Part shown: piece by piece, positions 1-34,079 of the stretch
Layout of the letters: each line of letters starts with the position of its first letter
Numbering within the stretch: the first letter of the stretch is position 1
Virus record (IMG/VR): IMGVR_UViG_3300038436_000240
Coordinates: 1-34,079 of that record
Source: a virus
Reading direction: 5' to 3' (one strand)
Length of the DNA: 34,079 bases
Notes under the pieces: model-generated
Databases searched by the model: none
The model's input: the letters and a program-made list of their open reading frames with translations, nothing else
Told to the model about the DNA's origin: nothing
Translations under genes and position numbers: made by a program

Positions 1-219
1 CATCAAGAACAATTCAAGGAACAAGAACAAAGTGACTTCATTTGGAATCTCGTCAGTGAGCTTAATGAAACAGATCAACTGATTTTGAAATATTTCAACG
101 AAGGAAAAACTGATGCTGAAATAGCTACAGAACTTAATAAGGCAAGAAGCACCATACAAGAACGCAAAACCAAATTAATCATGATGCTTAGAGAAAAATA
201 TGAGAAAAATAAAAAATAA
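1..219 (+). CDS. Sigma-70 region 4-like protein (C-terminal fragment)
   Basis: The reading frame is open from the first base, so only the last 72 residues are visible. They contain a helix-turn-helix of the sigma-70 region 4/LuxR kind: an ELNETDQLILKYF stretch, then EGKTDAEIATELN, then the recognition-like helix KARSTIQERKTKLI. The end is lysine-rich. Known families of this shape include phage-encoded sigma-like regulators and small sigma factors. The real start and any region 2 lie outside the window. Its stop codon abuts the 29-bp repeated motif at 219-247, so it may belong to the same regulatory neighbourhood. Inference: a transcription regulator of the element or a neighbouring gene. Which of these cannot be decided here. 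Confidence 0.7.
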   Translation, partial: HQEQFKEQEQSDFIWNLVSELNETDQLILKYFNEGKTDAEIATELNKARSTIQERKTKLIMMLREKYEKNKK

Positions 220-247
220 CCGGCAAAGCAGAACAAACCTCGCCATT
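219..247 (+). repeat. 29-bp repeated motif, copy 1
   Basis: Two conserved blocks, ACCGGCAAA and ACCTCGCCATT, are separated by nine less conserved bases. The same arrangement recurs at 30661-30689 with 24 of 29 positions identical and no gap. Both copies have the same orientation and precede a gene with a strong AGGAGG-type RBS. Its role is unknown. A regulator site, an unusual promoter or a recombinase-related site are all possible. Confidence 0.75.
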
Positions 248-252
248 AATCC

Positions 253-280
253 TTTGAAAGGGAAGAACGACCTTTTCAAA
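253..280 (+). repeat. Inverted repeat upstream of RBS
   Basis: TTTGAAAGG (253-261) can pair with CCTTTTCAAA (271-280), with one bulged base and a nine-base loop. The AAAGGAGG ribosome binding site of the next gene begins just after it. There is no T-run, so it is not a terminator. It could stabilise the 5' end of the mRNA or be a protein-binding site. The second copy of the adjacent 29-bp motif has no equivalent hairpin. Confidence 0.45.
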
Positions 281-298
281 ACCAAAGGAGGTTTAGCA

Positions 299-478
299 AT
301 GAAGAAAGAACCAAAAGCCGATAAGCCTTATCTGACGGATAAGGATTTAGTCGAAACATTACTGCTTATTAGCGAGACGACTAAAACATTGGCACTGGAA
401 GTGATGTTGCTTCCAGAAGAAACGGATAGTAAAGAAGGAGGGATTACAGATGTCAAGAAGTCCAACGATCCACAGTAG
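299..478 (+). CDS. Small hypothetical phage protein (59 aa)
   Basis: Not assigned to a named family. The ATG at 299 was chosen because AAAGGAGG sits about ten bases upstream; the frame is open further upstream but has no RBS there. The product is 59 residues: a lysine-rich start, then a predicted helix (LVETLLLISETTKTLALEVMLL) and a charged tail. It overlaps the start of the DUF2800 gene by 29 bases, which suggests translational coupling and an operon starting here. Comparable tiny ORFs often precede the DUF2800-ATPase-DUF669 cluster in Firmicutes phages. No function is proposed. Confidence 0.6.
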   Translation: MKKEPKADKPYLTDKDLVETLLLISETTKTLALEVMLLPEETDSKEGGITDVKKSNDPQ

Positions 479-1631
479 AAAGTATAGCCCGAGCAAGAGT
501 AGTACATGGTTAAACTGTCCACTTAGTACGCTCTTAAATGATGGATCAAGCCAGGAAACCAATCCACAAGCTGAGTTTGGAACACAGTGCCATGAATTAG
601 GTGCAGCACTCATTGGTCAGTCACTCAATTTAATCGACTATGACAGTGAATTAAAACCGATTGAAGAAGTCATCAAAGATTTGGATATGTACTCAGAAGA
701 GATGCAAGAAATTGCTGATGGGTACGCAGATTTCGTTATTCAGACCATTGAGTTTGATAAGAAGAGAACAGATACAGAACCACTCATCGTTATCGAGCAG
801 CATCTTGATATGGATTTTGATGATGATGCAGGAGGAACCTTAGATTGTGGAATCATATCATCTCTGGGTGGTGGAACGCTCACAGTGATTGACTTGAAAA
901 CAGGTCGCACACCAGTTTATGCATTTGATAGTGAATCAGGACTGTTTAACTCTCAACTAGGTATCTATGCACTCTACTTTTACAAATCCTACAAGGATTT
1001 ATATCCAATCAAAAAAATCAGACTTGTCATTTATCAACCAGTTATTAACAACACAAACGACTATGAGATGCCGATTGAAGAGTTACTTCAGTTTGAATCA
1101 AATGTACTCGTACCAGCAGTGAAAAGAACAAAAGTAGAAAACCCTGAAGCGCATCCAGGTAAGTACTGTAGATACTGCGCAGGAAAGGCGATATGTGCGA
1201 AGCGAGCTGAAGCTAACAAATTAGTCATGCAAGCGTTAAAAAAACCTGTTTCAACTATGATAGACGCTGATATCGAAGCATTACTACCACACTTGGATGA
1301 AGTTATTCAATATGCAAAAGATGTGATGGAGTTTGCTATCAAGAAAGCACTCAATGGTCACAAGTGGTCTAAGTACAAACTCGTTCATACCAAAGGATCG
1401 AGAAAGATTACTGATGAAGAAGGTGTCATCAAAGCATGTGAACAAGTAGGCATCGATCCTTATGCAACAAAGAAGGTAGCTGGAATTACAGAGTTAACCA
1501 AAAGAATAGGTAAGAGTAAAGTTGATGCCCTTATCGGAGCTTACATCAATATGCAACTTGGCTCATTAGTTTTAGTACCAAAATCAGATCCTCGTGAAGA
1601 GGCAAATATTATCGAAGAAGGAGATAAATAA
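450..1631 (+). CDS. DUF2800 family PD-(D/E)XK (Cas4/RecB-like) nuclease
   Basis: The 393-aa protein matches the phage DUF2800 pattern, a RecB/Cas4-like nuclease fold. Visible elements are H48 in GTQCHEL, the GTLDCG segment with its acidic residue, and the core motif VIDLKTGR (D-x-K). Three cysteines in YCRYCAGKAIC (C240, C243, C249) together with C23 in LNCP resemble the one-plus-three cysteine layout that holds a 4Fe-4S cluster in Cas4 and AddB. Such enzymes process DNA ends. The start is set by a GAAGGAGG site about eight bases upstream. It is the first of four genes (nuclease, Sak4-like ATPase, DUF669 protein, helicase) that usually travel together as a phage recombination/replication set. 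Family assignment is confident; the Fe-S cluster is inference from the cysteine pattern. Confidence 0.85.
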   Translation: MSRSPTIHSRKYSPSKSSTWLNCPLSTLLNDGSSQETNPQAEFGTQCHELGAALIGQSLNLIDYDSELKPIEEVIKDLDMYSEEMQEIADGYADFVIQTIEFDKKRTDTEPLIVIEQHLDMDFDDDAGGTLDCGIISSLGGGTLTVIDLKTGRTPVYAFDSESGLFNSQLGIYALYFYKSYKDLYPIKKIRLVIYQPVINNTNDYEMPIEELLQFESNVLVPAVKRTKVENPEAHPGKYCRYCAGKAICAKRAEANKLVMQALKKPVSTMIDADIEALLPHLDEVIQYAKDVMEFAIKKALNGHKWSKYKLVHTKGSRKITDEEGVIKACEQVGIDPYATKKVAGITELTKRIGKSKVDALIGAYINMQLGSLVLVPKSDPREEANIIEEGDK

Positions 1632-1634
1632 AAC

Positions 1635-2603
1635 ATGTTAAAAATTATTGAAGGTAAAGAAAAACGTCCACTAAAGATTGTCATTTATGGTCCAGAAGGA
1701 ATTGGTAAATCAACCTTTGCTAGCCAGTTTCCAGATCCGTTATTTATTGACACCGAAGGTGGTACAAGCAACTTAGATATTAGAAGAATCAAGTGCAATA
1801 AATCGTGGGATGAATTGATCACAGTTGTAAAAGAGATTATTACTAATCCAACGATATGTAAAACGGTTGTTTTAGATACCGCAGACTGGGCTGAATCATT
1901 ATGCACAAATGCAGTATGTGAGAAGTATCGGAAGAACAACATAGAAGATTTTGGCTATGGGAAAGGTTATGTCTACTTAGTTGATGAGTTTTCAAAACTA
2001 CTCACTCTGATGGATCAACTGATCGAAGTCGGTATCAATGTGGTTATTACAGCACATGCAAAACCTAGAAAGTTTGAACTCCCAGAAGAACAAGGCGCAT
2101 TTGATCGCTATGAAATGAAACTATCTAAACAAGTCGCACCACTTATCAAAGAATGGTCTGATGCACTTTTCTTTGTGAACTACAAAATCTATGTCATTAC
2201 AACAGAAAACAACTCCAAGAAAGCTCAAGGCGGAAAGCGTGTTTTATACACAACACATAATCCAACCTATGATGCCAAGAACAGATATGACTTGCCAGAA
2301 GAACTCGAACTCAGTTTTTCATCCATCGCACACCTATTTGAAGATCAAGAATTTACAAAGCCTGAAGTACCCTTTCCTGATCCCAAAGATATTACTAGTA
2401 TTTCAATTGTAACAAAACTAGAAAAAATGATTGAAGATTCGGATATATCAGCGATTGAATTACAACAGGTGGTTGCAGCTAAAGGTCATTATCAAGAAAC
2501 AGAACCGATTACCAATTATTCAGACGATTTTATAACCAGATGGATCATCCCTAATTGGAAGAAGATCGTAGAAACTATTAAAAAAAATAAAGGAGAACAA
2601 TAA
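1635..2603 (+). CDS. Sak4-like RecA-fold ATPase (phage recombination protein)
   Basis: The 322-aa protein carries an N-terminal Walker A motif GPEGIGKST (residues 19-27). A DTEGG element follows, then a hydrophobic Walker B strand TVVLDTADW. This is the AAA_24 / phage nucleotide-binding protein family, which includes Sak4-type single-strand annealing or RecA-like proteins. Sak4 proteins work with a single-strand binding protein; the DUF669 gene directly downstream with its SSB-like tail fits that partner. An AGAAGGAGA site precedes the ATG, which is four bases after the nuclease stop. The C-terminal third (from about residue 220) is less recognisable and may mediate partner contact. Role in ssDNA recombination/replication is inferred from family and neighbours. 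Confidence 0.8.
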   Translation: MLKIIEGKEKRPLKIVIYGPEGIGKSTFASQFPDPLFIDTEGGTSNLDIRRIKCNKSWDELITVVKEIITNPTICKTVVLDTADWAESLCTNAVCEKYRKNNIEDFGYGKGYVYLVDEFSKLLTLMDQLIEVGINVVITAHAKPRKFELPEEQGAFDRYEMKLSKQVAPLIKEWSDALFFVNYKIYVITTENNSKKAQGGKRVLYTTHNPTYDAKNRYDLPEELELSFSSIAHLFEDQEFTKPEVPFPDPKDITSISIVTKLEKMIEDSDISAIELQQVVAAKGHYQETEPITNYSDDFITRWIIPNWKKIVETIKKNKGEQ

Positions 2604-2605
2604 CC

Positions 2606-3061
2606 ATGATAGATAACAAAGATATGTTGATGGATTGGAACGATGCCATCGAAGAAGACGGTCAGGAGTATGTTTTACTACCTGAAGGTGATTACAATTT
2701 TACAGTTACAAATTTTGAACGCGGAAGATTTCCTGGTGGACCAAAAGTACCCGCTTGTAATAAAGCTACAATTACAGTTCAAGTGGATACCAAAGAAGGT
2801 ATTGCAACCGTTAAGTTTGATTTGCTTTTATATCGTTCTTTAGAATGGCGTATTTCATCATTTTTTAGATGTATTGGTCAGAAGAAACATGGTGAAAAGT
2901 TAACGATGGACTGGAATAAAGTGATTGGCTCTAAAGGTCGCGCTCATTTTAAACAAAGATCATACACTAACAATCAAGGTGAAGAGAAGTTTACAAATGA
3001 TATTGATCGTTTCATCGATTACAACGAAGAGTTCTTTTTTCCAGACGATCTTCCATTTTAG
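2606..3061 (+). CDS. DUF669 family protein, SSB-like
   Basis: The 151-aa protein matches the phage DUF669 pattern: an N-terminal LLPEGDYNFTVTNFERG strand region, the FPGGPKVP loop, then beta-rich sequence with KFDLLLYRSLEWRISSFF. The extreme C-terminus is acidic and ends in DDLPF, closely resembling the DDDIPF tip with which bacterial SSB recruits partner enzymes. DUF669 proteins are regarded as single-strand DNA binding replication accessories. The gene starts two bases after the Sak4-like stop behind an AAAGGAGAA site. Expected partners are the ATPase upstream and the helicase and primase downstream. The tail-mediated recruitment is an inference from the motif. Confidence 0.8.
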   Translation: MIDNKDMLMDWNDAIEEDGQEYVLLPEGDYNFTVTNFERGRFPGGPKVPACNKATITVQVDTKEGIATVKFDLLLYRSLEWRISSFFRCIGQKKHGEKLTMDWNKVIGSKGRAHFKQRSYTNNQGEEKFTNDIDRFIDYNEEFFFPDDLPF

Positions 3062-3073
3062 GAGGGATCAGTC

Positions 3074-4651
3074 ATGGTATTAAGACCTTATCAAAATGAA
3101 GCGGTAAGTGCAATTCAACATGAGTGGAATCAAGGACATCAAAGAACGCTATTAGTCCTTCCAACTGGCACTGGTAAAACAGTCGTGTTTTCAAAGGTTG
3201 TTGAAGAGGAAACGAAAAACGGTAGTAACGCACTAATTCTCGCTCATCGTGGAGAGTTGCTCGATCAAGCTTCAGAGAAATTATTAGAAACGAGTGGATT
3301 GGATTCAGCTTTGGAAAAGGCTGAGTCTAGTTCCATCGGGTCAAAAAAGCGAGTGACTGTTGCATCAGTACAAACTTTATCACAAGAAAAAAGACTTTCT
3401 GCATTTGCTAAGAATCATTTTAAGACCATTGTTGTAGATGAGGCGCATCATTCGATGAGTGATACTTATCAGCGCATACTTACCCATTTTGATGGTGCTA
3501 ATGTGCTCGGTGTTACAGCAACGCCTGATCGCTCTGATCAGAAAAGTCTAGGAAAGTATTATGATTCAAAAGCCTATGAATATTCACTACATCAAGCGAT
3601 AAGAGAAGGTTATCTTTGCCCGGTTAAAGCACAGATGATTCCACTCGAACTCGATATTCACAGTGTTAGCGTATCAAATGGTGATTATGCAGTAGGTGAA
3701 ATAGGATCCGCCTTAGAGCCTTACTTAAACCAAATAGCACTCGAAATGCTTAAATATTGCAAAGGCAGAAAAACTGTTGTGTTCTTACCGTTAGTGAAGA
3801 CATCTCAAAAGTTTTGTGAACTACTTAATTTACATGGTATTAAAGCAGCAGAAGTTAATGGAAACAGCACAGATCGTGATGAAATCTTAGCTGACTTTGA
3901 AGCAGGTGAATATGATGTGTTATGTAATTCTATGCTTTTAACTGAAGGTTGGGACTGTCCAGCTGTGGATTGCATCATTGTGCTAAGACCAACTAAGATT
4001 AGAAGTCTCTATCAACAAATGGTAGGTCGTGGGATGAGACTCCACCCAGGAAAAGAAGAGTTACTATTACTTGATTTTCTATGGATGACAGAACGCCATG
4101 ATTTATGTAGACCGTCCGCACTGATTTCTAAGGATGCAGAACTTGCAAAACGTATCGATCAAAAGATGATGGATAAAGAAAGTGGTATTGATTTACTTGC
4201 TGCTGAAAAAGAAGCTGAAAATGATGTGATACAAGAACGTGAAGATGCACTTGCCAGAGAACTAGCAGCCATGCGTAGAAAGAAAACCAAACTCGTCGAT
4301 CCGATTCAATATGCTTTCTCTATTGCAGCAGAAGATTTAGCAAATTATGAACCTGCATTTATGTGGGAGATGGGACCGGCAACTGAAAGACAACTTGATT
4401 ACTTAGAAAAGCATGGTATTTATCCAGAAGCAGTAACGAGTTGTGGGATGGCAAGCATGCTCATTGAAAAACTTAAGAATAGACAAATTGAAGGCTTAGC
4501 TACACCAAAACAGATCCGTTTCTTGGAACGTTATGGATTCTTACATGTTGGTATGTGGGCATTTGATGCAGCGAGCAAAATGATTACACGTATCGCAGAA
4601 AACAACTGGTTTTTACCAAGAGGTATCAATGCTACAAGTTATCAACCGTAG
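3074..4651 (+). CDS. SF2 DEAD/DEAH-box helicase
   Basis: The 525-aa protein has superfamily 2 helicase motifs in order: RPYQNEAV (Q-like), LPTGTGKT (Walker A, about residues 29-36), DEAHH (about 121-125), GVTATPDR (motif III region), then the second RecA domain with NSMLLTEGWDCPAVD and QMVGRGMRLHPGK (motif VI). It belongs to the UvsW/SSL2-like group common in phage replication modules. From about residue 385 there is a charged helical stretch. The final region has repeat-like ATERQLDYLEKHG and ATPKQIRFLERYG segments, resembling short helical modules seen at the end of similar phage helicases. GGAGG lies nine bases upstream of the start. Likely acts on replication forks or recombination intermediates. 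Confidence 0.88.
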   Translation: MVLRPYQNEAVSAIQHEWNQGHQRTLLVLPTGTGKTVVFSKVVEEETKNGSNALILAHRGELLDQASEKLLETSGLDSALEKAESSSIGSKKRVTVASVQTLSQEKRLSAFAKNHFKTIVVDEAHHSMSDTYQRILTHFDGANVLGVTATPDRSDQKSLGKYYDSKAYEYSLHQAIREGYLCPVKAQMIPLELDIHSVSVSNGDYAVGEIGSALEPYLNQIALEMLKYCKGRKTVVFLPLVKTSQKFCELLNLHGIKAAEVNGNSTDRDEILADFEAGEYDVLCNSMLLTEGWDCPAVDCIIVLRPTKIRSLYQQMVGRGMRLHPGKEELLLLDFLWMTERHDLCRPSALISKDAELAKRIDQKMMDKESGIDLLAAEKEAENDVIQEREDALARELAAMRRKKTKLVDPIQYAFSIAAEDLANYEPAFMWEMGPATERQLDYLEKHGIYPEAVTSCGMASMLIEKLKNRQIEGLATPKQIRFLERYGFLHVGMWAFDAASKMITRIAENNWFLPRGINATSYQP

Positions 4652-4661
4652 GAGGATTTAA

Positions 4662-6659
4662 ATGGACAATTTACTTGAAGCTTTAAAACAGATTGATGTA
4701 TCAAAAATATCTTATCAAGAATGGATAAATATAGGCATGGCACTTAAAGCTGAAGGATATGATTGCTCGGTATGGGATAACTGGAGTAAAAATGATGCTC
4801 GCTATAAACAAGGTGAGTGTGATAGAAAATGGAGGAGCTTTGCTGGCTCCTCTAATCCCATAGCCGGAGGAACGATTATAAAAATGGCAAAAGACGCAGG
4901 ATGGGTTCCTTATGTTCATGAAAACGGTGGACTTATGGAATGGGATGACATCATCGAATACGATGGTGATGGCATGATTTACGATCCTACTGTTAGTATG
5001 ACTCCAACCGAACAACTTATAAAATATCTTGAAATATTATTTAAAAGTAATGAATATGTTGCGTATGTAACAACGGATGTTTGGCAGAATGCAGATGGCA
5101 AATGGATGCCAGGTAGAGGCCAGTATGACAGAACAGCTAAAGAATTAATTGATTTACTTAAAAAACATCCAGATGATATCGGTGCCGTGATTGGTGATTG
5201 GAAAGATGAGAGTGGGGCATGGATTAGGTTTAATCCGGTTGATGGTAGTGGTGTTAAGAATGACAACATTACAAGATTTTCCTATGCATTAGTTGAATCA
5301 GACAATATACCCATTCCAGAACAAGATGCAATCTATCGAAAGTTCGAACTTCCTATCGCTTGTCTAGTACATAGTGGCAGTAGAAGTCTACATGCTATAG
5401 TTAGAGTTGATGCAAATGATGCAGAAGAATATCGTAAGCGTGTGGAATACTTATATGGTTTCCTAGATAAGAATGGACTCAAAGTTGATACAGCTAATCG
5501 AAATCCATCAAGATTATCACGATTACCTGGTGTGACTCGAAATGGCATTATTCAAACATTGGTGGATACTAACATAGGTAGACGTAATTGGAATGAATGG
5601 TTAGATTTTGCTGAAGGTATTGTCGATGAAATGCCTAGACTTGATTCACTTGATGAAGAATTATCACATTTACCTCCTCTTGCACCTGAACTTATTGAAG
5701 GGGTTGTTAGAGTTGGACATAAAATGCTTATTTCAGGCTCATCTAAAGCAGGGAAAAGTTTCTTATTAATGCAACTAGCTATCGCATTATCTGAAGGTGG
5801 TAAGTGGCTAGGTTTTCAGTGCAAGAAATCAAAAGTCCTCTATGTGAATTTAGAAATAGATAGAGCTAGCTGCTTGCATCGTTTTGACAAGATTTATAAA
5901 GCATTAAAACTTGATCCTAAGCATAGCGGAAATATCAAAGTTTGGAACTTACGTGGTCGAGCGATGCCTTTAGATAAACTTGTACCGAAGCTTATAAGAA
6001 AAGTTGCAAATCAAGGCTTCGATGCAATTATCATAGACCCTATATATAAAGTAATTACAGGAGATGAAAACAATGCTTCTGAAATGGGAGCTTTCTCTAA
6101 TCAATTTGACAAAATTTGTAATGAAACAGGATGTGCAGCCATCTACTGTCATCATCATTCTAAAGGCTCTCAAGGCTACAAAAGAGCGATGGATAGAGCT
6201 TCTGGTTCGGGAGTATTTGCGCGTGATCCAGATGCACAGCTCGATATGATTCAACTTGAAACTACCGATGAGTTTATGGCTCAATACGCAGATGTACAAA
6301 CATCTACAGCTTGGAGACTTGAAAGTAGTCTAAGAGAATTTGGTAACTTCAAGCCAGTTAATTTTTGGTTTGAGTATCCGATTCATAAACTTGATGATAA
6401 AGGTATATTAACAAAACACTATGCAGAAGGTGACCCTAAAGCAAATCTAGAAAAAAGTGGTAAGAGAAATCAATCTACCGAGTCAAGAAAAGATGAATTT
6501 GATGCTGCATTTGATATTAACATGGAAGACGACGGCACTTGTAAAGCATCTGTGCTTGCAGAATATTTAGGCATAGCCGAGCGTACTGTCAGATCTCGTG
6601 TTACAGAATTTCAAGAAGAGTACGAAACAAAAAAAGGAATCATAACGCGTAAGGAATGA
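4662..6659 (+). CDS. Primase-helicase: PriCT_2 / prim-pol-like / RepA-type ATPase / C-terminal HTH
   Basis: A 665-aa multidomain replication protein. Residues 1-85 resemble the PriCT_2 module (YQEWINIGMALKAEG, CDRKWRSF). Residues 110-310 look like a RepB/AEP-type primase (AVIGDWKDESGAWIRFNPVDG, then LVHSGSRSLHAIVRVDA and NPSRLSRLPGV). Residues 350-560 are a RecA-fold ATPase of the AAA_25/RepA kind with Walker A GSSKAGKS (about 358-365), a YVNLEID strand and a Walker-B-like AIIIDPIY. The last 60 residues end in a winged-helix-like segment (SVLAEYLGIAERTVRSRV). A GGAGG site precedes the start. The protein probably primes and unwinds phage DNA in one polypeptide. The four-part domain order is read from motifs and not from a profile search. 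Confidence 0.82.
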   Translation: MDNLLEALKQIDVSKISYQEWINIGMALKAEGYDCSVWDNWSKNDARYKQGECDRKWRSFAGSSNPIAGGTIIKMAKDAGWVPYVHENGGLMEWDDIIEYDGDGMIYDPTVSMTPTEQLIKYLEILFKSNEYVAYVTTDVWQNADGKWMPGRGQYDRTAKELIDLLKKHPDDIGAVIGDWKDESGAWIRFNPVDGSGVKNDNITRFSYALVESDNIPIPEQDAIYRKFELPIACLVHSGSRSLHAIVRVDANDAEEYRKRVEYLYGFLDKNGLKVDTANRNPSRLSRLPGVTRNGIIQTLVDTNIGRRNWNEWLDFAEGIVDEMPRLDSLDEELSHLPPLAPELIEGVVRVGHKMLISGSSKAGKSFLLMQLAIALSEGGKWLGFQCKKSKVLYVNLEIDRASCLHRFDKIYKALKLDPKHSGNIKVWNLRGRAMPLDKLVPKLIRKVANQGFDAIIIDPIYKVITGDENNASEMGAFSNQFDKICNETGCAAIYCHHHSKGSQGYKRAMDRASGSGVFARDPDAQLDMIQLETTDEFMAQYADVQTSTAWRLESSLREFGNFKPVNFWFEYPIHKLDDKGILTKHYAEGDPKANLEKSGKRNQSTESRKDEFDAAFDINMEDDGTCKASVLAEYLGIAERTVRSRVTEFQEEYETKKGIITRKE

Positions 6660-6685
6660 AGTCGTGATTAAGGAAAAATGGCAGT

Positions 6686-6859
6686 TGCCAGCATATGTTT
6701 TGCGTTTTGGTATAAAGGTAAATTTTACCTATCTACCAGCAGGCAAAAAAACTGGCAGAAAGGCCTTATATATATGTGTTGCAACCAACACGCTGACGCA
6801 TGTTTGTAGGATAGGGCTTTTAGCCTTGCCCTATCCCAAACAAATGCATCATCGTCAGC
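6686..6859 (+). ncRNA. Candidate structured RNA upstream of the RusA gene
   Basis: The 243 bases between the primase and RusA genes are packed with nested inverted repeats. TGCCAG (6686-6691) pairs CTGGCA (6752-6757), enclosing AGGTAAA/TTTACCT (6716-6730). GTGTTG/CAACAC (6776-6791) follows. Then a long arm has GCTGACG (6792-6798) pairing CGTCAGC (6853-6859), GTTTG with CAAAC inside, and a perfect nine-pair GGATAGGGC/GCCCTATCC (6809-6836) around a ten-base loop. There is no T-run, so it is not a simple terminator. A GTG-initiated frame of 71 codons (6664-6879) also spans it but has a poor RBS and no recognisable fold. Inference: an RNA element or mRNA processing region. No known family is assigned. 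Confidence 0.45.
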
Positions 6860-6902
6860 ACTCGCCTATCTGCACCTAAAAATTAGAAAAATGGAGGTAA
6901 CT

Positions 6903-7319
6903 ATGAAAATATTCCTATTACTAGATCCGCCTACAGTTACCGCGCAACAAAATAAAATTGCACTTGTCAAAAACAAACCAGTATTTTATAAACCCGAGAA
7001 ATTAAAAGAGGCAAGAAGCATAATCATCAAACACTTAAAACCATTCAAACCTGAAAAACCAATTGAAGGTCCGATTAAGCTTCAAGTCATATGGAGATTC
7101 GCTAAAGGTAAAAGGCACAAACACTTTGAATGGAGAGTAACAAGACCGGACACTGATAATTTGGAAAAGATGCTCAAAGATTGTATGACTGAGGTTGGAT
7201 TTTGGATTGATGATGCACAGGTGGTTGCAGAGCATGTTGAAAAGGTATGGTCTGATGATCCGACTGGCATCTCTATAGAAATAGATGTATTAAGCAAATT
7301 CAAGGAGGAAACAAGATGA
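6903..7319 (+). CDS. rusA: RusA-like Holliday junction resolvase
   Basis: The 138-aa product carries the RusA signature: RPDTDNLEKMLKDCM followed by GFWIDDAQV, giving the conserved aspartates that bind metal and cut Holliday junctions. The beginning (MKIFLLLDPPTVTAQQNK) matches the substrate-binding N-terminal strand of the family. An ATG at 6891 is in frame, but it sits inside the GGAGGT ribosome binding site, so the ATG at 6903 is chosen. Length is typical (120-145 aa). It would resolve recombination or replication branches before packaging. The stop overlaps the start of the next gene, indicating coupling with the regulator. Confidence 0.87.
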   Translation: MKIFLLLDPPTVTAQQNKIALVKNKPVFYKPEKLKEARSIIIKHLKPFKPEKPIEGPIKLQVIWRFAKGKRHKHFEWRVTRPDTDNLEKMLKDCMTEVGFWIDDAQVVAEHVEKVWSDDPTGISIEIDVLSKFKEETR

Positions 7320-7723
7320 ATGTAAAAGAATACTTGAGTAGATATCACAATACAGAACTTAAAATATCACGTTTGCAAGTTGAAGTTGAAGAATACATTC
7401 GTCTTGCAAACTCTATACCAGGCATTAACTTTGATCAGATTCGTGTGGATGGAACTAAAAGTCTAGAAGCACCGTTTGAGAAATGGATACGTAAGGCATT
7501 AGATAATGAAAACTTAATCGTGGATTTGAAAAGGAGACTTCCAATCATAAAAGGTGAAATCATGTCAGTTGTTGATGAACTTGAAGACACCGAACTCAGA
7601 AAAGTTTTGATCTATCGATATATAGATTGGTTAAGTTGGAATGAAATAGCAGTTAAGATGTTTGTATCTATTTCGACACTAAAAAGATGGCATATAAAAG
7701 CACTTAGCTTATTGAAAATTTAG
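7316..7723 (+). CDS. ArpU/RinA-like late transcription regulator (DUF1492-type)
   Basis: The 135-aa protein starts behind AAGGAGG and overlaps rusA by four bases. The N-terminal half is helical and charged (VKEYLSRYHNTELKISRLQVEV). The C-terminal part is a sigma-region-4-like helix-turn-helix: LRKVLIYRYIDWLSWNEIAVKMFVS then STLKRWHIKALSLL. This layout and position, at the end of the early module and just before the late genes, match ArpU, RinA and DUF1492 proteins that activate late phage transcription. The three phased 10-bp repeats at 8073-8099 directly upstream of a strong promoter are its most obvious candidate target. That target assignment is inference. Confidence 0.78.
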   Translation: MNVKEYLSRYHNTELKISRLQVEVEEYIRLANSIPGINFDQIRVDGTKSLEAPFEKWIRKALDNENLIVDLKRRLPIIKGEIMSVVDELEDTELRKVLIYRYIDWLSWNEIAVKMFVSISTLKRWHIKALSLLKI

Positions 7724-7728
7724 AGAAG

Positions 7729-7760
7729 TAATGTAAAATATAGATAATACATTATTTTAC
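7729..7760 (+). repeat. Overlapping AT-rich inverted repeats
   Basis: TAATGTA (7729-7735) matches TACATTA (7748-7754) in inverse orientation. The offset pair GTAAAAT (7733-7739) and ATTTTAC (7754-7760) overlaps it, so two alternative hairpins or a two-site operator can form just before the acidic-protein gene. No G/C-rich stem is present. It is more likely an operator or weak regulatory hairpin than a terminator. Confidence 0.35.
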
Positions 7761-7792
7761 TGAATAAATATGACAAGAAAGGGGAAATGAAT

Positions 7793-8056
7793 ATGCCCAA
7801 ATTTAAAGTGGTAATAAACTATCAAAATGGCGATACTGATGAGCTTGATGAGTTATTTGATTCATATGAAGAAGCTGAACGAGAGGCTTTAGAATATATC
7901 AGTAACTGGCATACTGGAGGAGAAGTATTAGAATTATCTAATCCAGGTGATTATCCATATGATCCAGATGATGAACCAGATTATGATATCTTTGAAGAAG
8001 ACGATGAAGAAGACGAAGATGATGATGAAGAAGATGAAGATGAAGATGATGAGTAA
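7793..8056 (+). CDS. Small protein with extreme acidic tail
   Basis: The product is 87 residues from the ATG at 7793, preferred over the in-frame ATG at 7787 because the AAAGGGG site is too close to the latter. The N-terminal half looks folded: KFKVVINYQNGDTDELDELFDSYEEAEREALEYIS, with a beta-strand, a turn and a helix, followed by an ELSNPGDYPYDP segment. This part resembles a small conserved hypothetical family seen across bacteria. The last about 30 residues are almost only Asp and Glu. Such tails can mimic DNA, bind basic proteins or act as a solubility tag. It sits between the late regulator and the late promoter. No function is assigned; DNA mimicry is only a possibility. Confidence 0.75.
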   Translation: MPKFKVVINYQNGDTDELDELFDSYEEAEREALEYISNWHTGGEVLELSNPGDYPYDPDDEPDYDIFEEDDEEDEDDDEEDEDEDDE

Positions 8057-8072
8057 TTAGTTAGTAATAAAA

Positions 8073-8099
8073 ATGGACCCTGATGGACCACGATGAACC
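8073..8099 (+). promoter_or_regulatory. Three phased 10-bp direct repeats (activator site)
   Basis: ATGGACC occurs at 8073-8079 and 8083-8089, and ATGAACC at 8093-8099. The spacing is exactly 10 bases, one helical turn, and the array ends two bases before the -35 hexamer of the promoter at 8101-8129. This is the usual architecture of an activator site. The neighbouring ArpU/RinA-like protein is the likely ligand (inference). Confidence 0.7.
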
Positions 8100-8100
8100 G

Positions 8101-8129
8101 TTGTGAATTTGTCAAGGGTGTGTTATGAT
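8101..8129 (+). promoter_or_regulatory. Strong extended -10 promoter (probable late promoter)
   Basis: TTGTGA at 8101-8106 and TATGAT at 8124-8129 are separated by exactly 17 bases. A TG one base upstream of the -10 gives an extended -10 element. Transcription would start near 8136, and the first gene reached is at 8293. The direct repeats immediately upstream suggest activation. It stands between the early module and the HTH/methyltransferase/terminase genes. Confidence 0.72.
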
Positions 8130-8191
8130 TAAACTGAGCAAAGCTATAAACAACATGGAATACTGGCTTTAAAACCAGCCTAGAGACACTT

Positions 8192-8220
8192 AAAGAATTC
8201 AGAGATGAGTTCTTTTTTGT
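8192..8220 (+). terminator. Intrinsic terminator or attenuator in the leader
   Basis: AAAGAATTC (8192-8200) pairs with GAGTTCTTT (8207-8215), including one G-U pair, around a six-base loop, and is followed by a T-rich run. It lies only about 60-80 bases downstream of the promoter at 8101-8129. A complete short transcript of roughly 80 bases would therefore end here unless polymerase reads through. A smaller CTGG/CCAG hairpin precedes it (8163-8178). Confidence 0.6.
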
Positions 8221-8243
8221 TTTTGCAGAGATACTTGTAGTAT

Positions 8244-8284
8244 TCCAACTGGTGAATAATTACAATTTTTTGTATACAGTTGGA
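8244..8284 (+). promoter_or_regulatory. Hairpin overlapping the RBS of the next gene
   Basis: TCCAACTG (8244-8251) is the exact inverse of CAGTTGGA (8277-8284). The right arm contains part of the GGAG ribosome binding site used by the ATG at 8293. In addition AGTATTCC (8239-8246) is complementary to GGAATACT (8157-8164) in the leader, so two mutually exclusive pairings are possible. This could give translational control; it is untested. Confidence 0.45.
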
Positions 8285-8292
8285 GTGATTGA

Positions 8293-8817
8293 ATGAAAGG
8301 AAAAATGCTTGATCTATATGAGCGATGGGATGAATCAGGACATTTAGAGGTTAAATTAAAAGCCATATCTGAAATGATATCTAAAAGAGCAACTCAAAAG
8401 CAGATTGCTGAATACTTAGGTATTACAGAGAAAACGATTATTAAACTTAAGAAAGCACATCCTAAGTTTAATGCAGCCTTTCAGTATGGTGATGAAGAAT
8501 TAAAACAAAAACTACTCGATGCCATTTATCAACGCGCGATAGGTTTTGAATATGAAGAAACACAAACAGTGATTGAAGAAACAAAGACTGGAACCAAAAA
8601 GCGCATTACTAAGTTTAAGAAACAGTCACTACCTGATATCACAGCAATTAAATACTTACTCATTACGAAATTTGGTATTGAGTATAACGAAAAGAAAGCA
8701 GAAATTGAACTTATGCAAAAACGCATAGAAAATGGTGAGGAGGTTTGGATGAATGAATATCGTGATGAAGCAAGTATCAGTACTCCAAGAGTACGAAAAC
8801 AATCCAAGAAACAATGA
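8293..8817 (+). CDS. HTH DNA-binding protein, small-terminase-like
   Basis: The 174-aa protein has an N-terminal helix-turn-helix: ISKRATQKQIAEYLGITEKTIIKLKKAHPKFN. A helical middle follows (EELKQKLLDAIYQRAIGFEYEE), then a beta-hairpin-like TQTVIEETKTGTKKRITKFKKQ and DITAIKYLLITKFG. This order matches the phBC6A51-type helix-turn-helix/small terminase family. A separate P27-type TerS adjoins TerL at 13498, so this gene is unlikely to be the packaging TerS. It may be a DNA-binding partner of the methyltransferase whose start lies inside its end (65-base overlap). GGAG lies seven bases before the ATG, within a hairpin arm. Confidence 0.65.
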   Translation: MKGKMLDLYERWDESGHLEVKLKAISEMISKRATQKQIAEYLGITEKTIIKLKKAHPKFNAAFQYGDEELKQKLLDAIYQRAIGFEYEETQTVIEETKTGTKKRITKFKKQSLPDITAIKYLLITKFGIEYNEKKAEIELMQKRIENGEEVWMNEYRDEASISTPRVRKQSKKQ

Positions 8818-9964
8818 CGAAGCGATCAAAGCAGTTGCTAACTCGATTAGGGAGTTTGGATTTAAGGTTCCAATAGTCATTACAAGTGACAACGTCATCA
8901 TAGCCGGACATACGCGCTTAAAAGCCTCTGTGTCGCTTGGCTTAGAAGAAGTGCCATGTATTGTCGCAGATGATTTAAATGAGGCACAAATCAAAGCTTT
9001 TCGCTTAGCGGATAACAAAACAGCTGAACTTGCTACTTGGGATTTATCAAGACTTGAAGAAGAGTTAGCTGGAATTGACATGGACATGCTTCAGTTTGGA
9101 TTTGAAGAAATGGAAGAACTGCTTCCAGATAATGCAGCTGATGATGATTTCGATATCGATGATGAAATTCCAGAGATACCTTTTTCTGAGATTAGCGATA
9201 TATATGAACTTGGACCTCATCGACTTATGTGTGGTGATTCAACAGATGCAAAACAAGTTGAAACATTACTTGATGGTAACACAGTAGATATGTTATTTAC
9301 CGATCCGCCTTACAATGTTGACTATGAAGGAACAGCTGGAAAAATCAAAAACGATAAGATGGAAGATAATACCTTCTATCTTTTTTTATACAGTGCTTTC
9401 CAGAACATGTTCAATCATACAAAGCCAGGTGGTGCAATCTATGTTTGTCATGCTGATACTGAGGGACTCAACTTTAGAAATGCATTTAAGAACTCTGGCT
9501 TCAAATTAGCGGAATGTCTCATTTGGGTAAAGAATGCATTAGTACTAGGCAGACAAGATTATCACTGGAGACATGAACCTATTTTATATGGATGGAAAGA
9601 AGGAGCTGCTCATTACTTTGTTGATGACAGATCTCAAGATACCATCTGGGAATATAACAAACCAAGAAAAAATGAAGAACATCCAACCATGAAACCTTTA
9701 GAGTTAGTTGGAAAAGCAATCAGCAATTCATCAAGACGTCATGAATCCGTATTAGATTTATTTGGTGGTTCTGGATCAACTATGATCGCAGCTGATCAAT
9801 TGGATCGTAAATCATATCTCATGGAGCTTGATGAAAAGTTTATCGATGTCATAGTGAAACGTTATATCAAGCATAAGGCATCTAATGATAATTGTTATTT
9901 AATCAGAAATGGAAAAAGGTCTCCACTTAGCGATTTCGATTATTTTGAAAATAAGTCACTATAG
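8753..9964 (+). CDS. ParB-like / DNA methyltransferase fusion
   Basis: A 403-aa two-domain protein. Residues 1-100 form a ParB/Srx-like domain (NNPRNNDEAIKAVANSI, then IIAGHTRLKA, then AFRLADNKTAELATWD). After an acidic linker (about 120-140) the second domain is an S-adenosylmethionine-dependent N4/N6-type methyltransferase. It has DPPY (about residue 184, motif IV) before LDLFGGSGST (about residue 337, motif I), the beta-class order. A TMKPLELVGKAI element precedes motif I. GAGGAGG precedes the ATG. Such fusions are frequent in Firmicutes phages and are thought to protect phage DNA from restriction. The metK gene downstream would feed it cofactor. Target sequence unknown. Confidence 0.87.
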   Translation: MNIVMKQVSVLQEYENNPRNNDEAIKAVANSIREFGFKVPIVITSDNVIIAGHTRLKASVSLGLEEVPCIVADDLNEAQIKAFRLADNKTAELATWDLSRLEEELAGIDMDMLQFGFEEMEELLPDNAADDDFDIDDEIPEIPFSEISDIYELGPHRLMCGDSTDAKQVETLLDGNTVDMLFTDPPYNVDYEGTAGKIKNDKMEDNTFYLFLYSAFQNMFNHTKPGGAIYVCHADTEGLNFRNAFKNSGFKLAECLIWVKNALVLGRQDYHWRHEPILYGWKEGAAHYFVDDRSQDTIWEYNKPRKNEEHPTMKPLELVGKAISNSSRRHESVLDLFGGSGSTMIAADQLDRKSYLMELDEKFIDVIVKRYIKHKASNDNCYLIRNGKRSPLSDFDYFENKSL

Positions 9965-9976
9965 TAAAAAAAGTAC

Positions 9977-10007
9977 TTGCTATTAAGTCTCTTTAGAGTG
10001 ATATATA
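9977..10007 (+). promoter_or_regulatory. Possible promoter before the 142-aa gene
   Basis: TTGCTA (9977-9982) lies 17 bases before GATATA (10000-10005), or 19 bases before TATATA. The palindrome CTCTTTAGAG (9989-9998) lies in the spacer and could be an operator. The match to consensus is modest. Confidence 0.3.
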
Positions 10008-10040
10008 GAGTAACCAAAAAATTATAAGGAGACTAAAGTT

Positions 10041-10469
10041 ATGGAAAAACAGATTAAATTATCCGAATGGATTGAAAGATTTAAATCAGGCGAGTTTGAC
10101 AGAACTGATACAACAACTCAAATCAATGCAGGGTGGTTCGACTGGTTTTGTAAAGACACAAGCCTAGCTAACAAAACAAAGAAGATGGGTAACATCATCA
10201 AGCAAATCAAACCAGGCGGAAAAGTAGATCTTGAGACTAGTTATGTGTGGTTCAAGAATAATTGTCCACTCAATGGACCACTCTATGATGATTTCAGAAT
10301 TGCAGATATCGAAACAAATAATAACCTCATCGTCATTCAAATTGATTGTGTATGGAACGATTCAAAGTATACAGTTTATGAAAGACTTGATGGATTTGAT
10401 AAACCTGCATTTAAAACAAACTCATCGAGAGAGCTTGTTAAATGGTTAAATAAAGGATGGAACGATTAA
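10041..10469 (+). CDS. Hypothetical phage protein (142 aa)
   Basis: Not assigned to a named family. AAGGAG sits about ten bases before the ATG. The sequence is rich in aromatic residues (AGWFDWFCKDTSL, TSYVWFKNNCPLNGPLYDDF) and mixes helices and strands, ending in SSRELVKWLNKGW. No transmembrane segment or signal peptide is present, so it should be cytoplasmic. The NNLIVIQIDCVW and KYTVYERLDG stretches look like adjacent beta strands. The stop overlaps the start of the cysteine-protease-like gene. Its place between the DNA methyltransferase and MetK suggests an accessory role in the same region, but no function can be supported. Confidence 0.65.
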   Translation: MEKQIKLSEWIERFKSGEFDRTDTTTQINAGWFDWFCKDTSLANKTKKMGNIIKQIKPGGKVDLETSYVWFKNNCPLNGPLYDDFRIADIETNNNLIVIQIDCVWNDSKYTVYERLDGFDKPAFKTNSSRELVKWLNKGWND

Positions 10470-10846
10470 TGTATAAAGAGTTCAATGCACATCCAAAAGG
10501 TATCAAAACAACCGACTGTGTTGTAAGAGCGATCACGACTGCAACAAGCAAAGACTATCTCGAATGTAGACGAGAACTTAATCAAGCTAAACGTGAACTT
10601 GGATATTCCAATTATAAAGATACCAAATTTCTATACGATTATTTGAAGGATTATCCAAGACTCATATTTAAACCAGTTAAGGGAGAACCAAGAATCAAAG
10701 GTAGCAACTTTTGTGAGTTGCATCCAAAAGGAACTTACATCATAAAAATGGCTGGACACGTTACAGCTTGCATTGATGGCGTGATACTTGATACTTGGGA
10801 TTGTTCATATCGGTCAGTATATACAGCATGGGAGATAGCAAAATAA
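10469..10846 (+). CDS. Papain-like cysteine protease-like phage protein
   Basis: The product is 125 aa from the ATG at 10469, which overlaps the preceding stop as TAATG behind an AAAGGA site. The in-frame ATG at 10457 lacks an RBS. The order of candidate catalytic residues fits a minimal papain-like fold: Cys in TTDCVVRAIT near the N-terminus, His in MAGHVTACIDG, then Asp in ILDTWDCS. Similar short proteins are common in Firmicutes phages next to replication or packaging genes. The substrate is unknown; host protein cleavage or deubiquitinase-like chemistry cannot be claimed. Family call rests on motif order. It ends just before a strong intrinsic terminator. Confidence 0.6.
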   Translation: MYKEFNAHPKGIKTTDCVVRAITTATSKDYLECRRELNQAKRELGYSNYKDTKFLYDYLKDYPRLIFKPVKGEPRIKGSNFCELHPKGTYIIKMAGHVTACIDGVILDTWDCSYRSVYTAWEIAK

Positions 10847-10853
10847 GTAATTT

Positions 10854-10873
10854 GGAGCGCAAGCTCCTTTTTT
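10854..10873 (+). terminator. Intrinsic terminator
   Basis: GGAGC (10854-10858) pairs perfectly with GCTCC (10863-10867) around a GCAA tetraloop, followed by six T residues. It separates the cysteine-protease-like gene from metK, so metK needs read-through or its own promoter. Confidence 0.8.
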
Positions 10874-10898
10874 AATCGTTTATAAAGGAGATGGTGGA

Positions 10899-12029
10899 AT
10901 GCAAGTCATAACAAGTGAATCAGTGTTTAGTGGACATCCAGATAAAGTATGTGATCAAATCAGTGATGCTATACTGGATGCCATTTTAGAACAAGATAAA
11001 AATGCTAGAGTTGCAGTTGAAACGGCTATAAAAGATGACCTAGTGTTTGTCTTTGGTGAAGTCACTACAACTGCAAAAGTCGATTATGCAGACATAGCCA
11101 AAAGCAAACTTCGTGAAATCGGCTATGAAGAAAGTTTCAAAGTCATGGAAAAGATTAGTAAACAATCTCCAAATATCGCACTTGGAGTTGATTCAACAGA
11201 ATCACATGAACAAGGTGCAGGTGATCAGGGAATCATGTTTGGTTATGCTTGTAATGAAACACAAGAGTTAATGCCACTACCGATTATGCTGGCAAATCAA
11301 ATATCGAAAGAGATGGACAAAGCTCGTAAAGAACAATATGCACATATCTTTGGTCCTGATGGCAAATGTCAGGTATCCGTTTTATATGAAAAAGGTAAAC
11401 CTAAAAAAGTGCAAACAATCGTTGTTTCAGCACAAACGAAATCATGGATAAGAAGAGAGCTATACGAAGATATCATAATCAATGAAGTTTTACCGAAAGT
11501 TCTTGATCATAAAACAATCAAAGAAGCAGAAATTCTTATTAATCCAACAGGTGAGTTTGTGATAGGTGGTCCTTATGCAGACTCTGGATTAACTGGAAGA
11601 AAGATCATTGTTGATACTTATGGTGGTTATGCAAAGCATGGCGGAGGAGCTTTCTCTGGTAAGGACGTAAGCAAGGTTGATCGCAGTGCGGCTTATTATG
11701 CCAGATTAGTAGCAAAAGCCGTTGTAGGGGCAGGTTTGGCGACACATTGTGAGATACAGCTAGGTTATGTGATTGGTATTGCTAAGCCAGTGAGTGTCTA
11801 TGTGAATACATTTAATACTGGAATTATGAGTGATGACAAGATACAACAACTTGTCAATCAAGCATTTGATTTTAGACCACAACACATTAAAAAAGAACTT
11901 GAGTTAGATAACGTCAAATTCCAGGAGTTAGCGAAGTATGGACACTTTGGTAGAGAGGATTTAAATGTTCGATGGGAACATGTAGATGGTAAGATTGCTG
12001 AATTGAGAAAGTTATATGAGAAAGCCTAA
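10899..12029 (+). CDS. metK: S-adenosylmethionine synthetase
   Basis: The 376-aa protein is a full-length MetK, forming S-adenosylmethionine from methionine and ATP. Recognisable are the N-terminal ESVFSGHPDKVCDQISDA, the ATP-binding GAGDQGIMFGYA (about 106-117), the LPIMLA segment and the catalytic-loop-like GGGAFSGKDVSKVDRSAAYYAR. Length is slightly below the usual 380-400 and all three repeated domains appear intact. RBS GGAGATGG precedes the start. The gene sits downstream of the ParB-methyltransferase, a logical consumer of SAM. Phage metK genes are known next to methyltransferases but are not universal. The HNH gene begins inside its 3' end. Confidence 0.93.
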   Translation: MQVITSESVFSGHPDKVCDQISDAILDAILEQDKNARVAVETAIKDDLVFVFGEVTTTAKVDYADIAKSKLREIGYEESFKVMEKISKQSPNIALGVDSTESHEQGAGDQGIMFGYACNETQELMPLPIMLANQISKEMDKARKEQYAHIFGPDGKCQVSVLYEKGKPKKVQTIVVSAQTKSWIRRELYEDIIINEVLPKVLDHKTIKEAEILINPTGEFVIGGPYADSGLTGRKIIVDTYGGYAKHGGGAFSGKDVSKVDRSAAYYARLVAKAVVGAGLATHCEIQLGYVIGIAKPVSVYVNTFNTGIMSDDKIQQLVNQAFDFRPQHIKKELELDNVKFQELAKYGHFGREDLNVRWEHVDGKIAELRKLYEKA

Positions 12030-12300
12030 AGAGCTACATCGGTTTTATAAGTCTACTCAATGGCAAGTAGCAAGAGAAATCAAGATAAGAGCAGCCAATG
12101 GAAAGTGTGAACGTTGCGGTGCATTAGGTGAAGAAGTACATCACATCATTAAGTTAACTGTTCAAAATGTCATTGAACCAAATATAAGTTTAAATCAAGA
12201 TAACTTAGAGTTCTTGTGTAAAAAATGTCACAATGCAGAACACAAGCGTTTCTCTAAAGAAAAAGAATTTGATAAGGATGGGAACTTAATTCATAGATAA
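12016..12300 (+). CDS. HNH endonuclease (packaging-associated)
   Basis: The 94-aa protein has a zinc-binding pair CERC (C31, C34), the HH of VHHIIKL (H42, H43), N63 in LNQDN, and C68-x2-C71 with H76 in the final helix: a classical HNH nuclease. Small HNH proteins located just upstream of TerS/TerL in cos phages are needed with terminase for cos cleavage. Here two accessory genes intervene between it and TerS. It overlaps metK by 14 bases and has a weak RBS, so expression is probably coupled to metK. Confidence 0.85.
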   Translation: MRKPKELHRFYKSTQWQVAREIKIRAANGKCERCGALGEEVHHIIKLTVQNVIEPNISLNQDNLEFLCKKCHNAEHKRFSKEKEFDKDGNLIHR

Positions 12301-12322
12301 CCTCGAATAAACAATTTTACTT

Positions 12323-12331
12323 TGGTATAAT
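12323..12331 (+). promoter_or_regulatory. Extended -10 promoter of accessory gene
   Basis: TGGTATAAT gives a perfect -10 (TATAAT, 12326-12331) with an extended TG. The -35 region about 17 bases upstream (TCGAAT) is weak. It lies in the gap between the HNH gene and the gene starting at 12354, giving that accessory gene its own transcription. Confidence 0.55.
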
Positions 12332-12353
12332 GTTTATAAATGAGGTGGTCAAA

Positions 12354-12956
12354 ATGAGAAAAGAAAGTGTAATTGATTATGGAGAGTATATAGTTTCAGA
12401 AGAAATACTAAAGATGCTTAATCAAGGAAACAATAAACAGTTTTCAGTATTTGCACCCTTATCAAGACAAGAAAAAGGTATTGATTTAATACTATTCAAT
12501 AGATTAAGTAGGAAAACAATTACTGTTCAAGTAAAATCATCTAGATCATATGTAGATGGCAAGAAAAATGATATAAAGTACAATTATCTTTGGTTAAACA
12601 ATTTTAATATCTCTGATGAAGTATACGCTGATTACTATGTACTCATGGGAAGTTATATTCATGTGAAATCTGAAAAATTGATTGAAAAACGTGGAATGAG
12701 TGTAAATGCTATTGATTATAAACCTATAATATTAGTTTATAGTCACTCTGAAATGGTTGAGGAACTTCAAAAATTAAGACAGAAGACAAAAGATCATCCG
12801 GAAAAATTTTTCAGTTTCAAGTTCAGAGACGAAGATGATATTATCATTGATAGAGGTTATGTTTCTGGATACAACACTCTAAATAACGGCAGTGCATCGA
12901 GAAGAGTTCAATTGTTAAAGAATAAAATTAATGAACTTGTTAATGCATTAAATTAG
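12354..12956 (+). CDS. Putative PD-(D/E)XK nuclease-like accessory protein (200 aa)
   Basis: The start at 12354 is chosen because GAGGTGG lies about eight bases upstream; an in-frame ATG at 12330 overlaps the -10 box. A core typical of restriction-endonuclease-like folds is visible: D44 in KGIDLILF, then ITVQVKSS with Q59 and K61, i.e. D-x14-QxK. An earlier acid could be E11 or E16/E17 in the first helix. DUF4365-type and related nucleases share this pattern. The remainder (YVLMGSYIHVKSE, GYVSGYNTLNNGSASR) is mixed. It has its own promoter and sits between HNH and the cos-like site, so it looks like inserted cargo. Nuclease activity is inferred from motif spacing alone. Confidence 0.6.
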   Translation: MRKESVIDYGEYIVSEEILKMLNQGNNKQFSVFAPLSRQEKGIDLILFNRLSRKTITVQVKSSRSYVDGKKNDIKYNYLWLNNFNISDEVYADYYVLMGSYIHVKSEKLIEKRGMSVNAIDYKPIILVYSHSEMVEELQKLRQKTKDHPEKFFSFKFRDEDDIIIDRGYVSGYNTLNNGSASRRVQLLKNKINELVNALN

Positions 12957-13010
12957 CCCCCCATCCTGCTAAGATATTTTTTCGAGGGGTACCGCACAGG
13001 GGGGGCAATT
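12951..13010 (+). other. Candidate cos site (packaging initiation)
   Basis: AATTAGCCCCCC (12951-12962) and GGGGGGGCAATT (12999-13010) form an inverted repeat around a 36-base centre containing a T6 run and GAGGGGTACCGC. This G/C-rich island is unlike the AT-rich surroundings. It lies between the HNH nuclease and TerS/TerL, the expected place for cos in HK97-type phages of Firmicutes. The exact nick positions cannot be read. Confidence 0.6.
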
Positions 13011-13015
13011 AAAAA

Positions 13016-13501
13016 ATGCGGGCTCTTATTTTTGAAAATCCAGAATTTAGTTTTGAAGTAGGTGAGAATATGCATGTCCTAGAAGAAAATTTTATAAGAA
13101 GTTTGATGCTTCTAAAGTTTTTAACAGATAAAATTTTGAACAGATTTAAAGAACTAAATATATCTGATGAGGAGTTTAAAAATAAGCACATTGCTTATAG
13201 TGATTTGCATATGACGCTTTGTCACAATGCCATATTTCAAGCTAGAAAATTATATGAAGCTAGTCTTAGAGATGGATTAACAGAACCTGAATGGTTGAAA
13301 TTGAAAGGATTAAGAGAAGAAATAACACATGCTCGAGATATAGAATCACAAGAAATAAAGAAAATAGCAGACTTGAATTCGGAAATAATACCTATATTAA
13401 ATAAATTAAGCTTGCATATTTTCGAGAAAAATAAAATTCAAGACGATCCATATTTTGATAGTTTTTCTAAAGTATATTTAGAGGATATTAACAAGTTATG
13501 A
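13016..13501 (+). CDS. Unknown helical protein next to cos
   Basis: Not recognised. The 161-aa product is almost entirely helical and charged (LEENFIRSLMLLKFLTDKILNRFKELN, then LKLKGLREEITHARDIESQEI), with no membrane segment. Two starts are possible: ATG 13016, about ten bases after the G-run of the cos-like site, or ATG 13070 behind AGGTGAG, which would give 143 aa. It overlaps TerS by four bases. In most related phages TerS follows cos directly, so this is an extra gene. Base composition is AT-rich like the accessory gene on the other side of cos, which suggests they could be acquired cargo. A packaging-accessory role is an alternative. Confidence 0.6.
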   Translation: MRALIFENPEFSFEVGENMHVLEENFIRSLMLLKFLTDKILNRFKELNISDEEFKNKHIAYSDLHMTLCHNAIFQARKLYEASLRDGLTEPEWLKLKGLREEITHARDIESQEIKKIADLNSEIIPILNKLSLHIFEKNKIQDDPYFDSFSKVYLEDINKL

Positions 13502-13821
13502 AAATAGAACATGAATACGAGCGATTAAAGTCGCTTTTTTCTTTGGTTGATGAATCAAAGACAGAACTAGTAGATAATCTAATTTATCAAGCTGCATTTA
13601 TGAAGGTGGAACTTGATAAGTTACAAGAGCAAATCAGAAAGCATGGAGCTATTCAAATATCCAGCAAAGGCACACAACGTCAAACTGAAGCAGCTAAGTA
13701 TTACACGAAACTTGTGAATTCATATGGGACAGTCATTAAAACACTAAATACAATTCTTGGAACACAAGTTGATGATGGAGATGATGCATTTGATGAGTTT
13801 CTTAAGAGAGCGAATGAATGA
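13498..13821 (+). CDS. terS: Terminase small subunit (P27 family)
   Basis: The 107-aa protein is helical with a central basic GAIQISSKGTQRQTEAAKYYTKL segment and a tail VIKTLNTILG followed by DDGDDAFDEFLKRANE, the pattern of P27-family small terminases. These recognise packaging sites and load the large subunit. It overlaps the preceding gene by four bases and TerL by four (ATGA), so TerS and TerL are translationally coupled. The candidate recognition site is the G/C-rich inverted repeat about 0.5 kb upstream. Confidence 0.83.
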   Translation: MKIEHEYERLKSLFSLVDESKTELVDNLIYQAAFMKVELDKLQEQIRKHGAIQISSKGTQRQTEAAKYYTKLVNSYGTVIKTLNTILGTQVDDGDDAFDEFLKRANE

Positions 13822-15461
13822 ACTATCTAATCGAATACTACAATGAAATTGAAGATGGTAATATATTAGTAGGTCAAGAACTAAAAACGGAGTTAGATCA
13901 ACTTATCCAAGATCTGGAAAATCCTACATACATTTTTGATGAAAAACCAGGTAACTTGAGAATTGATTTCATTGAGACATTTTGTAAACACACAAAATCA
14001 CCATTTAATGGATTACCATTCATCTTAGAACTTTGGGAAAAAGCACTCATTCAAACTGCTTATGGATTTAAAATGGCTGATTCAGGACTCAGAAGATTTA
14101 ATGAAGTCATATTACTGATTGCTCGCAAGAATGGTAAGACAACATTTGTTGCAGGTATTGATTTAGCTGAGTTTTTTCTTTCAAGCGGTGGAGTGGATAT
14201 CGTATGTGCTTCTAATACAACAGAACAAGCTAACATTCTTTTTGAAGAGATTAATAATATGAGAGAGCAATCTCCAGCTTTATCCAAAGATACTAGAAGC
14301 AAGAAGAACATCTTTCATATCTATTCACCAAAAACAAAGAATAAGATAAAGAAGCTATCTGCTCAATCAAGAAATAAAGATGGATACAATATCGAGGTTG
14401 GTTGTATTGATGAGGTTCATGAAATGACTGATTCTAAAGTCTATGACGCAATCAAACAATCACAATCAACTAAAAAAGAACCGCTCATATTTATCATAAC
14501 CACTGAAGGAACAACTATCGGTGGTTTTTTAGATAGCAAGTTAGATTATGCTAGAAAGATGCTAAAAGGTGAAATCTCAGATCATAGGGTATTGCCCTGG
14601 TTATATACTCAGGACTCAACCAAAGAAATATATGAAGATCAATCAACTTGGCAAAAGTCAAATCCGAGTATTGGTGTTGTTAAAACGCCTTTATATTTAG
14701 AAGATGTTATGAACAAATCGAAACATGATTTATCAACTAGAGTGACGATGCTTTGTAAGGATTTTAATATCAAACAAGCAGATTCTGGATCGTGGTTATC
14801 CTTTGATGACTTAAACAATGAAGATACTTACTCAATTGATGAACTAAGAGATTCATATGCGGTTGGTGGCGTAGACTTATCATCGACCACTGATTTAACA
14901 GCTGCAGTACTTGTCATTCAAAAACGAGATAGCAACAAGAAGTATGTGATTCCACATTTTTTTATGCCAAGCGAAGTTGTAGAGAAAAGAATCAAAGAAG
15001 ATAACGTGCCATATGATATCTGGATTAAAAAGGGTTTTGTAACTTTAACTGAAGGCAATCAAAATGACTTTAGTTTGGTGACTCAATGGTTCATGAAGAT
15101 GATACAAATATATGGTATTAGACCTCTATGGGTTGGATATGATCCATGGAATTCTCAATATTGGATTAAAGAAATGGAAGATTTAGGATTTAATATGGAT
15201 AAAGTAAGACAAGGCATCTATTCGTTGTCCGAACCTATGAAAATCTTGGAAGCTGATCTAAAGAACAACCTGGTAAATTACAATAATAATCCAATCATGA
15301 AATGGTGTCTATCAAATACACAAGCGAAAGTTGATTTAAATGGAAACATACAACCATCAAAACTTAACTCTAAATACAAACGAATTGATGGTACAGTTGC
15401 TTTAATCATTGCATATGTTATTCTTAATAGATATAAAACAGACTATGAGAACATGTTATAA
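13818..15461 (+). CDS. terL: Terminase large subunit
   Basis: The 547-aa packaging motor and nuclease of the Terminase_1/HK97 type. Walker A is ARKNGKTT (about 102-109), Walker B and catalytic acid are GCIDEVHEM (about 197), and coupling motif FIITTEGTT follows. The C-terminal RNase H-like nuclease begins at AVGGVDLSSTTDLTA, with the first metal-binding Asp, and continues to YDPWNSQYW and GTVALIIAYVIL. Length is typical. It pumps DNA into the prohead through the portal and cuts at cos together with HNH and TerS. The next structural gene (portal) is separated from it by a 1.2-kb cargo island. Confidence 0.93.
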   Translation: MNYLIEYYNEIEDGNILVGQELKTELDQLIQDLENPTYIFDEKPGNLRIDFIETFCKHTKSPFNGLPFILELWEKALIQTAYGFKMADSGLRRFNEVILLIARKNGKTTFVAGIDLAEFFLSSGGVDIVCASNTTEQANILFEEINNMREQSPALSKDTRSKKNIFHIYSPKTKNKIKKLSAQSRNKDGYNIEVGCIDEVHEMTDSKVYDAIKQSQSTKKEPLIFIITTEGTTIGGFLDSKLDYARKMLKGEISDHRVLPWLYTQDSTKEIYEDQSTWQKSNPSIGVVKTPLYLEDVMNKSKHDLSTRVTMLCKDFNIKQADSGSWLSFDDLNNEDTYSIDELRDSYAVGGVDLSSTTDLTAAVLVIQKRDSNKKYVIPHFFMPSEVVEKRIKEDNVPYDIWIKKGFVTLTEGNQNDFSLVTQWFMKMIQIYGIRPLWVGYDPWNSQYWIKEMEDLGFNMDKVRQGIYSLSEPMKILEADLKNNLVNYNNNPIMKWCLSNTQAKVDLNGNIQPSKLNSKYKRIDGTVALIIAYVILNRYKTDYENML

Positions 15462-15473
15462 ATACAAAATTAC

Positions 15474-15502
15474 TTGTATTTGAATAAAAAAAATGCTAGA
15501 AT
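15474..15502 (+). promoter_or_regulatory. Promoter of the 47-aa gene
   Basis: TTGTAT (15474-15479) and TAGAAT (15497-15502) with a 17-base spacer, immediately after terL and about 24 bases before the RBS/ATG of the small gene at 15526. Confidence 0.6.
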
Positions 15503-15525
15503 ATAAAGACAAGAGAGGTGTCTGT

Positions 15526-15669
15526 ATGGATTTAGAAAAAATCAAAGAGATAGAAGATATGATTTTTGAATTAGGTCTTGAAGACAAAGAAAAAGAAGAA
15601 CTATCTATTGGTTCATTTGATGGTAAAAACAAGGACCAAGAAATTATATTTTCAGTTAATTCAATTTAA
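15526..15669 (+). CDS. 47-aa acidic protein in cargo island
   Basis: Not recognised. The gene has its own promoter, an AGAGAGGTG RBS about seven bases before the ATG and a shared terminator, so it is very likely real despite its size. The product is highly charged and acidic: a helical first half (MDLEKIKEIEDMIFELG, EDKEKEE) and a strand-like end (DQEIIFSVNSI). There is no membrane segment. It converges on the minus-strand protease gene, the two stops lying 16 bases apart. It could be a regulator, inhibitor or substrate of the protease, or an independent gene. Only its existence is well supported. Confidence 0.65.
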   Translation: MDLEKIKEIEDMIFELGLEDKEKEELSIGSFDGKNKDQEIIFSVNSI

Positions 15670-15670
15670 A

Positions 15671-15701
15671 AAAGAATGCTCAAATTAAGCATTCTTTTTT
15701 T
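15671..15701. terminator. Bidirectional intrinsic terminator
   Basis: AAAGAATGCT (15671-15680) and AGCATTCTTT (15688-15697) pair perfectly over ten bases around a seven-base loop, with A-run on the left and T-run on the right. It can end transcription from both the 47-aa gene and the convergent protease gene. The hairpin overlaps the last codons of the protease. Confidence 0.85.
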
Positions 15702-16593
15702 GTGGCTGAATTATTGGCATTGAAGAAATCAAAGTTTTGCCATTATTATTCTCAATGATTTTTACTGCTGACGAAATCTCAAATGTAAGATTTACAGAAT
15801 GATGTATAGATAATACCAAATCTTGAAGAGTCTGATCATCTTCTAGGTTTTTTATTTTAAGTCCCACATTCTTACACCAAGTATGGTTAAAATGTCTTGC
15901 GTGGAATTTTGAATCTTGATTTTCGTTTAGTTTATTGACAATATTGTTTATAAGCTCATCTTTATTTTCTTCATCTTTTAGCATGCATTTTGATAGCCAT
16001 TCTTTAACTAATATACCAGATAAATCAATGGCATTTATTACTGTTTTATAATCTGCTTTATTATATTTATCAAGGAGAATTTTCCAATAAAAATACGACT
16101 TGGAATCTTTAGTCAACTGCTCTTGAGCTTCTTCAAATTCTTTTTTAATGTTAAATGCAGGAATACCACCAAACTGAGGATCAATAGGTCCTAGACTAGA
16201 ATGATACCCCATTACTATTTCTTTGGAGGCACAAGCTAACATAGTCCCGGCAGACATTGCCATATGTGGAACAATTACACGAATATCGGAATTGAAAATA
16301 TCCTTAAGATAATTTACAATCGATTCAGTTGCTACAGGGTTTCCACCTGGTGTATGTAGAATCAGATCTAATCCTTTATCCCTTTCAAGGTTGTGAACTG
16401 TTTCCATAAAACCATTCATGTCGGTATCATTGATATCTACGTTTTGGTGTTGTTTAGTCAAAAATGCAGAATAGTATATGATAGTATTTCTTCCAGTGTA
16501 TTCACTTAGTGATTTTATAAATCCACGTCTAACATCATCAATATTTTTTCTATTTTGTTTTATATCGTTTAATATTTCGCTCCAAGTAGGCAT
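15685..16593 (-). CDS. SppA/ClpP-fold serine protease (SDH family)
   Basis: The 302-aa product is the only convincing minus-strand gene. It has the ClpP/SppA crotonase-like fold signature of the serine-dehydrogenase-proteinase (Ser-Asp-His) family: LILHTPGGNP (oxyanion region, residues 77-86), MAMSAGTMLA with nucleophile S114, and SSLGPIDPQ with D138. A histidine cluster at H231/H234/H237 before the GLKI segment probably supplies the third residue. No clear signal peptide or membrane anchor is seen, so it is likely cytosolic. It has a GGGGG RBS and its own strong promoter. It is not the head protease, which is separate at 18072. Placed between terL and portal in opposite orientation, it looks like an expressed moron (superinfection or defence role possible). 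Confidence 0.83.
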   Translation of the reverse strand: MPTWSEILNDIKQNRKNIDDVRRGFIKSLSEYTGRNTIIYYSAFLTKQHQNVDINDTDMNGFMETVHNLERDKGLDLILHTPGGNPVATESIVNYLKDIFNSDIRVIVPHMAMSAGTMLACASKEIVMGYHSSLGPIDPQFGGIPAFNIKKEFEEAQEQLTKDSKSYFYWKILLDKYNKADYKTVINAIDLSGILVKEWLSKCMLKDEENKDELINNIVNKLNENQDSKFHARHFNHTWCKNVGLKIKNLEDDQTLQDLVLSIHHSVNLTFEISSAVKIIENNNGKTLISSMPIIQPQKKNA

Positions 16594-16625
16594 TTAAATT
16601 CCCCCTTCGTATGATATTTATATTA

Positions 16626-16654
16626 ATTATATCATCATTTTAAAAGATTGTCAC
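16626..16654 (-). promoter_or_regulatory. Promoter of the minus-strand protease
   Basis: On the minus strand, GTGACA (16654-16649) and TATAAT (16631-16626) are separated by 17 bases, close to consensus, and lie about 35 bases before the protease start. The promoter overlaps the short gap before the portal gene. Confidence 0.72.
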
Positions 16655-16671
16655 CCTGTTAGGAGGTTCAT

Positions 16672-17889
16672 ATGGGTCTTATTAAAAGGAAAAGTAAAAC
16701 TGGATCATTTGATGCACTCCAGTTAATTAGTAATTTAAATACATTTTATACACCGTTTGGAACAAATATTTCAAAAAGTGATGTGGTTAAGATATGCATT
16801 GATAGGGTTGCGAGCCAATGTGCTAAGCTCAAACCAAGATTTATCAAAACCGAAAACGATAAGACAGTGACCGAGAAAAAAGGTCAACTGTCTTTTTTAT
16901 TGAAGTATAAGCCAAACGAGATTATGACTCCCTACGATTTCATCTACAAAACGATTACATTGTTATTACTGAATGATAATGCGTTTATTTATCCAAAGTT
17001 TGATAAGAATTCAGGTGAACTCAAAGGTATCTATCCATTAAGACCAATTACAGTTGAAATGATTGTTGATAATGCTGACACCTATTTTATCAAGCTGCTA
17101 TTTGATAATGGAGAATCATACATTTTACCATACGACAATATTATCCATTTGAGACGTCATTTTGGACAAAACGATATCTTTGGTGGTAATGGATCAAGTG
17201 GTGATCATGAGGCTATTCTTAAAACAATATCAATTAATGATAGCTTGTTACAAGGGATTGATAATGCAATTAAATCCTCCATGCAGATTAAAGGTATTGT
17301 TAAGATGAACGGTATGTTATCAGAAGCTGATAAGAAAAAACAAAGAGAACTCTTTGATAGTGCACTTTCTGATTCAGTCAACACAAAAGGAAGTTCTATC
17401 ATTCCTATTGATCTAAAGAGTGAGTATATTCCTTTGGATGTTGATCCGAAATTAATTGATAAAGATACACTAGAATTCTTGCAATCAAAAATACTCGATT
17501 ATTTTGGTGTCTCAGTTCCAATATTCACAAGTAAGTATTCAGAAGAAGAGTTTAATTCATTTTACGAGTCAACCATTGAGCCTTTAGCTATTCAACTTAG
17601 CGAGGCTTTTTCTATAGGCTTACTTACCAATAATCAATTAGAACGTGGAGAAGAAATTATCTTTTATAGCGAAAGATTACAATATGCTTCATGGAACACT
17701 AAAGTTACTGCAATTGAAAAACTCATGAGTCTAGGAATTATGTCACTCAATGAATCAAGAGCGCTACTCGGATTAGAACCTATAGAAGGTGGAAACAAAC
17801 GCCTTCAATCATTAAACTTTGTTGATGCTGATAAAGCAAATCAATATCAAGTTGGAACGGAGGAACCTAAAGATGAAAATAACAGTTAA
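16672..17889 (+). CDS. Portal protein (HK97 family)
   Basis: The 405-aa protein matches HK97-type portals: N-terminal SKSDVVKICIDRVASQCAKL, then LLKYKPNEIMTPYDF, LLLNDNAFIYPKF, the DNIIHLRRHF strand, and the wing/stem region up to SRALLGLEPIEGG. Twelve copies form the ring at one vertex through which TerL pumps DNA. RBS AGGAGG precedes the start. It begins the head operon right after the minus-strand protease promoter, so no dedicated + strand promoter is evident in the gap. Length is typical (380-420). Confidence 0.92.
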   Translation: MGLIKRKSKTGSFDALQLISNLNTFYTPFGTNISKSDVVKICIDRVASQCAKLKPRFIKTENDKTVTEKKGQLSFLLKYKPNEIMTPYDFIYKTITLLLLNDNAFIYPKFDKNSGELKGIYPLRPITVEMIVDNADTYFIKLLFDNGESYILPYDNIIHLRRHFGQNDIFGGNGSSGDHEAILKTISINDSLLQGIDNAIKSSMQIKGIVKMNGMLSEADKKKQRELFDSALSDSVNTKGSSIIPIDLKSEYIPLDVDPKLIDKDTLEFLQSKILDYFGVSVPIFTSKYSEEEFNSFYESTIEPLAIQLSEAFSIGLLTNNQLERGEEIIFYSERLQYASWNTKVTAIEKLMSLGIMSLNESRALLGLEPIEGGNKRLQSLNFVDADKANQYQVGTEEPKDENNS

Positions 17890-18088
17890 TGGAAAGATTT
17901 CAGAAGATGCTTTAAAAGTTATTCTGGAAACACAAAAAGCAAAAACGATCATCATTGATGACTATTGTAAGAAGGAAAAACTCGAGTCACTTTTCTATAA
18001 AGACTCTGAGCTTGAATATGAATATCAAAAACAAGTAACACCAAAACCAAAGAAAGTAGAGACACGTAAGAATGATAAAGGAAACTAG
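17873..18088 (+). CDS. Small hypothetical protein between portal and protease (71 aa)
   Basis: The start at 17873 lies behind GGAGG and overlaps the portal end by 17 bases; its own end overlaps the protease start by 17 bases. The first half looks like a compact strand-helix-strand (MKITVNGKISEDALKVIL then KTIIIDDY), the end is lysine-rich (PKPKKVETRKNDKGN). No family name can be given. Small ORFs at this spot are common in HK97-type phages, so a head-assembly accessory role is plausible but unsupported by motif. Confidence 0.6.
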   Translation: MKITVNGKISEDALKVILETQKAKTIIIDDYCKKEKLESLFYKDSELEYEYQKQVTPKPKKVETRKNDKGN

Positions 18089-18662
18089 ATTAGCTGATGT
18101 CACGCTTCATGAAGAAGACGACAAGATGATATTAGAAGGCTATGCATTAGTCTTTAACAATGAAACATTAATAGGTGATGAAGAATATGGTTTCCTTGAG
18201 GAAATCGATTCAAGAGCCTTATCGGAAACTAAAATGAAGGATGTTCCTATGAAGTACAATCATATGGACTCCTTTTTAATTATCGCTAGAACTAAGAATC
18301 AATCCCTATCCCTTACTGTAGATAGTATCGGTTTGAAAGTACGTGCTGAATTATTAGACACAAACACCAATCAAGACATCTACAAAATGGTAAGAAGTGG
18401 ATTGTTGGATAAGATGAGTTTTGCCTTTACGGTTGATGAACAAGTATGGAACCGAGAAGGTAGAATTCCAAAGAGAACTATTACAAAAATTGAAAGGTTG
18501 TATGATGTGTCGGTTGTGGATACTCCAGCATATGATGCAACTAGTATATACGCTCGTTCTTTAGAATCTATGGAGTTAGAACTAAAGGCTATGGATTTAG
18601 CTGAGCAGCAACAAAAATCAAACATTATCAAAAAACGTATCAAAATCAAAACCCAAATCTAA
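18072..18662 (+). CDS. Prohead protease (HK97 family, U35)
   Basis: The 196-aa serine protease cleaves the N-terminal delta domain of the major capsid protein during maturation. Family motifs visible are EGYALVFNN, EEIDSRAL, PMKYNHMD with H64, and MSFAFTV with S116, the His-Ser catalytic pair, plus SVVDTPAYDATS near the end. The C-terminal lysine-rich extension (about residues 165-196) follows the protease fold. It is immediately followed by the capsid gene with only a 15-base gap, the canonical order. Confidence 0.92.
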   Translation: MIKETRLADVTLHEEDDKMILEGYALVFNNETLIGDEEYGFLEEIDSRALSETKMKDVPMKYNHMDSFLIIARTKNQSLSLTVDSIGLKVRAELLDTNTNQDIYKMVRSGLLDKMSFAFTVDEQVWNREGRIPKRTITKIERLYDVSVVDTPAYDATSIYARSLESMELELKAMDLAEQQQKSNIIKKRIKIKTQI

Positions 18663-18677
18663 AAGGAGAAAGAAACT

Positions 18678-19811
18678 ATGAATTTAGAATTAAGACGAAA
18701 AGAAATCGAGTCAAGACTGACTGAAATCAGAGGTCTTGTCGATAATGAAACAGATATTACAAAACTTGAAGCACTTGATACAGAAACAAGTGAACTTCAG
18801 GAAGAACGCAGTGTGATTGACAAGAAAATGGCGATTGCTAGCAAAGCGGAAATCAAACCGATCATCATTGATAACCGCACTCAAATTGATAAAGAAAAAC
18901 TCGAAAAGCGTGCAGCAAGTTTGCGTGAAAGTCGTGTGATTCAAGTATCAAGTGAAGAAATCTTACTACCTGATCAAACTGCTTCAGGATTAGCACCAGT
19001 ACCATTTGCTCAAGTTTCATCGCTTGTTGATCGTGTGAATGTTATCAATCTAAATGGTGGAGAGACTTACAAGAAATCATTTGTTAAGAGCAATGGTATT
19101 GCAGGGACTACTCTTGAAGGGCAACCTTACAGTGAAACAGAACCAGCATTTGGTTATTTGACAATTTCAAAAGTTAAGATTACTGCTTATACAGAAATCA
19201 CAGAGGAACTTGAGAAATTACCAGCGATTCCTTATCAAGCTGAAGTGTTACGTAATATCAACATTTCACTTAAAAAGAAAATTAGCGAACAAATCTTACG
19301 TGGTGCAGGAACAACGAATACCTTCACTGGAATCTTTAGTGATGCAGCTGTCGCACTTGCTGATAAAGCTCCTCTTGAAATTGAAGCGATTACGGATTCC
19401 ACACTTGATGATATTGTCTTTGCATACGGTGGAGATGAGGAAATTGAAGGTGGAGCAGTCCTTATCTTGAATAAGAATGACTTGCGTGCTTTCGCTGGTC
19501 TTAAGACGCAAGAAGGTCGTAAAGTTCATACAATTGATTATGTGAACAAGACTATTGACGGCATTCCTTATATCATCAATTCGCATTGTAAAGCAATTTC
19601 CGATAGCAATACAACAGCTGGTGAATATGGTATCGCGTATGGTGCACTTAAGAACTACGAAGTGCCAGTATTCTCACCAGTTGAAATTGGTAAGTCTACT
19701 GATTACAAATTCAAAGATGGAATCATCAGCTACAAAGCATCAGTGTTTACTGGTGGTAACGTAGTCGGCTATAACGGATTCCTTCGTATCAAAAAGAAAG
19801 CTGCAGCCTAA
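18678..19811 (+). CDS. Major capsid protein (HK97 family)
   Basis: The 377-aa protein has an N-terminal charged coiled-coil delta domain (about residues 1-95: RKEIESRLTEIRGLVDNE) expected to act as scaffold and be removed by the protease upstream. The HK97-fold shell domain follows, with LLPDQTASGLAPVPFAQ, the ITAYTEITEEL spine, the EQILRGAGTTNTFTGIF segment and a GGDEEIEGGAVLILNK region. The end (YKASVFTGGNVVGYNGFLRI) matches the family's final strands. RBS AAGGAG is strong, as expected for the most abundant virion protein. Confidence 0.94.
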   Translation: MNLELRRKEIESRLTEIRGLVDNETDITKLEALDTETSELQEERSVIDKKMAIASKAEIKPIIIDNRTQIDKEKLEKRAASLRESRVIQVSSEEILLPDQTASGLAPVPFAQVSSLVDRVNVINLNGGETYKKSFVKSNGIAGTTLEGQPYSETEPAFGYLTISKVKITAYTEITEELEKLPAIPYQAEVLRNINISLKKKISEQILRGAGTTNTFTGIFSDAAVALADKAPLEIEAITDSTLDDIVFAYGGDEEIEGGAVLILNKNDLRAFAGLKTQEGRKVHTIDYVNKTIDGIPYIINSHCKAISDSNTTAGEYGIAYGALKNYEVPVFSPVEIGKSTDYKFKDGIISYKASVFTGGNVVGYNGFLRIKKKAAA

Positions 19812-19854
19812 AAACTGAAGCTAATCATTGAATCGTAAAGAAAGGATTGATCTC

Positions 19855-20151
19855 ATGGCGATACTAGACATTGTAAAAAAAGCACTACTTATACCACTGT
19901 CAGAAACATATGCTGACGATGAGTTATCCACTCACATAAGTAGCTGCAAGGCATACTTGACGAGTTGTGGGATCAATCCTTCTTACATCAATGACGAAAC
20001 AAACCCAATGGTAAGTACGATCATCATTATTTATGTAAAGACATTCTTTGGATTTAAAAATGATGGCAGTGCAAAAGAACTACCTAAAACATTTGACATG
20101 TTAGTAGGACAAATTGCGTTAACAAAAGGAGCAGATGAAAATGTATCCTAA
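19855..20151 (+). CDS. Head-tail connector protein (gp6-like)
   Basis: The product is 98 aa from the ATG at 19855, behind AAAGGATTG; an upstream in-frame TTG has no RBS. The sequence (LDIVKKALLIPLSETYADDELSTHISSCKAYL, then MVSTIIIIYVKTFFG) is the all-helical pattern of HK97 gp6/Gp15-like adaptors that dock below the portal. Position directly after the capsid is diagnostic. Its end overlaps the next gene. Confidence 0.82.
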   Translation: MAILDIVKKALLIPLSETYADDELSTHISSCKAYLTSCGINPSYINDETNPMVSTIIIIYVKTFFGFKNDGSAKELPKTFDMLVGQIALTKGADENVS

Positions 20152-20476
20152 CTCACCTAATATTAGATTGAAATTGTTAACTCTGAATCAAATACAAAAC
20201 TCAATAGGTACATCCAGCTTTCAATTGCATTCCTCTAAAGAAGTCATCGGTATTAATTTTAGTATCACTTCGAATGAATATTATGAGAGTAAGCGTACTG
20301 ATATCAAGATAGACTTGGCACTTAAAATTCAGAGTTTTCTTTTTAATCATAGTCAGTATGCAGACATTGATGGCAGTATCTATAAAATTGAGCGAACGTA
20401 TCAGGTTGGACAATTCATAGAACTTTATTTAAGTAAAACCAATATTAGAAAGAGTGATATCATTGGTTACGCTTGA
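20141..20476 (+). CDS. Head closure / head-tail joining protein
   Basis: The ATG at 20141 is preferred over 20135 because AAAGGAG is nine bases upstream of it. The 111-aa product is beta-rich (KEVIGINFSITSNEYYESKRTDIKIDLAL, QYADIDGSIYKIERTYQVGQFIELYL). This matches the size, position and strand content of siphovirus stoppers that seal the connector after packaging. Exact family was not identified from sequence motifs, so the call rests mostly on gene order. Confidence 0.65.
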   Translation: MYPNSPNIRLKLLTLNQIQNSIGTSSFQLHSSKEVIGINFSITSNEYYESKRTDIKIDLALKIQSFLFNHSQYADIDGSIYKIERTYQVGQFIELYLSKTNIRKSDIIGYA

Positions 20477-20846
20477 TGAACTTGGATTTGCTATATCTGA
20501 TATGGTTGATGAGTATGCTCAAGAGGTAATTCTTAGACTTGGAAAAAAACTTGATGAGACAGCAAATGAAATTGTGAAATATATCAAATCGAATGCACCA
20601 AGAAGTGGTGGATCAAAACCTTTTGCTGATTCATTCGTTGCTGTATCTCAAGGCAGTGGAATCAATAAATCCATCGTTATTTTTTCAAGTGAAAAAGGAA
20701 AACTAACACACTTACTTGAGTTTGGTTTCACACACAGAAGTGGTAAATATGTAGGACCAAGACCGTTCTTGCGACCAGCCTACGATATATTTACTCCAAA
20801 GATGCTAGACGATATCAAATCAATTATTGAAAAGGGTGATGGTTAA
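20463..20846 (+). CDS. HK97 gp10-like tail completion protein
   Basis: The protein matches the HK97 gp10 family: an N-terminal helix (VDEYAQEVILRLGKKLDETANEIVKYIK) followed by SNAPRSGG, the HLLEFGFTHRSGKYVGPRPFLRPAYD signature and a closing helix. It joins tail tube to head. The TTG at 20463 has AGAAAGAG eight bases upstream and gives 127 aa; a GTG at 20454 would add three residues. The start overlaps the upstream gene and its stop overlaps the next start as TAATG, giving tight coupling. Confidence 0.83.
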   Translation: MVTLDELGFAISDMVDEYAQEVILRLGKKLDETANEIVKYIKSNAPRSGGSKPFADSFVAVSQGSGINKSIVIFSSEKGKLTHLLEFGFTHRSGKYVGPRPFLRPAYDIFTPKMLDDIKSIIEKGDG

Positions 20847-21181
20847 TGCAAGAAAAGTTAGAAGCTTTATATAGTACATTAAATTCAGTCATTCCTGGAA
20901 AAGTATCCTATGGAACGAGAGTAGGATTAGAAAATGATCCAAATTACATTATTTATCAGGAAATAACCAATCGAGCAATTGTTTATGCAGATGACAAATC
21001 GATTGCAAAAATTGCCACTTTTCAAATCAGTTTAATTACTGAGAAGAAAGATTTGTCACTAGAAGAAAGATTAGAAGCAGCCTTATATTTTATGGGCTAT
21101 GAATATGATTTATTGTCAGAATTCGTCAATGAAGATGGATCTATCAACAGAATTTATGAAATTAAACAGGAGGTTTTTTAA
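20846..21181 (+). CDS. Tail terminator/completion protein
   Basis: The 111-aa protein starts within the TAATG overlap with the gp10-like gene. Its pattern, helix (QEKLEALYSTLNSV), then strand YIIYQEITNR, then VYADDKSIAKIATFQISLITEKKD and a terminal helix-strand, fits the small alpha/beta tail-terminator family (gpU/Gp17-like). Located just before the major tail protein as expected. Assignment is from fold pattern and position. Confidence 0.7.
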   Translation: MQEKLEALYSTLNSVIPGKVSYGTRVGLENDPNYIIYQEITNRAIVYADDKSIAKIATFQISLITEKKDLSLEERLEAALYFMGYEYDLLSEFVNEDGSINRIYEIKQEVF

Positions 21182-21748
21182 ATGGGTAATAAAGTAACAT
21201 TTGGTTTAACAAACGTGCATTATGCACTTGCAACACAAGCAGAAGATGGTAGCTGGACTTTCGCTACACCGAAGCGTCTGGAAGGTGCACAAGAAATTAC
21301 AACTGAAGCCATCGGGGGAAGTTCACAAGTATATGCAGATGATAAAGTCATTGCAACATTGGTATCCAATTCCGGATCGAATGTCACGCTCAAGTTTACA
21401 GAAATTGATGAAGCCTTTAAAAAAGATATCTTTGGATTCTTAGAAGATACGAATGGTAACTTAGTTGAAATACTCAATGCAGAGACAAAGACATTTGCAC
21501 TTGGATATGAGATTCAAGGTGATGTTAAAGCACGTCGTATATGGTATTACTTATGCACAGCAACTCCATCAGGAGACTCGAGCAAATCAAAAGGTGATTC
21601 AATTGAAGCTAATTCGATAGAACTTAGTATCACAGCAAGACCAATCGAATCTGGTAACAATCTGATTTTGAGAGTTATTGCTGGTGTGGGTGATAGTAAC
21701 TATAGTACTTTCTTGACAACAGCACCAACTTTACCAACGTTTATCTAA
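21182..21748 (+). CDS. Major tail protein (phi13 family)
   Basis: The 188-aa beta-rich protein begins GNKVTFGLTNVHYALATQ and has the conserved EITTEAIGGSSQVYADDKV motif, FGFLEDTNGNLVE, FALGYEIQGD and IWYYLCTATPSGDSS segments of phi13-type tail tube proteins. Hexameric rings of this protein form the tube around the tape measure. AGGAGG precedes the ATG directly after the terminator-protein stop. Length is typical. No Ig-like C-terminal extension is present. Confidence 0.88.
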   Translation: MGNKVTFGLTNVHYALATQAEDGSWTFATPKRLEGAQEITTEAIGGSSQVYADDKVIATLVSNSGSNVTLKFTEIDEAFKKDIFGFLEDTNGNLVEILNAETKTFALGYEIQGDVKARRIWYYLCTATPSGDSSKSKGDSIEANSIELSITARPIESGNNLILRVIAGVGDSNYSTFLTTAPTLPTFI

Positions 21749-21758
21749 GGAGTAAAAC

Positions 21759-22115
21759 ATGGAAAAAGTACTTAAACTTGGCGATAAGGAGTATCTTCTG
21801 CATTCATCACTATTTACGATTATTGATTATCGTAATGTATTCTCAACTGAGTTGTTTAGTGATATAAAAAAACTTGAGAAATCAAGTAGTAAAAAAGAAG
21901 AAGATCTTTCAACAGTGATTGATACGATCTTTAGGATCATCTATATACTACACCGACCATTCTACAAACAATCTTATAATGACTTCTTGATGTCGCTCGA
22001 TTTCTCTCTTTTAAGCAATCAAGATGAATTAGAAAATCTGACGAATGCGATAGGTGAAATGCTCGGTACGTTTCAAAAAGGAACCACACCCCAATCAGAC
22101 ATCAAAAGCAAATGA
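21759..22115 (+). CDS. Tail assembly chaperone, short form (gpG-like)
   Basis: The 118-aa helical protein lies exactly between the major tail and tape measure genes, where the lambda gpG analogue sits. It starts behind AAGGAG. Features are an LTTIDY-like strand region and the long helices ELFSDIKKLEKSSSKKEEDL and NDFLMSLDFSLLSNQDELENLTNAIGEML. The frame ends at 22115, but an overlapping frame continues to 22296, as in programmed-frameshift chaperones of siphoviruses. It coats the tape measure protein during tail tube assembly and is not in the virion. Confidence 0.8.
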   Translation: MEKVLKLGDKEYLLHSSLFTIIDYRNVFSTELFSDIKKLEKSSSKKEEDLSTVIDTIFRIIYILHRPFYKQSYNDFLMSLDFSLLSNQDELENLTNAIGEMLGTFQKGTTPQSDIKSK

Positions 22116-22296
22116 TGAAAATATCACCGCAAATATCATATTTAATCTTGCTCATTTAGGAATCTCTATTGAGGATTCAAAGTGGTTTGATTTAGAGATA
22201 TACTTTGAAATTGTGGAATTAGAAATGAAAGTAATTAATGGAAAGCATTCATCTAAATATGCAACTCAAAGTGATATTGACAAGTTCTTATTGTAA
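22054..22296 (+). CDS. Frameshift extension of tail chaperone (gpT-like)
   Basis: The second frame lacks a convincing RBS for any start and is +1 relative to the short form, so it is most likely read by ribosomal frameshifting, producing a gpGT-like fusion. The CCC-C at 22089-22092 is a plausible slip site: a +1 slip of the tRNA on CCC leads directly to AAT in the new frame. A -2 slip would give the same frame. The extension (ANIIFNLAHLGISIEDSKWFDLEIYFEIVELEM) is the helical tail-tube-binding part. The true start of the fusion is 21759. Confidence 0.7.
   Translation: MKCSVRFKKEPHPNQTSKANDENITANIIFNLAHLGISIEDSKWFDLEIYFEIVELEMKVINGKHSSKYATQSDIDKFLL
22089..22092 (+). promoter_or_regulatory. Candidate frameshift slip site
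   Basis: CCC followed by C sits in the overlap of the two tail-chaperone frames, 21 bases before the short-form stop. Other candidate slip points in the overlap are TTT-C at 22071-22074 and the AAAAA run at 22075-22079. Position and frame offset support one of these being used. Confidence 0.4.
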
Positions 22297-22307
22297 ATAC
22301 TATTCGA

Positions 22308-22510
22308 TATGATAAAATAGTTTTACATGGGCTATGCCTGTGAATCTTTATGGAGGTGATGACTTTTGAAAAACACATCAAAAATTAGGGTCATCCTTTC
22401 TAGAATATGATCGATAGCGAAAGTTATTTGATTAATAGCTAGAATCGTTTGATTCCTAGTCAAACTCTTTTCATAGAGTGTCTAAGGTGCAACTTCGGTT
22501 GTGCCTTTTT
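22308..22510 (+). ncRNA. Candidate structured transcript between chaperone and tape measure
   Basis: A likely promoter (TATGAT 22308-22313 or TAAAAT 22313-22318, the latter 16 bases after TTGTAA) begins the region and an intrinsic terminator ends it, giving about 190 bases. Between them are stacked hairpins: CATGGGC/GCCTGTG (22326-22342), GATGAC/GTCATC (22358-22395) enclosing TTTTGA/TCAAAA (22364-22383), CTAGAATC/GATTCCTAG (22439-22459) and ACTC/GAGT (22464-22479). A perfect GGAGG (22352-22356) precedes only a 14-codon TTG frame (22366-22410). It resembles the leader architecture of small Gram-positive type I toxin genes whose ORF is missing, but could be a regulatory RNA. No family identified. 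Confidence 0.45.
22484..22510 (+). terminator. Intrinsic terminator with UUCG loop
   Basis: GGTGCAAC (22486-22493) pairs with GTTGTGCC (22498-22505), two G-U pairs included, around a TTCG tetraloop and is followed by five T residues. It lies inside the late gene series, just before the tape measure gene. Confidence 0.75.
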
Positions 22511-22569
22511 CTATTCAATAAATTTACACATTAATTGATGTGTTTTCTAAATGCTGGAGGTGAGTATAA

Positions 22570-24579
22570 ATGGCAGAAACAGTCAAAGGATTAAACATTA
22601 AATTAACACTTGATGGTAAAGATCTAGAGAATGAACTCAATGGTATAAAGAAAGATCTCAAAGAACAAAATAAAGACCTTAAAACCATTAATACTAACCT
22701 GCGTTACGATAGTTCAAATCTAGAACTTTGGAAATCAAAACAAGACAAACTTAACAACATATTATCGACAACTAAAAAGCGACTTGACGCTCAAAACGCA
22801 GAACTTGAACAAGCTAAAAAGGCTGTTCAGATTGGCGATATGAGTCAAGAAGAGTTCAATAAACTCAAACGCAATGTACAATACACAGAAGCTGAGATAT
22901 CAAAATTAAATAATGAGCTTGGTAAAACCAATAGTAAAATCAAAGAATTAAGTAATGCTAAATTTGATAAGATTGGTAAACTTGGTTCAACACTCACAAA
23001 ATCTTTAACGGTTCCTATTTTAGGAGCCGTTTCTGCTTTAACAGCATTTTCGGTCAAAGCAGCATATACTGCTGATGAAATTGGAGATACAGCTCAAAAG
23101 ATAGGTTTAACTGCAGAAGCATTTCAAGAGTGGAATCACGTTGCTACCATTATGGGTGTATCGACAGAAAGTCTTAATAAAGGATTTATTAAAGTCAATG
23201 GTATCTTAGGTGATATAGCAACTGGTAATGCGGACAAAGTTGTGGATAGTTTAGCTTTGATCGGATTAACTGTTGATGATCTAAAAGGCAAGAATGCTGA
23301 TGAGGCATTTGAAATTATTAGTGAAGCATTAAGTAAGGTTGAAGACGAAGCCTTAAGAGTTGGTGTTGCTAATGAATTCTTTGGAGAGAAAATTGGAACT
23401 GAACTTATACCTATTCTTTCCAGTGAGATTTCTACGATTAACGACTTAAGACAGGAAGCAAGAGATCTTGGTATTGTTACTAATGAGCAAGCAGCACAAG
23501 CTGGTGAATTTACAGATGCACTAGATAGAACGAAACAAGCTTTATCAAGTTTAGGTGTAGACATCGCAACAACCATGATGCCAATTTTACAGGCATTGAT
23601 CATCAAAGTAAGAGATGAGATCATTCCAGTTGTGAAAGATTGGATTGCAAGGTGGAATAGCTTAGATTCTGATACCAAAAAGATGGTTGTTACATTAGTC
23701 GGTTTGGTTGCTGCTGTTGGTCCAGTTCTAGCCATTATCGGTAAGGTTGGACCACTGCTTAACATCATTGCCATGACACTTAAAGGTGTCGGTTCTGCGG
23801 GGCTTTTCGCTGGTGCAGGTATAAACTTTGCGACGCTTGGAATAGGTGCGCTAATCGCCATTTTAGCGATGGCACTATTTCAAAGTGAAGAGTTCAAAGC
23901 GCTTCTTGATAGGCTTATGGAAACCTTTATGCAGCTCTTACCACCAATACTTTCTATCGTAGATGCACTTATGACTGCATTGCAGCCTATCTTAGACGTG
24001 ATCATTGATCTAGTATTAATGTTGGTTGATTTACTTGTTCCAATTTTAGATGTTATTTTAATGCCACTTATCATGCAAGTAGGTATGTTTGCTGAGATTT
24101 TAGAAATGTTAGCACCTCTAATTACAACACTAGGAGAGATATTACAAGCTGTCTTGGTACCGGCAATTAAATTATTAAAAACAGTCCTGGATCCCATTTT
24201 AAAAGTTGTACAAAAAATCATCGAGTTCATTCAGAAAATATTCGAATGGATTGGAGATTTGCCATCAAAAATTGGAGACTTCGGTGGGAAGATAAAGAAT
24301 GTATTCGGCAGTGTAACTGACGACATTAGTAATATTGCTTCTAAAGTTACGAGTGGCATTAGTGATTTTGCAGGAAAAGCTGCAGATAAAGTTGGTGGAT
24401 TTTTCGGTAAGGTTGGTGGATTTTTTAGTGACACATTTAATCTAAAAGGATCAAGCACAGTCAACAACTCCAATTCGAATTCGTCAACAAGCAACACAAA
24501 CAATATCACCATCAATACGACATCTCCGACATTCGATATAGACTCCATCAATAGAGCTTTAGGAGGTAATGTGATTTGA
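22570..24579 (+). CDS. Tail tape measure protein
   Basis: The 669-aa protein has a long N-terminal coiled coil (residues about 15-140, ELNGIKKDLKEQNKDLKTIN and AEISKLNNELGKTNSKIKEL), a hydrophobic TLTKSLTVPILGAVSALTAF stretch, and a core with repeated membrane-like helices from about 370 to 540. It ends with glycine-rich KVGGFFGKVGGFF and a Ser/Asn-rich low-complexity linker. By the rule of about 0.15 nm per residue this predicts a tail near 100 nm. It sets tail length and may aid DNA passage through the membrane. RBS GGAGGTG is strong. It is the longest late gene after the terminators, as expected. Confidence 0.92.
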   Translation: MAETVKGLNIKLTLDGKDLENELNGIKKDLKEQNKDLKTINTNLRYDSSNLELWKSKQDKLNNILSTTKKRLDAQNAELEQAKKAVQIGDMSQEEFNKLKRNVQYTEAEISKLNNELGKTNSKIKELSNAKFDKIGKLGSTLTKSLTVPILGAVSALTAFSVKAAYTADEIGDTAQKIGLTAEAFQEWNHVATIMGVSTESLNKGFIKVNGILGDIATGNADKVVDSLALIGLTVDDLKGKNADEAFEIISEALSKVEDEALRVGVANEFFGEKIGTELIPILSSEISTINDLRQEARDLGIVTNEQAAQAGEFTDALDRTKQALSSLGVDIATTMMPILQALIIKVRDEIIPVVKDWIARWNSLDSDTKKMVVTLVGLVAAVGPVLAIIGKVGPLLNIIAMTLKGVGSAGLFAGAGINFATLGIGALIAILAMALFQSEEFKALLDRLMETFMQLLPPILSIVDALMTALQPILDVIIDLVLMLVDLLVPILDVILMPLIMQVGMFAEILEMLAPLITTLGEILQAVLVPAIKLLKTVLDPILKVVQKIIEFIQKIFEWIGDLPSKIGDFGGKIKNVFGSVTDDISNIASKVTSGISDFAGKAADKVGGFFGKVGGFFSDTFNLKGSSTVNNSNSNSSTSNTNNITINTTSPTFDIDSINRALGGNVI

Positions 24580-25406
24580 TTAGGCAATTTTATATAGAAA
24601 ACAAATATGGTGACACTTACTACTTTAACTATAAAAATCAAACACACATCTCTCAAGTAAGTGGATTAGGGTTTGCTCTCGATTCCAAGTATTTAGAATA
24701 TCATAACCTTTTTTCAAGGTCAGAATATAAGATTCCACTTTCAGAAATAACGACAACACTTGTATTCTTAAAAGGTTATATAGGATATAAAGCCTTTGTT
24801 GATTTCATTAGTAAAAGTGGTGACGACCTAAAGTTATATTATCAAACAGATGCATTTAAGGCATATTGTTTTGTTGATGTAGCAAGCCTAACGAAAGCAG
24901 AACTCATTTCGGGCACATTACAAAGTACTATTGTTTTCAAAAAGTTATCACTATGGCTAAGAGAAAAGACTTATGAAATCATAGCAAATGGAACTGCAAC
25001 CGGCAAAGTATATCCTTATATTTATCCATATCACTATTCAAGTTCATATGAGGGAAAAACATTTATCATTAATGATGGATTGGATGATGCACCTGTTGTC
25101 ATAGAAATGCTTGGAGATGTAATTGATCCTGAAGTTATAGTCAAGAAGAGCGGAGAGATTGTGGCAACTCTAAGGTTATACATAACTGCTGATAATGCTT
25201 CTATTGTAGTTAACGCTATTCCAAGTAAACAGTTAATGACAAAAGAAGAATCAGGTATTGTTACAGACATATATGGATTACAAGATTTTGAAACGGATAA
25301 TTTTATCTTTCTAGGTCATGGTAATTACGAGTTTGAGTTTAAACCAGGCGTTGCAACTGAAACGATATGTAAAGTAACTGTGCTTGAAGGATATTTAGGG
25401 ATTTAA
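24576..25406 (+). CDS. Distal tail protein (Dit-like)
   Basis: The 276-aa protein starts at a TTG overlapping the tape measure stop by four bases, giving coupled translation. The N-terminal half has the Dit pattern (GDTYYFNYKNQTHISQVSGLGFALDSKYLE, then ISKSGDDLKLYYQT and AKLTKAEL-like LTKAELISGTLQ). The C-terminal part is beta-rich with VTVLEGYLGI. Dit hexamers cap the tail tube and anchor the fibre apparatus. Position between tape measure and tail-associated protein is diagnostic. Confidence 0.85.
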   Translation: MIRQFYIENKYGDTYYFNYKNQTHISQVSGLGFALDSKYLEYHNLFSRSEYKIPLSEITTTLVFLKGYIGYKAFVDFISKSGDDLKLYYQTDAFKAYCFVDVASLTKAELISGTLQSTIVFKKLSLWLREKTYEIIANGTATGKVYPYIYPYHYSSSYEGKTFIINDGLDDAPVVIEMLGDVIDPEVIVKKSGEIVATLRLYITADNASIVVNAIPSKQLMTKEESGIVTDIYGLQDFETDNFIFLGHGNYEFEFKPGVATETICKVTVLEGYLGI

Positions 25407-25407
25407 T

Positions 25408-26526
25408 ATGAAACTATTGTTCTTAGATCGAAGTACTTTGCAGTATAAAGATAATGCATATGTCAGTAAGCAATATGAGATCATTTTAGACATGGTTTTA
25501 ATTAAGCGATCAACGTTTCAAGTGAACAAGACAGAGATTAATTGTGAAATCGGGGATATTGTCATCCTGAAACATGACACATTCTCATATATAGGTATTC
25601 TTGAAAGTATTGAACGATTAGATGATTATACAACGAGTATTAAATCTCTCGATTTTAGGGAGATTTTTAATTTGGATATCATTGCGACCAGTTTTAATGG
25701 TGATTTAGCAGACTACTTATATCAAATCATAACGAACTATTTCAAGAACAATTCAGACGCGAGACAAAATTTGTCATATTTAACTGTAAGTAAAGAAACA
25801 AGTGTAACAGGAAGTCTGAATTTTGAAACAGATAACATCATTAATATGTCAAAGATATTTGAACTGGTATCAAAGGGATACGGGATTAGTTTCAAAACAG
25901 AAGTCATTTATCTTCGAGGAAGAATTACAGGCATTAGGTTTAGGATTATTGGTGTCAATCAAGGAACGATCATCAAGAGTGATTTTTCATCAATCATGCA
26001 GATAGAAACCAATGACTCGACCAGTCAACTCGTTAATAAGGTCATTTTCTATCCGAGAAGTGATAATCAAACTTATCTCAATGCTAGAACGTTTTATCTA
26101 CTAACAACTGGAGATATCACAGAAGATAGCTCGTCTGATCTAAGATATACAAGTGTGATGTCAAAGAGCTATTTTTATACAGATAACGAATACTTATCTC
26201 TTGAAACAAAAGCAAGAAGTGAAATGGTCACGTCAAAACTAGATCACAACATTACTTTTATGATTGATATGAACAATAACATTTTTGTACCGTTCAAAAA
26301 CATTAATTTAGGTGATTATGTATCGTTTATTCATAAAGGTAAAACCTATGATTCAGTTATAACTGGAATTGAATTTAGAGATTCAATGAAATATGCAACG
26401 ATAACGTTAGGAGAATACAGAGTGAAACTCACAGAAAAAATACAACTGCTCAGTAAAAATACTGGCAGTACTTCAACAAGTAATATCACAATTACAAATT
26501 CAAATATCGATGGAGGTGAATTCTGA
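25408..26526 (+). CDS. Tail-associated (gp37/Tal-like) protein, no peptidase
   Basis: The 372-aa protein follows Dit by one base. It has the N-terminal fold of siphovirus tail-tip (prophage endopeptidase tail / gp27-like) proteins: YEIILDMVLIKRSTFQVNKT, EIGDIVILKHDTFSYIGILESI, YLYQIITNYFKN, then DYVSFIHKGKTYDSVITGIE. The chain ends in a Ser/Asn-rich linker (TGSTSTSNITITNSN) and has no visible lysozyme, peptidase or transglycosylase domain, unlike many Tal proteins. It would cap the tail tip. Wall-degrading activity is not supported. Confidence 0.75.
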   Translation: MKLLFLDRSTLQYKDNAYVSKQYEIILDMVLIKRSTFQVNKTEINCEIGDIVILKHDTFSYIGILESIERLDDYTTSIKSLDFREIFNLDIIATSFNGDLADYLYQIITNYFKNNSDARQNLSYLTVSKETSVTGSLNFETDNIINMSKIFELVSKGYGISFKTEVIYLRGRITGIRFRIIGVNQGTIIKSDFSSIMQIETNDSTSQLVNKVIFYPRSDNQTYLNARTFYLLTTGDITEDSSSDLRYTSVMSKSYFYTDNEYLSLETKARSEMVTSKLDHNITFMIDMNNNIFVPFKNINLGDYVSFIHKGKTYDSVITGIEFRDSMKYATITLGEYRVKLTEKIQLLSKNTGSTSTSNITITNSNIDGGEF

Positions 26527-27299
26527 TGGGTCTACAAAAAATCACATTTGAAGGTGGCAATGTTACAGCTAAGATTGATTCAGACTTGTATCATTTTCTT
26601 TTTTCAAGCGATGTTGGCATTTTAAAAGGATTAAAGAGCGAATGTAGTTTTACTTTAGCAAACAACACCATTACATTTAGTGATGGATATGTTTCGATTT
26701 ATGGACGTATCATCTATATGGAAAATTTGACAACAATCGGTATTACTCCTGACTCAAGTAAATATGGATATGTCGTTCTTGGGGTAGATAGTTCGAGTAA
26801 CACAGTCAGTTTGTATTTGAAAGAACAAGTCGGGGGATATCCATCTTTAACGATGACAAATTTACTTTTAACTGATGGATTATATGAACTTGTATTGTGC
26901 GCTTATACAAAAACGACAACATCAGTGACTCTAACGAGTTATACACGAAAGATGATTAGTAATGATAAAGGACGTGTTGATTCATTAGATGATGAAATAT
27001 TTAACCATTACCTACCTGTTAGAAAGCAATTGACCTTAGTATCCGCAGGAACTTATCGGTTCTCAGGTACAAACTCAACTGAACTGAGTCAAGCAATCTT
27101 ATATGTGACAATCAACAATCATACTGTTATTACATTTCCTGGTGAGCAGATGTTCTTATTTATTGGATCTAATACATCAATTTCATATAGATATGCATCA
27201 GGAGATTATTCATTAAGCGTTGTTTATGAAAATGGAATCGTGACTTTAACAACCGGAAATACGACACACAACATTACCAGTGTGTTTATGAAAAAATAG
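26526..27299 (+). CDS. Baseplate/tail-tip structural protein (257 aa)
   Basis: Translation is coupled to the upstream gene (TGATG overlap, RBS GGAGGTG). The protein is beta-rich and threonine/serine-rich: FEGGNVTAKIDSDLYHFLF, then FSDGYVSIYGRIIYMEN, and a second half of alternating strands (YRFSGTNSTELSQAILYVTI, YSLSVVYENGIVTL). It is probably an upper baseplate or receptor-binding scaffold protein. No named family is confidently recognised; position between tail-tip and fibre genes supports a virion role. Confidence 0.65.
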   Translation: MGLQKITFEGGNVTAKIDSDLYHFLFSSDVGILKGLKSECSFTLANNTITFSDGYVSIYGRIIYMENLTTIGITPDSSKYGYVVLGVDSSSNTVSLYLKEQVGGYPSLTMTNLLLTDGLYELVLCAYTKTTTSVTLTSYTRKMISNDKGRVDSLDDEIFNHYLPVRKQLTLVSAGTYRFSGTNSTELSQAILYVTINNHTVITFPGEQMFLFIGSNTSISYRYASGDYSLSVVYENGIVTLTTGNTTHNITSVFMKK

Positions 27300-27310
27300 G
27301 AGGAAAATAA

Positions 27311-28162
27311 ATGGCAACAATTCAAATTAAAAGAAGAACCTCAGCAGGAACTGGTCCTCTTGTAGGTACAACAGGCACTGTCAAAGCTGGTGAACCACAA
27401 GTAGATTTTAGTGGTGAACATCTCTATATAGCAAAAGCAGATAAGGTTGCAAGTGTATCTGTTCCGTTAGCGGAATCAGATTATTTAAAAATCCCAGGAG
27501 TAGCTAAAGTTGATGCTCAAATCGATACAAAGATTACGGCATTGAATCTAGGGACGGCTTCAACTAAAAACACAGGAACAGGAAATGGCAACATTCCTAT
27601 ATTGGATTCGAACGGTAAGTTAGCAGATAGCGTTGTCCCAAAGATTGCACTTACAAATACGTTTGTAGTCGCAAGTCAGACTGCTATGCTCGCATTATCT
27701 ACTGCACAGGAAGGTGATGTTGCTGTTAGAACAGACTTAAACAAATCATTTATCTTAAAGGCAGCGCCATATTCAACGTTAACGAACTGGCAAGAACTTC
27801 TAACACCAACGGATGCAGTGACGAGTGTCAATGGATCTACAGGAGCAGTATCCATTACACTTGCAGGTCTAGGTGGTGTTGCATCATCTACATATGACAC
27901 GCATGTTGCCAGTAATCTTCATCTAACAACTAATCAGAGAACCATTTTAGATAATGTAAAAATCACTGAAATAATCGATACGGATGGGATTGCTCTTGCT
28001 GCTTCTGAAGCTGCGTATGCCAGTGCGGTCATCACTGATGGTCTTGTATTTTATCCCATCATCGATACAGGTTATACACCAGATAAAATTAAGTATAAAC
28101 TCGGTATCGATGCAAGTAAAATTCTGCAGCCATCTTCAATTATTGATGGTGGTACATATTAA
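27311..28162 (+). CDS. Tail fibre-like protein with Mtd-type N-terminus
   Basis: The 283-aa protein begins ATIQIKRRTSAGTGPL and continues GEPQVDFSGEHLYIAK, a pattern like the phage tropism-determinant N-terminal domain used to attach fibres to the baseplate. A repetitive middle follows (TGTGNGNIPILDSNGKLADSV, then TSVNGSTGAVSITLAGLGG), typical of trimeric fibres. The end is predicted to be a receptor- or baseplate-contact domain. RBS AGGAGG is present. No C-type lectin variable region or reverse transcriptase is nearby, so it is not a diversity-generating system. Confidence 0.7.
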   Translation: MATIQIKRRTSAGTGPLVGTTGTVKAGEPQVDFSGEHLYIAKADKVASVSVPLAESDYLKIPGVAKVDAQIDTKITALNLGTASTKNTGTGNGNIPILDSNGKLADSVVPKIALTNTFVVASQTAMLALSTAQEGDVAVRTDLNKSFILKAAPYSTLTNWQELLTPTDAVTSVNGSTGAVSITLAGLGGVASSTYDTHVASNLHLTTNQRTILDNVKITEIIDTDGIALAASEAAYASAVITDGLVFYPIIDTGYTPDKIKYKLGIDASKILQPSSIIDGGTY

Positions 28163-28842
28163 TGGCTATCATCAGAGTCAAGCGTGGATCCACCACACCA
28201 ACAACGTCTAATTTGGCCTATTTAGGTGAGCTTGCCTTTGACTATAGCAATGAGGTGCTCTATGCAAGAGGGGTTTCATCTGTCATAAAAATCGGTGGAG
28301 AACTTGAAAAAGTGTATTTTTATCAAGGATATTCATATTATCATAGTTTATCCTATGCGTTTGATCCAGATTACATCTATAAAGTGCATGTGATTGCTTC
28401 TACACAAGGTTCATCTTTGGACACATCGGACACCTATATTTACTACAGAACATCTTCATTATCAAATTTACCTGGCTCATATATTAGTCATCACGTAAAT
28501 ACTCAAGATACTACGCATGATAAAAGCTCAGTTACAAACACCACTGCTCAATACATTGAGGATAGTTATGTTTCTGGACCAACGATAACAAGTGGTATTA
28601 CAAAGGTAATTGACTTTGAAATATCACCGACATTTAAGTCCAGTTATCTGGATACCCAACAGTGGGTTGCATATGGAAAGAGTATAACCACATTAGCAGG
28701 TCAAGGAGATGGCACAATCAAGATGGTAGATTTTGCGCATTCCGTTTATGGAGCTCTTGCAGCGCTATACATAAACCCAGGTATGTCCATTGGTTCACCT
28801 GATAGTATCTCTGTAACGATTTATAGAATGAAAAGAAAGTAG
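28162..28842 (+). CDS. Second tail fibre/receptor-binding protein
   Basis: The 226-aa protein overlaps the previous stop (TAATG). Its N-terminus, AIIRVKRGSTTPTTSNLAYLGELAFDYSNEVLYARG, is a diverged version of the neighbour's Mtd-like start, so the two genes look paralogous at the attachment end. The rest is aromatic, serine/tyrosine-rich and beta-like (YFYQGYSYYHSLSYAFDPDYIY), with no recognised enzyme motif. Probably the host-specificity module. The distinct C-terminus implies a different ligand. Confidence 0.65.
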   Translation: MAIIRVKRGSTTPTTSNLAYLGELAFDYSNEVLYARGVSSVIKIGGELEKVYFYQGYSYYHSLSYAFDPDYIYKVHVIASTQGSSLDTSDTYIYYRTSSLSNLPGSYISHHVNTQDTTHDKSSVTNTTAQYIEDSYVSGPTITSGITKVIDFEISPTFKSSYLDTQQWVAYGKSITTLAGQGDGTIKMVDFAHSVYGALAALYINPGMSIGSPDSISVTIYRMKRK

Positions 28843-28850
28843 GAATCAAA

Positions 28851-29189
28851 ATGGCGATTATTAAAGAACTAAGTACGAAGTTTGGAATTGGGGCATCCTA
28901 TCATCGAATTACAGCATTTAACATCAGTTATGCAAACAAGAAGATCACAATTTGTGTTGCGTCCTATTTATCCAAAGAAGCGAGAGCAAATAAGAATGAG
29001 CCAATAGAAGAATTGGACATCTCAATTCCATTTTCCGACTTCACATCGTTTTTAGATGTTAATCCAATCGTTCAAGGATATAAATGGCTAAAACAAAATG
29101 TCATAGGGTTTGAAGACGCAATTGATGACTATGATGTGATTGAACCAAAACTTCCTGAATCCATAGAGGAGGTAGAGCTATTTGAGTGA
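28851..29189 (+). CDS. Hypothetical tail-associated protein (112 aa)
   Basis: The protein begins AIIKELSTKFGIGASYHRITAFNISYANKKITICVASYLSKEARAN, a small alpha/beta pattern found in short genes that follow fibre genes in Firmicutes siphoviruses. Its acidic end (EPKLPESIEEVELFE) overlaps the next start. RBS AGGA precedes the ATG. It may be a fibre chaperone or baseplate accessory protein; this is suggested by position only. Confidence 0.6.
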   Translation: MAIIKELSTKFGIGASYHRITAFNISYANKKITICVASYLSKEARANKNEPIEELDISIPFSDFTSFLDVNPIVQGYKWLKQNVIGFEDAIDDYDVIEPKLPESIEEVELFE

Positions 29190-29820
29190 TATATTTAACA
29201 TGATTGAAGGGGTGTTTCCAAATACGGAGATACTCCTTATTTATTATGGAGGTTCGATCGCGTATGGATTAGACAGCTATTCAAGCGATAAAGATGTCAC
29301 AGTTATCTTAGATGGATTTCGAGGTAACCTACATATAACGCTTGGCGAGTATGATCTATTTGTATTTGCGAAGGATCGTTTTATTCAAAGGCAGCAATTT
29401 GATGAATCCATTATTGCTTACCATAGAGCTGCTGCAGACAATGTAATGAGTATAGAACGAACACTTATCTATATCAATCCATCTTTTCAAGAAACGCTTA
29501 ATCAGCTTCTAGTTTTTGAGGATAAGGAATTTATGCTTAATCATATCGCAGCAGAACTTGAATATGGTCGCATGCGTTTCGAAGTAAACACCAACTTTAA
29601 GTCCCATTATCATGTTTTCCGGATTAGAGGAATGGTTGATCATTACGAAAAAACTGGAAAGTATGAGCTTGTTGTTGAAGAACCTTGGTTTACTAAGATG
29701 ATGGACTTTAAAAATAATTGGGATAATGAAATCGCACAAAAGTATGTGGAAGAAATCAAAGAACAATTGGACTACCTTGAAAATTACCGAAATGAGATGA
29801 TTCATAATGGACTGGGATAA
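29182..29820 (+). CDS. Nucleotidyltransferase-fold protein
   Basis: The TTG start at 29182 is preceded by GAGGAGGTAG and overlaps the upstream gene. The 212-aa product has the polymerase-beta superfamily signature: YYGGSIAYGLDSYSSDKDVTVI, i.e. G24-S25 and D36-x-D38, the metal-binding pair. A later GEYDLFVFAKDRF segment probably supplies the third acid, and the C-terminal half is helical (FTKMMDFKNNWDNEI). It resembles RlaP/YcgL- or MNT-type nucleotidyltransferases. Such enzymes modify RNA or nucleotides or act as antitoxins. It occupies the place before the holins where an endolysin is common, which is unusual. Substrate unknown. Confidence 0.8.
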   Translation: MSDIFNMIEGVFPNTEILLIYYGGSIAYGLDSYSSDKDVTVILDGFRGNLHITLGEYDLFVFAKDRFIQRQQFDESIIAYHRAAADNVMSIERTLIYINPSFQETLNQLLVFEDKEFMLNHIAAELEYGRMRFEVNTNFKSHYHVFRIRGMVDHYEKTGKYELVVEEPWFTKMMDFKNNWDNEIAQKYVEEIKEQLDYLENYRNEMIHNGLG

Positions 29821-30133
29821 TTTATTAAATCTATTTAGAATGGAAAATCTAATCTATTGGATAGTGACAATGGTTGTTGTCATTTTAACGACTATAAAAC
29901 AGTTCAACAGACAAGAAAGAAACAATAAGTCAAAGAATGATGAAATCATGATGAACTTACAAAAAATCGAAAAACAGAATGTGAAAATGATCAATCTACT
30001 CGAACTTCATTCACAGGATATCAAGTCATTAAAAAAAGATGTCAATGTTTTAGAACATCGGGTATCAAGATTAGAAGATTCACAAGTTAATATCTATAAA
30101 CACTTAGGAGGAAAAGAAAATGACAACACTTGA
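29807..30133 (+). CDS. Membrane-anchored coiled-coil protein (XhlA/holin-accessory-like)
   Basis: The 108-aa protein has one N-terminal transmembrane helix (ENLIYWIVTMVVVILTTI, about residues 14-31) followed by a charged region and a long coiled coil (IEKQNVKMINLLELHSQDIKSLKKDVNVL). That layout is typical of XhlA-like haemolysin/holin-accessory proteins. It overlaps both its neighbours, so it is translated with them. The cytoplasmic or external side of the coiled coil is not determined. Likely part of a lysis or membrane-permeabilising unit. Confidence 0.7.
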   Translation: MDWDNLLNLFRMENLIYWIVTMVVVILTTIKQFNRQERNNKSKNDEIMMNLQKIEKQNVKMINLLELHSQDIKSLKKDVNVLEHRVSRLEDSQVNIYKHLGGKENDNT

Positions 30134-30605
30134 GATAATTTTATTGGTAATATCATTGTTATTACTTGCGCTTTATGTAACTTCAAAACTGGATAAAAAC
30201 CAGTCATTTAACGAAGTGATTAAGGAAGTCAAAGAAGATTTGAAACATACCGCAGAGAATGTGTATGACCTGGTGAACAAAGCAAAAGATATTGTTTTTG
30301 ATGATAGTGTTCAAAAGACGATTAAAGAATTTATTATGATTGTAGAAGAAAAGAATCAGTTAGCGAAAACCAAAGGCGAGACATATCTTAATGGCGATGA
30401 TAAAAAGTTAGCTGTTATTTCTCGTTTAAGTGAATGGGTAAGTAATATAACCGGATCTACAGAGAAAGCAGTTGAATTTGTCGAAACAAATCAATCAAAG
30501 ATTGAAGCGATCATTAATGACTACATATCATTTAGCAACAAGATGCAAGGAAAAGAAACCTTATCTGAAGCAGAAAAAATAATCAAAGAACAATTAAATA
30601 AATAA
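30120..30605 (+). CDS. Holin (LLH-type)
   Basis: The 161-aa protein starts with a strong transmembrane helix (TLEIILLVISLLLLALYVT, residues 3-21) followed by a long amphipathic helical tail (NEVIKEVKEDLKHTAENVYDLV, EKAVEFVETNQSKIEAIIND). This is the pattern of phage_holin_LLH-type proteins. RBS AGGAGG precedes the ATG; the gene overlaps the upstream one by 14 bases. It is the last late gene before a strong terminator. No endolysin is found beside it, so its lysis role must be independent of one or the lysin is elsewhere. Confidence 0.75.
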   Translation: MTTLEIILLVISLLLLALYVTSKLDKNQSFNEVIKEVKEDLKHTAENVYDLVNKAKDIVFDDSVQKTIKEFIMIVEEKNQLAKTKGETYLNGDDKKLAVISRLSEWVSNITGSTEKAVEFVETNQSKIEAIINDYISFSNKMQGKETLSEAEKIIKEQLNK

Positions 30606-30611
30606 TCACAG

Positions 30612-30653
30612 ACCTCATGAACAGGAAATTATCCTCAACATGAGGTTTTTTTT
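30612..30653 (+). terminator. Strong intrinsic terminator after holin
   Basis: ACCTCATG (30612-30619) pairs perfectly with CATGAGGT (30639-30646), with an inner AGGA/TCCT stem, followed by a run of eight T residues and another T-rich stretch. It closes the late operon. Confidence 0.88.
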
Positions 30654-30660
30654 ATTTTTT

Positions 30661-30689
30661 ACCGGCAAAACGGACCTTACCTCGCCATT
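30661..30689 (+). repeat. 29-bp repeated motif, copy 2
   Basis: The blocks ACCGGCAAA and ACCTCGCCATT recur with the same nine-base spacing as at 219-247 (24 of 29 positions identical). It begins right after the terminator T-run and ends about 25 bases before the ATG of the recombinase cassette. No ordinary -35/-10 pair was found between the terminator and that ATG, so the motif could contain the cassette's promoter, perhaps for an alternative sigma factor. Confidence 0.75.
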
Positions 30690-30713
30690 TAACTAGTGAA
30701 GGAGGTTGATCTT

Positions 30714-30989
30714 ATGAGTGATGATGTAAAAAATAGGATAAACGAGTTGAAAGAAAAAGGATATGGATACAAAAGAATTGCGAAAGAGTTATCCATGACT
30801 GCGAGTGCAGTAAGGTATACACTTGCAAAAATATCAGAAGAAGATTTACTTCTCGGCACATGCAAATATTGCGGAATCACCATGAAGTCTGTCAAGGGAA
30901 AGAAGAAAAAGGTATTCTGTTCTGATCATTGCAGATATCAGTTTTGGAATCAGAATCGAAAAGAGAAAAAACATCATGAAACGATCTAA
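30714..30989 (+). CDS. HTH plus zinc-binding protein of recombinase cassette
   Basis: The start at 30714 lies behind GAAGGAGG; the upstream in-frame GTG overlaps that RBS. The 91-aa product has an N-terminal helix-turn-helix (IAKELSMTASAVRYTLAK) and a C-terminal zinc-binding CKYCG plus FCSDHCRYQFW (C-x2-C and C-x3-C). Proteins of this design are common just before tandem serine recombinases in Firmicutes mobile elements and probably bind DNA to control or assist recombination. It overlaps the next gene. Confidence 0.78.
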   Translation: MSDDVKNRINELKEKGYGYKRIAKELSMTASAVRYTLAKISEEDLLLGTCKYCGITMKSVKGKKKKVFCSDHCRYQFWNQNRKEKKHHETI

Positions 30990-31242
30990 TCTCGAAAAAT
31001 ATATTTTATCTATGAAACCTATTAGATTAATTTATGAATCTGGAAAAATGACTAAGCAAGATTATCAAAAAGCAGAGTCACATTTAGCAGATAAGTATTG
31101 TATCAAAAAAGGTAATCTATACCGACTTATTGACTTGACTATACCTTCAAAAAGAGTGATATATAGTGTGTCGGAAGAGGAGGTAAATGATGATAAAGAA
31201 AACAGTAACAAAAGTAAACGCGTTACCCAAGTTAGCGAGTAA
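30976..31242 (+). CDS. Small SHOCT-like protein of recombinase cassette (88 aa)
   Basis: The N-terminal part reads MKPIRLIYESGKMTKQDYQKAESHLADKY after eleven residues. This is a helical pattern like the short SHOCT-type proteins that precede phage and ICE serine recombinases. The lysine- and serine-rich C-terminal end overlaps the first recombinase start by 56 bases. The overlaps on both sides imply cotranscription and coupled translation. Its function is unknown but its location suggests a recombination accessory or directionality factor. Confidence 0.65.
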   Translation: MKRSNLEKYILSMKPIRLIYESGKMTKQDYQKAESHLADKYCIKKGNLYRLIDLTIPSKRVIYSVSEEEVNDDKENSNKSKRVTQVSE

Positions 31243-32503
31243 GATGAGGGTTGCAGCCTACGCTAGAGTTTCAAGTGGTAAAGATGCTATGCTTCACTCG
31301 CTTTCTGCTCAAGTTAACCATTATAAGAAACTGATCCATGATAATAGTGAGTGGTCATTTGCTGGTGTATATGCAGATGAAGCGTTAACTGGTACTAAAG
31401 ATTCACGATTGGAGTTTCAAAATTTACTTGAGGATAGTAGAGCGGGGAAGATAGATATGATCATCACCAAATCGATATCAAGATTTGCTCGAAACACAGT
31501 CATTTTATTAGAAACCGTTAGAGAATTGAAGTCATTAGGTATTGATGTGTTCTTTGAGGAACAGAACGTGCATACCTTGAGCGGTGAAGGTGAAATGATT
31601 CTAACGTTCCTTGCGACATTTGCTCAAGAGGAATCCAGAAGCACATCGGAGAACATGAAATGGAGAATCAAGAAAGACTTTGAGCAAGGTATTCTATGGG
31701 GCGGCAAACCATGTTTAGGATATGCACTTGAAGACAAACGTTTCATCGTAATACCAGATGAAGCTAAGATCGTACAACAGATTTATCAATTATACATTGC
31801 TGGATATGGTGCCGATACAATCGGCAAAATCCTTGATGAACGAGGTATCATTCCGAAGAATTCAGCAAAATGGAATAGATCAAGCATCATGACCATATTA
31901 TCCAACTATAACTTCACAGGCGATCTGATACTTCAAAAGACATTTAGAGAGAATCACTTATCTAAAAGAAAAATCATCAATTCAGGTGAGCTTGACCAGT
32001 ATGCAGTTAAAAAGAATCATGAGGCGATTATTAGCAAGGATCTATTTGATAAAGTTCAAGAAATAAGAAAACAACGAGCTGAAAGAATCAAACCAAGAAT
32101 AAATAAAAAACCTCAAGCTTTCAAGGGCATGATAAAGTGTGGGATTTGTGGTAAAGCATATACACATAAATCTACACCTCATAATGAAATCTGGAAATGT
32201 TCACTTTCAGTAACGAAAGGAATAGAAGCTTGCCCATCTAAACAAGTACCAGACAGAGAAATTAAAAAAGCTGCTAAAACAATATTGAAAATTAGATCCT
32301 TTGATGAAGAAGTATTCAAATCAAAAGTTAAGCAGGTAATCGTGATACCCGAAAACAATCTTATTTTTCAATTTAAAGATGAAACAAGTGTTGAACAGAC
32401 TTGGAACAAAAGCTCAAGAAGTGAAACTTGGACGCCTGAAATGAGGGAAAAAGCAAGAATCAGAGCACTTAAACAACATAAAGGAGGTGTTCATCATGGC
32501 TAA
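31187..32503 (+). CDS. Large serine recombinase 1
   Basis: The 438-aa protein starts ATGATG behind GAGGAGG. Its N-terminal catalytic domain has AAYARVSSGKD with nucleophile S29, then VYADEALTGTKDSR, MIITKSISRFARN and TFAQEESRSTSENM. The recombinase domain follows (ILDERGIIPKN), and a zinc ribbon (CGICGKAYTHK...WKCSLSVTKGIEAC). The long coiled-coil motif typical of phage LSRs is short or absent, so it may depend on its partner. It integrates or excises DNA at att sites. It overlaps recombinase 2 by eight bases. Confidence 0.9.
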   Translation: MMIKKTVTKVNALPKLASKMRVAAYARVSSGKDAMLHSLSAQVNHYKKLIHDNSEWSFAGVYADEALTGTKDSRLEFQNLLEDSRAGKIDMIITKSISRFARNTVILLETVRELKSLGIDVFFEEQNVHTLSGEGEMILTFLATFAQEESRSTSENMKWRIKKDFEQGILWGGKPCLGYALEDKRFIVIPDEAKIVQQIYQLYIAGYGADTIGKILDERGIIPKNSAKWNRSSIMTILSNYNFTGDLILQKTFRENHLSKRKIINSGELDQYAVKKNHEAIISKDLFDKVQEIRKQRAERIKPRINKKPQAFKGMIKCGICGKAYTHKSTPHNEIWKCSLSVTKGIEACPSKQVPDREIKKAAKTILKIRSFDEEVFKSKVKQVIVIPENNLIFQFKDETSVEQTWNKSSRSETWTPEMREKARIRALKQHKGGVHHG

Positions 32504-34079
32504 GGTTACAGTCATTCCATCTACGATTCACCCATTAACACAAATGCCACTTAATCAAATGGCAGTTAAGAAAGTCGCAGCCTATGCGAGAGTTTCTACC
32601 AACTCAGACGAACAATATACTAGCTATGAAGCTCAAGTCACCTATTACAAGAAGTTTATAGAAGATAAGCCAGATTGGGAGTATATTAACGTTTATGCAG
32701 ATGAAGGTATCTCTGGGACTAATACAAAAAGACGTGTAGGCTTTAATAAAATGATCGCAGACGCATTAAATGGAAAGATAAATCTAATCATTACTAAGTC
32801 CATATCAAGATTCGCAAGAAATACATTAGACACCATATCTTATGTTAGAAAACTAAAAGATAACGGTGTTGAAGTGTTTTTTGAAAAAGAAAATCTCTGG
32901 ACGCTAGATCCCAAAAGTGAACTCATATTAACGATCATGGCATCAATCGCTCAAGAAGAATCACGTTCAATCAGTCAAAACGTGACATGGGGTAAGAGAG
33001 TCGGCTTTCAACAGGGTAAAGTTTCATTTGCTTATAAATCGTTTCTAGGCTATAAGAAAGAAGATGAAAAGATTGTGATTGATGAAGATCAAGCAGAGAT
33101 TGTCAAAATGATTTATAAGATGTTTTTGGTTGAAGGAAAGACTGCAACAGGCATAGCAAACTATCTAAAGTCAAAACACATCAAAACGCCAACAGGAAAA
33201 ACAACTAACTGGACAAAGAATACTGTAAACTCAATACTTACCAATGAGAAGTATAAAGGTGATGCACTGCTTCAAAAGACATTTACTGATAACTATCTCG
33301 ATCATAAAATGGTTAAGAATAACGGACAAATTCCTCAATATTACGTTGAAAATAGTCATCCAGCGATCATTGACAGAGATATGTGGGAACTGGTTCAAAT
33401 TGAGCTTGAACGAAGAGATAAAATTGGTGCTAAGTACTCATCATCTGATGTATTCGCATCGAAACTCATCTGTGAAGATTGTGGTGGATTCTATGGCAAA
33501 AAGAAATGGCACTCCAACAGTAAGTACTCAAGGTTCGTTTATCAATGTAATAACAAGTTCCATAAGCATAAAGAAAAATGCCAAACGCCTAATTTAGCAG
33601 AGGAAGACATTAAACTTAAATTTATTAGTGCTTATAATCTTTCAATGGAAGATAAAGAAAGAATCATTGAAGATACATACGAAGTCATTGCACTATTAAC
33701 TGATACTAAAAAACTCGATGATGCTATCATTGAAATTGAAGAAGATATCATGGTAACTTCAGAAATTGTGAGTAGACTTGTCAATGAAAATTCAAAATCA
33801 GACATAGCGTTAGAAGATTACAATAAAAAGTATGAGGAGTTATCCAATCGATATGACAAACTTAAAAACAAACATACAGACTTGTTAAACGAAAGAAATG
33901 AAAAAGAAGGACAAGCACTTATAATGAAAGCTTTTATAAAAAACTTATCAGAGTCAGAAGATGAGCTTGATGAATGGAATGAGCGTATTTGGATGTTATT
34001 AGTTGAACGAGCAACGGTTCACAGAGATTCGAGCATAACATTTAGGTTTCATAATGGAAATCAGATAAAGACTTATTAA
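32496..34079 (+). CDS. Large serine recombinase 2
   Basis: The ATG at 32496 lies behind AAGGAGGTG; an upstream in-frame GTG overlaps that RBS. The 527-aa enzyme has AAYARVSTNSD with nucleophile S34, VYADEGISGTNTKRR, LIITKSISRFARN and ASIAQEESRSISQN. The recombinase domain and zinc ribbon (ICEDCGGFYGKK...YQCNN, KEKCQ) follow, and then a coiled coil (YNKKYEELSNRYDKLKNKH) that normally controls synapsis. Its stop codon falls on the last base of the window. With recombinase 1 it forms a tandem pair. The att sites are not visible here. Confidence 0.9.
   Translation: MAKVTVIPSTIHPLTQMPLNQMAVKKVAAYARVSTNSDEQYTSYEAQVTYYKKFIEDKPDWEYINVYADEGISGTNTKRRVGFNKMIADALNGKINLIITKSISRFARNTLDTISYVRKLKDNGVEVFFEKENLWTLDPKSELILTIMASIAQEESRSISQNVTWGKRVGFQQGKVSFAYKSFLGYKKEDEKIVIDEDQAEIVKMIYKMFLVEGKTATGIANYLKSKHIKTPTGKTTNWTKNTVNSILTNEKYKGDALLQKTFTDNYLDHKMVKNNGQIPQYYVENSHPAIIDRDMWELVQIELERRDKIGAKYSSSDVFASKLICEDCGGFYGKKKWHSNSKYSRFVYQCNNKFHKHKEKCQTPNLAEEDIKLKFISAYNLSMEDKERIIEDTYEVIALLTDTKKLDDAIIEIEEDIMVTSEIVSRLVNENSKSDIALEDYNKKYEELSNRYDKLKNKHTDLLNERNEKEGQALIMKAFIKNLSESEDELDEWNERIWMLLVERATVHRDSSITFRFHNGNQIKTY

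Follow-up and report, generated by a model that had tools for sequence, protein, structure and literature searches.

The window, i.e. the whole stretch of 34,079 nucleotides analysed here (IMG/VR record IMGVR_UViG_3300038436_000240), carries a two-gene module that is mobile among temperate phages, lodged in a cargo hotspot between the terL and portal genes and comprising a predicted serine protease of the SDH/ClpP fold and a small acidic partner. The most likely function of this module, to which we give a probability of roughly 0.5, is anti-phage (superinfection) defence, with the protease as the effector working together with its partner. It is not ordinary phage architecture, being a conserved, unnamed pair at a site where anti-phage genes are carried.

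The first-pass annotation had described a small acidic gene on the forward strand facing an SDH-type protease on the reverse strand between terL and portal. This layout was recovered: a 47-aa ORF (+) and a 302-aa ORF (-) converge between the two phage genes, and the latter matches the Pfam SDH_protease profile. The features of the region are:

13818..15461, + strand: terL, bordering the cargo slot on the left (terminase large subunit, PHROG 9, E 4.7e-145)
15474..15502, + strand: promoter-like site preceding the small gene (TTGTAT-17-TAGAAT plus extended TG; 8/12 consensus matches)
15526..15669, + strand: acidic small partner gene, 47 aa (MDLEKIKEIEDMIFELGLEDKEKEELSIGSFDGKNKDQEIIFSVNSI), an ORF with the SD-like GAGAGGTG and the partner motif
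15668..15700, bidirectional: intrinsic terminator common to both genes, perfect 13-bp stem and 7-nt loop
15685..16593, - strand: SDH/ClpP-fold serine protease, 302 aa, predicted nucleophile Ser114 (Pfam, PHROG, AlphaFold, Foldseek)
16626..16654, - strand: predicted sigma70-type promoter for the protease gene (GTGACA-17-TATAAT plus extended TG; 11/12 consensus matches)
16672..17889, + strand: portal gene, right border of the cargo slot (Pfam Phage_portal, E 1.3e-52)
18072-18662: prohead (capsid maturation) protease of the window phage (Pfam Peptidase_S78)

Each gene had been credited with a well-formed promoter of 17-base spacing. The spacing is 17 in both and the description fits the protease promoter, which is the best-scoring site of the region, but the site of the small gene is weaker. 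An SD sequence, AAGGGGG, precedes the ATG of the protease. The terminator, likewise called perfect and bidirectional, has a stem without mismatch and U-runs on both strands, with folding z-scores of -4.4 (+) and -5.8 (-).

On the basis of profile matches, the predicted fold and the conserved serine, the protease belongs to the SDH_protease / Clp-fold serine protease superfamily. The Pfam profile PF01972 matches its core (E 2.4e-23; 83 bits against a cut-off of 31.3), and PHROG 11747, a family listed as of unknown function, matches it over the full length (E 8.5e-91). Its score of 92.1 bits against the NCBIfam equivalog NF047768 (Clp_like_SDH) lies far below the cut-off of 250, and the protein therefore represents a separate branch. 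The AlphaFold model has a pLDDT of 93.6, and its top Foldseek matches are SppA and ClpP. Ser114 is invariant in all 66 sequences compared and aligns with the serine of the SAG(T) motif in 1510-N. While the protein thus shares its fold and an aligned nucleophile serine with ClpP, SppA and 1510-N (NfeD), it differs from them in being 302 aa long and having an additional conserved C-terminal half, which contains the invariant residues H231, E251, H264, H265 and K278. Four of these (H231, H264, H265 and K278), along with H80 and D138, which are also invariant in the 66 relatives, are candidate active-site partners of Ser114. In the catalytic dyad of 1510-N and SppA a Lys is expected in a region where the protease has none conserved, and the helix following Ser114 contains no conserved Lys in the alignment of the 66 sequences. 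Inspection by eye revealed no obvious signal peptide.

The 47-aa product contains 14 D/E as against 6 K residues, and its predicted structure consists of an N-terminal helix (residues 3-15) followed by a low-confidence, probably disordered remainder (overall pLDDT 60.7). It showed no notable match in Pfam, PHROG, PADLOC or NCBIfam, and none in a tblastn search against phage records. To determine its relationship with the protease we relied on the genomic context of relatives of the latter, gathered from phage and plasmid records, 80 IMG/VR contigs and genome searches. Phages, prophages and plasmids from many phyla have full-length relatives, most of them adjoined by a short ORF (about 48-92 aa), so that the pair, whose co-occurrence elsewhere the first-pass annotation had proposed to look for, is present well outside the window. 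The opposite outcome envisaged there, a protease that everywhere lacks the small gene, was not observed: an adjacent ORF of 40-100 aa with an ATG or GTG start and a ribosome-binding site accompanies 57 of 71 proteases (about 80%), while among the other long ORFs from the same loci 84 of 211 have one (40%; Fisher 3.5e-9). Where the partners can be aligned their dN/dS values range from 0.06 to 0.42, indicating that they are protein-coding and under purifying selection, and they diverge faster than their proteases. DNA of a Klebsiella homologue found no match in the complete genomes of E. coli.

The position of the partner varies. In most relatives it lies directly upstream of the protease or overlaps its start; in most of the Gram-positive-type branch it is downstream on the same strand; and in the window and two further loci (L025 and L097) the genes are convergent. 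In the protease tree the window falls within a branch (support 99/98) that includes all convergent and most downstream cases, so that the partner has been retained through changes of position. An N-terminal motif of 17 residues, roughly E-I-x-x-L-[YF]-x-x-L-G-[IL], was derived from 33 partners chosen for its visible presence, and the leave-one-out result, in which 31 of 33 ranked first, is for this reason optimistic. The corresponding PSSM ranks the 47-aa ORF first among 165 ORFs of the window (16.9 bits versus 9.4 for the next; shuffle p 0.005), the window having been kept out of the training set although the resemblance had been noticed beforehand. A full-length HMM of the 33 partners does not single it out (1.3 bits, far down a list of 311 window ORFs). 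As only the short N-terminal motif is common to the 47-aa protein and the other partners, homology between them rests on motif and position, and many other adjacent small ORFs are devoid of the motif. These data identify the 47-aa gene as a true partner of the protease in a genuine, widespread pair. Some relatives have no recognisable partner of the usual kind, among them L100 and L102, which are close on the protease tree; in both, its place is taken by another type of small ORF downstream, whose product begins with 'NPAYPL..[LF].SP..F' and which is present in tandem in L102. Yet another partner type, with a common 'FDxYGNYIFP' motif, is encoded downstream of the protease in a separate branch (L074 and L084).

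The slot was surveyed in portal relatives of 79-100% identity from 80 IMG/VR contigs, 70 of which contain both borders; since these contigs are partly redundant, the counts describe contigs rather than independent insertions. The survey shows the terL-portal junction to be a hotspot for cargo. In 24 of the 70 relatives the slot is empty, with 9-22 nt between terL and portal (e.g. TAG GAGGTGCAC ATG), as is the case in the closest ones, whose portal proteins are 98-99% identical; this bears out the view that the two genes are normally adjacent. The other 46 have 174-1692 nt of cargo, mostly a single gene, drawn from 23 unrelated protein clusters. Given these empty sites in close relatives, together with its own promoter-like sites and terminator, the gene pair qualifies as the self-contained moron that it had been taken for. 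Apart from the window virus and copies identical to it, no contig has the pair in this slot. Of the other cargo ORFs, 43 of 45 share the strand of terL and often follow it so closely as to leave no space for a promoter; this points to late (lytic) rather than lysogenic expression, and implies that expression in the prophage state is not general to the slot. Literature searches found no published account of a cargo slot at this junction.

Recognisable cargo includes Shedu SduA (PADLOC, 4e-73), AbiH (Pfam, 6.8e-43), Uzume UzuA (2e-60) and an AbiU2-like HEPN protein (HEPN_AbiU2, 4e-7). A trypsin-like protease in three contigs (L129, L137 and L140) matches the RT-Protease XI protease domain (4.5e-20) and the candidate system PDC-M35A; it constitutes a second protease type in the slot, unrelated to the SDH-type one. 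As a control, none of 10 core proteins of the window had a PADLOC match. Most of the cargo is uncharacterised, and most of the 23 clusters are without a defence annotation. The unannotated cargo genes at these junctions (L109-L188) are candidate defence genes. Such cargo includes proteins of 275-288 aa (L128/L134/L138/L144), 252 aa (L126/L148/L178), about 490 aa (L151/L170) and 337 aa (L152/L153); a 221-aa protein in L119/L120 is weakly proteasome-like.

That the slot of relatives holds Shedu, AbiH, Uzume and AbiU2-like genes lends the defence reading strong evidence by association, and on the company kept there an anti-phage function seems slightly better than an even bet. This is tempered by the fact that phage cargo slots can also carry genes unrelated to defence. 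A comparable situation is seen in the defence hotspots of P2/P4 prophages (PMC9122126), where a fixed slot of related phages likewise holds unrelated anti-phage genes; the slot described here differs in being the terL-portal junction, amid structural genes, of Acholeplasma-type phages.

With respect to mechanism, the SDH-type protease would be the effector, and there is a fair chance that it is an effector of a new kind. The small partner, with its short helix and acidic, probably disordered tail, might bind the protease and set its activity or target, most likely by restraining it or by serving as a bait substrate; an invading phage would then upset the complex, and the freed protease would cut a phage or host protein and thereby halt the infection. 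That the partner binds the protease and restrains or directs it is a tentative proposal, drawn from the architecture. It is somewhat doubtful, though conceivable, that the pair represents a wholly new kind of immune device, in which a protease of the ClpP/SDH fold is combined with a hypervariable, mostly disordered infection sensor or bait and which temperate phages and plasmids have carried among phyla; the proposed spread covers Mycoplasmatota and other Gram-positive-type hosts, Bacteroidota, Planctomycetota, Pseudomonadota and Actinomycetota.

As had been suspected, a described system of this composition was found neither in Pfam, PADLOC or NCBIfam nor in the searchable literature. PADLOC models gave no meaningful match to the protease or the 47-aa protein (best 0.0064, a type I specificity subunit). 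Nothing relevant on SDH proteases in defence was present in the searchable literature, and the defence-discovery papers examined do not mention an SDH/ClpP-like protease. While the window protease matches PHROG 11747 and PF01972, a partner gene is absent from the descriptions of both these families and of NF047768. PHROG 11747, a phage-wide family, is now linked with a small partner that regularly adjoins it and, by way of one phage group, with a slot holding recognised anti-phage genes. The pair accordingly provides a concrete two-gene hypothesis that can be tested in ordinary laboratory hosts, and the terL-portal slot a compact source of further candidates alongside Shedu, AbiH and Uzume.

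The main rival to the defence reading, albeit an unlikely one, is a toxin-antitoxin (addiction) module, in which the protease would be the toxin and the acidic small protein the antitoxin, and which would serve prophage or plasmid maintenance with phage defence as a secondary effect. As in type II toxin-antitoxin systems, a small gene stands beside a potentially damaging enzyme, mostly directly upstream and often overlapping its start, with the significant adjacency described above; the pair also occurs on plasmids and phage-plasmids, and the partner is short and of low-confidence prediction beyond one helix. However, the predicted effector here is a protease, the pair has three gene arrangements, and the partner has no recognisable DNA-binding (autoregulatory) domain of the kind found in antitoxins. 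The usual toxin-antitoxin coupling is broken by the promoter-like site that each gene has in the window and by the convergent or downstream arrangements elsewhere, and the slot is one shared with single-gene defence systems. It is improbable that the protease is a host-fitness moron unrelated to phages, functioning for example in protein quality control or stress proteolysis. SDH-type proteases do form a broad bacterial family (PF01972, NF047768), and relatives are present in MAG contigs, but this would leave both the hypervariable partner and the Shedu, AbiH, Uzume and AbiU2-like genes of the slot unexplained.

The surroundings of the relatives bear on a further alternative. The protease adjoins or lies near tyrosine integrases in nine loci (L025, L028, L041, L043, L045, L053, L059, L082 and L085) and is near serine recombinases in two (L035 and L097), giving integrase or recombinase neighbours in about ten loci overall. 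Amidase genes are nearby in L019 and L026; in L097 the protease follows an S24-type repressor-like gene by 33 nt on the same strand; and in an Enterobacter phage-plasmid a protease pseudogene lies between an antiterminator and a holin. Positions of this sort are accessory, and several are typical for genes expressed in lysogeny. The repressor, integrase and antiterminator neighbours would be consistent with a prophage regulator that sets lysogeny or induction by targeting the phage's own or a competing repressor, or a host regulator. Nevertheless, the sites of the protease vary widely among phages, close relatives of the window phage do without it, and in two MAG contigs (L002 and L003) it lies beside seemingly ordinary chromosomal genes, making this role quite improbable. 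Much further removed from likelihood is a function in virion assembly as a second capsid-maturation protease. Head-maturation proteases of the Clp fold exist (with weak PHROG and NCBIfam matches here) and the portal gene is adjacent, but the SDH protease is encoded on the other strand and has a promoter of its own. A head-maturation role was rejected in view of the separate Peptidase_S78 protein and the absence of the gene from relatives with 98-99% identical portals.

The element itself is a chromosomal prophage of an Acholeplasma-like bacterium, because a 60.8-kb contig of an Acholeplasma MAG, whose first 18,973 bases equal the window from position 15107 to its end, runs from there into ordinary chromosomal genes, among which ABC transporter and V-type ATPase subunit genes were recognised by eye. 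The last two genes of the window resemble large serine recombinases, again by eye. A second variable slot is located at 12301-13497, between an HNH-like gene and terS, and the corresponding gap in relatives is 485-1848 nt; its DUF4365-like gene (12330-12956) was found in none of the relatives, and a 161-aa gene (13016-13501) is present in some of them only. Upstream of this slot, the window also contains a complete gene for MetK (S-adenosylmethionine synthetase; 10899-12029), downstream of a ParB-like/DNA methylase gene (8753-9964), and many relatives have the MetK gene too.
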